Below, one piece after another: positions 1 through 64,000 of a stretch of 64,000 nt of DNA. Positions within the stretch are counted from its first letter, which is position 1. Each line of letters begins with the position of its first letter. The DNA lies in contig NC_020453.1 of assembly GCF_000344805.1 (NCBI RefSeq), positions 1,240,001 through 1,304,000 on the forward strand. The letters are read 5' to 3'. Below the pieces are notes generated by a model. The model was given only the letters and a program-made list of their open reading frames with translations. It had not been told where the DNA came from and did no database searches. This DNA is from Bradyrhizobium oligotrophicum S58. GTDB lineage: Bacteria > Pseudomonadota > Alphaproteobacteria > Rhizobiales > Xanthobacteraceae. A program made the translations under genes and the position numbers.

Positions 1-1579
1 GTTCGATCTGGCCGAGCTCGTCGGCCGAGCGCACCACGCGCGCGCGGCCTTCGACGATGCCGGGCGAGGCGGCCATGCCGGACAGCTTGGTCGTGTTCGC
101 CGCACCGTCGAGCCAGCGGCCGATGCTTTCCGTGGTGATGCCCCAGAGCATGATCGTGAACGGCTCGGTGATGACATCGGGCGGATTGTTGAGCGCGGGC
201 TGCGGTGGTGTCGTCGCCAGTGCGGCGAGGATCTTCCTGCGCCGCTCGATCTCCGGCGGCCAGTAGGTTGGGCCGATTGCCGGCGCGCCGACCGCCCAGC
301 CGTTGCCGTAGTCGAACAGCGCGTCGCGCACTTCCTGACGGTTGAGATAGAACAGGTCGTCGGCTTCCTTCCAGAAGCCGGCATCGCGGAAGATGGCGCC
401 GAGCTCGCGCATCTTGCGCCAGAACACGCTCATCGACCAATGCTCGATGTAGAAATTGTGGTTCTCGACATAGGGGAACACGGTCCGGGCGAGGCCGAGC
501 TTGCCCTCGAAGGCAGCACGGGCATCGGCGTCGAGCATCTCGGCATATTCGGAGGTGATGCGGTCGCGCTCCCTGGCGATGGCTTCCGTCGGCCGATCGA
601 TCTGCTCGCCGCGCTGCACGCGAACGATGTAGTCCTTGATGTAGCCGAGCGGGATGTCGAGATGCTCGATCCAGTATTTGTCGGTCGAGTAGAAGCCGTT
701 GCCCGAGGTGAAGTTGAACCAGGGATCCTGCGCCTCCTTCCAGGCCGTCAGCCATTCGGCGCCGTTCGGTGCACGGCCGACCGAGGCGAGCGCCTCGTCG
801 ACCGATCCGCTCTTCAGCGCTTCGGTGATGCCGAGCTTCACGGCGAGCTTGGCGAGCTTCTTCAGTTCGTCGTCGGGACGGAACAGGTCGACCTCCACGC
901 CCTGCACCATCTTGGCGATCGCCTGGTCGGGAATGGTCGGGAATTGCCCTTTCATGAAGCTGAAGAAGTCGAGATACGCGGCGTAACCGAGATTGAGGAA
1001 TTCGAAATGATATTGCCAGGTCTTGTAGAGCAGCTGGATCGCCCGGTCATAGGTCTCCATCAGCGCATAGGTGTTGTCGAGGCCGACGCCGCCGGTGATC
1101 CAGTCGAGCGGCACGGCTTCGGGCAGCGGCTCGAAGCTGAGCGCCTCAAGATCGGCGATGTTGGCGCGGACCTTCTTGTCCCAGTTGGCCAGCAGGCGAT
1201 CCCAGTTCTGGAAGTAGTAGCCGGCGCGCTCCATGAAATGCGGCACGCGGCCGCCGATCAGCTCGGGCGCGACCGCGACCGGGCTCATGTAGCAATAGCC
1301 GTTGTGGATGCGGTACTCGACGCCGTTGGCCGGCGGGATCAGATAGTGCCGCGTGTTGTATTGGCCGAGGCACTTGACGGCGAACTCGACGGTGACGGCG
1401 TCGAACGGCTTGAACGGGCTCGGCCAGTGCTGCGAGTCGCAGAACCAGAACTTGCCGTCCTCCTTGTCACGCAGGCTGTTCTGGAACTGCAGATAATAGG
1501 GATAGAGCTTCTCCCAGCCTTCAGCGCCCGCAGGCGTCTTCAAATCGTAGGGACTCGGGAATTTCGCGTGCGCCGTCAT
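1..1579 (-). CDS. PEP-synthase-like protein, phenylphosphate synthase alpha-type subunit (partial, runs off left edge)
   Basis: Translating the minus strand from the ATG at 1579 gives an open frame of about 526 codons to the window edge, with no stop. The protein begins MTAHAKFPSPYDLKTP. Its last visible residues (SPGIVEGRARVVRSADEL) look like the start of the swivelling phosphohistidine domain of PEP-utilising enzymes (PF00391), so the catalytic His should lie just outside the window. From family knowledge, phenylphosphate synthase of Thauera has a 70-kDa subunit carrying this domain near its C-terminus and a 40-kDa ATP-binding subunit; the gene upstream (1623-2702) matches the latter. The two are 43 bp apart. 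The natural substrate is unknown and need not be phenol. Confidence 0.75.
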   Translation of the reverse strand, partial: MTAHAKFPSPYDLKTPAGAEGWEKLYPYYLQFQNSLRDKEDGKFWFCDSQHWPSPFKPFDAVTVEFAVKCLGQYNTRHYLIPPANGVEYRIHNGYCYMSPVAVAPELIGGRVPHFMERAGYYFQNWDRLLANWDKKVRANIADLEALSFEPLPEAVPLDWITGGVGLDNTYALMETYDRAIQLLYKTWQYHFEFLNLGYAAYLDFFSFMKGQFPTIPDQAIAKMVQGVEVDLFRPDDELKKLAKLAVKLGITEALKSGSVDEALASVGRAPNGAEWLTAWKEAQDPWFNFTSGNGFYSTDKYWIEHLDIPLGYIKDYIVRVQRGEQIDRPTEAIARERDRITSEYAEMLDADARAAFEGKLGLARTVFPYVENHNFYIEHWSMSVFWRKMRELGAIFRDAGFWKEADDLFYLNRQEVRDALFDYGNGWAVGAPAIGPTYWPPEIERRRKILAALATTPPQPALNNPPDVITEPFTIMLWGITTESIGRWLDGAANTTKLSGMAASPGIVEGRARVVRSADELGQIE

Positions 1580-1622
1580 GGTCGTTTCCCCTCGTTGTCT
1601 TTGTTGTTCGTTGGCGTGATGC

Positions 1623-2702
1623 TCACCGCTTGGCCTGGACCGGGGCGAGCAAGGTCCCCAGCACGCCGGCGATGCCGGTCTCGTAGACCGCCGTCGTCTG
1701 CTTCTTCTTCTGGCTCCAGACCGTCTCGGGCCGGCTCTGCAGCGCGACCAGGTTCTCGTCCTCGGGAAGATCGGCATCGATCGCCCATTCGACGTCCTGC
1801 GGGCAGCCCATGCTGCGCTCGAGCGACTTGGCAAGCCTCGCGACGGCGAGCACCTGGGCATTGGTCAGGGAGGGCAGCGTGCGACGCTCCGGCGCGATCA
1901 CGCGCTCGACGGTGCGGCGTGCTGCGCGATCGGCGACGAGCTCGAAATCCTTCTCGGAGATGCGCTGCTTGATCACCTGCAGCAGCACCTTCTCGACGAC
2001 GAAATTGTCCGGCGTGATCTCGCCGGAGACTACGGGTTCACCGAGTCCGAAGGCGGAATCGATCACGATCTTGGTGCGGTCGCCGTTGATCGGATCGAGC
2101 GTCATGGCCACGCCTGCGGCGGACGCATTGACCATCTTCTGGACGCCGACCGACATCAGCACGTCGATCTGGCCGAGCCCGTTCTCGGCGCGATAGGAGA
2201 TGGCGCGCGCATTGAAGAGGCTGGCCCAACACGCCTTGACCTTCTCGACGACGGCGTCCTCACCGACCACCCAGAGATAGGTGTCCTGCTGGCCGGCAAA
2301 GCTGGCATCGGGCAAATCCTCGGCGGTCGCCGAGGAGCGCACCGCGACCGGCAGCTGGCCGTCCGGCGACATCCGGCGGTAGGCGTCGCGGATCGACTGC
2401 TCGACTGCAGCCGGCATCGGCTGGATCACGATCGCATCGCGGATCTCGTGCGAGAGCTTTTCCTCGTCATCGACATCGTCGAGCACGATCCGCGACAGGC
2501 GGTCGCGGATCGTGGCTTCGAGCCCGTTGCTTCGCAGATGCAGGGCATAGGCGTCGGTCGCGACCGCAAATCCCGCGGGCACGCGCACGCCTTGCGCGAT
2601 CATGCGCGCAAGGCTTGCGCATTTGCCGCCGATGCGCGGGAAGTCGTCCTCGCATGCGGCTTCGAACGGCACGATGAAGGATGCGGCTGCGTCGGCGCCC
2701 AT
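1623..2702 (-). CDS. PEP/pyruvate-binding (PPDK N-terminal) domain protein, phenylphosphate synthase beta-type subunit
   Basis: The 359-residue protein consists almost only of the ATP-grasp-like nucleotide-binding domain of PEP synthase/PPDK (PF01326). Near residue 24 it has the GGKCASLARM segment, then VAVRSSATAEDLPDASFAGQQ around residue 120, and it ends with DVEWAIDADL...LQSRPETVW, which closes this domain in the family. The phosphohistidine and PEP domains are absent and seem to be supplied by the following gene, as in two-subunit phenylphosphate synthase. It probably uses ATP to load phosphate onto the partner's His. It lies 83 bp after the P450 gene on the same strand, so one transcript is likely. 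Confidence 0.8.
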   Translation of the reverse strand: MGADAAASFIVPFEAACEDDFPRIGGKCASLARMIAQGVRVPAGFAVATDAYALHLRSNGLEATIRDRLSRIVLDDVDDEEKLSHEIRDAIVIQPMPAAVEQSIRDAYRRMSPDGQLPVAVRSSATAEDLPDASFAGQQDTYLWVVGEDAVVEKVKACWASLFNARAISYRAENGLGQIDVLMSVGVQKMVNASAAGVAMTLDPINGDRTKIVIDSAFGLGEPVVSGEITPDNFVVEKVLLQVIKQRISEKDFELVADRAARRTVERVIAPERRTLPSLTNAQVLAVARLAKSLERSMGCPQDVEWAIDADLPEDENLVALQSRPETVWSQKKKQTTAVYETGIAGVLGTLLAPVQAKR

Positions 2703-2785
2703 GCGTCTGTCCCCACCTTGTGGTCCGGATCGGCTCCGGACTTGTTATTGCTTGTGAAACGCGTGCCAGTGACGGACGCGTCGTA

Positions 2786-4042
2786 TCAGGCCATGTCCCA
2801 TTCGATCCGAAGTGCCGTCGGCACGCGAAACGAGATGTTGTGAACGAAATCGATGCTCTGGTCCGCGGCCAGCCGCAGGCCCGGGAGCCTGCGGGTCAGC
2901 TCGCCCAGCGCGATGGCGAACTCGATGCGCGCCAACTGCTGGCCCACACAGGTGTGAATGCCATAGCCGAACGCCAGATGGCTTCTTGCGTCACTGCGCC
3001 GGACGTCGAAGCGGGCCGGCGCGGAGAACACGGTCTCGTCGCGATTGGCGGAGCCGATGAGCAGGAGGATGTTGGAGTCTTTCGGCACCGGCATGCCACC
3101 GATCCGGGCGTCCTTCAGCGCGCGCCGGCGCCAGGCCACGATCGACGGGCTGAAGCGCAGCGATTCCTCGACCGCGGTCGGAATGAGCCGCGGCTCTGCG
3201 ATGATGGCTTCCCAGTTCTCGCGACGCTGCAGCAGCTCGCGCATGCCGTTGGCCATCAGCGTCGTCGTGGTCTCGTGACCGGCGAACAGAACGCTATAGA
3301 GAACGCCGGCGATCTCCTCGTCGCTGATCTCGGCGCCGTCCTTCTGCAGCCGTACCAGGTCGCCGGGCAGATCGTCGGTCGGGTCATCGTGGCGCTGACG
3401 CACGAGCTCCCGGCAGTAGTTCCAGTACTCGACCATGTTGTGCGCATGCACGATCTGCTCGTCATCGCTGAGGTCGCCCCAGGTCAGCAGCGCGCGGCTG
3501 ACCGCCCAGGATTTCACGCGTGGCACGTCCATGTTGGGAACACCGACCAGCTTGAACAGCACCAGCGCCGGCACGTCATAGGCAAATTCGCGGAAGAAGT
3601 CGGCATGGCCGCGATCTGCAAAGCCATCGATCGCCTGATTCACGATCGCCTTGATCTCCGGCTCGATCGCCCTGAATCGACGTGGTCCGAAGCAGCCCTG
3701 GACCAGCTTGCGGATGCGGGTGTGATCGGGCGGTACGCGGGCGGACAGGCCGGAATAGGCGGTGAAGCCGCCCTCGCGCATGATGCGCTTGCCCTCCTCG
3801 CACATCGGGCGAAGCGGGGCCTGGGCGTTCTCCGACGAGAATGTACGCCAATCGTCGAACACAGCCTTGATGTCGGCGTGGCGCGCGACCACGAAATATT
3901 TCAGTTCGTCGGAAAAGAAGACCGGCGCCTCGGCGCGGGCCCATTCATAGAACGGGAACGGATCGCGCATCTCGAAGGGATCGAAGTCTTTTGCGGCGTC
4001 GCTATAGGGGCACCGCGCCAGCTGAGCTGCCGAACCTGGCAT
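2786..4042 (-). CDS. Cytochrome P450
   Basis: This is a full-length soluble bacterial P450 of 418 residues. It has the I-helix oxygen-activation motif AGHETT at 254-259, the ExxR pair E293/R296, and the heme loop FGYGIHTCVGQQLAR with the Cys thiolate at 365. There is no membrane anchor, so it should be cytosolic and need a ferredoxin or similar electron donor, which I do not see nearby. It is the first gene of a run with the split PEP-synthase-like subunits, suggesting that it oxidises a substrate (perhaps aromatic or terpenoid) that the next enzymes phosphorylate; that link is inference. The CYP family cannot be assigned by eye. Confidence 0.93.
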   Translation of the reverse strand: MPGSAAQLARCPYSDAAKDFDPFEMRDPFPFYEWARAEAPVFFSDELKYFVVARHADIKAVFDDWRTFSSENAQAPLRPMCEEGKRIMREGGFTAYSGLSARVPPDHTRIRKLVQGCFGPRRFRAIEPEIKAIVNQAIDGFADRGHADFFREFAYDVPALVLFKLVGVPNMDVPRVKSWAVSRALLTWGDLSDDEQIVHAHNMVEYWNYCRELVRQRHDDPTDDLPGDLVRLQKDGAEISDEEIAGVLYSVLFAGHETTTTLMANGMRELLQRRENWEAIIAEPRLIPTAVEESLRFSPSIVAWRRRALKDARIGGMPVPKDSNILLLIGSANRDETVFSAPARFDVRRSDARSHLAFGYGIHTCVGQQLARIEFAIALGELTRRLPGLRLAADQSIDFVHNISFRVPTALRIEWDMA

Positions 4043-4249
4043 GTCGTCCTCCCATTCGTCGCCCTCGATGGCGACCTTTGTTCCTTTTGTTATAGGCTCA
4101 CTCTAAGCGGCGGCCTTTGGGTTTTCTTTAGCCCGTAACTCGATGGAAAATCGAGATAAATCCACGCGCTTTCGCCGGCCATGAGACCTGGCTTGGCCGG
4201 AGCCCCGGCTTCAGGCCATCAGCTTCGCCGACGGCGAAAAATGCGCCGG

Positions 4250-5749
4250 TCACGCCGTGAGCTTGCGATGCAGCTCCTGAAGCGAAGCGCTCTTTGGCCG
4301 GTTGTCGAAATGCTTGAGCGAGTCGAGGTAGAGCTTGAACTGACGGTCGATCGCCTCGCGTCGTCCTTGCGCCTTGAACACCTGCATCGCCTCGGCATGC
4401 GCCATCTCGCACAAGGGATCGATCGCCAGCGCCTTCTGGCAATGCGCGAGTGCGGCCGAGTAATCGTTGCGTTCGAGATAGATCCGCGCCGCGTCGCGTT
4501 GCACCTTGAAGAACATGTCGCGCAGCCAGTAGCGCTTGCTCCAGCACCAGTCGCGCTCGCCATCGTCGGCGTACTCGACCGGAATGTCCTCGAACAGGTC
4601 CCCGGTGTAGAGGCGGTCCGCCGCCTGCAGGCAGATCAGCGCCTCGTCGCTGGAGCCGGCCTTGATGTGACCCTGGGACTGACGGCAGAGCTGTTCGAAG
4701 GTCGAGATGTCGAGCCAGCTGCGCTCCGGCGGCACCAGCACGTAGCGCGATCCCTCGCGTCGAACATAGTTGCGCGTCTCGTCGCGTTCGTTGGGCTGGC
4801 CGAGCGCCAGCCGCAAATAGCGCACGGTGTGATAGAGGCGGTTGCGCGCGGCCTCGATGTCCTTGGCGTCGGGCCAGAGCAGATCCGCAAGCTCGTCGGT
4901 GGCTGCGCCATGGCCGCCCTTCTGCAGCAGATAGGCGAACAGGGTCTTGGTCTTGCGGGTCGCTCCGCCGGGCGGGTCCCAGTTCACCTGGCTGCCGTCG
5001 TTGCGGTAGATCCGCAAGCGTCCGAAGCAGCGGATCTTCCAGCGGTCGCGGCTGTCGAGATGAATCGTACTGGGCTCTTCCGCCGAGCGGCGCAACAGCC
5101 ACATGGGGTCGGCGCCTTCGGCTGCGTGCAGCGCGGCGGCCGATGTCCCGATCCGTAGCTCCGGCGCGATGGCGCCGAGCCAGAAATCGACCTGCTCGCG
5201 CAGCGCGCCGCGCGTCTGCAGCCGCGACGGTAGCCAATGCGGATTGTCCACCGGTCCCTTGCTGGTGAGAATCTGCGGATGGCCGCGTAGCGCGACGAGC
5301 AACTGCTCGTCGATCAGCACCCGGCGGTTATACAGAGAGGCAATCGAGACCTCGGACTGCTGGGTGAGCGCTTCCGCAAGTGCAGGCCAGCCCTCGAAAT
5401 TGGCCGTCGCCGAGTTGGTCTCGAGGCCCCAGCTCATGTCGACGACGAGCAGGGCAGGGCCTTGTTTGCGGGTTGGCGAGATCCACCTCTCGATTCGGCT
5501 CGCGACATCTCGAAACGAGATCGGCACCTGCAGCAGCGCCATCTCGGCAAAGCTCTTGCCCTCGGCGAATCCGACGTTCTTGATGCGCTTTACGAGCTTC
5601 TCGACCCGCGCGACTGCGTTGGCATCCGCCGCGATCACAAAGATCCGGCAGGGTTTTGCAGCAGTCTGGTAAAGCTTGAAGAAGTCCGCAAAAAGAAGCT
5701 TTTGCTGCGTCGCGAACAGCGCGAGGTTGACACAACTATTCTTGGTCAT
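4250..5749 (-). CDS. MEDS-domain / BTAD (SARP-like) transcriptional regulator
   Basis: The protein has 499 residues. Residues about 10-165 resemble the MEDS sensory domain of DcmR-type regulators: LLVVDMSWGLE and SIASLYNRRVLIDEQLLVALRGHPQIL are typical blocks. Residues about 235-330 form a winged-helix DNA-binding segment (KIRCFGRLRIYRNDG ... ARNRLYHTVRYLRLALG). Residues about 340-495 are the TPR-like bacterial transcriptional activation domain, as in SARP regulators. It sits just upstream of the P450 cluster on the same strand, with a 207-bp gap, so it is the likely activator of those genes. MEDS domains are thought to sense small hydrocarbon-like ligands; the ligand here is unknown. Confidence 0.82.
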   Translation of the reverse strand: MTKNSCVNLALFATQQKLLFADFFKLYQTAAKPCRIFVIAADANAVARVEKLVKRIKNVGFAEGKSFAEMALLQVPISFRDVASRIERWISPTRKQGPALLVVDMSWGLETNSATANFEGWPALAEALTQQSEVSIASLYNRRVLIDEQLLVALRGHPQILTSKGPVDNPHWLPSRLQTRGALREQVDFWLGAIAPELRIGTSAAALHAAEGADPMWLLRRSAEEPSTIHLDSRDRWKIRCFGRLRIYRNDGSQVNWDPPGGATRKTKTLFAYLLQKGGHGAATDELADLLWPDAKDIEAARNRLYHTVRYLRLALGQPNERDETRNYVRREGSRYVLVPPERSWLDISTFEQLCRQSQGHIKAGSSDEALICLQAADRLYTGDLFEDIPVEYADDGERDWCWSKRYWLRDMFFKVQRDAARIYLERNDYSAALAHCQKALAIDPLCEMAHAEAMQVFKAQGRREAIDRQFKLYLDSLKHFDNRPKSASLQELHRKLTA

Positions 5750-6623
5750 GGGTACTCACCCGCGACAACCCCATTGCGGTCAGCTGAGGTAGTCTAAGAG
5801 CGGCCGCCGGATAGTTGCAAGGCCTTGCGGCGTCTCTGGGTGATGGGTGAGCATGCCAGCCGCTCGCGCGAATCGGGCAGCGAGCCGGTCCGATGGACAA
5901 CGCGCGAGCGCGAATTCCTGGAAGCCAGGGAGACGGACCGGCTTGCTGATCGTCTGGTCTGACGGCTAACCAACGACCGAACATCGCTTGACTCAACCGT
6001 CGATGTGAAACACGGGACGGAAGGCGCGTCGCCGTATCGTGACGACGCATACAGCAGCATGACTCGAACCCGGCGAGGCACGCCGCCGGAGAACGACGGC
6101 CGCCAGACCAACGGGACGGCGAAGCGACAGCTCGCAGGGCGGACCGCATTCCTTGGGCGTATGACCGGGGGAAACATTCCTGTTTTCGCCGCTTCGTACG
6201 AGCGCATGGATTGATCGAGCGGCGCGTCCAGACTCGGATTACTTCTATTAAAAACTGGACTTTGATCATAACGCGCCTTTGGGATGCAAAAGCCTCCACT
6301 TTCATCCTGCCGAAACCTCGGCACTGTCCCTATCGGACTGTCGGGCAGGCGTACTGATCTGAGCCCCCCAGGATGCGACCCATCTCGATAGCCAACGCAG
6401 GTTCCGCCAAGGCAGTCGCGCGGACCATCATCCGATCCGGCTCATATCCTGCGGCCGAAGACGCATTTGGTCTCTGTCATTCTCGACCCGGCCGTCGTCG
6501 GCCCGTTGGCAGAAAGGCTGGTGCCGCTCTGCCGCAGCGTGTGATCACGCACTGCCGAAACGGGTGCGCGTGCGTACCCGTTCGCCTGCATTGAGGGACG
6601 CGCGACGGAGGAGCAAAGGGGTC
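5750..6623. other. Intergenic region between divergent regulator genes
   Basis: These 874 bp separate the MEDS-BTAD regulator (minus) from the AraC-type regulator (plus). Several open frames cross the stretch on both strands, but none gives a protein with family features, a convincing ribosome binding site or a coherent composition. It probably holds promoters for both regulators. A local A/T-rich stretch around 6239-6265 is the most promoter-like part. Confidence 0.4.
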
Positions 6624-7688
6624 ATGGAAGAAGGGATTACCAAGGCGTGTCTGGTCCCGGGGGAACTGCCCGACAGCGAGCATCGCCTGCTGTGGCGTCA
6701 AAGCATCGCGCCATACTTTGATGCCGAGCCGGTCGAAAGGCCTGTCGCAGGCCGCAAGCTGCCCGACATCCACCAGTACCATCTGGGCCTTGCGGTTCTG
6801 GCCGATTCGAGCTTTCCGGCGCAGCGCTTCAAGCGCGACCGCCGGTGGATGGCCCGGTTCGAGGGCTGCGACCATGTCCTGTTTCAGCTCATGCTTCAGG
6901 GCCACAACAGGGTGGTGAACGGCAACGCCGAGTTCACGCAACAGCCACGCAACGTATACGCGGTCAACCTGGCCCATCAGCTCGATGCGCAATCCGTCGA
7001 CGGCCGTGCGATTACGCTGGTGCTCCCGCGCGCCCTGCTGCGCGAGCATCTTCCTTATCTGAGCGATGCCCGCGGCGCCTTTCTGCCCGAGGGGTCCACC
7101 GCCGCCCGCATCTTTGTCGACTACCTCGTTTCGCTCTACCGCAATCTGGCGACAGCAAGGGCCGACGAGGCGGACAGCCTCATTCGCACGACGATGGGAT
7201 TGATGGACTCGCTGGCGATGTCCGGCGACATCGAGTCGTCGGCTGCGAAAGATGCGTCCTTCGCGGCGATCTGTCGATACATCGAGGAGCATCTCGGCGA
7301 TTTCGATCTGGGAACGGACCGGATCTGCAGGCGCTTTCGCTGCTCGCGGTCGACGGTCTATCGGCTCTTCAAACCTCAGGGAGGGCTGTGGCACCATATC
7401 CAGCGTCGCCGGCTGATCCGCTGCCTGCTGACGATCACGCACCCGAAGATGCGCCATCGCCGCATCTTCGACATCGCCGTCGATTTCGGCTTCGAATCCG
7501 CCAGTCAGTTCAGCCGCTTATTCCACGATCATTTCGGCCTGACACCGAGCCAGGCCCGCGAGGCGGGCTTGGCCCGTCAGCCTGGTCCAATCATGCCGCC
7601 GCTCGTGGGGTCGAACGCGGTCAGCACCGCCGATCTCATGGCGCGGTGGGCGACCTCCCTGACCCGGCCATTGCGTAGCGGAGCCTGA
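6624..7688 (+). CDS. AraC-family transcriptional regulator
   Basis: I chose the ATG at 6624 because a GGAGGAG ribosome site lies about 10 bp upstream; a GTG 60 bp earlier would add an arginine-rich tail without family character. The 354-residue protein has an N-terminal ligand-type domain resembling the AraC-binding-like domain of NdvR/FeaR-type regulators. At its C-terminus is an AraC double helix-turn-helix: RICRRFRCSRSTVYRLFK for the first helix pair and IFDIAVDFGFESASQFSRLF followed by FGLTPSQAR for the second. It stands alone, so its targets are unclear. Confidence 0.9.
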   Translation: MEEGITKACLVPGELPDSEHRLLWRQSIAPYFDAEPVERPVAGRKLPDIHQYHLGLAVLADSSFPAQRFKRDRRWMARFEGCDHVLFQLMLQGHNRVVNGNAEFTQQPRNVYAVNLAHQLDAQSVDGRAITLVLPRALLREHLPYLSDARGAFLPEGSTAARIFVDYLVSLYRNLATARADEADSLIRTTMGLMDSLAMSGDIESSAAKDASFAAICRYIEEHLGDFDLGTDRICRRFRCSRSTVYRLFKPQGGLWHHIQRRRLIRCLLTITHPKMRHRRIFDIAVDFGFESASQFSRLFHDHFGLTPSQAREAGLARQPGPIMPPLVGSNAVSTADLMARWATSLTRPLRSGA

Positions 7689-8161
7689 CCGCGAGAGATG
7701 AGTCTCGGCACTATCCCGGAATGACATGGACGCGTCGCGATCCGTTGCCGCCCGACGTGAGACGATGTGCGTCTGCGCCACGACGGCAGCAGACCGATCC
7801 AAGCGACTGTCGCAATCACAAGCAAAGCGACGGCGCGGCACGCTCCTTCCTACCATCCGTACCAGGAGAGACGCTCCACTTGGCCCCAAGCAGGGCCCCG
7901 CCCGATCAGGTGGATGGTAGCGGCAGCCGTCGGATCGGCGTCCAGACCCGTCCGGCAGGCGTCAAGATCCGTCTCTCCCCGCACCAACCGCACCAACCGC
8001 ACGCAGATCTCATTTGGCACGGATTGAACAACAATCTGAGACGCCCGCGCAAACGCTGGCAGACAAGCTCTGTAACCTGTCGGCACGGTCCTTAACCGTT
8101 AAGTCCGGATCGGAACGCCGACATATCGACACACTCACAACTCAGCCCGAGGAGGCATCAC
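7689..8161. other. Intergenic region, no gene recognised
   Basis: Overlapping open frames on both strands give low-complexity arginine/serine-rich products without start signals, and I do not believe any of them. The last part, with GAGGAGG shortly before 8162, is the ribosome site of the next gene. Confidence 0.4.
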
Positions 8162-8491
8162 ATGACAAACGTTACTGGTAGCACGGTTTGGGGGGTCGTC
8201 GGGGCGAAGGCCACGATCCAGCCAGGCTCGTCGAAAAACTTCAGCGTTGCGAGCTCCGAACCCGGCACCTACATACTCACGTTCAATCCGCCATTCGCAG
8301 AACCGCCGGCGATCGTCGGGACGCAGTGTCAGTTCAACGAGCCCGGCCCGCCGATCACCGAGAGCACCCAGGACGGCCTGGTATTCCCGCAAGTGACGCC
8401 TAGCTCGGCCATCGTTCTGACAGGCAACAGCGTCGGTACCAGGACCCCGCGGGCCTTCTCGTTCGTCGCGATGGGAATAAGGGCATCGTAG
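8162..8491 (+). CDS. Small beta-rich hypothetical protein
   Basis: The 109-residue protein has a strong ribosome site (GAGGAGG about 8 bp upstream). It is rich in Thr, Ser, Pro and Val with short alternating hydrophobic stretches such as GTYILTFNPPF and AIVLTGNSVGTRTPRAFSFVAMG, consistent with a small beta-sandwich like those in H-type lectin or phage tail-fibre tips. It has no signal peptide or Cys pair. I do not recognise a named family and the fold is inferred from pattern only. It is monocistronic, with long gaps on both sides. Confidence 0.65.
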   Translation: MTNVTGSTVWGVVGAKATIQPGSSKNFSVASSEPGTYILTFNPPFAEPPAIVGTQCQFNEPGPPITESTQDGLVFPQVTPSSAIVLTGNSVGTRTPRAFSFVAMGIRAS

Positions 8492-9258
8492 GACATAACG
8501 GGCCGCATTCGCATTTCTTTACAAACATGATCTTAGTCGAGTTCACCCCTCCACACGTTCGCTGTCATGACGAAGGTGACGATTCGAACCCGTGCAGCCA
8601 ACGGCCGCTCGAACCGTCACCTATCGATCTCCAGGAAGATGATTTTTCAGCCACGATCAACACGAACGATCTCGTACCAACATGAGCTTCCCTCCACGAT
8701 TTCAGGCAGCTCGGAGCTCGCTGTAGTCTTCGCCATGTCGTCCACGTATGACGAATGCGGGAAGGCTGGCGTCCGGGCAAGCCTGTCGAGTCGCATGCAC
8801 GGCGCGGATGGTCGTCGCCAACGAAGCCGGCAGCATCGTGCAGCAGGCAATGACACCGCTACGGCGGTGGCCTCGACCCTGGACGGCCATGTTGCCGCAA
8901 TTCAACTTTCCTTCGTGCTGATGGGCGTGCGGGTTCTTGTGGCCATCATCTATTTTCTCGGCGATGTCCCGGCGCCGTTCTGATGGTGGCAATCATCGAC
9001 CGTGTCGCATGAGCCACAACCTGCAACCCGCCGCATCAGGACACATTGTCAAACCGTCGGCGATGTGATTACTAGCCGCCGGCGTCGAGCATTCCGCTCC
9101 GCCGATTGGAGAAAGACGATGACTGCGATCATCCGTTGCTCCGCCAGGAGCCGCCGGGCCTGATCCTCGCGTGAGGCGAGGTGTGGTGCGGCATGCGTGC
9201 GTTGTCGCGCGTTGTTAGTCCCTGACCAAATCTCCCTGTCTGTCTCTAAGGTACTCAC
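8492..9258. other. Intergenic region upstream of rtcB, no convincing gene
   Basis: A 138-codon open frame at 8567-8983 and antisense frames have no recognisable domain and poor start contexts. A 14-codon ORF at 9119-9163 with a GGAG ribosome site and an Arg-rich product ends 95 bp before rtcB and could be a chance ORF. The stretch presumably carries the rtcB-prfH promoter. I see no sigma-54 site that I would defend and no rtcR gene next to it. Confidence 0.35.
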
Positions 9259-10398
9259 ATGGGCAATTCCCATCGCGTGGGCGGCCGTGCGCCGGTCCAC
9301 GGCTATTACTCGTCCAGCTCCTGGATCGAGGGCGCCGCCGTGCGCCAGCTCGAAGCGGTTGCTGCTATCTCCGGCGTGCGTGCCGTCGCCGGCATGCCGG
9401 ACCTCCATCCCGGAAAGTTCGGCCCGGTCGGCTGCGCCATTCTCGCCGACCACATTCACCCGGCCTTCGTCGGCTCCGATGCCGGCTGCGGCATGGCGCT
9501 GTTCGCGCTCGACATCGCCGCGCGCCGTATTCGGATCGACAAGGCGGCCGACCGGCTGCGCGACGTCGCCAAGCCCGGTGATTGCGACCTCGCAAGCGAG
9601 CTCGCAACGCGCGGACTTGCTACGTCGGACTTCGATGCCGCGCTCGGCACGATCGGCGGCGGCAATCATTTCTGCGAGTTGCAGGCGGTCGAGGAGGTGT
9701 TCGATCCGTCCTGGGGCCTCGATCGCGACCGCGCGCATCTGCTGGTGCATTCGGGCTCGCGCGGCCTCGGCCATCAGCTGCTCGAACGGCAGGCCGCGGA
9801 CGGCTTGCGGCCGCTCACGCCCGACAGCGAGGCCGGACAGGCCTATCTGGCGGCGCACGACCACGCGCTGCGCTGGGCCTCGCTGAACCGGCGGATCATC
9901 GCACGGCGCGCCGCGACGGCGTTGCGCTGCGAGGCCGACCCCGTCTGCGAATGCTCGCACAATTGCGTCGAGCATCGCGCCGACGGCGTGCTGCATCGGA
10001 AGGGCGCGGCACCAGCCGACCAGGGTCTCGTCGTCGTGCCGGGCTCGCGCGGCGCGCTGTCCTATCTGGTCGCGCCGCTGGCCACGGCGCCACAGGAGGC
10101 GCTCTCTTCCATCGCGCATGGTGCCGGCCGCAAGTTCGATCGGGGCTCGATGATGGGCCGCGTCGGCGCCACCAAATCGGATCGCGAGCGGCTGGCGCGC
10201 AATCCGTTCGGCGGCCGGGTGATCTGCGAGGATCGCGCGCTGCTGGTCGAGGAGGCGCCCGAGGCCTACAAGCCGATCGGCGGCGTCATCGCCGACCTCG
10301 AAGCGTTCGGGCTGGCGCGCGTCGTCGCCAGCTTCCGCCCGCTGGTGACGGTGAAGAAGATCGCCGTTGCACGGCCGCGCAAGGAGGACCGGCGATGA
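9259..10398 (+). CDS. rtcB: RNA-splicing ligase RtcB family protein (RtcB2 type)
   Basis: This 379-residue protein is shorter than canonical RtcB, as expected for the type that travels with PrfH. The metal and guanylylation residues are present: SDAGCGM with Cys77, GGGNHF with His137, VHSGSRG with His164, His234 in CSHNCVEH, and His287 in SIAHGAGRK as the likely GMP acceptor. RtcB joins RNA 2',3'-cyclic phosphate or 3'-phosphate ends to 5'-OH ends with GTP and manganese. The stop overlaps the start of prfH (ATGA), a strong sign of a shared function. The RtcB2-PrfH pair is known to repair 16S rRNA cut in the decoding centre by ribotoxins. Confidence 0.93.
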   Translation: MGNSHRVGGRAPVHGYYSSSSWIEGAAVRQLEAVAAISGVRAVAGMPDLHPGKFGPVGCAILADHIHPAFVGSDAGCGMALFALDIAARRIRIDKAADRLRDVAKPGDCDLASELATRGLATSDFDAALGTIGGGNHFCELQAVEEVFDPSWGLDRDRAHLLVHSGSRGLGHQLLERQAADGLRPLTPDSEAGQAYLAAHDHALRWASLNRRIIARRAATALRCEADPVCECSHNCVEHRADGVLHRKGAAPADQGLVVVPGSRGALSYLVAPLATAPQEALSSIAHGAGRKFDRGSMMGRVGATKSDRERLARNPFGGRVICEDRALLVEEAPEAYKPIGGVIADLEAFGLARVVASFRPLVTVKKIAVARPRKEDRR

Positions 10399-11018
10399 GA
10401 CGCCTGCTCCTCACGGCGGGACGCGGGCCCGCCGAATGCCGGCTTGCGGTCAAGCATGCGCTTCAGCGGATCGCTGACGAGGCCGAGCTTGCCGATTGCG
10501 ATTGCGCGATCGCGCGTGGCGGCGCTGACCGTCACGGGCCGGCCAGCGCCATCGTCGTGCTCGACGGGCCGGCGGCGGACGATATCGCGCGGCGCTGGAC
10601 GCAGGGCTCACTGCTGTGGGCGTGCCGCAGCCCGTTGCGACCGCATCACCAGCGCAAGAACTGGTTCATCGGCGTCGTCGACCTGCCGCTGTCTGCGCAG
10701 ACGGCGACCCTGGCCGCGACCGACGTCCGGTTCGAGAGCTTTCGCGCCGGCGGCCCCGGCGGCCAGCACCAGAACAAGACCGAGAGCGCGGTGCGCGCCG
10801 TGCACGTGCCGAGCGGGCTGACGGCGATCGCACGCGACGGCCGCTCCCAGCATCGCAACAAGGCGCTGGCGCTCGCGCGCCTCGCAGCCTTGTTGGATGG
10901 TCGCGCGCGCCTTGCTGAAGCCCACCATATCAGCCTGATCCAAGCCGCGCATGATCGCGTCGAACGCGGCGCAGCCGGCCTGCGCTTCGAGGGTCCGGCT
11001 TTCAGGCCGATCGGATGA
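10395..11018 (+). CDS. prfH: Peptide chain release factor-like protein PrfH
   Basis: The 207-residue protein has the class I release factor peptidyl-hydrolase core with the GGQ motif at 122-124 in FRAGGPGGQHQNKTES, but lacks the codon-recognition domain, which is diagnostic for PrfH. It overlaps rtcB by 4 bp. In the characterised system PrfH frees the nascent chain from ribosomes with damaged 16S rRNA so that RtcB2 can rejoin the break. Both active sites look intact here, so this should be a working rescue and repair module. Confidence 0.93.
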   Translation: MRRLLLTAGRGPAECRLAVKHALQRIADEAELADCDCAIARGGADRHGPASAIVVLDGPAADDIARRWTQGSLLWACRSPLRPHHQRKNWFIGVVDLPLSAQTATLAATDVRFESFRAGGPGGQHQNKTESAVRAVHVPSGLTAIARDGRSQHRNKALALARLAALLDGRARLAEAHHISLIQAAHDRVERGAAGLRFEGPAFRPIG

Positions 11019-11134
11019 TCGACGAGCGGCCAGGGAAATGAACGCTCCTGGCTGCTCATCCTCGCCCTGTGAGGACCGGCCCCGCTTGCATGCGACGCGG
11101 TCTTCCGGCGCCGCGCCGAAGGCTGCGGGAGCGA

Positions 11135-11800
11135 TCAGGACGCCCGGCAGATCTCGGCAAAAGTCTGCTGCTGCGCGCGCGGCCTGAAAGCAACAACGGG
11201 TTTCCCGTCAGGGTCGATGCATCCCCAGGTCCCGCCTTCGTACCAGCTATGCCCACCTTCCGAGACGAGCGAACAACCGAGACAAACGACGGCGACGCCC
11301 TTCTCGAACGGATAGGCGCCATCATAGGTCGGCGGGATCACGAGCCTCAACGATCGATCGATGTATCCGATCTTCGCTCCCACCGGCGAACGAGCACGAC
11401 CATCGGTAAACTCTTCTGCGCCGTTGTCGTAGGCCATGACTGCGGCCATCGCGCCATCGCGTTTCACGTAGAACCAGCGGCCTGCTTCGCCTTTCGACCT
11501 CCCGAGCACAAGGACAACGGCCAGTCCATTGCGATCAAATTGCAGGCTCGCTCTGAAGGACGGAGTCACGCGGAACTGCCCATCATCCCCCGCCACCGCG
11601 CAACCCTTGACGGTCGAGCTCGGCTCCCAGCAATCATGGGACGTCACCTCGCCATGATCCGGGCGGTCCGCTGCGACTGCCGGAAACGCGCCGGCCCCCA
11701 ACGCGGCTGCGAATGTCAGGAGGACAGCCAAGGCCCGCGTCGCCAGCGGCGCGTTGCGCTGCGCGGCGGAACAGCCATGCACCATGTGACGATTCCTCAT
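11135..11800 (-). CDS. Secreted WG-repeat protein
   Basis: The product of about 221 residues starts at the ATG at 11800, which has a GAGG sequence at good spacing; the ATG at 11809 lies too close to it. A signal peptide (LAVLLTFAAALGAGAFPAVAA) is followed by WG/KWG-type repeat pieces: AKIGYIDRSLRLVIPPTYDGAYPF and GTWGCIDPDGKPVVAF are classic. Such repeats form beta-propeller-like or solenoid binding surfaces, usually outside the cytoplasm. Cys residues around C59/C69 and C175/C178 could form disulfides. It lies divergent from the Hsp70 gene. Confidence 0.75.
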   Translation of the reverse strand: MRNRHMVHGCSAAQRNAPLATRALAVLLTFAAALGAGAFPAVAADRPDHGEVTSHDCWEPSSTVKGCAVAGDDGQFRVTPSFRASLQFDRNGLAVVLVLGRSKGEAGRWFYVKRDGAMAAVMAYDNGAEEFTDGRARSPVGAKIGYIDRSLRLVIPPTYDGAYPFEKGVAVVCLGCSLVSEGGHSWYEGGTWGCIDPDGKPVVAFRPRAQQQTFAEICRAS

Positions 11801-11883
11801 GCCGGTCATGCCTCACTTTCGCACATGACATTGCAGTGCGAAACGGCTATGCGGACCGCCCCCCGGACTGAAACGAGACGAGC

Positions 11884-13143
11884 ATGGCGGCAGCGGCCCA
11901 TTGTGGCATCGACTTCGGCACTTCGAACACCACCGTCGGCCTCAGCAATGCCTCATCTGCAGAGCTCATCCCGCTGGAGGGCGAGCAGCGGACCTTGCCG
12001 AGCGCGATGTTCTTCGATTTCGAGGAGCACGGCGTGCAGTTCGGACGCAGCGCCATCGAACGCTATCTGACCGGCCATGACGGCCGCTTCATGCGCGCGC
12101 TGAAGAGCATCCTCGGCACCGCGCTGATCCACGAGAAGACCTATATCAGGCAGAAGGCGGTGCCGTTCGCCGGCATTCTCGGCTTCTTCTTCGCGCATCT
12201 GAAGACGCAGATCGAGACGCGGCTGGGCCACGAGGTCACGCAGGTGGTGCTTGGCCGTCCCGTGCGCTTCGTCGACAAGGACGATGCGGCCGACGCGGAG
12301 GCGCAGAGCGCGCTGGAGGCCATCGCGCGCGACCAGGGCTTCAAGCACATCGCGTTCCAGTACGAGCCGATCGCGGCCGCGCTCGACTACGAGCAGCAGG
12401 TCATCAGCGAGGAACTGGTGCTGATCGTCGACATCGGCGGCGGCACCTCCGACTTCTCGATCGTGCGCGTTTCGCCGGAGCGGCGCGGCAAGACCCGGCG
12501 CGACGACGACATCCTCGCCAATGGCGGCATCCATATCGGCGGCACCGATTTCGACCGGCTCCTGAGCCTGCGATGCGTGATGCCGCATCTCGGCTATGGC
12601 AGCCTGACCGCCGACGGCAAGCGCAATCTGCCGACCCTGTACTATCATGAGCTCGCGACCTGGCACCGCATCAACCAGCTGTACAAGAAGGGCGTGATCA
12701 ACGAGCTGCGCCAGATCCGCTACGAGGCCGAGCGGCGCGACCTCGTCGACCGCTTCATCAAGGTGGTGGAGGACCATCGCGGCCATACGCTCGCCATCGG
12801 CGTCGAGCAGGCCAAGATCGCGCTGACGGCCGCGAAGTCGCTGACCTCGGTGCTGTCAGAGAAGGACGAATGGGCGCGCATCAAGTTCACCCGCAAGGAT
12901 TTCGACCGCGCCATCGCCGACCAGGTGGAGCGGGTGGTCCGGACCGTCGGGACGCTGCTCGACGATGCCGGCGTCGAGGCCACGGCCATCAACACGATCT
13001 TCCTCACCGGCGGCTCGAGCATGGTGCCGGCGCTGCGGGATGCGATCCTGGCGCTGTTTCCCGAGGCGCGCGTGGCCGAGACCGATCTGCTCGGCAGCGT
13101 CGGGATCGGGCTCGCGCTCGACGCGCGGCGCAAGTTCGGCTGA
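11884..13143 (+). CDS. Hsp70-family chaperone-like ATPase (YegD type)
   Basis: The 419-residue protein has the actin/Hsp70 nucleotide-binding fold only: phosphate 1 loop GIDFGTSNTTVGL at the N-terminus, phosphate 2 loop LIVDIGGGTSDFSIV around residue 180, and the adenosine motif FLTGGSSMVPALRDAI around residue 375. There is no C-terminal substrate-binding domain, as in E. coli YegD. Its clients are unknown. It is not next to dnaJ or grpE, so it is not the housekeeping DnaK. Confidence 0.9.
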   Translation: MAAAAHCGIDFGTSNTTVGLSNASSAELIPLEGEQRTLPSAMFFDFEEHGVQFGRSAIERYLTGHDGRFMRALKSILGTALIHEKTYIRQKAVPFAGILGFFFAHLKTQIETRLGHEVTQVVLGRPVRFVDKDDAADAEAQSALEAIARDQGFKHIAFQYEPIAAALDYEQQVISEELVLIVDIGGGTSDFSIVRVSPERRGKTRRDDDILANGGIHIGGTDFDRLLSLRCVMPHLGYGSLTADGKRNLPTLYYHELATWHRINQLYKKGVINELRQIRYEAERRDLVDRFIKVVEDHRGHTLAIGVEQAKIALTAAKSLTSVLSEKDEWARIKFTRKDFDRAIADQVERVVRTVGTLLDDAGVEATAINTIFLTGGSSMVPALRDAILALFPEARVAETDLLGSVGIGLALDARRKFG

Positions 13144-13184
13144 AGGCAAGCTCGGCTCAAGGCAAGTTCAGCTCACGCAATGCC

Positions 13185-14750
13185 TCATTCGGATGAGCCG
13201 GTCGCGGCCGCCCGCACCGGCTTCTTTGGTGCGCTCTGAAGCTGGGATCGCGTCACCGGATGCGGCGTGGCCGATGCTGGCACGCCGGCACGGACGATGG
13301 CGGGCTTCGCGCGAGCTGGTCGAGCATCAGTCGCTCCGGTCCGCCCTGCGTCGCCGGCACGTATGATGCCCCAGGCCGAATCGGCCTGACGCGGCGGCGA
13401 AACCTCCGGGACCGTTCGGCTCGCACGCCGCGCCCGAGGCAGCTCGACGCGCACCGGCGGTGCCACGGCCTGGCCGACCTCAGGAGGAACGACCGCAAGG
13501 GGCACGACGTCGGTTGGAGCGATCTCGGCTTTCGCATCCGCGACGGGCGCCGAGTCGCGCTCCGCAGCAGGCTCCGCCGGCGCAGGCGCTTCAGCTTCCG
13601 GCGGAGCTGCGTCCACGACCTGCCTTTCAAGCGAGACCGCAGGAGCGGGAGTTGGATCCGGCACCGCCTCGCGCGAGACAACGCCGGTCGTATCGTCGGC
13701 CAGTCCGTGAAAAACATGGCTCGGCAGCAGAAACCCCGCCGCCGTCAAGGCGATGGCCACGCTTCGGCCAAGCACGACCGTTGTGGATGGGGGGACAGAC
13801 ATCGCGCCACCGGCCCGCCAAGCCATATCGACGACGGCCGCCGCAATGAACGCTGCAAGACCGAGGCTGCCGCCGACCAGAGGCAGAACCGTTGAAGCCT
13901 GGACCAGAACCACCGTGAGGGTCAGCGCGGCCACGATCGGCTGCAGGAGCCCGGACAGCCGCTGCGGCGAAGACATCCCGAGAAAACATCCGGCATAATA
14001 GGCATCCACGAGACAGCGTTCGTCGGACCAGAGCGCCTGCATGATCGCCATTCCGGCAAACGCCAGGGTGGCCGAGACGAAGGTGCGGGCTGCCCGCCCC
14101 GCGTCTGCAATCTGCGGAAGCCGTTGCATGAAGATGGTCAGGAATGTCCCGGCGAGACAGGCCGCAAGAATCGCGAGCGAGCCGCCAAGCTCCCGGTCGA
14201 ACTGATTCAGATGCCCCAGACGGAGCGAGTCGCCTTGTCCGGCGAGCCAAGGCCCGAGGGTGACGAACAGCAGCGATCCGATCGCAGCCAAAACGCCCAG
14301 TCGACCGCCATAGCCCTGCAACAGCACGACGCGCCGCTGGCTTTCGATCGCAGTGAAGATGCAGAACAGCAGGCCACAGAAAATCGACAGCAGATAAAGT
14401 GATGCCTCCTGAGGCAATCCCGTACGAGCGACGCTTTCGCTGAGCAGTCCGATCGGAGTCATGCCGCTGAAGCTGCCGCCGTAGACCGAGGATGAGAATG
14501 TGGTCGCTTCGAGATTGTCGGGAGACGCGATGACCAGACCAGCGCACAGCACGACCGTGACCGCCGCCGAGGCGAGCGCGGGTGACAGGCCCAGCGCGTT
14601 CAGTTGCAGCGTGGCGAGGCAACCGAGAAAGGCGCCGGCAAAGGACACGAGAAGCGCAACAGGGAGATCAAAACGCCGCTGCCGAGGACGCGGCTGGAAG
14701 GGGACCGGCAGGCCCGTCCGGTATGGCGCGCAATCAAAGGCCTGTTGCAT
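13185..14750 (-). CDS. Polytopic membrane protein, paralog A, with Pro/Ala-rich tail
   Basis: The 521-residue protein has about nine to ten predicted membrane segments in residues 30-350, then a 170-residue tail rich in Ala, Pro, Glu and Arg. It is a paralog of the protein encoded at 15000-16514. Shared blocks include ASFSGMTPI versus GSFVGMTPV, YGGRLG, DAYYAGCFLGMSS and VGGSLG. I do not recognise the family. No transporter signature or catalytic motif is evident. The tail is probably disordered and could be cytosolic or periplasmic. Confidence 0.75.
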   Translation of the reverse strand: MQQAFDCAPYRTGLPVPFQPRPRQRRFDLPVALLVSFAGAFLGCLATLQLNALGLSPALASAAVTVVLCAGLVIASPDNLEATTFSSSVYGGSFSGMTPIGLLSESVARTGLPQEASLYLLSIFCGLLFCIFTAIESQRRVVLLQGYGGRLGVLAAIGSLLFVTLGPWLAGQGDSLRLGHLNQFDRELGGSLAILAACLAGTFLTIFMQRLPQIADAGRAARTFVSATLAFAGMAIMQALWSDERCLVDAYYAGCFLGMSSPQRLSGLLQPIVAALTLTVVLVQASTVLPLVGGSLGLAAFIAAAVVDMAWRAGGAMSVPPSTTVVLGRSVAIALTAAGFLLPSHVFHGLADDTTGVVSREAVPDPTPAPAVSLERQVVDAAPPEAEAPAPAEPAAERDSAPVADAKAEIAPTDVVPLAVVPPEVGQAVAPPVRVELPRARRASRTVPEVSPPRQADSAWGIIRAGDAGRTGATDARPARAKPAIVRAGVPASATPHPVTRSQLQSAPKKPVRAAATGSSE

Positions 14751-14999
14751 CTGCTAACCGCCCCCATGTGGATCGGCTTGGCCCTATCTCATCCCGATCG
14801 CCGGACGACAGCCACGATACGGGCGAAGATCCCACATCGTCTTTGGCGTCCCGCACGCACGTACAGGAGACATGAGCCGGACGGGCTCGCATCACCTGCT
14901 GAGCACCGCGTGGTGCACGATGAAGTGAAAACATGGCGAAACGCGTGCGGGCGTGTGGCCAAGTCGGGTTCTGGCCGCAAAAATGCTCGCCGTCCGCCG

Positions 15000-16514
15000 T
15001 CAGGGGCCCGCCAATGTCGAAGGGTCAGGCTGCCACTCCGGCGCAGGCTGCAGCTCGTGGCGGGCAACGACACGCGGCCGCGGCGTCGCATGCGGCACGA
15101 CCCGGACCTGGTTGCGCTTCAAGGGCGGGGTCTGGACACCTGCTGTTTGACCATAACGGATGATCCGTCTGGACGGCTCCGCAGAGTTCGGAAAGGCAAC
15201 ATCCGGGTTGGGCTCACTCGGGCGCCGCGCGGCGAGCGGATTGGCGGCCCCCGGATCCAGGATCTGAAGCGGCAGATCCGGCGCCGTGGCAACGGCCGCG
15301 GCCGGCTGGCCGAGTGCCAAGCCATCGCGCCGATCGTAGTCACGCAAGGGCAGCGTGGTCCGCACCGGCGCGAGGGCCCCGTCCGCGTCCACGAACGGCC
15401 CGCTGGGCTCCGCCGCCGGCCGCTGGAACATCAACTCGCTGGAGAGCAGCGCCCCGAAAATGGCGAGTGCGGCGACGAGTCCCCGCGTCCAGGCGAGGAC
15501 GGTCTGCCACGGCGATTCTCCTGCCTCGACGAACAGACGGACCGCGGCATCCACGAAGATGACCGAGACGAAGGCGATGTATCCGAGGCTGCCGCCGACA
15601 CTCGGCAGGATGGGACCGGTGAGGATCAGCAGCGCCGTCAGCAGGACCGCCGCGGCCATCGCCTGCAGCAGGCTGCGCAGCCGCCGCTGCGACGACATGC
15701 CGATGAAGCAGCCGGCATAATAGGCATCGAGATCGGAGGCGTCGCTCGGCACGAATTGCTGCAGCATCACGAGGCCGGCGAAGGCCACGGCCGCGGCGAC
15801 GAAGATGCGTACCGCACGCCGCGACCCGGCAACCGGCGCCCAGCGCAACGCGGCCATGGTTGCCAACATGCCCGCCGTGCACACCACGAACGTCATCGCG
15901 GCTCCGCCGATCCCCTGCTCCAGCACGCCGCGGCGTGCAATCGGAAACAGCTCGCCATCGGCGCCGAGCAACGGCGCGAGGCCGATGAACAGGAACGATG
16001 CGACGGCAGCCAGCGCCCCCAAGCGTCCGCCATAGCCGCGGGCCAGTCCGCCACGCAGCCACATGTCGAGCGCACAGCCGAGACAGAACACCAGTCCGCA
16101 GAACAGCGACAGCAGGACGAAGGCGGCATCGAGCGGCAGGCCGGCGCGGATGACGCTCGCGTTCAGGAGCACCACCGGGGTCATGCCGACGAAGCTGCCG
16201 CCATAGGCCGACGAGAAGAACGTGCTCGGCACGAGCTCCGCCGTCCGCGTCAGGATCAGCGACGAGCTCAGCAGCAGCGCGGCCGTTGCCGAGGCGATCA
16301 GCGGAGACAGCCCCGCTGCGCTCAGATGCAGGGTCATCAGGCAGCCGAGGAAGGCGGCGATGAAGGAGGCCAGCGGCGGGCAGCCTAGCTGGAACAGCTC
16401 CGAGCCATAGAACGGCTCGGCGCGGCCGAGCTGCCGCTCGCGCCATGTGCGCGGATCGAAGCGCTGCTCCGCCTGCAGACGACGCAACTGAGGATTGGCC
16501 GGTCGGCGCTTCAT
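15000..16514 (-). CDS. Polytopic membrane protein, paralog B, with Pro-rich tail
   Basis: An open frame extends to 16736, but I prefer the ATG at 16514 (MKRRPANPQLRRLQ) because the upstream part is a Cys/Arg-rich extension with no counterpart in paralog A. The remaining 504 residues have a short basic N-terminus, nine to ten membrane segments, the conserved blocks SSAYGGSFVGMTPV and DAYYAGCFIGMSSQRRL, and a C-terminal Pro/Arg-rich tail. It is upstream of paralog A on the same strand with 249 bp between them, so this looks like a tandem duplication. Function unknown. Confidence 0.72.
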   Translation of the reverse strand: MKRRPANPQLRRLQAEQRFDPRTWRERQLGRAEPFYGSELFQLGCPPLASFIAAFLGCLMTLHLSAAGLSPLIASATAALLLSSSLILTRTAELVPSTFFSSAYGGSFVGMTPVVLLNASVIRAGLPLDAAFVLLSLFCGLVFCLGCALDMWLRGGLARGYGGRLGALAAVASFLFIGLAPLLGADGELFPIARRGVLEQGIGGAAMTFVVCTAGMLATMAALRWAPVAGSRRAVRIFVAAAVAFAGLVMLQQFVPSDASDLDAYYAGCFIGMSSQRRLRSLLQAMAAAVLLTALLILTGPILPSVGGSLGYIAFVSVIFVDAAVRLFVEAGESPWQTVLAWTRGLVAALAIFGALLSSELMFQRPAAEPSGPFVDADGALAPVRTTLPLRDYDRRDGLALGQPAAAVATAPDLPLQILDPGAANPLAARRPSEPNPDVAFPNSAEPSRRIIRYGQTAGVQTPPLKRNQVRVVPHATPRPRVVARHELQPAPEWQPDPSTLAGP

Positions 16515-16828
16515 GTCCACGACACCCCGAATCGAGTCGACCCAAGAGCTGGGTTCGGATCTCGCTGCAGGCGATCGCGGACGTTCGGGCGCAACACTGA
16601 GCCCGAGCCGTCGCAGGTCACCTGCGGCGGTTGTACACACGCAGCATGATTGCAAATGCGTGTATTCAACTAATGCACTACGGTCCGGCAGGGTGGAAGT
16701 ACCAGGTTCCGTCCGCCCAACGAAAGCTTCTGGCAACCTTAACGGCGGCCCGGCGCGTTAACGATCGTTGGGGATGCGTGGCGCGCAACGGCTTGAAGCC
16801 AGCGTCGGCTGACGACAACATCGCAGGC

Positions 16829-17401
16829 ATGCTCACGCCCACGCTGCATACCGCGCGTTTGATCCTGCGGCCGCTGGCGCTCAACGACGCGCCGGCGATC
16901 CAGCGTCATTTCAACAACTGGAACGTCATCCGCAACCTCGCGGCCGTCGTGCCGTGGCCCTATCCGGACGACGGCGCCGAGACGTTCGTCAGGTTGCAGC
17001 TCGACAGGATCACCGCAGGCGAGGAGATCTATCAATGGGTCCTCGTGCTGCGCGAGGGCGACGGCGAGGCCATCGGCAACATCCACTTCCGTCCGCGCGT
17101 GGAGTCAGTGAAGGGCCATCGCGGCTTCTGGCTCGCCGAGCCCTACTGGAATCGCGGCCTCATGAGCGAGGCCATCGCCGCCGTGAACGACTACGCGTTC
17201 GGCCCGCTCGGCCTCGATCAGTTCACCGTCTGCAACGTCGCGACCAATGTCGCCTCACGGCGGGTCAAGCAGAAGACCGGCGCCGAGTTCATCGGCTTCA
17301 TCGATGTCGCCCACCACAATGGCGAGACCCGATCCGAGAAATGGATCGTGCGGCGGGAGACGTGGCTGCGCAGCAGACAGCCGGCAAGTCCGCCCGCCTG
17401 A
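16829..17401 (+). CDS. GNAT-family N-acetyltransferase (RimJ/RimL-like)
   Basis: The start at 16829 gives MLTPTLHTARLILRPLALND, the standard opening of RimJ/RimL-type acetyltransferases, and drops a long unlikely N-terminal extension. The 190-residue protein carries the acetyl-CoA region FWLAEPYWNRGLMSEAIAAV and the later block VATNVASRRVKQKTGAEF. It would transfer acetyl from acetyl-CoA to an amine (protein N-terminus or small molecule); the substrate is unknown. It converges on the next gene with only 12 bp between stops. Confidence 0.88.
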   Translation: MLTPTLHTARLILRPLALNDAPAIQRHFNNWNVIRNLAAVVPWPYPDDGAETFVRLQLDRITAGEEIYQWVLVLREGDGEAIGNIHFRPRVESVKGHRGFWLAEPYWNRGLMSEAIAAVNDYAFGPLGLDQFTVCNVATNVASRRVKQKTGAEFIGFIDVAHHNGETRSEKWIVRRETWLRSRQPASPPA

Positions 17402-17413
17402 CACCGGCCTGTA

Positions 17414-18463
17414 CTACGCGCCGGCCATCACGTCGACGATGGCCTGCGCAAACGCCTGCGGCGCCTCCTGGGGCAGATTGTGGCCGATGCCGCCGGTGAT
17501 CAGGCGGTGCTCGTAGCGGCCGGTGAACTTCTTGGCATAGGCCTCGGGCGCGGGATGTGGCGCGCCGTTGGCATCGCCTTCCATCGTGATGGTCGGCACC
17601 GTGATCTCCGGGAATGTCGCGAGCTTGGCCTCCAGCGCGTCGTATTTCGACTCGCCCGGCACGAGGCCGAGGCGCCAGCGGTAATTGTGCACGACGATGT
17701 CGACGTGATCGGGATTGTCGAACGCTGTCGCGCTGCGGGCGAAGGTCGCGTCATCGAACGCCCATTTCGGCGAGGCCGTCTGCCAGATCAGCCTGGCAAA
17801 GTCGCGCCGGTTCTTGTCATAGCCTTCGCGGCCGCGCTCGGTCGCGAAGTAGAACTGATACCACCATTGCAGCTCGGCCGCCGGGGGCAGCGGCATGCGG
17901 CCGGCCTGCTGGCTGCCGATCAGATAGCCGCTGACCGAGACCATCGCCTTGCAACGCTCCGGCCACAGCGCGGCGATGATGTTGGCGGTGCGCGCGCCCC
18001 AATCATAGCCGGCGAGCGTCGCCGTCCTGACGCCGAGCACATCCATCAGCGCGACGATGTCGGCGGCGACCGCGACCGGCTGTCCGCTGCGCGAGGCGGC
18101 CGGCGACAGCAGCCGCGTCGAGCCGTAGCCGCGCAGATGAGGAATGATCACGCGATGACCGGCAGCGGCCAGCGCCGGCGCGACGTCGGCGAAGCTGTGA
18201 ATGTCATACGGCCAGCCGTGCAGCAGGACGATCACGGGGCCCTCGGCGGGACCCAGCTCGGCATAGCCGATGCTGAGCTCACCCGCCGTGACCTGCTTGA
18301 TCGCGGCAAAGGAGGTCACCGCTCCCGGCTTGATCGCGGGCAGCGGCGATGCAGGTTTGAATCCCTCGGCCCGTGCCGCATTGGGACCGAGCTGAGCGGC
18401 AGCAATGGCCGTTCCGGCCAGGGTGAGGAAACGGCGGCGGCTGTGGCAAAGAACGTCTCGCAT
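17414..18463 (-). CDS. Tat-exported alpha/beta hydrolase (epoxide hydrolase-like)
   Basis: The start at 18463 gives a 349-residue protein opening MRDVLCHSRRRFLTLAG, a twin-arginine signal, with cleavage after NAARA. The mature part is an alpha/beta hydrolase: oxyanion HGWPYD, nucleophile elbow GYDWGAR (Asp nucleophile, typical of epoxide hydrolases and haloalkane dehalogenases), and a late GGIGHNLPQE supplying the catalytic His. It should act in the periplasm. It is divergent from the winged-helix/TPR regulator at 18614, a likely controller. An upstream in-frame extension to 19258 overlaps that regulator and is spurious. Confidence 0.87.
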   Translation of the reverse strand: MRDVLCHSRRRFLTLAGTAIAAAQLGPNAARAEGFKPASPLPAIKPGAVTSFAAIKQVTAGELSIGYAELGPAEGPVIVLLHGWPYDIHSFADVAPALAAAGHRVIIPHLRGYGSTRLLSPAASRSGQPVAVAADIVALMDVLGVRTATLAGYDWGARTANIIAALWPERCKAMVSVSGYLIGSQQAGRMPLPPAAELQWWYQFYFATERGREGYDKNRRDFARLIWQTASPKWAFDDATFARSATAFDNPDHVDIVVHNYRWRLGLVPGESKYDALEAKLATFPEITVPTITMEGDANGAPHPAPEAYAKKFTGRYEHRLITGGIGHNLPQEAPQAFAQAIVDVMAGA

Positions 18464-18613
18464 GGCAGGCTCCTGGTTGGGCGCTGCGTCCGTTGTGCCA
18501 AAGCCCGAGCTGCCACGCTTGCAGGCCACCTTGATTTTTCCTGCAGGCCGGCTTGATTTGCGATGTGCGCAAGGTGAATGCGTGCGCAGTTCCTCCGACG
18601 GCCGTGGCGGCGC

Positions 18614-20164
18614 ATGCTGTATCGCTTCGATGATTTCGTGCTGGACCCCGGCCGCCGCGAGCTGCGCCGTGGCAGCGACCTGGTTGCGATGGAACCACAG
18701 GTGTTCGACCTGCTGGCGTTCCTGATCAGGACGCGTGACCGCGTCGTCAGCCGCGACGACGTCCTGGCCGAGGTGTGGGGCGGCCGCATCGTCTCGGAGG
18801 CGACGCTGGCGAGCCGGATCAGCGCGGCGCGGAGCGCGATCGGCGACAGCGGCGAGGCGCAGCGCCTGATCCGCACCATCCCGCGCAAGGGCATCCGCTT
18901 CGTCGGTGACGTTCGCGAGCAGGACGACCCGGCCAAGACTCCGACAGCGGTCACGTCGGCGCCGGCCCTCGACAGCCCCGCCATTGCCGTGCTGCCCTTC
19001 ACCAACATGAGCGGTGATCCCGAGCAGGACTATTTCGCCGACGGCATGGTCGAGGATATCATCACGGCGCTGTCCCGCTGCAGCGGCCTTGCCGTCATCG
19101 CGCGCAACTCCTCCTTCATCTACAAGGGCCGTGCGGTCGACATTCGCGAGGTCGGGCGCGAGCTCGGCGTCGGCTATGTGCTGGAAGGCAGCGTGCGGCG
19201 CGCAGGGGCGCGCCTGCGCATCAGCGGGCAGCTGATCGATGCCGTCTCCGGCGCGCATCTGTGGGCCGACCGCTTCGACGGCGATCTGACCGACCTGTTC
19301 GCGCTGCAGGACCGCATCACCGAAAGCGTGGTGGCGGCGATCGAGCCGACCCTGGAGCTAGCCGAAGGCGAGCGCCGCCGCGCGGCGCCGCGGCCGCATC
19401 CGGACGCCTATGACCTGCTGCTGCGCGCCGCCAGCCTGCGCGACGCCTTCACACCGGACAGCCTCGCCGCCGCCCTCGTTTGCCTCGATCAGGCGCTGGC
19501 GATCGATCCCATCTGTGCGCCCGCGATGGCCGCGAGCGCCTACTGCCAGGCGCTCCGCCACTTCCAGGGCTGGAGCGCGGCCGGCGAAGACTATCGCGCC
19601 GATGCCGTGGCGCTGGCCTGGCAGGCGAGCGAGCGCGCCCCCAACGACGCACAGGTGCTGTGGATGGCGGCGTTCGCGATCTGGAACATGGCCGACGACA
19701 TCGCCCCGGCGCGCGAGCTGTTTCGGCGCTCGCTCGCCATCAATCCCAATTCGGCGATGGCGCTCACCTTGAGCGGCTGGATCGAGATCATGTCCGGACA
19801 TCCCGCCGAAGGCCGGGCGATGATCGAACGCGCCCAGCGGCTGAACCCGCGCGATCCCCGCGGCTGGTTCGCGGCCGGCGCAATGGCGATCTGCGCTGTC
19901 GCGGAGAGCGATTTCGATGGCGGGATAAAGTGGGCCGAGGCTGCGCTGGCGCAGAATCGACGCTTTGCGGTCGCGCTCCGGGTCCTGATCGTGGCGCTGG
20001 TGGGCAGCGGCGACGTGGCGCGTGCCAACGAGGTCGCACGTCGGCTCCTGATGGTGGAACCCGATCTCACGGTGTCGGGATTCCTGAGCCGGATCCCATT
20101 TCCCGTCCGCGCCATGGCCACAACCTATGCGGAAGCCCTGCGGGCCGCAGGCGTGCCGGCCTGA
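18614..20164 (+). CDS. Winged-helix / TolB-like / TPR transcriptional regulator
   Basis: I chose the ATG at 18614 (MLYRFDDFVLDPGRRELRRG), which begins right at the OmpR-type winged helix; an ATG 36 bp earlier adds an Arg-rich stub. The 516 residues comprise Trans_Reg_C (1-95), the adenylate-cyclase-associated TolB-like segment around residues 115-250 (LPFTNMSGDPEQDYFADGM), then TPR repeats to the end. This CadC-like layout without a membrane helix is common in rhizobia. The divergent Tat hydrolase gene 150 bp away is a plausible target. Confidence 0.88.
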   Translation: MLYRFDDFVLDPGRRELRRGSDLVAMEPQVFDLLAFLIRTRDRVVSRDDVLAEVWGGRIVSEATLASRISAARSAIGDSGEAQRLIRTIPRKGIRFVGDVREQDDPAKTPTAVTSAPALDSPAIAVLPFTNMSGDPEQDYFADGMVEDIITALSRCSGLAVIARNSSFIYKGRAVDIREVGRELGVGYVLEGSVRRAGARLRISGQLIDAVSGAHLWADRFDGDLTDLFALQDRITESVVAAIEPTLELAEGERRRAAPRPHPDAYDLLLRAASLRDAFTPDSLAAALVCLDQALAIDPICAPAMAASAYCQALRHFQGWSAAGEDYRADAVALAWQASERAPNDAQVLWMAAFAIWNMADDIAPARELFRRSLAINPNSAMALTLSGWIEIMSGHPAEGRAMIERAQRLNPRDPRGWFAAGAMAICAVAESDFDGGIKWAEAALAQNRRFAVALRVLIVALVGSGDVARANEVARRLLMVEPDLTVSGFLSRIPFPVRAMATTYAEALRAAGVPA

Positions 20165-20325
20165 GCCAGATTGCGTGCACTGGAACCGGCTGCAACTGGG
20201 ATTTCCGCCGGATGATGGCAGGTCGGGAAATTTGGTGCACCGCCGTTCATACTACCTTAGGTTCCATTCCGTAGTTTCGCGGGCGCCGTCTGACGAGAGC
20301 AACGGAGGATCGGCGGAGGGGATCA

Positions 20326-20496
20326 ATGAAGAAATTGCTTCTCAAATTTTACGAGGATGAATCGGGCGCGACTGCAATCGAGTACGGCCTGATCGCTGCG
20401 GGGATTGCACTTGCGATCATCACCATACTCAACAAGCTGGGCCTGACACTTTTAGGTATCTTCACCACGCTGTTGACGAAGCTCAACGGAGGCTGA
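20326..20496 (+). CDS. Flp family type IVb pilin
   Basis: A 56-residue protein, MKKLLLKFYEDESGATAIEY and onward. The prepilin peptidase site is ESG/ATAIEYGLIA, with the conserved Glu five residues after the cut and the Flp-type hydrophobic helix GLIAAGIALAIITIL. A GGCGGAGGGG ribosome site lies just upstream. After processing by a CpaA/TadV-type peptidase it would assemble into Flp pili for surface attachment. No tad/cpa genes are in the window, so this is an isolated pilin copy. Confidence 0.9.
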   Translation: MKKLLLKFYEDESGATAIEYGLIAAGIALAIITILNKLGLTLLGIFTTLLTKLNGG

Positions 20497-20554
20497 TCGA
20501 CTGGTCTGGATGGCGTTCTCAGGGCCGGAGCAATCCGGTCGCCATGGTCGGACG

Positions 20555-20586
20555 GGCCGGGCCTTTGGGTCCGGCCTTCGCTTTTC
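20555..20586 (+). terminator. Rho-independent terminator after the Flp pilin
   Basis: A 9-bp GC stem (GGCCGGGCC pairing with GGTCCGGCC, one G-U) closes a TTTG loop and is followed by TTCGCTTTT. It lies 58 bp after the pilin stop and would end a monocistronic pilin transcript. Confidence 0.75.
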
Positions 20587-20972
20587 TGGCGCCCCGCACG
20601 GTCTGCTGACGGTGCCTCGCCTCAATGCGCAGCGCCTCTTCACAGGCGCGCATGCAGCGTCGGCAGGCTTCGGCACGGCACGTCCATGTCTGCCCACAGG
20701 AGTAACGGTCATCGATGCAGCAACGAGCGCATCATCGACCAGCCTGCTCATATCCGAATGGTTTGATCATCTGTCGAGCGTCCATGGGAAGCCCCACGAG
20801 TTGCTCCCTCGCGCGTCGTTCGCAGAACTGCCATCCGGAACCCGGCGACCTCCGCATATGGACGGCTCGGCTCGGTTGAGGCACAACACCTCTCGTCAGT
20901 GATGTCTGCGGCGCGAGCTGCCGACCAATAATGCGGCGCCGGTGCAAGGCGCCTGACGAAATGGAGGAACCG
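20587..20972. other. Intergenic region before acyl-CoA ligase
   Basis: Open frames cross this stretch on both strands but none looks coding. A GGAGG at about 20961 is the ribosome site for the ATG at 20973. Nothing else is recognisable. Confidence 0.35.
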
Positions 20973-22490
20973 ATGCTGATCCCGATGGCGGATGTGCCGC
21001 GCTGGTATGCCGAGCGCAAGCCGAAAGACAGCATCGCGGTTCAGCACGGAACGGATGCACTGACCTGGGAGCAGCTCGAACGCCGCGCCAATGCCCGCGC
21101 CCGGGCCTTTGCCGCCAAGGGCGTCAAGCCCGGCGACTTCGTCGCCATCGGCCTGCCCAACGGCAATGCGTTGTTCGAGACCAGCTTCGCGGTGTGGAAA
21201 TGCGGCGCGACGCCGACATCGTTGTCATGGCGATTGCCGCGCGGCGAAGCGGCTGCCGTGCTCGAGATCCTCAAGCCATCGCTGGTCGTCGGCGGCGAGG
21301 CGGACTGGAATGCACCGAACGCGCTGCCGGCTGATTTCACGCCTCAGGGTTTCTCGGACGAGCCGTTCACCGCGCCGGTCGCGCGCTATTGGAAAGCGAT
21401 GACGTCAGGCGGCTCGACCGGACGGCCGAAGGTGATCCTCGACCATCAGCCTGCGGTGACCGACACGGCGGCCGAGCCACCGCTCGGAATTCCAAAAGGA
21501 GCATCGCTGCTCAATCCCGGCCCGCTGTATCACAACGCGCCGTTCATCGTGTCGCACTACGCGCTGTTCGCCGGCGGCACCTTGACCGGGATGGTGAAGT
21601 TCGATGCCGAGGAGACGCTGCGACTGATCCAGGCGCAGCGCATCCAATGGGTCAATTTCGTGCCGACCATGATGCACCGGATCTGGGCGCTGCCGGAGAC
21701 GGTGCGCAACGCCTACGATGTCTCCAGCCTGAAGATGGTATTCCACATGGCGGCGCCGATGCCGCCATGGCTGAAGGAGAAATGGATCGAATGGCTCGGG
21801 CCGGAGCGCGTCTATGAGCTCTACGGCGGCACCGAGCGCCAGGGCCGCACCATCATCTCCGGCACCGAATGGCTGCAGCACAAGGGCTCAGTGGGCAAGA
21901 TCGACGAGAGCTGCGGCCTGCGCATTCTCGATCCCCAAGGCAACGACGTCGCGCCCGGCGAGAGCGGCGAGATCTATTTCCTGCCGGCCGATGGCGCCGG
22001 CAGCACCTATCACTATCTCGGCGCCGAGCCGAAGCGGCGGGCCGACGGCTGGGAGTCGCTCGGCGACATCGGCCGGCTCGATGCTGACGGCTATCTCTAT
22101 CTCGGCGATCGCCTGGCCGACATGATCCTGCGCGGCGGCGCCAACATCTATCCGGCCGAGGTCGAGGCGGCGCTGATGGCGCATCCCGACATCCGCTCCT
22201 GCGTGGTCGTCGGCCTGCCTGATCCGGAGCTCGGGCAGCGCGTGCATGCCATCGTCGAGATTGACCGAGCCAAGGATGCGCAGGCCGTCGTCGACGGCAT
22301 GGGCGCGTTTCTGGCCGATCGCCTCAGCCGCTACAAGCATCCGGAAAGTTATGAGTTGGTGAACGTGATGCTGCGCGACGATTCCGGCAAGGTACGCCGG
22401 ACCCTGCTGCGCGACGAGCGCGCGGCCTGGATGACGGACGGCCGCGACTTTCGCATCATGCCGCTGCGGGCGCGATCGGCGGCCGACTGA
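20973..22490 (+). CDS. AMP-dependent acyl-CoA synthetase/ligase (ANL superfamily)
   Basis: The ATG at 20973 follows ATGGAGGAACCG, a good ribosome site. The 505-residue protein has the P-loop-like MTSGGSTGRPKVI (around residue 145), the A5 motif YELYGGTERQG, A7-like DGWESLGDIGRLDADGYLYLGDR and A8 MILRGGANIYPAEVE, all characteristic of carboxylate-activating CoA ligases of the BaiB-like branch. The usual catalytic C-terminal Lys is in SGKVRRTLLRDE, where Arg stands near the Lys position, so check the adenylation activity. It may share a transcript with the FAD oxidase operon 71 bp downstream. Confidence 0.9.
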   Translation: MLIPMADVPRWYAERKPKDSIAVQHGTDALTWEQLERRANARARAFAAKGVKPGDFVAIGLPNGNALFETSFAVWKCGATPTSLSWRLPRGEAAAVLEILKPSLVVGGEADWNAPNALPADFTPQGFSDEPFTAPVARYWKAMTSGGSTGRPKVILDHQPAVTDTAAEPPLGIPKGASLLNPGPLYHNAPFIVSHYALFAGGTLTGMVKFDAEETLRLIQAQRIQWVNFVPTMMHRIWALPETVRNAYDVSSLKMVFHMAAPMPPWLKEKWIEWLGPERVYELYGGTERQGRTIISGTEWLQHKGSVGKIDESCGLRILDPQGNDVAPGESGEIYFLPADGAGSTYHYLGAEPKRRADGWESLGDIGRLDADGYLYLGDRLADMILRGGANIYPAEVEAALMAHPDIRSCVVVGLPDPELGQRVHAIVEIDRAKDAQAVVDGMGAFLADRLSRYKHPESYELVNVMLRDDSGKVRRTLLRDERAAWMTDGRDFRIMPLRARSAAD

Positions 22491-22561
22491 CGGCGGAGAT
22501 GGTCTGCAAACGTTTACGATGATAGCGTAGACTCGAGCCCGGCTGGGAGAGAGCCCGCGCG

Positions 22562-24007
22562 ATGATATCGAGACGACGGTTTCTGCGCACCGCGAGCGCC
22601 GCTGCGGCCCTGCCACTCGCCCGGCTTTCGAAGGCCCGCGCCGAGCTGCGCACGATCCTCAACGATGCCAGCCGGCTCAACCCGACGCCGGTGGCCAAGC
22701 ATGTCGTGATCTCGAAGCCGGCCACCGACGATTTGATCGCGCGCCTGCGTGCCGAGCTGAAGGAGGCTGCGGCCGCGAAGCGTCCGGTGACCGCGGCGGT
22801 GGCCCGGCATTCGATGGGCGGCCAGAGCCTGCCGCGCGACGGCACCGCCGTGACGCTCGACGGCGGCCCGATCGAGCTCGACACGGCGGCGCGCACGTAT
22901 CGCACCTCGGCCGGCAACCGCTGGTGGGATGTCATTGCCGCCCTCGACCCCAGGGGCTTCTCGCCCGCCGTGATGCAGTCCAACAGCGATTTCGGCGTCG
23001 GCAGCACGTTCTGCGTCAATGCCCATGGCTGGCCGGTGCCCTACGGCCCGTTCGGCTCCACGGTGAAATCGATCCGCATGCTGCTCGCCGACGGCACCCT
23101 GGTGCAATGCTCGCGCAGCGAGAATGCCGAACTGTTCGGCCTTGCGATGGGCGGCTACGGCCTGTTCGGAATCATCGTCGACCTCGAGGTCGAGATGACG
23201 CCGAACGTCCTGCTTGAACCGCGCTTCGAGCGGATGGCGCCGGAGCAGTTCGCAGAAAAATTCACGCGCAGCATCGACGGCGATGCCAATGTGAAGATGG
23301 CCTATGGCCGGATGTCGGTGTCGCGCAAGGCGTTCTTCGACGACGCGCTGCTGGTCACCTTCCGCCCGGCGTCCAATGCGCCCGCGGCCCTGCCGCCGGT
23401 CGCGAGCTCGGGCAAGCTGACGGGCGTCGCCAACACGATCTACCGCGCACAGACCGGCTGGGAGGTCGCCAAGGGCCTGCGCTGGTTCATGGAGACGCGG
23501 CTCGGCCCCGCCATCTCCGACAACCACTATACCCGCAACTCGCTGATGGCCGAGCCGGTCGCCAACCTGGCGCAGAAGGACATGCACCGGACCGACATCC
23601 TGCATGAATATTTCGTCGCGCCCGAGCGCTTCGGCGACTTCCTCGCCGCCTGTCGCGACATCATTCCCAAGGCGCGTGCGGAATTCCTCAACGTCACCTT
23701 GCGCTACGTCGCCGAGGACAAGACGCCGGCGCTCACCATCGCCCCGGTGCGCCGGATCGCGGCCGTGATGTCGTTCTCGCAATTGGCGACGCCGGAAGGC
23801 GAGATCGACATGCTGCGCACGACCGAGGCACTGATCGATCGCATCACCGCGATCGGCGGCGCGTTCTATCTGCCCTATCGTCTGCATGCCCGCCGCGACC
23901 AGGTCGAGAAGGCCTATCCGGCGGCAGCGAGCTTCGTCGCGGCCAAGCGGCGCTATGATCCCAACCTCCTGTTCCGCAATGCGATGTGGGACGCTTACTT
24001 CGCATGA
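22562..24007 (+). CDS. Tat-exported FAD-linked oxidase (PCMH/aldonolactone oxidase-like)
   Basis: The 481-residue protein starts MISRRRFLRTASAAAALPLA, a twin-arginine signal. A PCMH-type FAD-binding domain follows: AVARHSMGGQSLPRDGTAVTL, then SNSDFGVGSTFCVNAHGWPV and GGYGLFGIIVDLEVEM are the usual flavin-contact blocks. The C-terminus has the aldonolactone-oxidase-like ending YDPNLLFRN. It should oxidise an alcohol or lactone in the periplasm. Its stop overlaps the next start (ATGA), making it the first of four overlapping genes. Confidence 0.85.
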   Translation: MISRRRFLRTASAAAALPLARLSKARAELRTILNDASRLNPTPVAKHVVISKPATDDLIARLRAELKEAAAAKRPVTAAVARHSMGGQSLPRDGTAVTLDGGPIELDTAARTYRTSAGNRWWDVIAALDPRGFSPAVMQSNSDFGVGSTFCVNAHGWPVPYGPFGSTVKSIRMLLADGTLVQCSRSENAELFGLAMGGYGLFGIIVDLEVEMTPNVLLEPRFERMAPEQFAEKFTRSIDGDANVKMAYGRMSVSRKAFFDDALLVTFRPASNAPAALPPVASSGKLTGVANTIYRAQTGWEVAKGLRWFMETRLGPAISDNHYTRNSLMAEPVANLAQKDMHRTDILHEYFVAPERFGDFLAACRDIIPKARAEFLNVTLRYVAEDKTPALTIAPVRRIAAVMSFSQLATPEGEIDMLRTTEALIDRITAIGGAFYLPYRLHARRDQVEKAYPAAASFVAAKRRYDPNLLFRNAMWDAYFA

Positions 24008-24447
24008 CGACATCAGCTGCAATTGGTTTCTCGCTGGACCGCTATCGCATCGCCGCGCTCGCGCTCGCCGTGGCGCTGCTGTTTGCCGCAGCGACCGACT
24101 ACATCCCCGCCTTCATCGATGCGCAGGGACGGGTGTTCGGCCTGTTCCAGCTCGACATCTACAAGGACGCGCTGCATGTCGCTTCCGGCCTATGGGCGCT
24201 CGCGTCGATGCTGTCGCGGCGGAGCGCAGTCTTCTTCCTGCGGGTGTTCGGCACGCTCTATTTCCTGGATGGTGTGATGGGCGTGTTCACCGGCTCGGGC
24301 TATCTCGACCTTTCGATCTTCATCGATGGCATCCGCGACACGTCGTGGCTGGTGAAATTTCTTTCCAGCCTGCCGCATCTCGCACTCGGCGCGATCGGCA
24401 TCACGGTCGGCTGGTCGCCTTGGGGCGCGAGACCCGCATCAGCATGA
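24004..24447 (+). CDS. Small integral membrane protein in the FAD oxidase operon
   Basis: The ATG at 24004 overlaps the upstream stop by 4 bp, fixing the start. The 147-residue protein has four likely membrane helices (LALAVALLFAAA, ALHVASGLWALASML, VFGTLYFLDGVMGVF, LPHLALGAIGITVGW), recalling DUF4383-type membrane proteins. Function unknown; it may anchor or pass electrons to the exported oxidase. It overlaps the following gene by 4 bp. Confidence 0.8.
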   Translation: MTTSAAIGFSLDRYRIAALALAVALLFAAATDYIPAFIDAQGRVFGLFQLDIYKDALHVASGLWALASMLSRRSAVFFLRVFGTLYFLDGVMGVFTGSGYLDLSIFIDGIRDTSWLVKFLSSLPHLALGAIGITVGWSPWGARPASA

Positions 24448-25547
24448 GCCTGCGTCGCAAAATCCTCTATCTGGCCGGCGCGATCGTGGTCGCCGCCGCG
24501 ATCGGCATCACGACGACGGTGATCAGCGTCGAGACCGTCTGCACCGCCGACGTGCCGACGCCGGTGGTGACGTCGAACTTCGGCATCACCGATCCCGGCT
24601 ATGCAAGGTCCCAGGGCGACAGTTTCCTGACCTTTCCGGAGTGGTACATCGTCCACGCCTATAGCGATCTCGCCGGGGTAACCGGGCAGACATCCGAGTC
24701 CGACTTCCACTATCTGACGAGCATCGCCGGTTTCTGGCGCAGCCTGTGCCGCGCCACGCGGCAGGCTGCGGGATCCGGCCCGGCGACGTCGGACCAGAAG
24801 CTGACGAACTACATCATCGGATTCAGCTTCACCGCCGAGATGGCGCTGCAAGGCGGCTACGAGAAGAGCATCGGCGCCCTCAGCGAAGGCGCGAGCGACG
24901 GCGTCAAGACCGCCGAGGACGCGTTCAACCTCGCTCTGCTGAAGGACTACGCCGCGTTCCTCTATCAGACGCCATGGTATCGCTACCCCTTCGCTGCCAA
25001 GCTCGAGCAGTTCTGGCGCGAGACCCCGTTCGTGCCGTCGGTGCGTGCGGTGGAGCGGCGCTTCTCGCTCACTCTGCAATATGCCGGCCGCGCCGCCTAT
25101 GCGGCGGTCATCGGCTATGCGGCCGGCTATGATCCCGCGGTCCTGACCCTTCAGAGCGTGGTGACAGGCCTTTCAGCCGGGGAGCTCGCAGCCATGCCGG
25201 GCGTGAAAGTCATACGCGACGTGACGGACGCCAAGGGCGCGAAGGGCGTGCTGGTGCAGACCGAGCGCTACGCCAAATTCGACGCCTTCGCGAAGGAGCT
25301 CGCTCGCCATGTGGGGGCTGCGCTCGGGGAAGTGGCCGGCAACCACCGCATCCTGGTCACGATCGTCGTTCCTCCGGGCGACGGACGGCTGGCAGCCTTC
25401 GATGGACTGCCTATATTCAGTGTCCCGATCCAGTCCCGTCCCGGCACGCGCCGCATTGGCGTCGACGTGCCGGTGCGGTCCCTGGTTCAGGACATCACCC
25501 GTTTCGAGGCCGCAGGCTATACGTTCGAGCATGCCTACGACTACTGA
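24444..25547 (+). CDS. Membrane-anchored hypothetical protein in the FAD oxidase operon
   Basis: The ATG at 24444 overlaps the previous stop; the larger open frame starting earlier is a shadow. The 367-residue protein has one N-terminal helix (ILYLAGAIVVAAAIGITTTV), then a large presumably periplasmic domain with FPEWYIVHAYSDLA, two Cys near residues 25 and 109, and FRETPFV-like aromatic blocks. I recognise no named family. Position and overlap suggest a partner of the FAD oxidase. Confidence 0.8.
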   Translation: MSLRRKILYLAGAIVVAAAIGITTTVISVETVCTADVPTPVVTSNFGITDPGYARSQGDSFLTFPEWYIVHAYSDLAGVTGQTSESDFHYLTSIAGFWRSLCRATRQAAGSGPATSDQKLTNYIIGFSFTAEMALQGGYEKSIGALSEGASDGVKTAEDAFNLALLKDYAAFLYQTPWYRYPFAAKLEQFWRETPFVPSVRAVERRFSLTLQYAGRAAYAAVIGYAAGYDPAVLTLQSVVTGLSAGELAAMPGVKVIRDVTDAKGAKGVLVQTERYAKFDAFAKELARHVGAALGEVAGNHRILVTIVVPPGDGRLAAFDGLPIFSVPIQSRPGTRRIGVDVPVRSLVQDITRFEAAGYTFEHAYDY

Positions 25548-25836
25548 TACGATCCCCTTGTCGCGCGCCGTGCCCTTGCAGGGGCTGTTGGCGGTCGTCT
25601 TCGCATGGTTCGCGGGCATGGCTGCCCTGGCGCTGGTGATCAGGCCGGACGCCGTGGTCGTGTTCGGCCCGACGGAGCGCATGATCCCCGCGATCATCGC
25701 ATCAGATGGAGCCTTGCTCGAGGCTGGGCGTTTCCACGTCGCGGCGAGAACGGGCGCGGGGACGGTCGGCAGCCTCTATGCCGCCGGCGCCTGGCTGGTC
25801 TGGCCCATCATGAGCAAGGGCTGCGGTCGCGGGTAG
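25531..25836 (+). CDS. Small two-helix membrane protein closing the FAD oxidase operon
   Basis: The ATG at 25531 lies 17 bp inside the previous gene. The 101-residue product has two hydrophobic segments, LLAVVFAWFAGMAALALVI and a weaker GTVGSLYAAGAWLVWPIM, and a Cys close to the C-terminus. No family is recognised. It is probably co-translated with the upstream gene. Confidence 0.68.
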   Translation: MPTTTDTIPLSRAVPLQGLLAVVFAWFAGMAALALVIRPDAVVVFGPTERMIPAIIASDGALLEAGRFHVAARTGAGTVGSLYAAGAWLVWPIMSKGCGRG

Positions 25837-26025
25837 TCTGCCGCGCGGAAGCGTCCTTACCCCTCCGAGCGGTTGCGGAGCCCTCGGAACTGGCGCCGAC
25901 GCCCAAAGATGTTAAGCTCGCGTCGACGCTGTGGCCAAGACGCGAAACGAAGACGCGAAATCACGCGACACGAAGCAAGAGCTTGGTCGACACCCCCCGG
26001 GGTATCGACAGAGCAGGAGAAAGAA

Positions 26026-26997
26026 ATGCCTTCTTTGACCGAATGGAAAGTGCCGTTCGCCTTCCAGCCTCGCGCCGAAGACTACCAATATGATCTCGAT
26101 CAAGCGCTGTCCTCGATCGTGGGCCTGCATGCCATCATTCCGCCCGATGCGTTCAGCGCGGAAACGCTCGGCACCGAGCGCGCCGGCAATGCCGTGGTGA
26201 TCGACGAAGGCTTGGTGCTCACGATCGGCTATTTGATCACCGAGGCCGAATCCGTCTGGCTGCACCTCAATGACGGGCGGGTGGTCGAAGGGCATGTGCT
26301 CGGGTTCGATTTCGCCACCGGCTTCGGCCTGGTGCAGGCGCTCGGCCAGCTCGACCTGCCCCCGTTGCCGCTCGGCTCGTCGGCGGCGACCAAGATCGGC
26401 GATCAGGTCGTGCTCGGCGGCGCCGGCGGCCGGACGCGATCCGTCGCGAGCCAGATCATCGCCAAGCAGGAATTCGCCGGCTATTGGGAGTATCTGCTGG
26501 ACGAGGCGATCTTCACCCATCCCGCGCATCCGAATTGGGGCGGAACCGGCCTGCTGTCGGCCAAGGGCGAGCTGATCGGCATCGGATCGCTGCAGTTGGA
26601 ACGCGAGCGTGACAGCAAGGCCGAGCACGTCAACATGATCGTGCCGATCGATCTGTTGAAGCCGATCATCGACGATCTCCGCCGGTTCGGCCGCGTCAAC
26701 AAGCCCGCGCGTCCCTGGCTCGGCATGTTTGCGACCGAGGTCGACGACCGCGTCGTGGTGATCGGCGTTTCCAACAATGGCCCGGCCGCGCGCGCCGAGT
26801 TGAAGGCGGGCGATGTCATCCTCGGAATCAACGGCGACAAGGTGACGACCCAGAGCGAATTCTATCGCAAGCTCTGGGCGCTCGGTGACGCCGGCGTCGA
26901 CGTGCCGCTGACGGTGCATCACGAGGGCGTCACGTTCGATGTCACGGTGACGTCGACCGACCGCGCAAAACTGCTGAAGGCGCCGCGGCTGCACTGA
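26026..26997 (+). CDS. HtrA/DegP-like (S1C) protein with PDZ domain and no catalytic triad
   Basis: The start at 26026 follows GCAGGAGAAAGAA, a good ribosome site. The 323-residue protein aligns with the HtrA protease fold (residues 30-215) and a PDZ domain (about 230-315; VIGVSNNGPAARAELKAGDVILGINGDKV). Aligning to family motifs, the catalytic His of TN-x-HVV is Tyr69, the Asp of DPETDLA is Gly99 and the Ser of GNSGGP is Gly172, so it should not be a protease. It has no signal peptide. It may bind peptides or act as a scaffold. Automatic annotation would probably call it a serine protease. Confidence 0.85.
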   Translation: MPSLTEWKVPFAFQPRAEDYQYDLDQALSSIVGLHAIIPPDAFSAETLGTERAGNAVVIDEGLVLTIGYLITEAESVWLHLNDGRVVEGHVLGFDFATGFGLVQALGQLDLPPLPLGSSAATKIGDQVVLGGAGGRTRSVASQIIAKQEFAGYWEYLLDEAIFTHPAHPNWGGTGLLSAKGELIGIGSLQLERERDSKAEHVNMIVPIDLLKPIIDDLRRFGRVNKPARPWLGMFATEVDDRVVVIGVSNNGPAARAELKAGDVILGINGDKVTTQSEFYRKLWALGDAGVDVPLTVHHEGVTFDVTVTSTDRAKLLKAPRLH

Positions 26998-27018
26998 GGC
27001 AGACCGCGGACTTTTGCC

Positions 27019-28959
27019 TCATGCAATGACATGCCAGGCCGCCGCGACCTGATCGTGCAGATGCGCATCGGTCGGCAGCTGCGAAGCCATCGTCGGATCG
27101 AATCCCGGATGCGCCTGAGCGTAGGTCGCCATCGCCTGCACCAGCTGCGACACCTGGGTGTCGAGCTCCAGACCGCCGGCCTTGATCTCCTGCAACTGAT
27201 AGGAGCCGCCGAGGTACCAGTCGGCCACCGTCACCTGCTGATGAGTTCCGAGAATGTCGATCTCGAGGTCGTTGCCGGATTTGACGAACCAGAAATTGTC
27301 GGCCGTGTAGGCATTGCCGAAGTCGAGTGTTCCGGTCGGCTTCGCCAGCGAGGCGACGCCGTTGATGATGACGTCGTTGCCGTCGCCGGGCGCGTAGACA
27401 TAGGTCGCGCCGACGCCGCCGACCAGGATGTTGTCGCCGGCACCGGCCTTGAGCACGTCGCTGCCATTGCCGCCGATCAGCAGGTCGTCATTGGCGGTCC
27501 CCAGCAGCGTGTCGTTGCCGCCGCCCGCGATCAGGAGAGCGCCGTCGGTTGCCGCAATGATCGCACCCGACACGGGATCGATCGCAACCGTGGTCGATGC
27601 ATCGCTCAGCGCCGCACTGAGCCAGTCGAGATTGTCCGTCTTGCCGCCCCAGAGCACGCTGATGGCCGTGTCGATGAGCGCCGCGTCGTCGCCATCGAAG
27701 CTCGCGACGGCATCAATCAATGCGACCTTGCCGATGATGTCGACCGCCGATCCGGTGTCGGCATGCGACCACAGATCGGATGACAGATCCGCGACCAGGA
27801 GGTTCTTGGCCGTGTCCTGATAGATGATGCCGTGCTCGTGACCGATCACGCCGGAGGTCGCGGTCGTCACCTCGTCGTGGTTTTGCGCCAGCAGCGCCGA
27901 ATACTCGACCACGATCTCGGCCAGCGCCTTCTCGACACCGCCGTTCTTCAGGTAGCCCGCGGCGCTTGCCGCACTCACGCTGTTGCCGAGCACGTCGCCG
28001 CCGTTGAACAGCGCCTGCACGGCGCTGTTGCCGTAACCGCTCGCGTCCGTCACTGTCGAGTAGGCGATCATGTCCTTCATCTTGTCGGCCGGCGCGCCCT
28101 CGCCGCTCGCGGCACTGGCCGCGGGGATGCCGACCGCCGACGCAATCGAATTGTCCTCGAGCGGCGCCAGCAGCACGGCCGCCGCCTTCTTCCAGTCCTG
28201 CGCGCCATTGTCGCTCGCCCACTGCATCATCGTGAGCAGCGCGATCGAGTGCAGGCTGACCGGATCCAGCCCGAGATCGGTGCCCGAGGCCAGCACGGTC
28301 TTCTGCTCGGACGAGATGCCGATCGCCGCATCGGCGATCGCGAGCGCGCCTGCGATCGGTCCGAGCTGCAGCAGCGCCAGCGGAGCTTCCAGAATGGGTG
28401 CCGCGGCCCGGACATATTGCAGGACCTCACCGGAGACCGAGATCATGTGAATGTCGGAATAGCGATCGACCGGGTGGGACGTGAGCGCGCCCCAGAAACC
28501 GTGCAGCTGATCGTAGCGGACTTCGGCGGCGAACTCGAACGGCATCGCGTCGTAGGAGTAAGCCACCTTGTCGTTCAGCGCCGCGATGTAGCCGGCAAGG
28601 CCGCCGCCCAGCGAGTGGCCGGTCAGCGACACGTTGGAGGTCGTCGCCCATTTCTTGTAGTAGGCCTCGGCGTCCGGAAACTGCGTCGGCCAGCCGGCGA
28701 GCCCCGCGCCGCCGAGCCAGCCGGGAACGTCGGCGATGCTGTCGGTGCCGCGATAGGAGATGATCCGCGTCGACGGGTCGCCGGCGAGCTGATAAGTCGC
28801 AGCCTCGAAATTGTCGGCCGCCGAGGTGACGCTGCCCGCCACCAGCTCATAGCTGCCGATGCGATTGAAATTGACCACGAGCGTCGGGTTGACGCCCCTG
28901 TTGTAGACGTCCATGGCGAGCACCGCGTTGATCAACGCGGCCGACGGCGAACTGGTCAT
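27019..28959 (-). CDS. RTX-repeat lipase/esterase, probably type I secreted
   Basis: I chose the ATG at 28959 (MTSSPSAALINAVLAMD), which has AAGGGGGATG at suitable distance. The product of 646 residues has a lipase class 3-like N-terminal part with GHSLGGG (Ser116), a long middle region, then calcium-binding nonapeptide repeats around residues 475-515 (GGGNDTLLGTANDDLLIGGNGSDVL is two to three repeats). It lacks an N-terminal signal peptide, as expected for export by an ABC-type I system through a C-terminal signal. No type I exporter genes are in the window. Confidence 0.85.
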   Translation of the reverse strand: MTSSPSAALINAVLAMDVYNRGVNPTLVVNFNRIGSYELVAGSVTSAADNFEAATYQLAGDPSTRIISYRGTDSIADVPGWLGGAGLAGWPTQFPDAEAYYKKWATTSNVSLTGHSLGGGLAGYIAALNDKVAYSYDAMPFEFAAEVRYDQLHGFWGALTSHPVDRYSDIHMISVSGEVLQYVRAAAPILEAPLALLQLGPIAGALAIADAAIGISSEQKTVLASGTDLGLDPVSLHSIALLTMMQWASDNGAQDWKKAAAVLLAPLEDNSIASAVGIPAASAASGEGAPADKMKDMIAYSTVTDASGYGNSAVQALFNGGDVLGNSVSAASAAGYLKNGGVEKALAEIVVEYSALLAQNHDEVTTATSGVIGHEHGIIYQDTAKNLLVADLSSDLWSHADTGSAVDIIGKVALIDAVASFDGDDAALIDTAISVLWGGKTDNLDWLSAALSDASTTVAIDPVSGAIIAATDGALLIAGGGNDTLLGTANDDLLIGGNGSDVLKAGAGDNILVGGVGATYVYAPGDGNDVIINGVASLAKPTGTLDFGNAYTADNFWFVKSGNDLEIDILGTHQQVTVADWYLGGSYQLQEIKAGGLELDTQVSQLVQAMATYAQAHPGFDPTMASQLPTDAHLHDQVAAAWHVIA

Positions 28960-29318
28960 GATGCGCATCCCCCTTGTGGGCCGGTCGGCAATTTTGTCCC
29001 CCAGCAAGGCAGCTCCATTCGGAACTCCACGCTGCGCCGTCGGCTTTCATGAAGTGCGACATCGCGCCCGATTTTTGTCAATCGCGATTCGTCCACACGT
29101 GTATTCGCTGATTATACGCCTCTCGCGCGCGATCGAATCATGATGAGTACGGCCCTGCCGTATTGACTCGAACGTGATGCGCCCAAACATGCTCTGCGCA
29201 GATCGAACGTCCGTTCGGAAAATGATCATTGCCCGTACGGCCGATTTTGCGTTGCATGAGAGCGCTCGCCGGCCTGCGGGTGACACAATTCGGCCCCCGC
29301 TGCACGAAGGAGACCTGC
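28960..29318. other. Divergent intergenic region between the RTX lipase and esterase genes
   Basis: This is a 359-bp gap with both neighbours reading outward. AT-richer tracts around 29080-29110 are the likely promoter area. A GGAG ribosome site lies just before 29319. No small gene or RNA could be supported. Confidence 0.4.
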
Positions 29319-30383
29319 ATGACAGACGCCGTGGTAGACGATATTCTCATCGTGTTGCCGCCGCTGCTGCAGACGCTCGAAGCGCTGTCCTACGTCGCGC
29401 GCTACCTGAACCCGCCGGATTTCGATCGCGTGATGGCCGACATCGGTGATCCCGAGCAGGCCCTGCACACGGCGCGGGCCCATCTCACATCCTGGCCGTC
29501 GGACTTCGCCCATATCCGCCTTGCCTTCGACACCGCTTCCGACGCCGCGCTGGTGTCGTGCGCCGGGCTTCGCGCGGTCCAGCGCGGCGAAGGCGACCTG
29601 GTCGACGTCTTCCGCGCGTTGCGCCAGCTGCCGCGGGCGCTCGAGGCGCTGTTTCCACTGGCGGCGACATTGCCGCCGCTGAGCGAATTCTTTCTGGATC
29701 CGGCGGTCGAAAACGATGCCCCGCTGCGTCAAACGCTGGCGGCGTCAGCCGGCAAGGACGCGGTGTTTCACGACCACAACGAGATCGGCAACCGCGGCGG
29801 CTTCTCGCTCTACGTGCCGGAATACTACACCGCCGATCGCGCTTGGCCGCTGGTGATGGCGTTGCATGGCGGCAGCGGCAATGGGCGCGACTTTCTGTGG
29901 AGCTGGCTGCGCGCCGCCCGCAGCCTCGGCGCCATCCTGGTTGCACCGACCGCGACAGGACCGACCTGGGCGCTGATGGGCGAGGATGCCGACACGCCGA
30001 ATCTCGTGCGCATCCTCGATCTCGTCCGCAGCCGCGTCGCCATCGATCCCGCGCGGATGCTGCTGACGGGAATGAGCGATGGCGGCACCTTCTGCTACGT
30101 CAGCGGGCTGGAGCGCAGCTCGCCCTTCACGCACCTCGCACCGGTCGCGGCGACGTTCCATCCCTTGATGGCCCAGATCGCCGACCGCGACCGCCTGCGC
30201 GGACTGCCGATCCAGATCGTGCACGGCCAGTTGGACTGGATGTTCCCGGTCGAGATCGCACGCCACACCAAGGACGCGCTGGCAAAGTCCGGCGCCCGCG
30301 TCGTCTATCGTGAGATCGACGATCTCAGCCATTGCTATCCGCGCGAAGCGAACGTGGAGCTGCTGCGCTGGCTGATGAGCTGA
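29319..30383 (+). CDS. Phospholipase/carboxylesterase-like alpha/beta hydrolase
   Basis: The ATG at 29319 is preceded by GAAGGAGACCTGC. The 354-residue protein has an N-terminal helical extension of about 130 residues, then an alpha/beta hydrolase of the phospholipase/carboxylesterase type: LVMALHGGSGNGRDF (oxyanion), GMSDGGTFCY with the Ser nucleophile, HGQLDWMFPVEIAR with the Asp, and DLSHCYPRE with the His. No signal peptide, so cytosolic. Substrate unknown. Confidence 0.85.
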   Translation: MTDAVVDDILIVLPPLLQTLEALSYVARYLNPPDFDRVMADIGDPEQALHTARAHLTSWPSDFAHIRLAFDTASDAALVSCAGLRAVQRGEGDLVDVFRALRQLPRALEALFPLAATLPPLSEFFLDPAVENDAPLRQTLAASAGKDAVFHDHNEIGNRGGFSLYVPEYYTADRAWPLVMALHGGSGNGRDFLWSWLRAARSLGAILVAPTATGPTWALMGEDADTPNLVRILDLVRSRVAIDPARMLLTGMSDGGTFCYVSGLERSSPFTHLAPVAATFHPLMAQIADRDRLRGLPIQIVHGQLDWMFPVEIARHTKDALAKSGARVVYREIDDLSHCYPREANVELLRWLMS

Positions 30384-30496
30384 CGCCGCCGTCCCGCATC
30401 CCGAGGGACATGACCGTTTGGTAAGTTCAACGACATAATCTCGGCGGATTTTCTCCGCATTGGTAATCGCTTGGCCAAACAGCGGGGGCGCTGCAC

Positions 30497-31885
30497 ATGG
30501 CGGATGCGATGCCGCCGAAGGACCGCTCGATGCCCTCGCCGTCCGCGCCCGCCGCGCACCCTTCCTCTGCCCGTCCGACCTCCGTCCTGCTTGCAAATGG
30601 CGTGGCCCGTCTCGAGGTCACGCTCAAGCTGACGACCGCGATCCTGGCGCTCGCCGCCGGCGTCTACACCTATCTCGGTGTACGCGAGCTTCTCAACGGC
30701 TCCCCGACCACGGTGTTCTTCGCCGCCGTCATCTATTCCGTCGCGGTCTCGGTCGGCATCTACGCCTTCTGGGTGTTCATGATGCAGTTCATGCCGCATG
30801 TGACCAGCGGCATCGGGCGTTTGATGATGGCCGGCTGCATGCTGCTGGGCTCGCTGATGATCGTCGCCATGTCGTCGTGGCTGAATGCCTCGGCGCTCGC
30901 CGGCGCGGCGGCCATCCAGCAGCATCTCGCCATCACGGTGCAGAACTACACGCGCGACCTCGACCGGGCCAACAGCCAGGCGATCGCCGCGCAAAGCCTG
31001 CTGCCCGACATCCAGCTCGCCTCCTCGCGCTTCGCCAAGCTTGCGGAAGCCGAACGCGCCGGCTCCCTCACCGGCACCTCCGGCTCGGGCACGGTCGTCC
31101 AGCTCCTCAGTCAGATGTCGACGCAACTCGATGGGCTGGGACAGCAGGTGCAGGAGTCCGGCAAGCGCGTCTCCGCACTGTACGAGCAGGGCAGCAAGAG
31201 CCTCGCCAAGATGCGCGAGCTGATCTCCGACCGTGGCCCGATCGCCACGCGCAGCGATGCATTTGCCACGGAATCCCTGACCCTGATGGGCGTGATCGCC
31301 AATCTGCAGCAGACCTCGGTCGCGCCGGCCGTGCGGCGCGCTGCGACCTCGCTGTCGTCGGGCTTCATCGCGCCCGCTGCGGGCGGACGCAGCGGCGACC
31401 TTGCCGAACGCCAGACCGCCGTGGTCGGCAAGGTCGAAGGCGCGATCGCGACCCAGGCCGCCTTGCTCGCCGATGCCGCCGACAAGATCCTGGCGCTGCC
31501 GCGCATCGAGCCGACCCGGTATCAGACGCTGTCGCCGGCGGAAGCCGTGCTGCGCTATGCCGGTGATTTCATCCCGAGTTGGGCGGGCGCGATCTCGATC
31601 GACCTGATGCCGGCGGTGCTGGTGCTGATCCTCTGCGTCGTGCATGCCGCCATCCGCCGCGAGGGCCTGCCGGCGGCGAGCGCGTCGAGCCTGACGGCCG
31701 CCGATCTCGTCACCGCAATGCAGGTCGCCAGGGAGGTCGAGGACGCAAGGCGCGCCGCCGAAGCGCGGCCTGCGGTCGCGCCTGCCGAAGCACCTCCCGC
31801 ACCGACGATCGAGCCGCAACCGGCTCCCGCCGCTGCGGCCGATGAGAACGTCACCTCGCTCTCCTCGGCCAGAGTTGGGAAGTAG
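30497..31885 (+). CDS. Membrane protein with long periplasmic helical region
   Basis: The 462-residue protein has three or four N-terminal membrane segments (residues about 43-125), a helical Ala/Gln/Ser-rich region to about 365 (IQQHLAITVQNYTRDLDRANSQ and on, coiled-coil-like), a final membrane segment around 372-390 (LMPAVLVLILCVVHAAI), and a Pro/Ala-rich cytosolic tail. I recognise no family. It ends 3 bp before the ClpP-like gene, so the two are very likely co-expressed and work together. Confidence 0.78.
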   Translation: MADAMPPKDRSMPSPSAPAAHPSSARPTSVLLANGVARLEVTLKLTTAILALAAGVYTYLGVRELLNGSPTTVFFAAVIYSVAVSVGIYAFWVFMMQFMPHVTSGIGRLMMAGCMLLGSLMIVAMSSWLNASALAGAAAIQQHLAITVQNYTRDLDRANSQAIAAQSLLPDIQLASSRFAKLAEAERAGSLTGTSGSGTVVQLLSQMSTQLDGLGQQVQESGKRVSALYEQGSKSLAKMRELISDRGPIATRSDAFATESLTLMGVIANLQQTSVAPAVRRAATSLSSGFIAPAAGGRSGDLAERQTAVVGKVEGAIATQAALLADAADKILALPRIEPTRYQTLSPAEAVLRYAGDFIPSWAGAISIDLMPAVLVLILCVVHAAIRREGLPAASASSLTAADLVTAMQVAREVEDARRAAEARPAVAPAEAPPAPTIEPQPAPAAAADENVTSLSSARVGK

Positions 31886-31888
31886 TCC

Positions 31889-32710
31889 ATGGCCTCGGCG
31901 CTGAACCGACGCGTCCATGCGTGGCTTGCCGACAATCCCGACGAGAGCATCCTGCGCTGGGTCTTTCGCACGATCATCGTCGTCACCTTCGGGGTGGTTG
32001 CGGCCGATCTCGTCGAGCTGAATGGTCCGCATGCTTCATCAGACACGGCCCCACCTCAGTTCGACGTTCAGCGCCAGCAGCCGGATGTCGAGGCCGAGCC
32101 GCCCTCGGTTCTGGCGCCGCTGCTGAAGCGGTTGATGCCGCTGCCGCAGGGCGACCGCGCCTTGCAGCAACCAATTCAGTTCGAGTTGCGCGGCGGCGGC
32201 CGGCTCTACGCGACCGGCACGATCACGCCGGGCAGCGCGCGGGCGTTCACCGACGAGGTCGAGCGGCACGGCGAATACGTCAAGGCCATCGTGCTGAACT
32301 CGCCGGGCGGCTCCGTCGCCGACGCGCTCGCGATGGGCCGCCTGATCCGGACGCGAAAATTCGCGACCGAAATCGAGGCCGGCAAATATTGCGCTTCGTC
32401 GTGTCCACTCGTGTTCGCCGGCGGCATCGAGCGGCGCGCCGGCGAGCGGGCCATCATCGGCGTGCATCAGATTGCCGCAGTCCCGACCGGCGCTGCGACA
32501 GTGAGGGCAACCGACGACATGAGCCTCGCCCAGAACATCTCGGCGCGCTGCCAGCGCTACCTTGCGGACATGGGCATCGATCTGAAGGTCTGGGTGCATG
32601 CGATGGAAACGCCGCATGACCAGCTGTTCACCTTCAAGCCCGACGAGCTCAAATCACTCAATATCGTCACCTCGGCGCCGGAATCGCGTCCCGAAAAACC
32701 GCGTACTTAG
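31889..32710 (+). CDS. Membrane-anchored ClpP-like (SppA/crotonase fold) protein
   Basis: The 273-residue protein has one N-terminal helix (TIIVVTFGVVAADLV) and a periplasmic domain of the ClpP/SppA fold: IVLNSPGGSVADALAMGRLIR, then AGKYCASSCPLVFAGGIERRA with the expected nucleophilic Ser inside ASSC, and GVHQ for the His region. Proteins of this kind are annotated as periplasmic ClpP-like proteins in alphaproteobacteria; actual proteolysis is not established. Gene pair with the membrane protein upstream (3-bp gap). Confidence 0.82.
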   Translation: MASALNRRVHAWLADNPDESILRWVFRTIIVVTFGVVAADLVELNGPHASSDTAPPQFDVQRQQPDVEAEPPSVLAPLLKRLMPLPQGDRALQQPIQFELRGGGRLYATGTITPGSARAFTDEVERHGEYVKAIVLNSPGGSVADALAMGRLIRTRKFATEIEAGKYCASSCPLVFAGGIERRAGERAIIGVHQIAAVPTGAATVRATDDMSLAQNISARCQRYLADMGIDLKVWVHAMETPHDQLFTFKPDELKSLNIVTSAPESRPEKPRT

Positions 32711-32794
32711 TTTGTCAGGTCCTGCTTGAACCTTCCGCAACGGTTGCGGAACCAAGCTTCGACGGCGGCGTTGTCGGCCGTCACACTGGAGAAC

Positions 32795-33007
32795 ATGATC
32801 ATGCGGACATTGGTGGGAATGATCCTGGGTGCGCTCATTCTGGGGTTGGGCGTCTACATCCATGATTCGATGCAGACGTCGGAGGTCGCCAATGGGCCGA
32901 CCGCGCAGACGCACCGGACGATCGTCAACTGGGACGTCGCGGCGGACAGCTGGAATTCGCTCAAGACCCGCGCGCATGACGACTGGGTACGCATCTCGTC
33001 GAAGTAA
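32795..33007 (+). CDS. Small single-helix membrane or secreted protein
   Basis: A 70-residue protein (68 if translation starts at the second ATG at 32801, better spaced from the GGAG at 32788). One hydrophobic helix, LVGMILGALILGLGVYI, followed by a polar, Trp-containing tail (TIVNWDVAADSWNSLKTRAHDDWVRISSK). No family recognised. A strong terminator follows 24 bp after the stop. Confidence 0.65.
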   Translation: MIMRTLVGMILGALILGLGVYIHDSMQTSEVANGPTAQTHRTIVNWDVAADSWNSLKTRAHDDWVRISSK

Positions 33008-33030
33008 TCAGCGCGACGCTGTTGTTTTTG

Positions 33031-33063
33031 AAGGCGCCTCGGCCCAGGTCGAGGCGCCTTTTG
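33031..33063. terminator. Bidirectional Rho-independent terminator
   Basis: A perfect 11-bp stem, AAGGCGCCTCG pairing with CGAGGCGCCTT, closes an 11-nt loop and runs into TTT on the plus strand and into AAs (Ts in the other direction) on the left. It separates the converging small-protein gene and dsbA-like gene. Confidence 0.85.
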
Positions 33064-33098
33064 CATGGCTCACGCATGCGCCGCTTATTTGGCCGTCT

Positions 33099-33761
33099 CT
33101 ATTTGGCCGTTTTGGCCTTGCGCGCGTCCGCGATCACCTGCTCGAACTGCGCCATGGTGAGCACGCCGGGCACCCTGAACTTCCCGACGATGAAGGACGG
33201 CGTGCCACGGAATCGCAGGCCACGCGCCTGGCTGTCGTTGCGCGCCAGCATCTTGTCGATGGCCTTGGCATTGGTCGCAAGATCGCGCCTGGCGCGATCG
33301 ACATCGACGCCGGCCTCGGCGAGCAGCTCATCGATGCGCGGCTCGGTGAGCTTCGAGCTGGTGCCGATCAGCGCGTCGTGCGCCTTCGCGTATCTGTCCT
33401 GATATTTGCAGGCCAGCGCCATGCGCGCCGCCACCACCGACACCGGTCCGAGGATCGGCCATTCCTTGAGCACCCAGCGCACCTTGCCGTCGTCGTGCAC
33501 GACCTGCTGCAGCTCGGGATCGAGCTTGCGGCAATAGGGACAATTGTAGTCGAACCATTCGACGATCGCGATGTCGCCGGCCGCATTGCCCAGCACCGGC
33601 GCATCGGGATCGCGCAGCACTGAGGCCTCGTCGGGCTCATCGCCGTCCTGGGCGCGGCTGGCGCGGGGCCACAAAGACAGCGCGGCGCCGGCGCCAAAAA
33701 GCCCAAGAACCTCACGCCGGTTTGTCGGTGCCGCGGTCGCGTCCGATGTGCTGCGTTTCAT
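33099..33761 (-). CDS. DsbA-family thiol:disulfide oxidoreductase
   Basis: The start at 33761 gives a 220-residue protein with a Tat-like N-terminus (MKRSTSDATAAPTNRREVLG ... ASRAQ), then a DsbA/Com1-like domain: FDYNCPYCRKLDPEL with CxxC at 74-77 and the cis-Pro loop GTPSFIVG. It would introduce or reduce disulfides in the periplasm. A dsbB gene lies 3 kb away. The coding end of the TauE gene lies 5 bp upstream, so the two are probably one transcript. Confidence 0.88.
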   Translation of the reverse strand: MKRSTSDATAAPTNRREVLGLFGAGAALSLWPRASRAQDGDEPDEASVLRDPDAPVLGNAAGDIAIVEWFDYNCPYCRKLDPELQQVVHDDGKVRWVLKEWPILGPVSVVAARMALACKYQDRYAKAHDALIGTSSKLTEPRIDELLAEAGVDVDRARRDLATNAKAIDKMLARNDSQARGLRFRGTPSFIVGKFRVPGVLTMAQFEQVIADARKAKTAK

Positions 33762-33766
33762 CACGA

Positions 33767-34552
33767 TCAGCTCCAGATATGCAGCAGGCTGCGCGTCAGC
33801 ATGTACAGCGCCACCGCCGCAATGACGACCGAAAACACCACGTTCAATGCGCCGCGCCGTTCCGACAGATGGCGCGCCAGGCGCGTGCCGGCAAGCCCTC
33901 CGGCGATCCCGCCTGCGATGAACAGCCCGGCGAGGTCCCAGGCCACCAGCCCCGACCAAGCATAGCTCGACGCCGTGGTGAGCCCGAACGTGGTCACCGC
34001 CACCAGCGACGAGCTCACCGCATTCATGATCGGCATGCCGGTGGCAGCCATCAGCGCCGGCACGATCAGGAAGCCGCCACCAATGCCGAAGAAGCCGGAC
34101 AGCGTGCCGGTCGCAAGGCCAAAGCCGACGACGGCGGGGAGATTGGCCATGCTCATCTTGACGTCGGGAATGCCCACACGCGCGCGCGTCTTCAGCATCA
34201 GCATCGCGATGACCATCATCACCAGCGCGAACAGCGCCAGCAGCTTCTGGCCGTCGACCATCTTGCCGAGCAGCGAGCCCACGAAGGCGCCGAGGATGCC
34301 GGCCGCCGCGAACAGCGCCGCCACCGGCCAGATCACGGTGCCGCCGCGCGCATGGTTGACGAGGTTGAGAGCGGCATTGGTGGCGACCGCGATCGCGCTC
34401 GACCCGATCGCGATGTGCGGCTCGGGCACGCCGACGACATAGACCATCAGCGGCACTGCCAGCACCGAGCCGCCGCCGCCGACGAGGCCGAGCGAGAACC
34501 CGACGAGGCCGCCACTGAGCACGCCGAGAATGCCTTGAGTCGCAGAAATCAT
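33767..34552 (-). CDS. TauE/SafE family sulfite exporter-like membrane protein
   Basis: I took the ATG at 34552 (MISATQGILGVLSGG); an ATG 36 bp upstream is possible. The 261-residue protein has eight membrane segments and the family repeats GLVGGGGSVLAVPLMVY and GFFGIGGGFLIVPALM, one in each half. TauE/SafE proteins move sulfite or organosulfonates across the inner membrane; the substrate here is not known. It precedes the DsbA-like gene in an apparent operon. Confidence 0.87.
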   Translation of the reverse strand: MISATQGILGVLSGGLVGFSLGLVGGGGSVLAVPLMVYVVGVPEPHIAIGSSAIAVATNAALNLVNHARGGTVIWPVAALFAAAGILGAFVGSLLGKMVDGQKLLALFALVMMVIAMLMLKTRARVGIPDVKMSMANLPAVVGFGLATGTLSGFFGIGGGFLIVPALMAATGMPIMNAVSSSLVAVTTFGLTTASSYAWSGLVAWDLAGLFIAGGIAGGLAGTRLARHLSERRGALNVVFSVVIAAVALYMLTRSLLHIWS

Positions 34553-34744
34553 GGCGGCAGCAGGTTCACTTCCCGCCGGCGAAGGCAAGTCCGAAATTCA
34601 CCGGACCATTGACTGCAATGGAGGTGAGGGACGGATCGGCACGCAGCGACACACGACGCCCGCGGCGCCATCGCACCGGACGTGACGACGGCCGGACGCG
34701 CGAGGCATCCGGCCGCCGGATCAAAGTGTGGCCGCGCGTCTGGC

Positions 34745-35257
34745 TCAGGCGGCGCCCTTCAGCTTCTTGGTGCACTCGCTGTAGTAGCCGCCGCCCTTCT
34801 CGATCCACTTCATGCCGCCATTGGCGTTGGTCGCCTTGTTGGCATTGTACTGGTCGACGCAGGTGTGCATCCGCGCCTTGCCGGCCGTCTCCTTGGCGTA
34901 TTTCGGATCGACCGCAGTCGGGTAGACCGCAGGGCCGCTCGGGGCGGCCGCCGGCGCGGCCTCCTTGGCTGCGGACTTCGTGTCCTTTGCCGGCTTCGCT
35001 TCGGCAGCGGGCGCCGCCGGAGCCGCGGGCGCTGCAGGCGCCGCCGCGGCGGGGGTGGCGTCGCTGCCGCACTGGGCCTTGCGGAAGTCGTTCCACTTCT
35101 GGCCGCCCAGCGTGCCGGCCTCCTTCGCCTGCTTGTACTTGGCGCTGCATTCCTGCGAGGTCAGCGCCTGGGCCGGTGCGGCGGCGAACGTCGCGAGGCT
35201 GGCGACGGCCAACGCAGCGAGTGATGAAGCAACCAATGATTTTGCGTGAAAACTCAT
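34745..35257 (-). CDS. Secreted protein with two Cys/Trp modules and Ala/Pro linker
   Basis: The 170-residue protein has a signal peptide ending at PAQA. A similar module appears twice, ECSAKYKQAKEAGTLGGQKW...AQC (residues 36-63) and TCVDQYNANKATNANGGMKW...SEC (residues 132-162). Each has two Cys flanking a Trp, separated by an Ala/Pro-rich linker. This is a common Bradyrhizobium secreted protein of unknown function. Internal duplication is the main visible feature. Confidence 0.75.
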   Translation of the reverse strand: MSFHAKSLVASSLAALAVASLATFAAAPAQALTSQECSAKYKQAKEAGTLGGQKWNDFRKAQCGSDATPAAAAPAAPAAPAAPAAEAKPAKDTKSAAKEAAPAAAPSGPAVYPTAVDPKYAKETAGKARMHTCVDQYNANKATNANGGMKWIEKGGGYYSECTKKLKGAA

Positions 35258-35448
35258 TCTCGATCTCCCTGTGGAGCATGATGGAATGGGGCCACAATTC
35301 TAGCGGGCGGCCGGTCGCCGACAAAGCGGGTCGGCCGGCAGCTACGCGAAAATATAATTTGCCTCGCCTGCCGATCCGGCTCATTGCATTCACACCGGGT
35401 TCAGCATGGCCGGACTTGGTGTCGCGGCTTTCGTTCGAGGAATTCAGC

Positions 35449-35739
35449 ATGGTTTTCACTGCCCGCGCCGCTGCTGCGGCTGCCGTCATCGTCGCCCTGA
35501 CGGCCGCGGGCCCGGCCTCGTCCCAGCCCTCACTGACCTTGCCGGCGCGCCCCGACGCGGCCACCGACAAGTTCGCGACCATGGACAAGCCGGCCCGCCG
35601 GGCGATCTCCGTGGCCTGCTCCAAGGAGGCCGACGACCAGGGGCTGAAGGGCAAGCCGCGCGGCAAATTCCGCTCCGCCTGCAAGCGCGACAAGGCGGCG
35701 GCAGCCGCGAGCACGGCGGTGCCCGACAAGCCGAAATGA
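35449..35739 (+). CDS. PsiF-repeat-like secreted protein
   Basis: The ATG at 35449 gives a 96-residue protein with a signal peptide (AAAAAAVIVALTAAGPASS) and one PsiF-like repeat: ISVACSKEADDQGLKGKPRG then FRSACKRD, with the pair of Cys framing a Gly/Arg/Lys-rich core. PsiF is a phosphate-starvation protein of unknown function in E. coli. A larger open frame from 34609 is a shadow of the opposite-strand gene. Confidence 0.75.
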   Translation: MVFTARAAAAAAVIVALTAAGPASSQPSLTLPARPDAATDKFATMDKPARRAISVACSKEADDQGLKGKPRGKFRSACKRDKAAAAASTAVPDKPK

Positions 35740-35822
35740 CGGGCACAGGCCGGCGCAGCGGCGCATGGCCCCTGCGCAGCCGCGGGAATTGTTCGCAAGT
35801 CACGCATTTGGCATAAGGCGCC

Positions 35823-36908
35823 GTGCGCCAGATCATCTCCTCCCTCCCGTTCGACCTGCCGAGCCGCGCCAAGACCCTGGGCGCGCTCGAGACGCTCGCC
35901 CTCGGCACTGCCGGCGGCCTGATCTTCCTCGTCGCCCATCTGCCGGGCGGCCTGATCTCCGGCGCGATGATCGCGACCGCGATCGCCGCGATTGCCGGCC
36001 GCCCCCTGGCGATGCCGCCGATCCTGACCCAGACCGTGCTGCTGCTGCTCGGCATCTCGATCGGGGCGGTGGTGTCGCGCGAGCTGATCAACCATGTCAG
36101 CGCCTATCCGCTGACGATCGCGCTGCTGGCGCTGGCGACCTTCTGCTCGACCTTCGGCTCCAGCCTCTATCTGCAGCGCATCCACGGCTGGGACCGCACC
36201 TCGGCGCTGCTCGCCGGCAGCCCCGGCGCGCTGTCGCAGATCACGATGCTGGCGGTCGAGCGCGGCGCCGACCTGCCGGCGATCGCCGTGGTGCAGACCC
36301 TGCGCGTGATCATCCTGACCGCGGCACTGCCGCTGGTGCTGGCGATCGCCGGCGTCGCGCCCGCCGCGCCGATCTCACTTGGCCAGAGCGTCGCCTCGCC
36401 GCTCGGGCTGCTCGCGCTGCTGGTCGCCTCGCTGGGGGCGGCGATGCTGATGCAGCTGATCAAGTTTCCGGCGAGCTGGCTGTTCGGCGCCATGGTCGCG
36501 AGCGGCGTGCTGCACGGCACCGGCCTGATCGAGGGCGGCCTGCCGGAATGGATGCGCGGCGTGGCGCTGGTTGGCATCGGCGCGCTGATCGGCAGCCGTT
36601 TCGCGCGGATGCGGGTGAAGACCCTGGTCGGCCACATCAGGGCCGCGCTCGGCTCGTTCGCGATCGCGGTGGCGATCTCGGCCGCGTTCGTCACCGTGAT
36701 CGTGCTGACGACGCATGTGCGCTTCTCGGACACCATCGTCGCGTTCGCGCCGGGCGCGATGGACGCGATGATGGCGCTGGCGCTGACCCTGCACATCGAC
36801 CCGATCTTCGTCGGCGCCCATCACCTCTCGCGCTTCGTCTTCGTCACCATCGCCACCCCCGGCATCGTCCATCTGTTCGGACGGCCCCAGGACGACGTCG
36901 ACGATTAG
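35823..36908 (+). CDS. AbrB-family membrane protein
   Basis: The GTG at 35823 starts a 361-residue protein with about nine to ten membrane segments in two repeats. Family blocks are LPGGLISGAMIA ... LLGISIGAVVSRE and the second-half counterpart FPASWLFGAMVASGVL. AbrB-type proteins (PF05145, often called ammonia monooxygenase or transport regulator) have no proven role. Its stop codon region is shared with dsbB on the other strand (4-bp convergent overlap). Confidence 0.85.
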   Translation: MRQIISSLPFDLPSRAKTLGALETLALGTAGGLIFLVAHLPGGLISGAMIATAIAAIAGRPLAMPPILTQTVLLLLGISIGAVVSRELINHVSAYPLTIALLALATFCSTFGSSLYLQRIHGWDRTSALLAGSPGALSQITMLAVERGADLPAIAVVQTLRVIILTAALPLVLAIAGVAPAAPISLGQSVASPLGLLALLVASLGAAMLMQLIKFPASWLFGAMVASGVLHGTGLIEGGLPEWMRGVALVGIGALIGSRFARMRVKTLVGHIRAALGSFAIAVAISAAFVTVIVLTTHVRFSDTIVAFAPGAMDAMMALALTLHIDPIFVGAHHLSRFVFVTIATPGIVHLFGRPQDDVDD

Positions 36909-37438
36909 GTGCGCGTCCGAGTCATGCCCCAGCTGGCGACGGCGGCGATGAACAGCGAGATCAGCACGCTGTAGCCGGCGAGCGACAGGCCGAGGAAGCG
37001 AAACTGCACCTCGTCGCAGCGCACGACCTTCACGCTGTCGAGCCGATCCAGGAGAGTGCCGGCGCTGCCGAGATTGCCGACCGGCCCGGTGCATTCGGTG
37101 GGGCCCTGCCAGAAGCCCCATTCGACGCCGGAGTGATAGACGCCGAGCCCGGCATTGCCGAGCGCCGCCAGCGCGACCAGGCCGAGGCCGCACCAGACCA
37201 GCCCGCGCGGCGCACCGCCCCTCGCGGCGAGCGCGATCAAGAGCCCGAGCGGCACGATCGCATAATACGCCCAGCGCTGCTTGAGGCAGAGCTCGCAGGG
37301 CTGCAGGCCCCAGACCAGCTGCATGTACCAGGCGCCCGCCAGGGTCGCCGCCGCGATGCCGGCCGCCAGCAAGGCCGCCGTCACCGCCGGGCTCATGACT
37401 CCCGCCGCCGGGCGCGCCATCACAGACGTATTGGTCAT
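36905..37438 (-). CDS. dsbB: Disulfide bond formation protein B
   Basis: The ATG at 37438 follows GCGGAGGGATCG. The 177-residue protein has four membrane helices, the periplasmic CxxC in GLQPCELCLKQRWAYY, and the second Cys pair in TECTGP...VRCDEVQ. DsbB reoxidises DsbA by passing electrons to quinone. The possible partner is the DsbA-like protein at 33099-33761, though the genes are not adjacent. Confidence 0.9.
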   Translation of the reverse strand: MTNTSVMARPAAGVMSPAVTAALLAAGIAAATLAGAWYMQLVWGLQPCELCLKQRWAYYAIVPLGLLIALAARGGAPRGLVWCGLGLVALAALGNAGLGVYHSGVEWGFWQGPTECTGPVGNLGSAGTLLDRLDSVKVVRCDEVQFRFLGLSLAGYSVLISLFIAAVASWGMTRTRT

Positions 37439-37614
37439 CGATCCCTCCGCAACGGACAAGCCTTCGGCGGCACGCCGGGCCGTTCCGGCTCCTACTCCCG
37501 CCAGCGAAACCTGTCGAGACACCAGTCCATCACGTCCGTGCGGGTTGACCCTGCCCGGCCGCCCGCTATAGTCCGCCCCGCTTCGCTGGTTCCTGCACAG
37601 GGTCCGATGCGAAT

Positions 37615-37699
37615 GCCCCTGTGGCGGAACTGGTAGACGCGCTCGACTCAAAATCGAGTTCCGCAAGGAGTGCTGGTTCGATTCCGGCCAGGGGCACCA
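37615..37699 (+). tRNA. tRNA-Leu (CAA)
   Basis: 85 nt beginning GCCCCTG and ending CAGGGGC-A-CCA, so the CCA is encoded. The anticodon stem-loop is CTCGA-CTCAAAA-TCGAG with anticodon CAA. The variable arm is long and T-loop GTTCGATTC is normal. It decodes UUG. An integrase remnant follows about 160 bp downstream. Confidence 0.97.
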
Positions 37700-37858
37700 T
37701 TTTGGCGCTCACCCTGATTCGCCGAAATCCGTTTCTCCCTCAATTCAGAGTTGACCGCCGTTTGCCGTGAGCCGACGTTCGCCCTGTTTTGTTGGTGTCC
37801 GCCCCTCTGCTGGTCTCCTTGATGGTAGTCCGCTGGGTGATGGCATCGCGCTTTTGGA

Positions 37859-38045
37859 TGGAATCGGACCACGCCGGCCATCCGGCACCTGAAGCCGGCA
37901 GAAAAAGACCACAAGCGCTCCGATGAAAGCGGGCTGTTCACGCTCGTCACCGCGACCGGATCGAAGCTGTGGCGCTTCGCCGATCGTTACGACCGCAAGC
38001 AGAAGCTGCTCGCGATCGGCACGCACCAAACGGGAGCACGCATCC
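37859..38045 (+). pseudogene. Tyrosine integrase N-terminal (arm-binding) remnant
   Basis: In frame from about 37859 the translation reads WNRTTPAIRHLKPAEKDHKR, continuing SDESGLFTLVTATGSKLWRF and DRYDRKQKLLAIG. This matches the DUF4102/arm-type DNA-binding N-terminus of P4-like integrases. It then loses similarity and no catalytic domain follows, so it is a broken remnant. The start is not visible. Its position just past the 3' end of tRNA-Leu fits an old att site from which the element has been lost. Confidence 0.75.
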
Positions 38046-38324
38046 CTCTAGCCGCAAGCAAGGCGCCGCCGTCAGCGTGCTCGCGAGAATAGCGCCGACG
38101 CGCCTCGTCGCCAACGTCGTCATGGCGATGCGCTACGACATCAAACACATTTGTATCGATTTTATTCCCGCCGCGAGTGGCTTTGCGCCACGGCGGGATG
38201 CGGTAACGCACACGATCTATGACGACGTCTTGCCCGACCGAGCCGAAAGATGCGCAGCCGATGGAATAGAAGGCCATGCGAAGCGTCTTTACTGGCGCGT
38301 TCAACAACTCGCTCAGGAGATGAC

Positions 38325-38714
38325 ATGTTCAAGACCAGCATTCGCACGCTGCTCGCCGCTGCTACGATGTCGACGCTGACGATAGGCATCGCGCTCGCCG
38401 CACCGACCCAGACCGGCGCCACCTCCAAGGGGCCGGCACTGACCGACGACAAAGGCATGACGCTCTATACGTTCGACAAGGATAGCGACGGGAAATCCGC
38501 CTGCAACGGCCCGTGCGTCGGTAACTGGCCGGTTCTGAAAGCCGAAAGCAGTGACAAGCCGGCTGACGGCTACACGATCGTCACGCGCGACGACGGCTCC
38601 AAGCAGTGGGCCTACAAGGGCCGGCCGCTCTACACCTTCGTCAAGGATCAGAAGCCAGGCGACGTGAACGGCGACGGCTTCCTCAACGGAGCCTGGCACA
38701 TCGCCAAGCCGTGA
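38325..38714 (+). CDS. Secreted-repeat lipoprotein-like protein (COG4315)
   Basis: The ATG at 38325 has CAGGAG upstream. The 129-residue protein has a signal peptide and two copies of the PF03640 repeat: LTDDKGMTLYTFDKDSDGKS...CNGPCVGNWPVL, then YKGRPLYTFVKDQKPGDVNG. Such proteins are periplasmic and of unknown role. It is monocistronic. Confidence 0.88.
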   Translation: MFKTSIRTLLAAATMSTLTIGIALAAPTQTGATSKGPALTDDKGMTLYTFDKDSDGKSACNGPCVGNWPVLKAESSDKPADGYTIVTRDDGSKQWAYKGRPLYTFVKDQKPGDVNGDGFLNGAWHIAKP

Positions 38715-39088
38715 TGGGGGGCCCGGCGCCGGTCGGCGGTCAGCCGGCGCCGGACAGCAGCGAACATCCACAGCGCCACGAAGCGGGCGATCGTCTCGGC
38801 GCTGGATGTCGTGTAGAGCGGCGCGAAGTCAGCCCCGGCGGCTGTCCCTGATCATGCAGGAGGCGAGACCGTTCCAGGCCGCGTCTCTTGTCGGCGGACT
38901 CGAAGTCGCGCGCGGCAGGCTCGATCGGTACTGCGCGGTCGCGGTCGCGCTTCATGCCCGTCGGCCAATCGGTCGGATGAGGCGACCTCATCGAGCTTAC
39001 TTTGTCCAGCCGCTTCGCTAAAAATATTCGTGTTCCGCTTTTTCGGAATTCACGCCCATCTCCCGATCCGCATTCGCAGGCGCTGCAG
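38715..39088. other. Intergenic region, no gene recognised
   Basis: The 374 bp between the COG4315 gene and the converging GGDEF-EAL gene contain only short open frames without domains. I see no strong hairpin terminator. Confidence 0.35.
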
Positions 39089-41050
39089 CTACGCGCTGCG
39101 CGGCAGAGGCTCGGCCGCTGTTGCCACAGCGTGGCGACGCTGCGCGAGCCAGGCGATCGCGTCGTCCTCCCTCATCGGCCGGCCATAGAGCCAGCCCTGC
39201 CCGTAGGAGCAGCCGAGCATGCGAAGGCACTCCGCATCCTCTTCGTTCTCGACGCCCTCGGCGATGAGGCGGTGGCCGAGCGGCAGCGCCACGGCGGTGA
39301 TGGCGGCGACGAGCTGCTGATCCCTGCGATTCCTGGCGATGCCGTGGATGAAGGAGCGGTCGATCTTGATCGTGTCGATCTCGACCGCCATCAGGTTCGC
39401 GATGGAGGAGTGGCCGACGCCGAAATCGTCGATCGCCAGGCCAAAGCCGTATTGGTCGATCAGCTTCAATTCGTCGGCGCAGCGCTTGGGATCGAACATC
39501 GCCTCCTCGGTGACCTCGATCTCGATCCGCTTGGGGTCGACGCCGTAACGTTCCGAGACGGTCTTGAGGGTCTGTGCCGGCGAGTGGATCGGAAACTCGC
39601 GCGGCGAGACGTTGATCGACACCCCGACCGTCGGCGCTTTCTTGCGGTCGAGCGCGCGCAGGAAGGCGCAGACGCGCTCGCCGACGAACTCGGTGAGCTG
39701 GCCGGACAGGCGCAGCCGGATCGCCGCGGAGACGATGTCCGGCGGCGGGATCAAGCCGGCGCTCGGATGCTTCCAGCGCAGCAGCGCCTCGAAGCCGATG
39801 ACGTCCTGGGTCGCCATCGCGACCTGGGGCTGGAATTCGACGTGCAGCTCGCGGCGCGCCAGTGCCGCCGGCAGCTCCGCATCGAGTCGGCGCTGCAGCG
39901 TGAGTGCGGACTGCATCTCGGCATCGAACACCCGCATGCAGGCGCGGCCGTCATCCTTGGCGCGATAGAGCGCGACATCGGCCCGCGCGGAGAGCTCCTC
40001 GATGTCGATATTGCCGCCCGCGTCCGCGGCGATGCCGATCGAGCAACTGACGGGCAACATCTGGCCCGCGATCACCAGCGGCTGCGTGAGGGTGGCCATC
40101 AGCCATTCGGCAAAGGCGACGGACCGGCTGGTGACATCGTCGCCTTGCATCACGACGACGAACTCGTCACCTCCCAGGCGAACCGGCAGATCGTCCGCGT
40201 GGCAGGCAGACCGCAGCAGCGCGGCGATGGCCTGAATGACGCGGTCGCCGGCATCGTGGCCCCGGGCATCGTTGATGGTCTTGAAGTTGTCGACGTCGAT
40301 CAGGAGGAATGCGACCCCACGCCCGGAACGGCACGCCGCGGCGGCCACGGTGCGGAAGTGGCCGCGGTTGGCGAGCCCGGTCAGCGAGTCCGTGCGGACC
40401 AGCCGCTCCAGGGCGTGGTTGGCCTCGGCCACGGACTCCGCCAGCACCGTCGCTTCGATGGCGGTATTCTGGCTCGCGATGAAATTGCGCTCGCCGAGCC
40501 GCGATGCGCGGAACAGCATCAAGGTCAGGAAGGCGACGTCGGCTGCGACGATGTAGTCGACGTCGCTGCCGGACATCAGCATCCGCAACACGGTCGAGCC
40601 CATCAGCGGCGCGCCAAAGGCGATCGCCATCGGCGAATAAGCGAGACTCTGGATGATGGCGCCGGTGGTGGTGCCGGCCATGATGAAGACGACGTCGTTG
40701 ACGTTGTGGGCCTGCGAGAATGCCGGCAGTCCGAGCGGCACGACGGACCACAGCACTCCGCTTGCGAAGGCCATGATCGTGAGAAGGCGCAGCACCCGCT
40801 GCGGATCGCGCTCGATCCGTCCCGAGGACTTCAGGTGGGAGACCCATCCGGCGCGCAGCGAGGCGAACGAGATGGCGGCTGCCAGCCACCAGAAGATCAG
40901 CGTCCCGCCTTCCCTGACGTAGAGCAGCAGCGCCAGCGAGACCGCAATCGCCACGTTCGAGAACAGCGTCAGAAAGATGTTCTGCAGCGAGCTCGCGGCC
41001 TGGGCCTTCGCGAGCGCCGCTGCTTTGCACTCGGTGGGTGCGGTCTGCAT
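39089..41050 (-). CDS. Diguanylate cyclase/phosphodiesterase (GGDEF-EAL) with membrane sensor
   Basis: About 653 residues from the ATG at 41050 (an upstream start at 41116 is possible). The N-terminus has six membrane segments. The GGDEF domain has intact active-site RLGGDEFVVV and TDSLTGLANRG; the EAL domain has intact FEALLRWKHP, IDDFGVGHSS and the late EGVE. Both activities for c-di-GMP look possible. Membrane sensing of an unknown signal is inferred. Confidence 0.92.
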   Translation of the reverse strand: MQTAPTECKAAALAKAQAASSLQNIFLTLFSNVAIAVSLALLLYVREGGTLIFWWLAAAISFASLRAGWVSHLKSSGRIERDPQRVLRLLTIMAFASGVLWSVVPLGLPAFSQAHNVNDVVFIMAGTTTGAIIQSLAYSPMAIAFGAPLMGSTVLRMLMSGSDVDYIVAADVAFLTLMLFRASRLGERNFIASQNTAIEATVLAESVAEANHALERLVRTDSLTGLANRGHFRTVAAAACRSGRGVAFLLIDVDNFKTINDARGHDAGDRVIQAIAALLRSACHADDLPVRLGGDEFVVVMQGDDVTSRSVAFAEWLMATLTQPLVIAGQMLPVSCSIGIAADAGGNIDIEELSARADVALYRAKDDGRACMRVFDAEMQSALTLQRRLDAELPAALARRELHVEFQPQVAMATQDVIGFEALLRWKHPSAGLIPPPDIVSAAIRLRLSGQLTEFVGERVCAFLRALDRKKAPTVGVSINVSPREFPIHSPAQTLKTVSERYGVDPKRIEIEVTEEAMFDPKRCADELKLIDQYGFGLAIDDFGVGHSSIANLMAVEIDTIKIDRSFIHGIARNRRDQQLVAAITAVALPLGHRLIAEGVENEEDAECLRMLGCSYGQGWLYGRPMREDDAIAWLAQRRHAVATAAEPLPRSA

Positions 41051-41277
41051 GCGCGAAACGGATGGCCCTGCTCGAACGGTGACGAAAGCGGGCAGCCATG
41101 GCGGCCCACGCGGCAACGCGCGAGCATGCTGAACAGGGGCCTAAGGTGGGGTTAATCCAGTCCAATATACCGCCAGGCGACCGAGCCATCGGCGAGCGGA
41201 TCGGGGCGGTCAAGCGGACGTACGGCGCCGGTCCGAGATCACAACGGCGCGCGAAAATCCCCGACCGAGCCGATCCG

Positions 41278-41874
41278 CTACGGATCGAGCTCGGTGTCCC
41301 AATAGAGATAGTCGAGCCAGCTGTCGTGCAGGTAGTTCGGCGGGAACAGCCGGCCGTTGCGGTGGAGCTGGTGGACGGTCGGCGCGTAGGGCGCCTGCTT
41401 GGGAAACATCTTGGCCTGCTGCGGCGTCAGATTGCCCTTGCGCAGATTGCAGGGCGAGCAGGCGGCGACGACGTTCTCCCAGGTGGTCTGGCCACCCTTG
41501 CTGCGCGGGATGACGTGATCGAAGGTCAGGTCGTCGCCGGAATGGCAGTACTGGCAGGCAAAGCGGTCGCGCAGGAACACGTTGAAGCGGGTGAAAGCCG
41601 GATGCGTCGACGGCTTCACGAAGGATTTCAGCGAAACCACGCTGGGCAGCTGGATTTCGAACGACGGACTTCGAATCGCGCGGTCGTAATACTCGACGAT
41701 GTTGACGCGATCGAGGAACACCGCCTTGATCGCGTCTTGCCACGACCAGAGAGACAGCGGGTAGTAACTCAGCGGCCGGAAGTCCGCGTTCAGCACCAAC
41801 ACCGGCCAACCGCCTTGCGAGACATGTGCGTTCAAGTAACGCTCCTGGCCTCCATAACGGCTGCGAAGCAGCAT
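41278..41874 (-). CDS. HNH endonuclease
   Basis: The start at 41874 follows TGTGGGAGC. The 198-residue protein has an HNH motif with Zn ribbons: CQYC, FDHVIPRSKGG, NVVAACSPCNLRKGN. The N-terminal WPVLVLNADFRPLSYYPLSLWSW is the standard opening of the rhizobial HNH family. DNA target and role unknown; it is a common chromosomal gene and not by itself evidence of defence. Confidence 0.9.
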   Translation of the reverse strand: MLLRSRYGGQERYLNAHVSQGGWPVLVLNADFRPLSYYPLSLWSWQDAIKAVFLDRVNIVEYYDRAIRSPSFEIQLPSVVSLKSFVKPSTHPAFTRFNVFLRDRFACQYCHSGDDLTFDHVIPRSKGGQTTWENVVAACSPCNLRKGNLTPQQAKMFPKQAPYAPTVHQLHRNGRLFPPNYLHDSWLDYLYWDTELDP

Positions 41875-42057
41875 GCTCCCACATACTACATGCAGCGTGA
41901 CGGGATTGTGAAGCCCCAAGAATGGCTTGACACGGCTTCTCCCGTCGTTCGAGGGCGCACCCGAAAGGCGTCGAAACGGCGGCCGGACGGCCCGCCGCTG
42001 CACTGCAAATCAGTTGCAGATCCGCGGTCGCCGCCCTGGCCAGCCGGCGGGCCGCGG

Positions 42058-43032
42058 TCAGGCCGAAACCCGCTCCAGCTTCTGCAGGCAGAGGCGGATC
42101 ATGACCTCGTCGGGCATCGGCCGGTCAGGGAAGCTCGTGCTCCAATTGGTGACGCCGACCTCGCCGACATAGATGTCGCCGCGGCTGTCGATCGCGAGGC
42201 CGTGCGGCGCCAGGAAACGCCCGGTTTCCAGGCCCGGGCCGTGCTCGCCGCCCAGCCGCGCCAGTCGCTTGCCGCCCGCATCCGCGATGGTGAGGCGAGG
42301 GCCGAGATTGGGAACGTTGAGGTTGACGGGCATGCCCGGACCGAGCTCGCCGATGATGAAGGTCTTGCGCCGAGCGCCGCAGGCACACAGCGCACATGGC
42401 CGGTGCAGATTGTTCCACTGCGTCTCGTAGCGGCCATCGCCGTCGAAAATCTGGATGCGGTGGTTCTCGCGGTCGGCGACATAGACGAAGCCGTCTTCGT
42501 CGGTCGCAATGTTGTGAACGATGTTGAACTGGCCGGGATCGGAGCCCGGCTCGCCCCAACTGCGGATCAGCCGGCCGTCGGGCCTGTATTTGTGGACCCG
42601 CGCATTGCCGTAGCCGTCGGAGACGTAGATCTCGCCTGACGGCGACAGCGCGGTGTGGGTGCAGCGGTTGAACGGCTCGCCGCTCATGAACGGGGTCGGA
42701 CGCTCCGGCAGGCCGATGGTCAGCAGCACCTTGCCCTCGGGGGTGCATTTGCGCACGGTGTGATCACCATCGTCGGTGCAATAGAGATTGTCGTCGGCGT
42801 CGATCGACAGGCCGTGGGCGCGGCTGAACAGCCCCTCGCCAAAACTCCTGATGAAATTGCCGTCGCGGTCGAACACGATCATCGGATGGGCGCCGCGATT
42901 GAAGGCGTAGACGCGGTCCTTGCTGTCGACGGCCACCGAGGCGACGTCGGTCAGCGCCCAGCCGTCTGGCAGCTTGGCCCAGTTCTTGACGACGCGGTAG
43001 CTGTGCTCGCCAGAGCCGAGGATGGGGGACAT
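42058..43032 (-). CDS. NHL-repeat beta-propeller protein
   Basis: The ATG at 43032 has GGAGGCTACTTC upstream. The 324-residue protein consists of NHL-type repeats (SVAVDSKDRVYAFNRGAHPM, GLSIDADDNLYCTDDGDHTV, NIATDEDGFVYVADRENHRI, GLAIDSRGDIYVGEVGVTNW) forming a six-bladed propeller like peptidyl-amidating lyase. No signal peptide. The role is unknown. Confidence 0.87.
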   Translation of the reverse strand: MSPILGSGEHSYRVVKNWAKLPDGWALTDVASVAVDSKDRVYAFNRGAHPMIVFDRDGNFIRSFGEGLFSRAHGLSIDADDNLYCTDDGDHTVRKCTPEGKVLLTIGLPERPTPFMSGEPFNRCTHTALSPSGEIYVSDGYGNARVHKYRPDGRLIRSWGEPGSDPGQFNIVHNIATDEDGFVYVADRENHRIQIFDGDGRYETQWNNLHRPCALCACGARRKTFIIGELGPGMPVNLNVPNLGPRLTIADAGGKRLARLGGEHGPGLETGRFLAPHGLAIDSRGDIYVGEVGVTNWSTSFPDRPMPDEVMIRLCLQKLERVSA

Positions 43033-43107
43033 GAAGTAGCCTCCGAGAATTCGCACAATCCGAGTTGGCGCAAGGCTACACGCGACCGGCACCCTGCGGA
43101 AAGCGCC

Positions 43108-44199
43108 TCATTCTGCCATCGTCAGCATGTGCCCCTGGTCCGGCGGAATGCGTCCTTGCAGCGTATCGAGATAGACGCGCTGCACCGCGTCGGGACCGTG
43201 TCCGTCCACGACCGTCAGCCAGCCATCGAGCCGCGGGGCGAAGTCCTGCCACGCCGCGCCGAGCCGCCTTTCGATGCCGCCGGCCCCCCATTCCCTGGCG
43301 CGCTTCCTGATCTGGTCGGGTGCGAAGAACCAGGCCGGCTTAGCGCCGGGAAGCGCCTCTGCGTCGTCGATGCCGTCCTGATGCGTCAGCCCGACGCGGC
43401 CGGAATAGACGAGGTTGTCGCCGTAGTGCCGATGCAGCGCGGCGCGCAGGCCGGCGTTGCCGGCCATGTCGACGAACGCTGCACGCGACCTCGCGTCGAG
43501 CTTGTCGACCGCGTCGTAGGTCACGACGTCGTCGTAGCAGCCGAGCGAGCGGACGAAGGCTGCATTCGATGGCGAGGTCAGCCCGATCACGCCGATGCCT
43601 CGGCGCTGCGTATGCAACAGATGGGCGAGCCCGAACGCGGTTTTGCTCGAGGCGGAGGACAGGATCACGGTCGTGGCGCCGAAATGCGCCTGTTCGGCGA
43701 GAAAGTCGTCGACCAGGAACGACAGCATGAACAGCGGGCGCAGCAGCGCCTGATAGTCGCCTTGCCGTCCGGCGAAGGCCGGATCGCCGCCGACCCGCGC
43801 ATAGGCGTTGTAGACCGGCGCGACGTCCTGCCGGTGCGCGGCCGCATCGCGCAGGCCGCGCTTGCTCACATCGGCGGCCTCGATGACGAGATGCGTCGCC
43901 ATCGGGAAGTAGCCGAACAGCCGCTCGCCTTCGGCGACGGCAGGATGGCGCGACGCGATCACGTCGCCGAACCCCCACACCGGAATGATGCCGAAGCCGC
44001 CGGGCGCAGGAAACAGCCGCCAATATTTCAACTGCTCGCCGAGCAGGGCATAGGTGATGTTGTTGGCGGTGAAGGCGAAGCGGTCGACCTTCACCAGCAG
44101 CGCCTCGGCAGGAAGCGCGTCGCCATCGGGAAGCTCGGTGACGATCGTCTTGCATTGTGCCAGATCGTTGCGCGCGACGATGAAGTCGGACGATTGCAT
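43108..44199 (-). CDS. DUF2855 family protein (MDR-like)
   Basis: The start at 44199 (MQSSDFIVARNDLAQCKTI) has GGCGGAGGT upstream; the longer frame is unlikely. The 363-residue protein matches DUF2855: FAFTANNITYALLGEQLKYW, PVWGFGDV, YFPMATHLVI and TVILSSASSKTAFGLAHLL, a Rossmann-like segment as in medium-chain dehydrogenases. It may be an NAD(P)-dependent reductase. Substrate unknown. Confidence 0.85.
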   Translation of the reverse strand: MQSSDFIVARNDLAQCKTIVTELPDGDALPAEALLVKVDRFAFTANNITYALLGEQLKYWRLFPAPGGFGIIPVWGFGDVIASRHPAVAEGERLFGYFPMATHLVIEAADVSKRGLRDAAAHRQDVAPVYNAYARVGGDPAFAGRQGDYQALLRPLFMLSFLVDDFLAEQAHFGATTVILSSASSKTAFGLAHLLHTQRRGIGVIGLTSPSNAAFVRSLGCYDDVVTYDAVDKLDARSRAAFVDMAGNAGLRAALHRHYGDNLVYSGRVGLTHQDGIDDAEALPGAKPAWFFAPDQIRKRAREWGAGGIERRLGAAWQDFAPRLDGWLTVVDGHGPDAVQRVYLDTLQGRIPPDQGHMLTMAE

Positions 44200-44307
44200 G
44201 ATGAAGACCTCCGCCGTTCGATGATGTGGGCCGTGGTGCGATCCTGGCCGACATCGATGACCGTTTTGCAACCCCAACTTTGTTTGAAACGGCGTTCGCC
44301 GGAGCTG

Positions 44308-44961
44308 TTAGTTCGCCGGCGTGATGACGCCCTCGCGTTTCTTCAGCACGCGGTAATAGCTCCACCACAGATGCGCCGCCGCGCCGCGCAGCGGCCGCCA
44401 CGTTTCGGCCAGCGGCATCATCTGCTTGGCCGTCGGCCGCGTCGCAAGGCCGAGCCCGACCTTGACGGCCTCCTGCACGGCGAGGTCGCCGGCCGGCCAC
44501 GCATCGCCATGACCGAGGCAGAACAGCAGATAGACGTCCGCGGTCCACGGTCCGATGCCGGGCAGGGCCGTCAACGTCGCGTGCGCGGCATCGGCGTCCT
44601 CATTGGCCAGCACATCGAGATTGAGGGTTTCGGCGGCCAGCTCGCGCGCAATGTGCTTCAGCGTCTTGATCTTGGCGGCGGAAAGCCCAAGCCGACCCAA
44701 CCGGTCGGCACGGGCGCGGCGGATTGCGTCGTGATCGAACGGATCGAACGCCGCCTGCAGCCGGCCCCAGATCGCTGCCGCACTCGCGGTCGACAATTGC
44801 TGGCCGCAGACGATGTGCGCGATGCCGGCAAAGCCCGGCTCCCGCCGCCGCAACGCCGGCATGCCGGTGGCGGCGAGGATCGGCGCCAGCCGCTTGTCCT
44901 GCTTCACCAGGTCGCGGATCGCGTCCTCGAGAAGGTCCTGGCTGTCGAGATGGAGGGTCAT
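44308..44961 (-). CDS. DNA-3-methyladenine glycosylase II (AlkA-like)
   Basis: The 217-residue protein is an HhH-GPD glycosylase: VCGQQLSTASAAAIW, the hairpin LTALPGIGPWTADVYLL, and the catalytic Asp in PAGDLAVQEAV. It removes alkylated bases. It lacks the Ada-type N-terminal domain of E. coli AlkA. It is divergent from the nucleotidyltransferase gene, with a 94-bp gap. Confidence 0.9.
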   Translation of the reverse strand: MTLHLDSQDLLEDAIRDLVKQDKRLAPILAATGMPALRRREPGFAGIAHIVCGQQLSTASAAAIWGRLQAAFDPFDHDAIRRARADRLGRLGLSAAKIKTLKHIARELAAETLNLDVLANEDADAAHATLTALPGIGPWTADVYLLFCLGHGDAWPAGDLAVQEAVKVGLGLATRPTAKQMMPLAETWRPLRGAAAHLWWSYYRVLKKREGVITPAN

Positions 44962-45055
44962 GGGGCTGCTGGACGCAATGCGACGCGGTGGGTCACCCGG
45001 TGGACTGCATCGAGGCCTGAGGCTAAGGCAACATCAGTCAAGGCTGGAACTCTCC

Positions 45056-45922
45056 ATGAGCTTGCGTAGCATCCCATCCGACATGGACCGCGGCAAGGTG
45101 GCCGGGGTCGACTCCCTGCTGGATCGTGTCGTTCGCGAGCACGGCGTGTTTCTGCCGCTCGCGATCGAGAGCGGCAGCCGCGCCTGGGGCTTTGCCTCGC
45201 CCGACAGCGACTATGATTGCAGGTTCGTCTATGTGCGGCGCGCGGGCGATCATATCAAGCCATGGCCGGTGCGCGACGTCATCGAGTTTCCGCTGGCGGA
45301 TGATTTCGATGCCAATGGCTGGGATCTCGCCAAGGCGCTGCGCCTGCTGCTGAAGGGCAACGCCGTCATCATCGAGTGGCTGCGGTCGCCGGTCGTGTAT
45401 CGCGGGATCGCGTGGTTTCGCGACGACTTGCTCGCCTTCGCGAGAAGCGTGGCGAACCGCGATGCCATCGCCCGGCATTACCTGCACCTCGGCGAGCGGC
45501 AGCGACGGGTGTATTTCGGCGACGGCGCCAGCATCGCACAGAAGAAGATCTTCTATGCGCTGCGGCCGGCCGCGACGCTGCGCTGGTTGCGCCTGCATTC
45601 GACCGAGGCGGTGGCGCCGATGCATTTCCCCACCTTGATGGCAGAGTGCGACCCGCCGGCTGCCTTGAAAGAGGAAGTCGTGGATCTCATGCGTCGGAAA
45701 GCGTTGACACATGAACTCGGCAGCGCCGCCCTGCCGCCGGCCGTGGCCGATTTCATCGATGCAGAATTCGCGCTGGCCCGATCGGCTTTCGGGGATGGTC
45801 GCGGCAGCGCGGGCGAGGGGATACAGCAAGCAGAGCAATTTTACCGGACCGTCGTCGAGCGCCTGGAACGCGAAGCACAGGCAGAGCAGGGGCGGCGATC
45901 TGTTTCCCCGATTCCATCATGA
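45056..45922 (+). CDS. RlaP/YcgL-type nucleotidyltransferase (DNA polymerase beta superfamily)
   Basis: The ATG at 45056 gives 288 residues. The motif ESGSRAWGFASPDSDYDCRF is the nucleotidyltransferase signature of the RlaP family (PF10127): G-S, then D-x-D as metal ligands. RlaP proteins are linked by genome context to RNA repair (Rnl ligases), but this role is not proven. Its stop overlaps the start of gluQ (ATGA), hinting at translational coupling with tRNA modification. Confidence 0.87.
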   Translation: MSLRSIPSDMDRGKVAGVDSLLDRVVREHGVFLPLAIESGSRAWGFASPDSDYDCRFVYVRRAGDHIKPWPVRDVIEFPLADDFDANGWDLAKALRLLLKGNAVIIEWLRSPVVYRGIAWFRDDLLAFARSVANRDAIARHYLHLGERQRRVYFGDGASIAQKKIFYALRPAATLRWLRLHSTEAVAPMHFPTLMAECDPPAALKEEVVDLMRRKALTHELGSAALPPAVADFIDAEFALARSAFGDGRGSAGEGIQQAEQFYRTVVERLEREAQAEQGRRSVSPIPS

Positions 45923-46791
45923 TGCCACCCGTTTTCCGATTCGCCCCGAGCCCGAACGGCTATCTGCATCTCGGCCACGCTTATTCGGCGCTGTTGAACT
46001 TCCGATGCGCGCAGCAGAGCGGCGGTCGCTTGCTGCTGCGGATCGAGGACATCGACCCGACCCGCTGCCGCCCCGCGTTCGAGCAGGCGATCCTTGAGGA
46101 CCTCGCCTGGCTCGGCATCAGCTGGGAGCAGCCGGTGCGGCGGCAATCGGAGCACTTGGCCGAATACCGTGCTGCGCTGGAGCGGCTGCAGGGGATGGGG
46201 CTGGTCTATCCGAGCTTCGAGAGCCGGGCCGAGATCGCCCGGCTGGTCGCGCAGCGGGACGCGGATGGGGCCTGGCCGCGCGACCCTGATGGGGCGCCGC
46301 TCTATCCGGGAGCCGGAACGGCGCTCTCTGAAGCGCGGCGTCAAGAGCTGATGGCCAGCGGCGCACCCTATGCCCTGCGGCTCGACATGGAAGCGGCGGT
46401 CGCGCGCGCCGGCAGGCTGGCCTGGGACGAGCACGGCGCCGGGCCTTCGGGCGAGACCGGTACGGTCGAAGCAAGGCCGGGCGCCTGGGGGGATGTCATC
46501 CTGGCGCGCAAGGAGACGCCGACCAGCTATCACCTCTCCGTCGTGATCGACGACGCCCTGCAGGGGGTGACGGAGGTGGTCCGCGGACAGGATCTTTTCC
46601 ACGCCACCAGCGTCCACCGGCTGCTGCAGGCGCTGCTCGGCCTGTCCCCGCCGGTCTATCGGCACCACCAACTGATTCGCGACGTCCAGGGCCAAAAGCT
46701 GTCGAAATCCACTCAGGCGACGGGATTGCGCACATTGCGCGCCGAAGGCGTCTCGCCGACGGAAATCCGACACAGGATCGGCGTGGTCTAG
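45919..46791 (+). CDS. gluQ: Glutamyl-Q tRNA(Asp) synthetase
   Basis: The 290-residue protein is a truncated GluRS: FAPSPNGYLHLGHAYSALLN near the N-terminus contains the HIGH-like HLGH, RIEDIDPTR is conserved, and the KMSKS loop is KLSKS. It glutamylates queuosine in tRNA-Asp. The zinc knuckle of E. coli GluQ (Cys pair near YPC-C) is replaced by VYPSFESR, so this protein appears to lack the zinc site. Start at 45919 overlaps the upstream stop. Confidence 0.92.
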   Translation: MMPPVFRFAPSPNGYLHLGHAYSALLNFRCAQQSGGRLLLRIEDIDPTRCRPAFEQAILEDLAWLGISWEQPVRRQSEHLAEYRAALERLQGMGLVYPSFESRAEIARLVAQRDADGAWPRDPDGAPLYPGAGTALSEARRQELMASGAPYALRLDMEAAVARAGRLAWDEHGAGPSGETGTVEARPGAWGDVILARKETPTSYHLSVVIDDALQGVTEVVRGQDLFHATSVHRLLQALLGLSPPVYRHHQLIRDVQGQKLSKSTQATGLRTLRAEGVSPTEIRHRIGVV

Positions 46792-46986
46792 CCGTGTCCT
46801 GCCGCAAGCCGCGATATCTCCGAATGTTTCCGGCGGGGACAACCTCTGGGGCATCGTGACACCCGGGAACGACCGTGCCATGCTGCTCGGTGGCGCGGGT
46901 AATCGGGAGCTTCAATCGAAAGCGGCACGACGAGACATGACAGTAAAAGTGCCCCTTCGTTTTTCGGAGTTCATGTCACAGGGGCC

Positions 46987-48546
46987 ATGATGAAGCGCGT
47001 TCGGAAGATGAGTACGGGGCGTCGGGCCCGACCGGCCAAGCCGGCTGCGCCCAGGCCCGCAGGCGCGTCCAGGTCGCCCGGTGGAAAGATGCCCTCTGGG
47101 AGGGCGTCCTCGAAGGCTTCCTCCAAAGCACGGAAGCCGAAGACGCCAGCCGCTGAGGCGGCGCCGGCCAAGGAGCGCGCGAAGGCGCGACCGCTCCAGA
47201 AGCACGTTCCTCAGGTCACGGCGATGGCGGGGAGCCGGCGGAACGCGGCCAAGCCTGGATCAGCCAAGCCTGGATCAACCAAGTCCGGATCAACCAAGTC
47301 CGGATCAGCCAAGTCCGTATCGAGCAAGTCCGTATCGGCGAAGGCATCGGTGTCCAGGACTGGCGGTATGGGAGCGCCTGGGGCGGGCGTCGTAGAAGCG
47401 GCCTTGGCGGTGTTCGCCCACGAGGTGCGCACGCCCCTGACTGGCATTCTCGCCATCAGCGACCTGCTCGCCACGTCCGAGCTCGGCGAGCGCGAGCGGC
47501 GCTGGGTCGATACGATCAAGGCGGGGGCGGAGCACCTGTCGAGCCTGGCCACCCTGTTCGTCGATGCCGCGAAGGACGAGTCGGCGGGAGCGTTGCCGCG
47601 CGAGGATCTGTTCGACTTGCGGGTCCTGGCGCGTGCCGCCGGCGACTCGCTGTCGGGCCGAGCTGCGGCAAAGGGACTGGAGGCCAAGGTCGAGGTCTCT
47701 GACGAATTGCCGGGGCTCGTGATCGGCGATCCCGTGCGGCTGCGCGCCGCGCTCGAAAACCTGATCGACAATGCGGTGAAGTTCACCGAGCAGGGCGGCG
47801 TTGCGCTGGAGATTGCGCTGGCTGGCAGGGCCGGCCGCGGCAGGCCGGCGAAGCGCGCCGCCAAGGGCAAGGTTGCGATCGCCTTCAAGGTCTCGGATTC
47901 GGGAATCGGCCTGACCTTGCAGGAAATCAAGCGGCTGTTCCGTCCGTTCACCCAGGCCAATGTCTCGATCGCCTCGCGTTTCGGCGGCGCCGGCCTCGGC
48001 CTGTCGTCGGTGCGGCAATTGGCCCGCGCGATGGGCGGCGATGTCGCCGTGGCGCCGCACCCTGGCGGCGGCACGACCTTCACGCTGACGGTCACGCTGA
48101 CAGTCGCAACGGCGCCGCACACGACGGCGGGGGACGGCGAGGACGGTGTGACCCTGGCGCCGACCCGCCCGCTACGAATTCTGGGAGTCGAGGACAATCC
48201 GTTCGGCCGCGTGGTGCTCAACACGATCCTCAACGAGCTCGGCCACCAGGCCGAGTTCATCGGCCGCGGCGAGGCCGCACCCGAGCGGATCGCGGCCGGC
48301 AGCTACGATGCGGTGCTGATGGACATGGTGCTGCCCGGCATCAACGGCGTGGAGGCCATCGCGCGGGTACGCAGTCTGGAGGGCCCTCAAGGGGCCATCC
48401 CGATCATCGGTGTATCCGGGCGTGGCGAGGACGAGGCGGCGTCGCGCGCTGCCGGTGCGGACGCGTTCCTGCTCAAGCCCGTCTCGCCGCGGGCTCTAGC
48501 GACTGCGCTTCTTGCAGCGACACACCGCGCGGCAGCCGCGACTTGA
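46987..48546 (+). CDS. Hybrid histidine kinase with receiver domain and basic N-terminal tail
   Basis: The 519-residue protein begins with a strongly basic, Lys/Ala/Ser/Pro-rich tail (residues 1-125), including the repeat described separately. The HisKA domain has FAHEVRTPLTGILAISDLL with His145, the ATPase has NLIDNAVKF, DSGIGL and GGAGLGLSSV, and the C-terminal receiver has VEDN, the acceptor Asp in LMDMVLPGI and LKPVS. There is no transmembrane or PAS sensor, so it is a cytosolic hybrid kinase, perhaps driven by a partner. The tail could contact nucleic acid. Confidence 0.9.
   Translation: MMKRVRKMSTGRRARPAKPAAPRPAGASRSPGGKMPSGRASSKASSKARKPKTPAAEAAPAKERAKARPLQKHVPQVTAMAGSRRNAAKPGSAKPGSTKSGSTKSGSAKSVSSKSVSAKASVSRTGGMGAPGAGVVEAALAVFAHEVRTPLTGILAISDLLATSELGERERRWVDTIKAGAEHLSSLATLFVDAAKDESAGALPREDLFDLRVLARAAGDSLSGRAAAKGLEAKVEVSDELPGLVIGDPVRLRAALENLIDNAVKFTEQGGVALEIALAGRAGRGRPAKRAAKGKVAIAFKVSDSGIGLTLQEIKRLFRPFTQANVSIASRFGGAGLGLSSVRQLARAMGGDVAVAPHPGGGTTFTLTVTLTVATAPHTTAGDGEDGVTLAPTRPLRILGVEDNPFGRVVLNTILNELGHQAEFIGRGEAAPERIAAGSYDAVLMDMVLPGINGVEAIARVRSLEGPQGAIPIIGVSGRGEDEAASRAAGADAFLLKPVSPRALATALLAATHRAAAAT
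47251..47340 (+). repeat. In-frame 15-bp tandem repeat, six units
   Basis: Six adjacent 15-bp units of the form AAG-YCY-GGATC-ANCC, at 47251, 47266, 47281, 47296, 47311 and 47326. They encode KPGSA, KPGST, KSGST, KSGSA, KSVSS and KSVSA in the kinase's N-terminal tail. Their number is likely to vary between strains by slippage without changing frame. Confidence 0.9.
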
Positions 48547-49390
48547 TGATCGATGCGTTCAGTTCGCCGCCATAGACGAAGATCGCGGCGATGAAATACA
48601 GGAACACCAGCGCGATGATCACCGATGCGAGACCTGCATACATGGTCACGTAGTTGTAGGCGAAGCGCGCCAGATACTGGCCGAACACGATGCCCGACAC
48701 CAGCGACGCGATGAAGGTGAAGACGATGCCGGGCATGATCTGCATGAAGCTGCGCCGCCCGGCCGGCAGCCAGGCGTGCAGGATGAACAGCGCGACGATC
48801 AGGGCGCTGATGGTGATGCCGTAGCGCGACAGGTTGACGAAGCGCTCGTTGGCTTCGACCGCCAGCGGCAGATAGCGCCGGGCGGTGGCCAGCATCAGCG
48901 GCCCGAGCACGATCAGGAACGACATCGCCAGCGCCGTGATCGCGGCCACCAGGGTATAGCCGATCGATTCCAGCCGCAGCCAGTACCAGCGGCGCTGCTC
49001 GATCACGCCATAGGCGCGGTTGAGCGCCACCCGCAGCGCCTCGACGCCGTTGGAGGCGAAGTAGACCGCGAGCACGGCGCCGATGGTCAGCGCATCGGTC
49101 CGGGTCGTGGTCAGCACGTCGTGGATCTCTCCGGTCAGCGCGTCCGCCACCTGGGCCGGCCAAGTCTCGAGCATCAGGGTGGCGGCCTGGTCGGCCAGGT
49201 CCTTGGAGCCGAGAAAGCCGGCAAGCGAGGTCAGCACGATCAGGAACGGGAACAGCGCCATCAGGGTCGACAGCGCGATATGGCTGGCGATCGCCCAGCC
49301 GTCATCGGCGAGGAATGTGTAGAACGCGTCCATGACGACGTGGAAGATGTAGCGAAGCGCCTTCACCTGTTCCTGCACTCCGCGAAACAA
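48473..49390 (-). CDS. YihY/BrkB family membrane protein
   Basis: The 305-residue protein has six membrane segments and family blocks DDGWAIASHIALSTLMALFP, LTIGAVLAVYFASNGVEALR, and PGIVFTFIASLVSGIVFGQY. YihY proteins have no settled function, despite the old ribonuclease BN name. Its 3' end overlaps the last 74 bp of the histidine kinase gene on the opposite strand. Confidence 0.88.
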   Translation of the reverse strand: MFRGVQEQVKALRYIFHVVMDAFYTFLADDGWAIASHIALSTLMALFPFLIVLTSLAGFLGSKDLADQAATLMLETWPAQVADALTGEIHDVLTTTRTDALTIGAVLAVYFASNGVEALRVALNRAYGVIEQRRWYWLRLESIGYTLVAAITALAMSFLIVLGPLMLATARRYLPLAVEANERFVNLSRYGITISALIVALFILHAWLPAGRRSFMQIMPGIVFTFIASLVSGIVFGQYLARFAYNYVTMYAGLASVIIALVFLYFIAAIFVYGGELNASIIKSRLPRGVSLQEAQSLEPAARRA

Positions 49391-49495
49391 CGTCCTTGTA
49401 CATTCTGATATTACGAGCCCAAAAGCCAGAAGTTGCAGCGTCGGGTGCCCCGATCCGCCATGGCGCTCCTGCTTCGGCGGTGTTATCTAGCCCAA

Positions 49496-49690
49496 ATGGC
49501 CTCACTTCTCGGTAAATTCATCCTTCCGATCGCGGTCGGCGCTGTCGCCCTGGTGCTGTTTCTCGGCCTCGTCAACATGACGCGCGGCGGTTCGCCGAAC
49601 CTGTCGCAGAAGCTGATGCGCTGGCGGGTGATCCTGCAGTTCGTGGCGGTCGTCATTGCCATGGCGGCCATCTGGGCCATGGGGCGCTGA
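49496..49690 (+). CDS. Twin-transmembrane HIG1-domain protein
   Basis: The start at 49496 gives 64 residues: one hydrophobic helix (LPIAVGAVALVLFLGLVNM), a polar loop MTRGGSPNLSQKLMRWRV, and a second helix ILQFVAVVIAMAAIWAM. The loop sequence with MRWRV-x-LQ matches alphaproteobacterial HIG1 domain proteins linked to cytochrome oxidase. It precedes the adenosyltransferase gene by 56 bp. Confidence 0.85.
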   Translation: MASLLGKFILPIAVGAVALVLFLGLVNMTRGGSPNLSQKLMRWRVILQFVAVVIAMAAIWAMGR

Positions 49691-49746
49691 GAAATGCGGC
49701 GCTGAGAAGCGCGACGCTGAGCAAACTGAGACGTTGAGAAAACAGC

Positions 49747-50319
49747 ATGGTGGTCCTCAATCGCATCTACACGCGGACCGGTGACGACGGCACGACCGCG
49801 CTCGGCAATGGCGAGCGCCGTCCCAAATACGATCTGCGCGTCTGTGCCTATGGAACCGTCGATGAGACCAACGCTGCGATCGGCGTGGTGCGGCTGCATC
49901 TCGCCGACGCGCTTGAGATCGACGCCATGCTCGGCCGGATCCAGAACGACCTGTTCGACCTCGGCGCTGATCTCGCGGTGCCGCAGCGCGAGGGAAAGGC
50001 GGAGCGGCTGCGGGTCGTGTCCAGCCAGGTCGATCGCCTCGAGCGCGACATCGATACGCTGAACGAACGGCTATCGCCGCTGACCTCGTTCGTGCTGCCC
50101 GGTGGAACCCCGGCCGCGGCGCATCTGCACGTCGCGCGCACCATTTGCCGCAGGGCGGAACGGATCATGGCGGAACTCGCAGGCCGGCCCGACGAGCCGG
50201 TGAGCGAGGCCGCCATTCGTTATATGAACCGGCTGTCGGATTTCCTGTTCGTGGCCAGCAGGGCCGCGAACGGGAACGGCGCCGGCGATGTGTTGTGGGT
50301 GCCCGGGCAAAACCGTTAA
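49747..50319 (+). CDS. Cob(I)alamin adenosyltransferase (PduO type)
   Basis: The 190-residue protein has the N-terminal ATP-binding block RIYTRTGDDGTTALGNGERRPK, then the core DLRVCAYGTVDETNAAIG and the late RRAERIM ... YMNRLSDFLFVASRAAN. It makes adenosylcobalamin from cob(I)alamin and ATP, for example for methylmalonyl-CoA mutase. It is separated from etfB by 118 bp. Confidence 0.93.
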   Translation: MVVLNRIYTRTGDDGTTALGNGERRPKYDLRVCAYGTVDETNAAIGVVRLHLADALEIDAMLGRIQNDLFDLGADLAVPQREGKAERLRVVSSQVDRLERDIDTLNERLSPLTSFVLPGGTPAAAHLHVARTICRRAERIMAELAGRPDEPVSEAAIRYMNRLSDFLFVASRAANGNGAGDVLWVPGQNR

Positions 50320-50437
50320 CCCGGAGGCGTGCGGGCTAGCGATTTTTCGCCCGTCGCGCGTTGACCGGGGGGTACGGGGGCTTTAGGTTCCGCGCCCGAA
50401 AGGTCAACCCCGGACAATTTATAGCGAAAGAGGATCG

Positions 50438-51187
50438 ATGAAGGTTCTGGTGCCGGTCAAGCGGGTGGTCGACTACAACGTCAAGGTCCGCGTCAAGAGC
50501 GACGGATCGGGCGTTGAGCTCGCCAACGTCAAGATGTCGATGAATCCGTTCGACGAGATCGCCGTCGAGGAAGCGCTGCGGCTGAAGGAAGCCGGCAAGG
50601 CGACCGAGGTGGTGGTGGTCTCGATCGGGCCTGCGCAGGCCTCGGAGACGATCCGCACCGCGCTCGCGATGGGAGCCGACCGCGGCATCCTGGTCAAGGC
50701 CGAGGGCAATGTGGAACCGCTGGGGGTCGCCAAGATCCTCATGGCCATCGCCCAGGACGAGCAGCCGGGGCTGATCATCCTCGGCAAGCAGGCGATCGAC
50801 GACGATTCCAACCAGACCGGCCAGATGCTGGCCGCGCTGCTCGGCTGGGCGCAGGCGACGTTCGCCTCCAAGCTCGAGGTCGAAGGCTCCGACTTCAAGG
50901 TCACGCGCGAGGTCGATGGCGGCCTGCAGACCGTCAAGCTCAAGGGGCCGGCGATCGTCACCACCGACCTCCGCCTCAACGAGCCGCGCTACGCGTCGCT
51001 GCCGAATATCATGAAGGCGAAGAAGAAGCCGATCGCCGAGAAGACCGCGGCCGATACCGGCGTTGATCTCACGCCGCGTCTCGAGGTCGTCAAGACCACC
51101 GAGCCGGCGGGCCGCAAGGCCGGCGTCAAGGTCAAGGACGTCGCCGAGCTCGTCAACAAACTCAAGACCGAGGCGGGGGTGCTCTGA
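50438..51187 (+). CDS. etfB: Electron transfer flavoprotein beta subunit
   Basis: Starts at 50438 after GAGGATCG. The 249-residue protein has [19 protein letters not shown] at the N-terminus, [20 protein letters not shown] and the signature [20 protein letters not shown]. It binds AMP and takes electrons from acyl-CoA dehydrogenases. Its TGA overlaps etfA's ATG by one base (TGATG), so the two are coupled. Confidence 0.96.
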
Positions 51188-52131
51188 TGGCCACGCTGCT
51201 GATTGCCGAACACGACAACACCGCGATCAAGGACGCGACCAACAAGGCGCTGACGGCGGCTGCCGCGCTCGGCGCCGATGTCGACGTGCTGGTCGCAGGC
51301 CAAGGCGCCAAGGGCGCCGCCGACGCGGCTGCCAAGCTCGCCGGCGTCAAGAAAGTGCTGCTGGCCGACGATGCGGCCTATGCGCATGATCTCGCCGAAC
51401 CGCTCGCCGACCTCGTCGTCAAGCTCGCTGCCAATTACGACGCGATCGTCGCGCCGGCGACCTCGCGCTTCAAGAACGTGATGCCGCGGATCGCAGCCCT
51501 GCTCGACGTGATGCAGGTGTCGGAGATCATCAAGGTCGTGGCGCCCGACACGTTCGAGCGGCCGATCTATGCCGGCAATGCGATCCAGACCGTGAAGTCG
51601 AAGGACGCGAAGAAGGTCATCACCGTGCGCACCTCGACCTTTGCCGCGGCAGGCGAGGGTGGCAGCGCGTCGGTCGAGACCGTGGCCGCCGCCGGTGACC
51701 CGGCGCTGTCGAGCTTCGTCGGCGAGGAGGTCGCCAAGAGCGACCGTCCCGAGCTGACCTCGGCCAAGATCATCGTCTCCGGCGGCCGTGCGATGCAGAG
51801 CCGCGAGAACTTCGCCAAGTACATCGAGCCGCTCGCCGACAAGCTCGGCGCCGGCGTCGGCGCCTCGCGCGCCGCGGTCGATGCCGGCTACGCGCCGAAC
51901 GACTGGCAGGTCGGGCAGACCGGCAAGGTCGTCGCCCCGGAGCTCTACGTGGCGGTCGGCATTTCAGGCGCCATTCAGCATCTGGCCGGTATGAAGGACT
52001 CCAAGGTGATCGTCGCGATCAACAAGGACGAGGACGCGCCGATCTTCCAGGTCGCCGATTACGGTCTGGTGGCGGACCTCTACCAGGCCGTTCCCGAATT
52101 GACGGACGCGCTCGGCAAGCTCGGCAAGTAA
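51187..52131 (+). CDS. etfA: Electron transfer flavoprotein alpha subunit
   Basis: The 314-residue protein has the FAD-binding C-terminal domain: VSGGRAMQSRENF, GASRAAVDAGYAPNDWQVGQ, KVVAPELYVAVGISGAIQHL and FQVADYGLVADL. Together with EtfB it passes electrons to ETF-ubiquinone oxidoreductase, linking beta-oxidation to respiration. A hairpin follows before hbdA. Confidence 0.96.
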   Translation: MATLLIAEHDNTAIKDATNKALTAAAALGADVDVLVAGQGAKGAADAAAKLAGVKKVLLADDAAYAHDLAEPLADLVVKLAANYDAIVAPATSRFKNVMPRIAALLDVMQVSEIIKVVAPDTFERPIYAGNAIQTVKSKDAKKVITVRTSTFAAAGEGGSASVETVAAAGDPALSSFVGEEVAKSDRPELTSAKIIVSGGRAMQSRENFAKYIEPLADKLGAGVGASRAAVDAGYAPNDWQVGQTGKVVAPELYVAVGISGAIQHLAGMKDSKVIVAINKDEDAPIFQVADYGLVADLYQAVPELTDALGKLGK

Positions 52132-52139
52132 CGCTGACG

Positions 52140-52172
52140 ACACCGGCCGCGTGGGACCGCGGCGGCCGGTGT
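52140..52172 (+). terminator. GC-rich hairpin between etfA and hbdA
   Basis: A perfect 11-bp inverted repeat, ACACCGGCCGC with GCGGCCGGTGT, starts 8 bp after the etfA stop. It is followed by TCTCACTT rather than a T run, so it may be a weak terminator, an attenuator or a 3' mRNA stabiliser between etfA and hbdA. Confidence 0.55.
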
Positions 52173-52230
52173 TCTCACTTCCAAGGGCATGGACGGGCGC
52201 AGATGGCGTGCCGTTCCGGTGGATGACAAC

Positions 52231-53109
52231 ATGGCTAAGATCAACAAGCTCGGTGTGATCGGCGCAGGACAGATGGGCAGCGGCATCGCGCATGTCGCCG
52301 CGCTGGCCGGGCTCGACGTGGTGCTCAACGACGTCACCGCCGACCGGTTGAAATCGGGCATGGCGACCATCAACGGCAATCTGACCCGTCAGGTCGCCAA
52401 GAAGGTCATTTCCGAAGACGCCCGCAGCGAGGCGCTGAAGCATATCTCGCTGGCCGACAGCCTCGACGGGCTCGCCGATTGCGATCTCGTCATCGAGACC
52501 GCGATCGAGAAGGAGGACGTCAAGCGCAAGATCTTCCACGATCTCTGCGCCGTCCTGAAGCCGGAAGCGATCATCGCCTCCAACACCTCGTCGATCTCGA
52601 TCACGCGGCTCGCCGCCTGCACCGACCGCCCCGAGCGCTTCATCGGCATCCATTTCATGAACCCGGTTCCGTTGATGGAGCTGGTGGAGCTGATCCGCGG
52701 CATCGCTACCGACGACACGACCTTCGAGGCCGCCAAGGAATTCGTCGGACGGCTCGGCAAGCTGGTCGCGGTGTCCGAGGATTTCCCGGCCTTCATCGTC
52801 AACCGCATCCTGCTGCCGATGATCAACGAGGCGATCTACACGCTGTATGAAGGCGTCGGCAACGTCGAGGCGATCGATGCGGCGATGAAGCTCGGCGCCC
52901 ATCACCCGATGGGCCCGCTGGAGCTCGCCGATTTCATCGGCCTGGATACCTGTCTGTCGATCATGCAGGTGCTGCACGAGGGCCTCGCCGATTCCAAATA
53001 CCGGCCGTGTCCGCTGCTGGTGAAATATGTCGAGGCCGGCTGGCTCGGCCGCAAGACGCAGCGCGGCTTCTACGACTATCGCGGTCCCAAGCCGGTGCCG
53101 ACGCGCTAA
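52231..53109 (+). CDS. hbdA: 3-hydroxybutyryl-CoA dehydrogenase
   Basis: I chose the ATG at 52231 (MAKINKLGVIGAGQMGSGIA). The 292-residue protein has the Rossmann motif GAGQMGSGIAH, the catalytic region GIHFMNPVPLMELVEL and the Glu-His pair typical of L-3-hydroxyacyl-CoA dehydrogenases. It oxidises 3-hydroxyacyl-CoA with NAD. Adjacent to etfBA, so it joins fatty acid and polyhydroxybutyrate metabolism. The usual order etfB-etfA-hbdA in rhizobia is kept. Confidence 0.93.
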   Translation: MAKINKLGVIGAGQMGSGIAHVAALAGLDVVLNDVTADRLKSGMATINGNLTRQVAKKVISEDARSEALKHISLADSLDGLADCDLVIETAIEKEDVKRKIFHDLCAVLKPEAIIASNTSSISITRLAACTDRPERFIGIHFMNPVPLMELVELIRGIATDDTTFEAAKEFVGRLGKLVAVSEDFPAFIVNRILLPMINEAIYTLYEGVGNVEAIDAAMKLGAHHPMGPLELADFIGLDTCLSIMQVLHEGLADSKYRPCPLLVKYVEAGWLGRKTQRGFYDYRGPKPVPTR

Positions 53110-53199
53110 AATCATACCGCTGCTGCGCAGCCGGAGCCTGCATCGATACGCTTCGTTAAGGCTCCTGGGCTAGCGTGCTCTCCAGCGAGGTAAGTGCGT

Positions 53200-53397
53200 A
53201 TGGATATGAGCTTGGTGGCTGCGGTCATGGCGCAGCAGGCGAGTGCGACCCAGCAGCAGGTCGCGACGTCGGTCCTGAAGCAGAACCTGAACGCCCAGAA
53301 GGATGCGGTCATGACGCTGCTGGGTGGCGCGCAGCAGACGCTGTCGCTCGCCAATGCCGGCCCCGGCGTCGGCGGCAACCTCAACATCGCCGCCTGA
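53200..53397 (+). CDS. YjfB-like small protein
   Basis: The ATG at 53200 follows GCGAGGTAAGTGCGT. The 65-residue protein begins MDMSLVAAVMAQQASATQQQ and ends with a low-complexity segment GGAQQTLSLANAGPGVGGNL. This matches the short YjfB-type proteins (putative motility protein) common in bradyrhizobia. Function unknown. It converges on tlpA. Confidence 0.75.
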   Translation: MDMSLVAAVMAQQASATQQQVATSVLKQNLNAQKDAVMTLLGGAQQTLSLANAGPGVGGNLNIAA

Positions 53398-53406
53398 TAT
53401 TTCTAC

Positions 53407-54099
53407 TTAAAGCCCCGCCGCGGCCTTCGACGTCGCCGCCTGGATCAGCTTGACGGCGTCGTCGCTGTTCCACTCGGCGGGACCGGCGATGGTCGCGATC
53501 TCGCAGCCCTGGCCGTCGACCAGCACCGAGGTCGGCATGCCCAAGGCGCGGCCGACCGCCTTCAGGTCCTGGAACACCTTTGCCTTCTGGTCGCTGAAAT
53601 AGGCCAGCTTCGTCAGCTTGGCGTCATTCAGGAACGCCTTGGGCTTGTCCGGATCGCGGGTGTCGATGTTGACCGCGACCACCTGGAAATCGTCGCTGCC
53701 GAGCTTGGCCTGCAGCCCGTCCAGCGCCGGCATTTCCTTGCGGCAGGGCACGCACCAGGTCGCCCACAGGTTCAATAGCACCGTCTTGCCGCGAAAATCC
53801 GACAGTTTCGCAGGCCGGCCGCTGGCATCGTCGAACGCCAGATCCGGCAGCCGCAGCGGCGTCGTCGCAGCCGTCAGCGCCGCCACCTCGCCCTTGATCA
53901 GCGGCGCGATCCGCGCGGCGGTGGCCACCGCCGCCTGGCAGGCCTGGTCGCCTGCCGGGCGGCCCTTCAGCAGGCCGCCGAAGGCTACGGCGGCGATGCC
54001 GCCGGCCACGGCGACCACCAGGATCGTGCCGGCCGCGAGCACGGTCCGGCGCGGGACAGCGGGACGGGCAGGGGACTGGTCAGGCTTATCGTTTGTCAT
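53407..54099 (-). CDS. tlpA: Thiol:disulfide interchange protein TlpA
   Basis: The ATG at 54099 gives 230 residues with a transmembrane anchor ([20 protein letters not shown]) and a periplasmic thioredoxin domain with active site [17 protein letters not shown], plus an extra Cys near residue 55 and a late GCE. B. japonicum TlpA reduces periplasmic proteins in cytochrome oxidase assembly. Divergent from argH, as I recall from B. japonicum. Confidence 0.93.
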
Positions 54100-54198
54100 C
54101 TCGGGTCGGTTGCGGCTATCAGAGGCGCGAATTTCGCAGGTGCGGACGGTGTGTCCCATCCCGTGGCGATCAGCAAGGTTTTCAGAAGCGGTTCAGGC

Positions 54199-55590
54199 AT
54201 GAGCAACACGATGTGGGGCGGACGGTTCTCGGAGCGTCCCGACGAGATCATGGAGGACATCAACGTCTCGATCGACGTCGATCGCCATCTCTATGCGCAG
54301 GATATCGCCGCTTCCAAGGCGCACGCCGCCATGCTCGCCGCCCAGGGCATCATCACCACGGGTGATGCGAAAAATATCGGCAAGGGTCTAGACACGATTC
54401 TGTCAGAGATCACCAAGGGTTCCTTCGAGTTCAAGCGGGCCCTGGAAGACATCCATATGAACGTCGAGAGCCGCCTCAGCGAGCTGATCGGCCCCGCCGC
54501 CGGCCGCCTGCACACCGCGCGCTCCCGCAACGACCAGGTCGCGACCGATTTCCGCCTGTTCGTGCGCGACGAGATCGACGCCATCGACGCCGCGCTCGCA
54601 GCCTATCAGCACGCGCTGGCGACCCGCGCACTCGACTACGCCGGCACGGTCATGCCCGGCTTCACCCATCTGCAGACCGCCCAGCCCGTTACGTTCGGCC
54701 ACCATCTGCTCGCCTATGTCGAGATGGCCAGTCGCGACCGCGGCCGTTTCCTCGATGCCCGCAAGCGCCTCAACGAATCGCCGCTGGGCGCGGCCGCGCT
54801 CGCCGGCACCTCGTTCCCGATCGACCGCCACGCCACCGCCGAGGCGCTCGGCTTCGACCGCCCGATGGCCAATTCGCTCGACGCCGTGTCGGACCGCGAC
54901 TTCGTGCTGGAGACGCTCTCCGCCGCCTCGATCTGCGCGGTGCACCTGTCGCGCTTCGCCGAGGAGATCGTGATCTGGACCTCGCCGCTGGTCGGCCTGA
55001 TCAAGCTGTCGGACAAGTTCACCACCGGCTCCTCGATCATGCCGCAGAAGCGCAATCCTGATGCCGCCGAGCTGGTGCGCGCCAAGACCGGCCGCGTCAT
55101 CGGCGCGCTCAACGGCCTCCTGATCGTGATGAAGGGCCTGCCGCTCGCCTACCAGAAGGACATGCAGGAGGATAAGCAGGGCGCGATGGAGGCGTTTGCG
55201 GCGCTGTCGCTCGCCGTGCGCGCCATGACCGGCATGGCGCTCGACCTCGTGCCCGACGAGGCCCGCATGAAGGCCGCCGCCGGCGAGGGCTACGCCACCG
55301 CCACCGACCTCGCCGACTGGCTGGTGCGCACCCTGAAGATGCCGTTCCGCGAGGCCCATCACGTGACGGGACGCATCGTCGCGCTCGCCGCCAAGCAAGG
55401 CGTGGCGCTGCACGAGCTGCCGCTGCAGGCGATGCAGGAGGTCGAGCCGAAGATCACGGCCGAGGTGCTCGGCGTGCTCTCGGTCGAAGCGTCCGTGAAG
55501 AGCCGCACCAGCTATGGCGGCACCGCGCCGAAGAACGTGGCGTCGCAAGCCAAGGCCTGGCTGAAGCGGCTGGAAAAACAGCGAAAGTAG
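54199..55590 (+). CDS. argH: Argininosuccinate lyase
   Basis: Start at 54199 gives [20 protein letters not shown], the normal opening. The 463-residue enzyme has the fumarase-superfamily loop [20 protein letters not shown] and [17 protein letters not shown]. It splits argininosuccinate into arginine and fumarate. It heads the likely operon argH-lptM-like-lysA. Confidence 0.97.
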
Positions 55591-55673
55591 GGCTGCTGTC
55601 CGAAATTTGACCGGTCCGGCGTGGCACTCCGGCACTCGTCAGGCGGGGGCAATCTCTGTATGGTGCCGCCCGC

Positions 55674-55967
55674 ATGGGGATCTCACACGTGAATCGCAGC
55701 CGTCGTCCAACCTCCGCCGCCCGGGCCGTCCTCGTCCTCGGCGCCACAGCTCTTCTGCTGGCCGCCTGCGGCCGCAAGGGCCCGTTGGACCTGCCGGCGA
55801 ACTCCCCGCCCGCTCCGCAGATGTCCGCCGCCCCAGCCGACACCGCCACCGACACTGCCAACAAACCCGGCCTGTTCAACTCCGGCTACGGCGCCGACGC
55901 CGCCCCCGCCGCCACCCGCGGCCAGAAGAAACCCTTCTTCCTGGATCCGCTGCTCGACAGCAAATAG
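55674..55967 (+). CDS. LptM/YifL-like small lipoprotein
   Basis: 97 residues. A basic N-terminus and hydrophobic stretch end in the lipobox LLAAC, followed by GRKGPLDLP, the hallmark of LptM-type lipoproteins. LptM helps LptD oxidation and LPS transport assembly in E. coli. The rest is Pro/Ala/Thr-rich. Located between argH and lysA as is usual in proteobacteria. Confidence 0.88.
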   Translation: MGISHVNRSRRPTSAARAVLVLGATALLLAACGRKGPLDLPANSPPAPQMSAAPADTATDTANKPGLFNSGYGADAAPAATRGQKKPFFLDPLLDSK

Positions 55968-55993
55968 GGTACGAACTCAGCTCGCTGAGCGGT

Positions 55994-56165
55994 TGGTGCC
56001 ACCCTCCCCTGGAGGGGGAGGGTCGCCTCACGTTGAGCGAAGCGAAACGCGAGGCGGGGTGGGGTGATCTCTCCACGCACACCGCCGTCGCGGAGACATC
56101 ACCCCACCCCGCTCGCCCGCTTCGCGTGCGATCGACCCTCCTCCTCCAGGGGAGGGTGGCAGCGT
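55994..56165. repeat. Large imperfect palindrome between the lipoprotein gene and lysA
   Basis: Two arms of about 65-80 bp are inverted copies: the left begins GTGCCACCCTCCCCTGGAGG and the right ends CCTCCAGGGGAGGGTGGCA. The inner half has CGAGGCGGGGTGGGGTGAT against ATCACCCCACCCCGCTCG. It is a typical bradyrhizobial intergenic repeat and could fold into a long hairpin that reduces read-through into lysA or protects mRNA ends. Confidence 0.85.
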
Positions 56166-56242
56166 GAATTGACATTCCCGCTGGTTTCCCGGCAATTCGC
56201 CGCCACAATCCCCTCTCGCAGCCCCGCGCGCGGACCTGACCC

Positions 56243-57508
56243 ATGAACCATTTCGACTACCGCGACGGCGTGCTGCACGCCGAGGCCGTCAATCTCACCT
56301 CACTCGCGGCCACCGTCGGGACCCCGTTCTACTGCTACTCCACCGCCACGCTTGAGCGGCACTACCGCGTGTTCGCGGACGCCTTCGCCGGCCAGGACGT
56401 CTTGATCTGCTACGCGATGAAGGCCAATTCCAACCAGTCGGTGCTGCGCACGCTCGCCAAGCTGGGCGCCGGCGCCGACGTCGTCTCCGGCGGCGAGCTG
56501 AAGCGCGCGCTGGCGGCCGGCATCCCCGCACGGAAGATCGTGTTCTCAGGCGTCGGCAAGACAGAGGCCGAGCTGCGCGCCGCGCTCGCGGCCGACATCC
56601 ACTGCCTCAACATCGAGTCCGAGCCCGAGCTCGATCTGCTGGCGCGGCTCGCCCAGGAGACCGGCCACACCGCCCGCATCTCGGTGCGCGTCAACCCGGA
56701 CGTCGATGCCGGCACGCACGCCAAGATCTCGACCGGCAAGTCGGAGAACAAGTTCGGCATTCCCTTGGAGCACGCCCGCAAGGTCTACGCCCGCGCGGCC
56801 AAGATGAAGGGCATCGCCGTCACCGGCGTCGACGTCCACATCGGCAGCCAGATCACCGATCTCGGCCCCATGGAGACCGCGTTCCGCATCCTCACCGAGT
56901 TCGTGCAGACCCTGCGCGCCGATGGCCACACCATCAGCCACGTCGATTTCGGCGGCGGCCTCGGCATCCCCTATCACCTCGACGGTGCGGTGCCGCCGGA
57001 GCCCGCCGCCTATGCCGCGATGGTCAAGCGCATCTCGCACAATCTCGGCTGCACCCTGATGTTCGAGCCCGGCCGCATGATCGTCGGCAATGCCGGCATC
57101 CTCGTCGCCAAGGTGATCTATGTGAAGCACGGCGAGGCCAAGAACTTCGTCATCATCGACGCCGCGATGAACGACCTGATCCGCCCGACGCTCTACGAGG
57201 CCCATCACGACATCCTGCCCGTGAAGCAGCCCGCGCCGAACGCGCCGGCGTTCGTGGCCGATGTCGTCGGGCCGGTCTGCGAAAGCGGCGACTACCTCGC
57301 CCTCGACCGCGCGCTGCCCGAACCTGCGCCCGGCGACCTCCTCGCCATCATGACCGCAGGCGCCTACGGCGCCGTGCAGGCCTGCACCTACAACACCCGC
57401 GCGCTGGTGCCCGAGGTGCTGGTGAAGGGGGATCAGGCCGCGGTGATCCGGCCGCGGATCGAGGTCGAGCAGCTGATCGCGATGGATACGCCGGCGCCGT
57501 GGTTGTGA
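56243..57508 (+). CDS. lysA: Diaminopimelate decarboxylase
   Basis: The 421-residue enzyme has the PLP lysine in YAMKANSNQSVL, the phosphate-binding HIGSQI, FGGGLGIPY, MFEPGRMIV and the catalytic CESGDYLA. It makes lysine from meso-diaminopimelate. Last core gene before the accessory segment. Confidence 0.97.
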   Translation: MNHFDYRDGVLHAEAVNLTSLAATVGTPFYCYSTATLERHYRVFADAFAGQDVLICYAMKANSNQSVLRTLAKLGAGADVVSGGELKRALAAGIPARKIVFSGVGKTEAELRAALAADIHCLNIESEPELDLLARLAQETGHTARISVRVNPDVDAGTHAKISTGKSENKFGIPLEHARKVYARAAKMKGIAVTGVDVHIGSQITDLGPMETAFRILTEFVQTLRADGHTISHVDFGGGLGIPYHLDGAVPPEPAAYAAMVKRISHNLGCTLMFEPGRMIVGNAGILVAKVIYVKHGEAKNFVIIDAAMNDLIRPTLYEAHHDILPVKQPAPNAPAFVADVVGPVCESGDYLALDRALPEPAPGDLLAIMTAGAYGAVQACTYNTRALVPEVLVKGDQAAVIRPRIEVEQLIAMDTPAPWL

Positions 57509-57674
57509 GGGGATGCGTCGTAAGTTGGACAATCCGGATCGAACAATCCCGGTCTGATCTGACGTGAATGATGCTGGATGGCGCAAGCCTTCGCTTGATG
57601 CGCGCGTCAAGTCGCCACAGAGTACGACACGACCGTTTCCGATGTCCGCGTCGCATTGAATATGGACATGTAAG

Positions 57675-57790
57675 CCCCACTGTCATCGTCCGCGAAAGCG
57701 GACGATCCAGTACGCCGTGACGTCTCGGTTCAATATCCACTGCCGCGGAGTACTGGATGCCCCGCTTTCGCGGAGCATGACAGCGGTGGA
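57675..57790. repeat. Inverted-repeat element at the 5' end of the argC fragment
   Basis: Two related arms face each other: 57675-57720 (ACTGTCATCGTCCGCGAAAG...) and 57746-57790 (inverse: ...CTTTCGCGGAGCATGACAGC). The left arm is itself a hairpin with stem GTCCGC-GAAA-GCGGAC. This type of element is common in bradyrhizobial intergenic DNA. It ends 16 bp before the argC-like frame starts. Confidence 0.85.
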
Positions 57791-57805
57791 GGCGGCGAGA
57801 GCGCG

Positions 57806-58397
57806 ACCCACAAGCTTCCCGGCGGCCGCGCTGACCCCGCTGGCGCCGCTGCTCGCCGACCGGCCGATCGCGCCCGAGAACATCGTGATCGACGCCAAGA
57901 CCGGCATCTCCGGCGCCGGCCGTGGCGGCGGCAGTGGCTTCGGCTACGCCGAGAGCAACGAGAACCTGATCCCCTACGGCCTGCTCAGGCACGTCCACAT
58001 GCCCGAGATCGAAAGCACGATCGCGCGTATCAGCGGCGGCAGCGCCGCCGGGCTGGTATTCACGCCGCATCTGGTGCCGATGACCCGCGGCATCCTCGCC
58101 ACCATCTACGCCCGCGGCCGCGCCACCACCGAGCAGTGTCTGAACGCCGCCCGCCGCTTCTACGAAGGCCGCGCCTTCGTCCGCGTCACCGACAAGCCGC
58201 CGCAGACCAAATGGGCCACCGGCTCCAACCTCGCCTTCGTCAGCTACGCCGCCGACCCCGAGCGCAACCTGGTAATCGCGATGGGCGTCGTCGACAATCT
58301 CGGCAAGGGCGCGGCGGGGCAGGCGGTGCAGAACGCGAATTTGATGTGCGGGCTGCCGGAGACTGCGGGGCTGGATGGGGCGCCGGTTTGGCCGTGA
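57806..58397 (+). pseudogene. argC: argC fragment (C-terminal half of N-acetyl-gamma-glutamyl-phosphate reductase)
   Basis: From about 57806 the frame reads PTSFPAAALTPLAPLLADRP, then ENIVIDAKTGISGAGR, NENLIPYGLLRHVHMPEIES, VFTPHLVPMTRGILATIYAR and GAAGQAVQNANLMCGLPETA, all strong ArgC signatures. ArgC needs about 310-350 residues; only about 197 are present. It begins just after the expected catalytic NPGCY motif, so the NAD domain and active-site Cys are lost. The open frame upstream (57717-57805) comes from the repeat. A working argC must be elsewhere. Confidence 0.88.
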
Positions 58398-58434
58398 GGG
58401 TTTTGCCGAGTCTATCCTAGTCGTCACGGTGACG

Positions 58435-58480
58435 GATGTAGAGCATGGCAACGCCAAGAACTTCGTGAGCATCGATGTCG
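58435..58480 (+). pseudogene. Possible lysA-derived scrap
   Basis: Over 46 bp this matches a segment of lysA (coding KHGEAKNFVIIDA at about 57119-57164) at roughly 36 of 46 positions by my hand count; the core GCCAAGAACTTCGT is identical. It translates here as EHGNAKNFVSID. It could be a decayed duplicate of lysA left next to the argC fragment, or chance. Confidence 0.35.
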
Positions 58481-58555
58481 TGGCTGTGAGGGGCAGGGCT
58501 GTTCGCGGGCCGGCATCTCGTGAATTAATCACTCCCCAACCAAAGGCAGCGTCGT

Positions 58556-58705
58556 CTAAAACCAGCACTCCTGATAGACGCGGCAATAGGCTCCTGTGAA
58601 CCTGTTCCGATGATTAAATCCATCGGTCTGTTCAAACCGCAGCATCCACGCGCCAACCAACGTCGCGAAAACGATCGCTCCTGCCAAAATTATCCGGCTG
58701 TCCAT
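58556..58705 (-). CDS. 49-residue membrane-anchored small protein
   Basis: Reading the minus strand from the ATG at 58705 gives MDSRIILAGAIVFATLVGAW, then a polar, aromatic-rich tail (residues 21-49) ending in YCRVYQECWF, with Cys41 and Cys47. One clear membrane helix precedes a short periplasmic tail. It looks coherent and resembles small proteins I have seen in bradyrhizobia, but I cannot name a family. The ribosome site is weak. Confidence 0.6.
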   Translation of the reverse strand: MDSRIILAGAIVFATLVGAWMLRFEQTDGFNHRNRFTGAYCRVYQECWF

Positions 58706-59000
58706 TTTGCACTCAGAGCAGTTGGGGACGTTATCAGATCCAGGGTAAAATACGGATAGCGTCTACGTTATTGAGTGCTGTCCCACTAGGACGCTCACCA
58801 ACGGAATTTAGGGCACTCGCGCATAGGGCAGATACTCTGGCCTTCAGTCCAGACGAGCAATGATAGGCACTGCTGTTCGCAAAAGAACGTTCATTAAGGC
58901 GCCATCCTGGTCTTGGACTGGCCCTTGGACTCTAGAAAACGCGCTATGCAAAGTATATACTATAGATTAGTCGCCGGCTGGGCGCTCCCGGCTTGGTGAC
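58706..59000. other. AT-richer intergenic stretch, nothing recognised
   Basis: Composition is more AT-rich than most of the window. No coding frame, repeat or RNA was identified in these bases. Confidence 0.35.
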
Positions 59001-59034
59001 TTGGATCGCCATGGCTGCAACCACGGCGATCCAA
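59001..59034. terminator. Strong inverted repeat next to the tRNA-like sequence
   Basis: A perfect 10-bp stem, TTGGATCGCC with GGCGATCCAA, extended inward past one mismatch by TGG/CCA, closes a 6-nt loop. It sits 14 bp beyond the 3' end of the minus-strand tRNA-like sequence. No T run follows on either strand, so it may be a transcript end or a protein site. Confidence 0.55.
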
Positions 59035-59047
59035 TCGCATACGATGC

Positions 59048-59120
59048 TTGAGGGAGCCGGATTCGGACCGACATCTCCAAGCCTTTAGGGGCGGGTGTCC
59101 TACCATTGGACGAGCCCCGA
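59048..59120 (-). tRNA. tRNA-like sequence with degenerate anticodon arm (probable pseudo-tRNA)
   Basis: The minus strand, 73 nt, has a D-arm GTCC-AATGGTA-GGAC with the conserved A14, GG and A21, and a T-arm GTCGG-TCCGAAT-CCGGC, both at correct spacing. The acceptor stem pairs at only about five of seven positions, and the anticodon arm region (CCCGCCCCTAAAGGCTTGG) cannot form a standard 5-bp stem with a 7-nt loop. If the loop is CCCTAAA the anticodon would read CTA, but position 33 would be C, not U. No CCA is encoded. I regard it as a decayed tRNA. Confidence 0.4.
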
Positions 59121-59136
59121 AAACTGAGCCGATTGA

Positions 59137-59182
59137 GGGCCACTACCTTTCCTCGTGAGGGAGCCGGGTAGTGGCCCTTTCC
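59137..59182. terminator. Rho-independent terminator-like hairpin
   Basis: A perfect 11-bp stem, GGGCCACTACC with GGTAGTGGCCC, encloses a smaller CCTC/GAGG hairpin and is followed by TTTCCT on the plus strand. It would isolate the retron-side genes from transcripts coming from the left. Confidence 0.7.
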
Positions 59183-59301
59183 TATGTGGTCCTCGCCTCG
59201 CGCGCCGGTCGACAGTTAACGCCGAGGCTCCAGTCCTATCAGCATGTCACCCTCCGCAAACCATGAGTCGCATAATACACAGCGCGGCTCAACGGTCAAT
59301 A

Positions 59302-59328
59302 TCTTGTCAGAAGATATCTTCATCAAGA
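59302..59328. promoter_or_regulatory. Candidate operator: nested dyad upstream of the 59422 gene
   Basis: A perfect 12-bp palindrome GAAGATATCTTC (59310-59321) is flanked by a second, outer inverted repeat TCTTG...CAAGA. The whole dyad spans 27 bp, 94 bp before the start codon at 59422. Such nested symmetry fits a dimeric repressor site; the winged-helix-like product of the next gene could bind it. Confidence 0.5.
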
Positions 59329-59421
59329 CAGACTGACTAGCATCTTATCTCTACCAGACTTCCTATCTTGCCTCAGTTTGACTGGCTGTTATAAGAGGCG
59401 CTGAAAACCGAGGAGCGGCGA

Positions 59422-60327
59422 ATGACGAACAGTGAGGACTTTGAAGACCGCGCGCGAAAGGAACGTAGCCCATCTTACCCGTTTATCTCTCTGCCTAAGG
59501 CCCTTGAGCGCGCTAAGGCGTTTGACGAGGCTCACCGCCGCAGCGCTGCGCGCTTGGCGACAGTCGCCGGAACGTGGGGGTATTCACCATCGAGTAGCGG
59601 GTTGCTTCAAACGGCCTCCGCTCTGAAAGCTTACGGCCTTTTGGAAGATAGTGGAAGGGGCGACGACCGGAAAGTGCAGCTTTCCGATCTTGCGCAGAGG
59701 ATCCTTCACGATGCCCGCCCGGGGGCTCGCGAAGCGGCCATCAGGGAAGCCGCAATGCGCCCTCGATTATTCTCAGAATATGGGGAAAAATGGCTTCCTC
59801 AGCGTCCTAGCGACAGTCACTGCCTAAGCGAATTGCGGTTGGACAGAGGCTTTACCGAAGCTGCCGCGAGCTTGTTCTTGCGATCGTTTGACGAGACTGT
59901 CGCCTTCTCGGGTCTTAAAGAGATTGATAAGTCATCAAATGATCTTGACCAGGATGGGCAAGCAGTAGCGGTAAATCTGGGCCGATCGGCTCCCATGAGT
60001 ACTCAACTATCTTCAGCGTCTGGCGTTGGATTGCGCGGTGCGAGAATGGGGACCTATCCCCATCAGACTGGATCAGGTGCGCAGGCCCAGGAGGCCGGGA
60101 TTGCAATGCAGCCGCCGCGAGCCACGTTGCCTCTTCCTGAAGGAATGGCCGCGCTGGAAATTCCGCAGCGATTGTCCCGGAAGAGCTGGGAGGCGCTTAG
60201 GGCTTGGACCGACCTGATGGTCTCCTTGTCTGAGCCCATGCCAGATCACCTGCGTAGTCAAGCTGGCGATAGTTCAGGAGATCGGCATTCAGGGGGCGAT
60301 GATGAGGATCGTGATTCTCGGGATTAG
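59422..60327 (+). CDS. Hypothetical protein with winged-helix-like N-terminal domain, neighbour of the retron-type RT
   Basis: The ATG follows CGAGGAGCGGCG. The 301-residue protein has a widespread but unnamed N-terminal domain (residues about 15-165): SPSYPFISLPKALERAKAFD, WGYSPSSSGLLQTASALKAY, GLLEDSGRGDDRKVQLSDLA and RPRLFSEYGEKWLPQRPSD. The pattern suggests a winged helix acting on DNA or as a regulator. The C-terminal half is Ser/Gly/Gln-rich with an acidic tail. It may be the accessory protein or regulator of the retron unit; its codon use is AT-richer than the core genes. Confidence 0.72.
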   Translation: MTNSEDFEDRARKERSPSYPFISLPKALERAKAFDEAHRRSAARLATVAGTWGYSPSSSGLLQTASALKAYGLLEDSGRGDDRKVQLSDLAQRILHDARPGAREAAIREAAMRPRLFSEYGEKWLPQRPSDSHCLSELRLDRGFTEAAASLFLRSFDETVAFSGLKEIDKSSNDLDQDGQAVAVNLGRSAPMSTQLSSASGVGLRGARMGTYPHQTGSGAQAQEAGIAMQPPRATLPLPEGMAALEIPQRLSRKSWEALRAWTDLMVSLSEPMPDHLRSQAGDSSGDRHSGGDDEDRDSRD

Positions 60328-60577
60328 GATAAGCCCTCTCTTGGGAGCATTCCCCGGGCCAGTGCACTTCATGACGGCCAAGGCGGCGAGGCGGAGGACT
60401 TCAGTGCGCTGTCATGATGCGTGCGAATGATAGATCGCATGTTCATCGTGAATTTTGGCCGTTGTCACCGAAGGAGGCGCGTATACCTGCGCTGCTCGTA
60501 CGGCTTATGCAGGGGGCGATCTGCATGAGCGAGTCGACTCCGACCCGTAATTGCAGGGGCACATCTAGGGTGATCAT

Positions 60578-60786
60578 TTCGGGCGTTAGAGGTCTGAGAT
60601 CGTCATGCCAGCCCAAGCTCTGCATAGAACTACGCTGGTGTTCCCAGCCGGACGAAAGATGGCCGGTTGCAGTTGCGTGACTCAGACATCTTAGGTATGG
60701 CTTCCATTAAGCGCCCCCTCGCATACCGCGCTGTCGTAACTGCGGCGTCTGACTCAACGGTTGATAATATGATCCGCGGCCCGAAT
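60578..60786 (+). ncRNA. Candidate retron msr-msd RNA
   Basis: Upstream of the RT I find a nested set of complementary segments. Outer pair: TTCGGGC (60578-60584) with GCCCGAA (60779-60785), possible a1/a2. Inside: a stem at 60606-60640 (TGCCAGC with GCTGGTG), another at 60645-60669 (CAGCCGG with CCGGTTG), and a long hairpin with GCAGTTGCG (60669-60677) pairing CGTAACTGC (60735-60743) and an inner GGTATG/CATACC. GTTAG follows the 5' arm, where retrons keep the priming G. An alternative pairing GTCTGAG (60592) with CTCAGAC (60681) competes. Found by eye, so structure is tentative. Confidence 0.33.
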
Positions 60787-60826
60787 CCTATGGGAACGGG
60801 CGAGAAGGAGGGGGCGCCCTTTCACC

Positions 60827-62392
60827 ATGCCTATGTTACCCAAAGCACTCGGGTCGGCTAACGACTTCTATGCGTATCTCGGTGTAGGGGCAGGCGAGCG
60901 AAAATTCTTAGAAAATCACGCTTTTCATCGATACACGCAAATACAGGTTCCGAAGCGGCGCGGCGGAAATCGACTTTTGATGGTGCCGGAGCGAAGGCTA
61001 AAGTTTCTACAGCGCAAAACGCACCAACTCCTGCTTCAGCTTTACACTCCCCGTGCACCCGTGCATGGTTTCGTTAAACAAAGGGGCGCGATCACTAATG
61101 CCGGTGAACATCAGAGGCGACCGTACCTCCTCAATATTGACGTTCGCAACTTCTTCGGAGTGATCTCTCGGCGCCGAGTGCGCGGAATGCTAGCAAGCAT
61201 GGGGCTTCCGGACGAGACTGCAGAAGCAATATGCTCGATCTGCGTCACAGCAAACCAACTCCCGCAGGGTGCTCCGACCTCTCCGATCCTTTCAAACTTA
61301 GTGGCCTATCGTCTCGACCGAGATCTTATGACGTTCGCGAAAGCGTATCGATTGAGATACACACGTTATGCGGACGACATCTCATTCTCAAGCTATGCAC
61401 CTCCGCTGGCGCTCTTTAACGCCGGGTTACCTATCCCCGGCAGGGTGAAGCCAGATCAACTTTCGGTCGCACTTGCTGCAGCGTTTTCCTCCAACGGTTT
61501 CGAAGTTGCTGCTGACAAGGTGTGGTATGCCGGTCCAAAAACACGGAAGGAGGTTACGGGCCTCGTCGTAAACGAATTCACGAATGTAAGGCGCACGTTC
61601 ATCCGCAACCTTCGCGCGGCTCTTTATAAGACAGAGAAATTGGGGCTTGCGGCGGCGCAATCCGATTATCAGAAGAAATACAAGACGCAATCGACCTTGG
61701 AGCAGATCCTTCGTGGACGACTGGAATGGGTCGCGCAAGTTCGAGGGCGTAGCTTCGGCCCCTATCGAACTCTCGCCAAGCGGTTCAATCAGCTGTTTCC
61801 TAATTCCCCAATTCCGATCTCTCCGACTTATGATGAAGTTGCAGAGCGTTCAGTTTGGGTGGTCGAGTTTTGGATCGACGAAGCAAGTAACGGGCAAGGA
61901 ACTGCTTTCTTCCTTGAGAGTGTTGGATTAGTGACGGCTCATCACGTCCTAGAAAGTTTGCCTTCGGGTGCGACGGCGGACCTCTTTAGGCCAAGTAACG
62001 GCGGCAAGAAATTCAAAGCTTGGCCATCGAGCCGCAAATGTCCCTATCGCGACTTAATGATACTAGAACATGACGTGCCACCAAGCGAATACCTTAGTTT
62101 ACCTGTGGTAACGTCCCCTGAACGACCGCATGATCATATCGCGGCGCTTGGGTTCCCTGCTTACGCTCCGGGAGATCAGCTTAGCAAGAGATCAGGTCAG
62201 ATCCATGGAAGCGTCACGAGACATGCTGTGAAATTCGTGGAGGTCTCCGCAGTGCTGTCCGATGGTCTTAGCGGAGGGCCGATCGTAAATGATCTACATC
62301 AAGTGGTCGGTATTGCGCACAAGGGTGGAGGTTCGGAGCATAAGCAATTGGCTGTTGACGTTTCCGAGCTTCTCAAGCTCGCAACCGAATGA
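60827..62392 (+). CDS. Retron-type reverse transcriptase fused to a trypsin-like protease
   Basis: The 521-residue protein has an N-terminal RT (residues about 20-320) and a C-terminal serine protease (about 340-515). RT landmarks: the retron NAxxH motif as NAGEH (91-95), LLNIDVRNFF, LPQGAPTSPILSNL, the catalytic YADD (181-184), and the retron VTG motif in KEVTGLVVN (243-245). Protease landmarks: VTAHHV with His373, YRDLMIL with Asp409 and DGLSGGPIV with Ser482, so the triad looks intact. Start at 60827 or the in-frame ATG 6 bp later. No IS or group II intron maturase domain is visible. RT-protease fusions are, as I recall, one of the known retron classes, probably used in phage defence; the target of the protease is unknown. 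Confidence 0.9.
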   Translation: MPMLPKALGSANDFYAYLGVGAGERKFLENHAFHRYTQIQVPKRRGGNRLLMVPERRLKFLQRKTHQLLLQLYTPRAPVHGFVKQRGAITNAGEHQRRPYLLNIDVRNFFGVISRRRVRGMLASMGLPDETAEAICSICVTANQLPQGAPTSPILSNLVAYRLDRDLMTFAKAYRLRYTRYADDISFSSYAPPLALFNAGLPIPGRVKPDQLSVALAAAFSSNGFEVAADKVWYAGPKTRKEVTGLVVNEFTNVRRTFIRNLRAALYKTEKLGLAAAQSDYQKKYKTQSTLEQILRGRLEWVAQVRGRSFGPYRTLAKRFNQLFPNSPIPISPTYDEVAERSVWVVEFWIDEASNGQGTAFFLESVGLVTAHHVLESLPSGATADLFRPSNGGKKFKAWPSSRKCPYRDLMILEHDVPPSEYLSLPVVTSPERPHDHIAALGFPAYAPGDQLSKRSGQIHGSVTRHAVKFVEVSAVLSDGLSGGPIVNDLHQVVGIAHKGGGSEHKQLAVDVSELLKLATE

Positions 62393-62576
62393 CTATCGGT
62401 CTTGATGATTACACGGACTCAGCTCTTGTGATGCGTTCGCCGGGATGGCGCTGGCTAAGCTTTCCGTTTACGGTGATCTGCGTCGTGAATAGCTGAATTC
62501 ACGGGAGCCTTCCGCGCGCTTACCCTATTCAGGCGCCATTCCAAAACTCCTCTTGCGCTTTATCCGAAATCATGCT
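62393..62576. other. Short spacer after the RT gene
   Basis: No gene or clear terminator is seen. It leads directly into the interspersed repeat. Confidence 0.4.
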
Positions 62577-62990
62577 CTATTCCCCGCATCCCGTCCCGCT
62601 GAGGGGGCGCTTCGCGGTCGTCACGGACGTCGGGTGCGGGATGCGGTGGGCGCATTGGGGCGCAGCGTGGGCTTGCTCGCGCGGACGAACGATCCCGATG
62701 CGACGATGAAGTCGCGTGGTTCTGGCATCGCGGTGCTGATGCCAAGTTGGCGGTGACGAATCGCCGGCGACGGGGGCAAGACAGCCGTTCCCCGGGAAGA
62801 GCGCGTATAAATCGTAACACCATCGCGCAGGGAAGGCCGGGTGATCTCGGCTGAGCCTGTGGTTCTGCCGCGTGCTTTTTGTTGCACGCGGACCATGGGC
62901 GCCGGCCGGCGCCCGGTCTTCCCTGCGCCCTCTGTTTTCGAGGGTGAGATGTTGGGCATCACTCGGGCGCTGATGGCGTCGCGGGAGCGA
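62577..62990. repeat. Bradyrhizobial interspersed repeat (source of spurious ORFs)
   Basis: This stretch translates antisense into pieces I recognise from many bradyrhizobial false ORFs (for example ENRGRREDRAPAG, RDHPAFPARW, PHPTSVTTAKRPLSG). It is a widespread non-coding repeat rather than a gene. It probably marks the right-hand edge of the accessory insert. An internal hairpin CCGCGTGC-TTTTTGTT-GCACGCGG lies near 62868-62891. Confidence 0.75.
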
Positions 62991-63058
62991 TGGGGCTCGT
63001 CTTGCGCATGATGTCTCCGCGGAGTGTCTGATAATGTGCATCGTGATGTTCGCCACGG

Positions 63059-63134
63059 CGTCATTGCGAGCGGAGCGAAGCAATCCAGAGTCCCGCCCGC
63101 AGCCCTGGATTGCTTCGCTGCGCTCGCAATGACG
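63059..63134. repeat. Inverted repeat GTCATTGCGAGC...GCTCGCAATGAC
   Basis: Two arms of about 30 bp, CGTCATTGCGAGCGGAGCGA and its inverse, are separated by a short spacer with CCAG ends. This is a well-known class of short interspersed repeat in bradyrhizobia and relatives. It would make a strong hairpin in RNA. Confidence 0.85.
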
Positions 63135-63340
63135 GAGTTTGGGGCGGGCGGCGTGCGTCAGGCACCGCTGTCGTTGGGAAGACCCGCAGCTATTGTCATC
63201 CGGCTCCCCGTAGCTTTTCGGGAACCGGGCGGTCACACTCCCGTGTGAACCAGCCCGGACGGCGGGAAAGAACCTTGGGAACGGGTGCCTCACTGCAGCC
63301 TTTGTGCTAGGGTGAACATCCGGGCAACCTGGAGGGATTG

Positions 63341-64000
63341 TTGAGCGGTGTCACCCCCGAGCCGGCCGGGCCGGCAAGCACTCCCGATGGCGTTGCGCGG
63401 CTGAAGCTGGCGCAGGCGCTGAAGCGGGCGCGTTTCGCCATTGCCTGGGAGCGCGGCTGGCCGCATCTCGCGCGGCTGCTCACGGTCATCGGTCTGTTCC
63501 TGATTGTGTCCTGGGCCGGGCTCTGGTTGGGCCTGCCGTTCGCCGCGCGCATGATCGGGGTCGGGCTGTTTCTGCTGCTTCTGCTCGGCGCCGCCGTGCC
63601 GATGCTTCGATATCGCTGGCCGAGCCGCGAGGAAGGCCTGGCGCGGCTCGATCGGGGGTCGGGCATCGCCCATCGCCCCGCCACTGCGCTCACCGATACA
63701 CTCTCCACCCAGGATCCGCTGGCGCGCGCGCTGTGGCAGGCGCAGCGCGAGCGCACTTTGGCCTCGATCAAGCGCATCCGCGCCGGCACGCCGCGACCGC
63801 GGCTGTCGCTGCATGACCCCTGGGCGGTGCGCGCGCTGGTCGTCGTGCTGCTGGTTGCGACCTACGTCGCAGCCGGTGACGAGCGGCCGATGCGGGTGGC
63901 CTCGGCGTTCGACTGGAACGGCGTGCTGACGCCGGTCACGGTCCGGGTCGACGCCTGGGTCAAGCCGCCGCTCTACACCGCGAAGCCGCCGATCATCCTC
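63341..64000 (+). CDS. DUF4175 / TIGR02302-type membrane protein (partial, runs off right edge)
   Basis: Open from a TTG at 63341, preceded by GGAGGG, to the end of the window (220 codons so far). The protein has LKLAQALKRARFAIAWERGW, two membrane segments (LLTVIGLFLIVSWAGLWLGL and MIGVGLFLLLLLGAAVPM), RPATALTDTLSTQDPLARAL and a third helix before WNGVLTPVTVRVDAWVKPP. This matches the long alphaproteobacterial TIGR02302 family of unknown function, which I recall often following lysA. Confidence 0.82.
   Translation, partial: MSGVTPEPAGPASTPDGVARLKLAQALKRARFAIAWERGWPHLARLLTVIGLFLIVSWAGLWLGLPFAARMIGVGLFLLLLLGAAVPMLRYRWPSREEGLARLDRGSGIAHRPATALTDTLSTQDPLARALWQAQRERTLASIKRIRAGTPRPRLSLHDPWAVRALVVVLLVATYVAAGDERPMRVASAFDWNGVLTPVTVRVDAWVKPPLYTAKPPIIL

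Follow-up and report, generated by a model that had tools for sequence, protein, structure and literature searches.

A type XI retron of Bradyrhizobium oligotrophicum: a structured msr-msd RNA followed by a reverse transcriptase-protease fusion gene

The window analyzed here, a stretch of 64,000 nucleotides from Bradyrhizobium oligotrophicum S58 (contig NC_020453.1), carries a well-supported case of a complete, single-gene retron of type XI: an msr-msd RNA followed by a gene for a retron reverse transcriptase (RT) fused to a trypsin-fold serine protease. Judged by sequence comparison, it is highly probable that the element belongs to the type XI family and that its RNA forms an a1/a2 helix together with msr loops and an msd hairpin. 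Retrons were reportedly classified in a 2020 paper by Mestre, and type XI is a catalogued but little-studied kind of which the Bradyrhizobium element is a further, sparse member. Our searches of the literature on retron proteases, type XI, msDNA and RT-TIR proteins returned no experimental study of type XI among the matches listed. The available text of one source describes retrons as encoded alongside effector genes that include proteases (PMC8867640), and that of another, on myRT, reports Trypsin_2 domains, and also MBL folds, occasionally near RT genes of any class (PMC8934634).

The fusion gene occupies positions 60827-62392 of the forward strand, a complete open reading frame (ORF) that runs from an ATG start through its stop codon and encodes 521 aa. 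The ORF is real, with exactly the bounds, start and length given to it in a first-pass annotation of this DNA, whose statement that RT-protease fusions are a classified kind of retron also proved correct, the kind being PADLOC type XI. The protein matches the RT-Protease_XI models of PADLOC (PDLC02959 and PDLC02960) over its full length, PDLC02960 at 531.5 bits (E 6e-160), with residues 6-520 covering profile positions 4-505 of 506; the same models were matched by all 31 sequences of alignment A1, which includes the window's. The runner-up PADLOC model, RT-TIR_XII, reached 301.5 bits over the RT part only. The full-length match, the order of the domains and the single-gene layout are all those of type XI, and we saw no protein-level difference from that type in the window copy. 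Pfam places the RVT_1 core of the retron RT at residues 41-189 (60947-61393, forward strand; E 7e-16) and a Trypsin_2 domain at residues 358-496 (61898-62314, forward strand; E 5e-11), both above the gathering cut-off and both in one chain with a short linker between RT and Trypsin_2 domain. Retron families also top the NCBIfam matches of the RT at 265, 219 and 170 bits, none of them reaching its own cut-off, and among solved structures the best matches of the RT part are the RTs of retrons Ec67 and Ec86. The matches of the retron I-C models are confined to the RT part, none going past residue 337, and no C-terminal Toprim domain was found.

Both halves of the protein retain their catalytic residues. 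The NAxxH and VTG motifs are signatures of retron RTs, and the RT half contains NAGEH (residues 91-95, 61097-61111), the catalytic motif YADD (residues 181-184, 61367-61378) and, beyond the RVT_1 core, VTG (residues 243-245, 61553-61561), all on the forward strand and all as the first-pass annotation had described them. The protease triad that it had proposed is likewise in place, with forward-strand codons at 61943-61945 (His373), 62051-62053 (Asp409) and 62270-62272 (Ser482). These three residues, together with Asp183 and Asp184 of the RT, are invariant in 79/79 sequences of alignment A2, which comprises the window's protein and 78 of the 119 others among the best 120 of 2848 matches, hand-picked for near-full coverage with some redundant sequences dropped. 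The triad is also intact in all 50 RT-protease ORFs taken from fetched loci, among them the copy in the window, though only His and Asp are freely tested there because these ORFs had been picked by a G-x-S-G-G motif. Six positions ahead of Ser482, 57 of the 79 A2 sequences carry I, V, M or L (the residue is not displayed in 9/79). By chymotrypsin numbering, such a residue would argue against a preference for Arg or Lys, a point on which we do not rely without a structure. The C-terminal part by itself still matches Trypsin_2, and over this part the best structural matches of the family profile are to solved Spl and HtrA proteases; these matches point to a protease fold after residue 340, where the first-pass annotation had expected one.

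Upstream of the gene lies an RNA of which that annotation made no mention. Delimited by covariance models and by comparison between loci, this retron ncRNA (msr-msd) spans 107 nt at 60711-60817 of the forward strand and ends 9 nt before the ATG, so that a structured RNA with an a1/a2 inverted repeat neighbors the gene, as expected of a type XI retron. Its parts follow one another in the order a1, G, stem-loop 1, short stem-loop 2, variable linker, hairpin, short link and a2. The a1 strand, GCGCCCCCTC, occupies 60711-60720, and all 10 a1/a2 pairs show two-sided changes in alignment A5. Directly after it, the G at 60721 is invariant in an alignment of 24 sequences and is the likely priming guanosine. 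Stem-loop 1 of the msr (60728-60748) has a conserved loop (UGUCGUAACUGCG) and two-sided changes in 5 of its 6 pairs. Stem-loop 2 (CAA CGG UUG, 60755-60763), the least secure part, was placed by eye from the comparison; the model's alignment of the window has mostly non-standard pairs here, and family-wide 85% of cells are paired. The msd hairpin (GCCCG...CGGGC, 60779-60801) appears in the energy fold of the window, its helix (helix 4) shows two-sided changes in 5 of 6 pairs, and it would form the core of the reverse-transcribed template. Finally, the a2 strand, GAGGGGGCGC, at 60808-60817, is overlapped by a purine run, AAGGAGG, at 60805-60811; these parts too are read on the forward strand.

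The RNA came to light when the gene's 1500-base upstream flank was set against the stored flanks of 16 other loci. Eight of the 16 flanks matched, all within the last 120 bases before the gene; the other eight were stored on the opposite strand. A script applied to 31 loci found the loop motif, with an inverted repeat around it, in 26, from which L114 was excluded as too divergent and the cut of L198 was reset by hand, giving 25 loci with 24 distinct sequences. RNAalifold, run on a first alignment, saw nothing but stem-loop 1, because a1/a2 was out of register between two lineages; afterwards one lineage was aligned and the rest were searched by covariance model. Model R3, made from 13 sequences taken by locus reference with none from the window's lineage, finds 60711-60817 at 47.3 bits (E 2.7e-9), the next-best match in the 64 kb scoring 9 bits. 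It also recovers nine of the nine untrained clade members supplied to it (of 12), the window's copy included, at E 1e-19 to 7e-6. Model R1, which likewise leaves out the window's lineage and rests on 12 training loci with one row mistyped, matches the same place at 45.8 bits (E 6e-9). The organism's own genome (8.26 Mb) gave no second RNA match at E 0.001, with 150 of 6432 first-look candidates scored.

Covariation supports the proposed structure. In A6, an alignment made free of structure, 10 of 26 pairs show two-sided changes vs 2.2 in shuffles (0/500 as high), and structures slid along the same alignment give 0-3 such pairs. In A5, which was fitted to the model, the counts rise to 23/26 pairs and 111 cells, vs 11.6 and 25.5 in shuffles. 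The structure was picked from these same sequences, so the covariation counts are not blind; the recovery of the untrained lineage is. Since the folding energy of the window's RNA is unremarkable (z -0.63, with a fold that contains a1/a2 and the msd hairpin and lacks stem-loop 1), the case for the RNA rests on conservation and covariation. Rfam gave no retron match over 57-64 kb at E 5. Promoter-like sites numbered 0, vs a chance mean of 1.3, and the one terminator-like site, vs a chance mean of 2.4, lies inside the gene.

We then consider where this RNA occurs. Across 86 loci, R1 gave 31 matches at E <= 1, of which 25 precede type XI genes (12 at its training loci) and six precede genes for RT-TIR fusions. 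The RNA precedes the gene at 25/25 sampled loci of one type XI clade, window included, a clade with a support of 0.997 in the RT tree. The next two RT-proteases outward in that tree (L126 and L122) have no RNA match, and neither R1 nor R2 gives a clear match for the 26 of 51 tree-labelled RT-proteases that fall beyond the 25-member clade, so the same RNA cannot be claimed for all of type XI. R2, a joint model built from all 31 R1 matches, was applied to 75 loci at E up to 10 and returned five further matches, all on the sense strand and upstream of an RT: an RT-TIR (L047, E 0.005), an RT-Toprim of type I-C (L035, E 0.006), an RT-protease (L121, marginal at E 0.06), an RT alone (L029, E 0.5) and, as a 21-nt piece, what is by eye an RT-protease (L123, E 7.6). 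No match was found by R2 in 100 loci of other RTs; the scope of the R2 searches leaves aside nine non-duplicate fetched loci. The L035 match, at 5686-5809 of a cyanobacterial locus, is itself marginal and hints at a reach of the RNA family into I-C. The divergent RT-proteases at L114, L115, L117, L043 and L033 are also preceded, by eye, by an inverted repeat around a short stem-loop, which the models miss. The labels in the RT tree were assigned by a regular expression that missed three RT-protease-like sequences (L120, L026 and L123) and one RT-TIR (L047), and given these omissions and the weak deep supports we make no claim as to a single or multiple origin of the protease fusions.

Within the genus, R2 matched 11 times, in 10 of 265 genomes with our own counted, and 10 of the 11 precede an RT-protease gene: nine are directly upstream of an intact RT-protease identified independently and one is upstream of an interrupted one. 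The eleventh (E 1e-3), antisense over a glycosyltransferase-like ORF, is probably false. At L208 (G532:C1:1554000-1564000), the RNA is kept (88.7 bits) and the RT-protease match stops at ~150 residues, adjoining what by eye is a transposase ORF. The divergent RT-protease of genome G351, a 37% copy, is the only one of the genus's 10 to have no RNA match.

The RNA appears to double as the 5' leader of the gene. Each of the 25 RNAs has a Shine-Dalgarno-like 4-mer (any of six 4-mers, counted without a chance control) within its final 25 nt, and 23 of them have an in-frame ATG, GTG or TTG placed -6 to +10 nt from where a2 ends; the exceptions are L200, with a start at +25, and L019, in which none was found. 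The window has 15 nt between AAGGAGG and the ATG, which is above the usual spacing. Priming of DNA synthesis requires a1 to pair with a2, and this pairing would cover the ribosome site and so could limit the amount of RT-protease made. Our literature searches found nothing on ribosome sites within retron RNAs.

A related RNA also appears to be encoded upstream of genes for type XII (RT-TIR) retrons. Ten RT-TIR loci were searched, nine of them taken by motif along with L047; R1 finds the RNA at six of the ten and R2, which was trained on those six, at seven, with no match at L036, L052 or L053. With R3, the score is 34 bits at L030 (E 3e-5) and 16-20 bits at five further loci (E 0.07-0.6), all at the expected place and on the expected strand; L036, L047, L052 and L053 have no R3 match at that place, and two off-target antisense matches score 13-15 bits. 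Since these E-values are singly insufficient except for L030, the case for homology is made by place, strand and a common sequence in stem-loop 1. PADLOC assigned all seven RT-TIR proteins tested (L074, L086, L063, L030, L051, L067 and L047) to type XII, and the NCBIfam model of this sister type is named 'TIR domain-containing anti-phage reverse transcriptase'. Type XII thus resembles type XI in its RT, the runner-up model for the window's protein, and in the apparently related upstream RNA, but has a TIR domain where type XI has the protease. This sharing of the RNA points to a common RT and RNA core on which effectors can be exchanged, and suggests that types XI and XII may be one chassis with different effectors.

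The retron lies in the AT-richer island that the first-pass annotation described, with a GC content of 0.53-0.60 in five 1-kb steps at 58-63 kb, placed downstream of a lysA-like gene (56243-57508) that has the matching Pfam decarboxylase domains. Elsewhere in the window only the step at 8-9 kb (0.587) is equally low. Imperfect inverted repeats flank the island at 57677-57786 (41-nt arms, 83%) and 63059-63134 (30-nt arms, 97%), and no direct repeats of at least 18 nt were found around it. A forward-strand ORF at 57717-58397 matches only semialdehyde dehydrogenase dimerisation domains (PF22698, PF02774) and resembles a piece of an argC-type gene. On the left side of the island, a tRNA-like sequence on the reverse strand (59048-59120), perhaps a decayed tRNA, scores 22.9 bits vs an Rfam cut-off of 29 and drew no ARAGORN call. 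The lysA-like gene and the conserved gene that follows it are 5.8 kb apart here, 1.6-4.0 kb in nine same-genus relatives and 11.5 kb in one more; the two genes are on different contigs in one relative, neither is present in another, and they are 0.12-0.16 kb apart in four genomes of other families. Six fetched intervals look metabolic by eye, and we therefore do not call the site a defence hotspot.

We compared the neighbors of the RT-protease across 20 loci, using ORFs of at least 70 aa and flanks of mostly ~7 kb but shorter at some loci (1.6 kb downstream in the window, 0.5 and 2.2 kb upstream at L021 and L022, and about 2.5-2.9 kb at L019 and L116). No family is present in more than three loci save the RT-protease itself and ORFs that overlap it in another frame. 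With no gene family recurring in the 20 loci, a dedicated substrate gene alongside is unlikely, and no MBL-fold nuclease emerged as a recurring neighbor of the protease gene. The upstream ORF at 59422-60327 (forward strand, 301 aa) was considered as a partner or antitoxin and rejected, its relatives recurring beside no RT-protease in the same loci. It has no PADLOC, Pfam or NCBIfam match, and the best 120 of its 235 relatives are mostly unnamed or hypothetical, several of them from Bradyrhizobium and one a PadR-family regulator. At E 1e-60, and counting our own genome, RT-proteases are found in 9/265 genomes of the genus (10 RT-proteases in all), 10/391 of the family, 6/397 of the order and 1/385 of the class, the last being our own genome alone; the family, order and class tallies are from even samples of genomes. 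A scan of the genome collection with a single protein as query gave no match, and one with an alignment as query did. A copy in Haematobacter is on a plasmid typed as conjugative. This sparse and patchy spread fits a mobile defence gene.

Retron RTs produce a short branched msDNA by copying the msd. We think it somewhat more probable than otherwise, by analogy with other retrons, that here the msDNA restrains the protease and that phage disturbance of the msDNA frees it. Comparative evidence shows the RNA folded, with its a1/a2 helix, msr loops and msd hairpin; the RT would then bind the msr and copy the msd from the conserved G after a1 into a branched msDNA of ~40-50 nt. The complex of RT and msDNA would keep the C-terminal protease inactive, as proposed for the RT-Toprim retron Eco2, until phage damage to the msDNA, or binding of it, freed the protease to cut one or more host or phage proteins and halt infection. 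As no neighboring gene recurs, the substrate is probably a resident cell protein or one brought by the phage. In the available text on Eco2, in which RT and Toprim form one chain, the msDNA is proposed to occlude the Toprim domain and the phage protein DenB is implicated in its release (PMC12405507). Type I-C retrons such as Eco2/Ec67 thus join RT and effector as type XI does and include the closest solved RT to that of the window, but their effector is a Toprim RNase rather than a protease, and the same text describes Eco2 as a trimer held by msrRNA (PMC12405507). That the state of DNA synthesis may control proteolysis, as the first-pass annotation supposed, is strengthened by the finding of the RNA adjoining the gene.

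Other trypsin domains in phage defence offer a different role, which we consider unlikely, in which the protease would switch on a pro-effector whose gene lies elsewhere in the genome. Outside its own family the protease domain is closest to LmuA of Lamassu (E 2.7e-6) and weakly matches HamA1 (E 0.018), and the available text of PMC12799240 describes trypsin domains of Hachiman and AVAST that unlock a gated MBL-fold nuclease encoded adjacent to them, with the same protease-nuclease gene pair present in Lamassu and DRT systems. These related proteases are likewise fused to a defence protein, but theirs is N-terminal and comes with a nuclease partner, which in that text is always a separate and typically upstream gene (PMC12799240); the protease of type XI is C-terminal, no such family recurs in the 20 retron loci, and the ORF upstream in the window lacks any PADLOC, Pfam or NCBIfam match. 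The lack of a recurring partner, and the single chain with its short linker, would also suit a protease that cuts its own chain, separating RT and protease as a trigger or in maturation. We judge this improbable, as the fusion is retained in the full-length homologues listed, which is what would be expected if the covalent link matters.

Two further readings concern the RT rather than the protease. One is that it resembles the RTs of DRT systems, making DNA without a retron template, with the RNA an expression leader only. The ribosome-site and start-codon counts do make the RNA a 5' leader as well, but it also has the a1/a2 helix, msr loops and msd hairpin of a retron, the RT models are those of retrons, and the Drt2 model reaches 31 bits (cut-off 390) and the Drt3a model 23 bits (cut-off 200); this reading is very improbable. 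The other, an RT of a group II intron or diversity-generating element fused by chance to a protease, has next to no chance of being right: the RT core scores weakly on the maturase model (TIGR04416), at 42 bits against a cut-off of 300, which does not mark a maturase-type RT, and retron RTs are its best solved relatives. The first-pass annotation had set its retron call against just such group II intron or DGR relatives, and with the retron models of PADLOC and NCBIfam scoring best the call stands.

A broader, joint proposal is one that we hold as possible but doubtful: types XI and XII, and perhaps some of I-C, would be one sensor chassis with swapped effectors, in the protease version the copied DNA would directly gate a stand-alone, partner-less protease that kills or disarms through protein cleavage, and the RNA would act as a leader in which a1/a2 limits the RT-protease. 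Now that the RNA is mapped at single-base precision and the catalytic residues are established, gating of proteolysis by msDNA is directly testable. In the parts of the literature available to us, the retron effectors whose activity is described have nucleic acids or NAD as their targets, and a protease effector, if true, would be a different way of stopping infection. Interchangeable effectors on a common RT and RNA core would matter both for understanding how retrons sense infection and for engineering.
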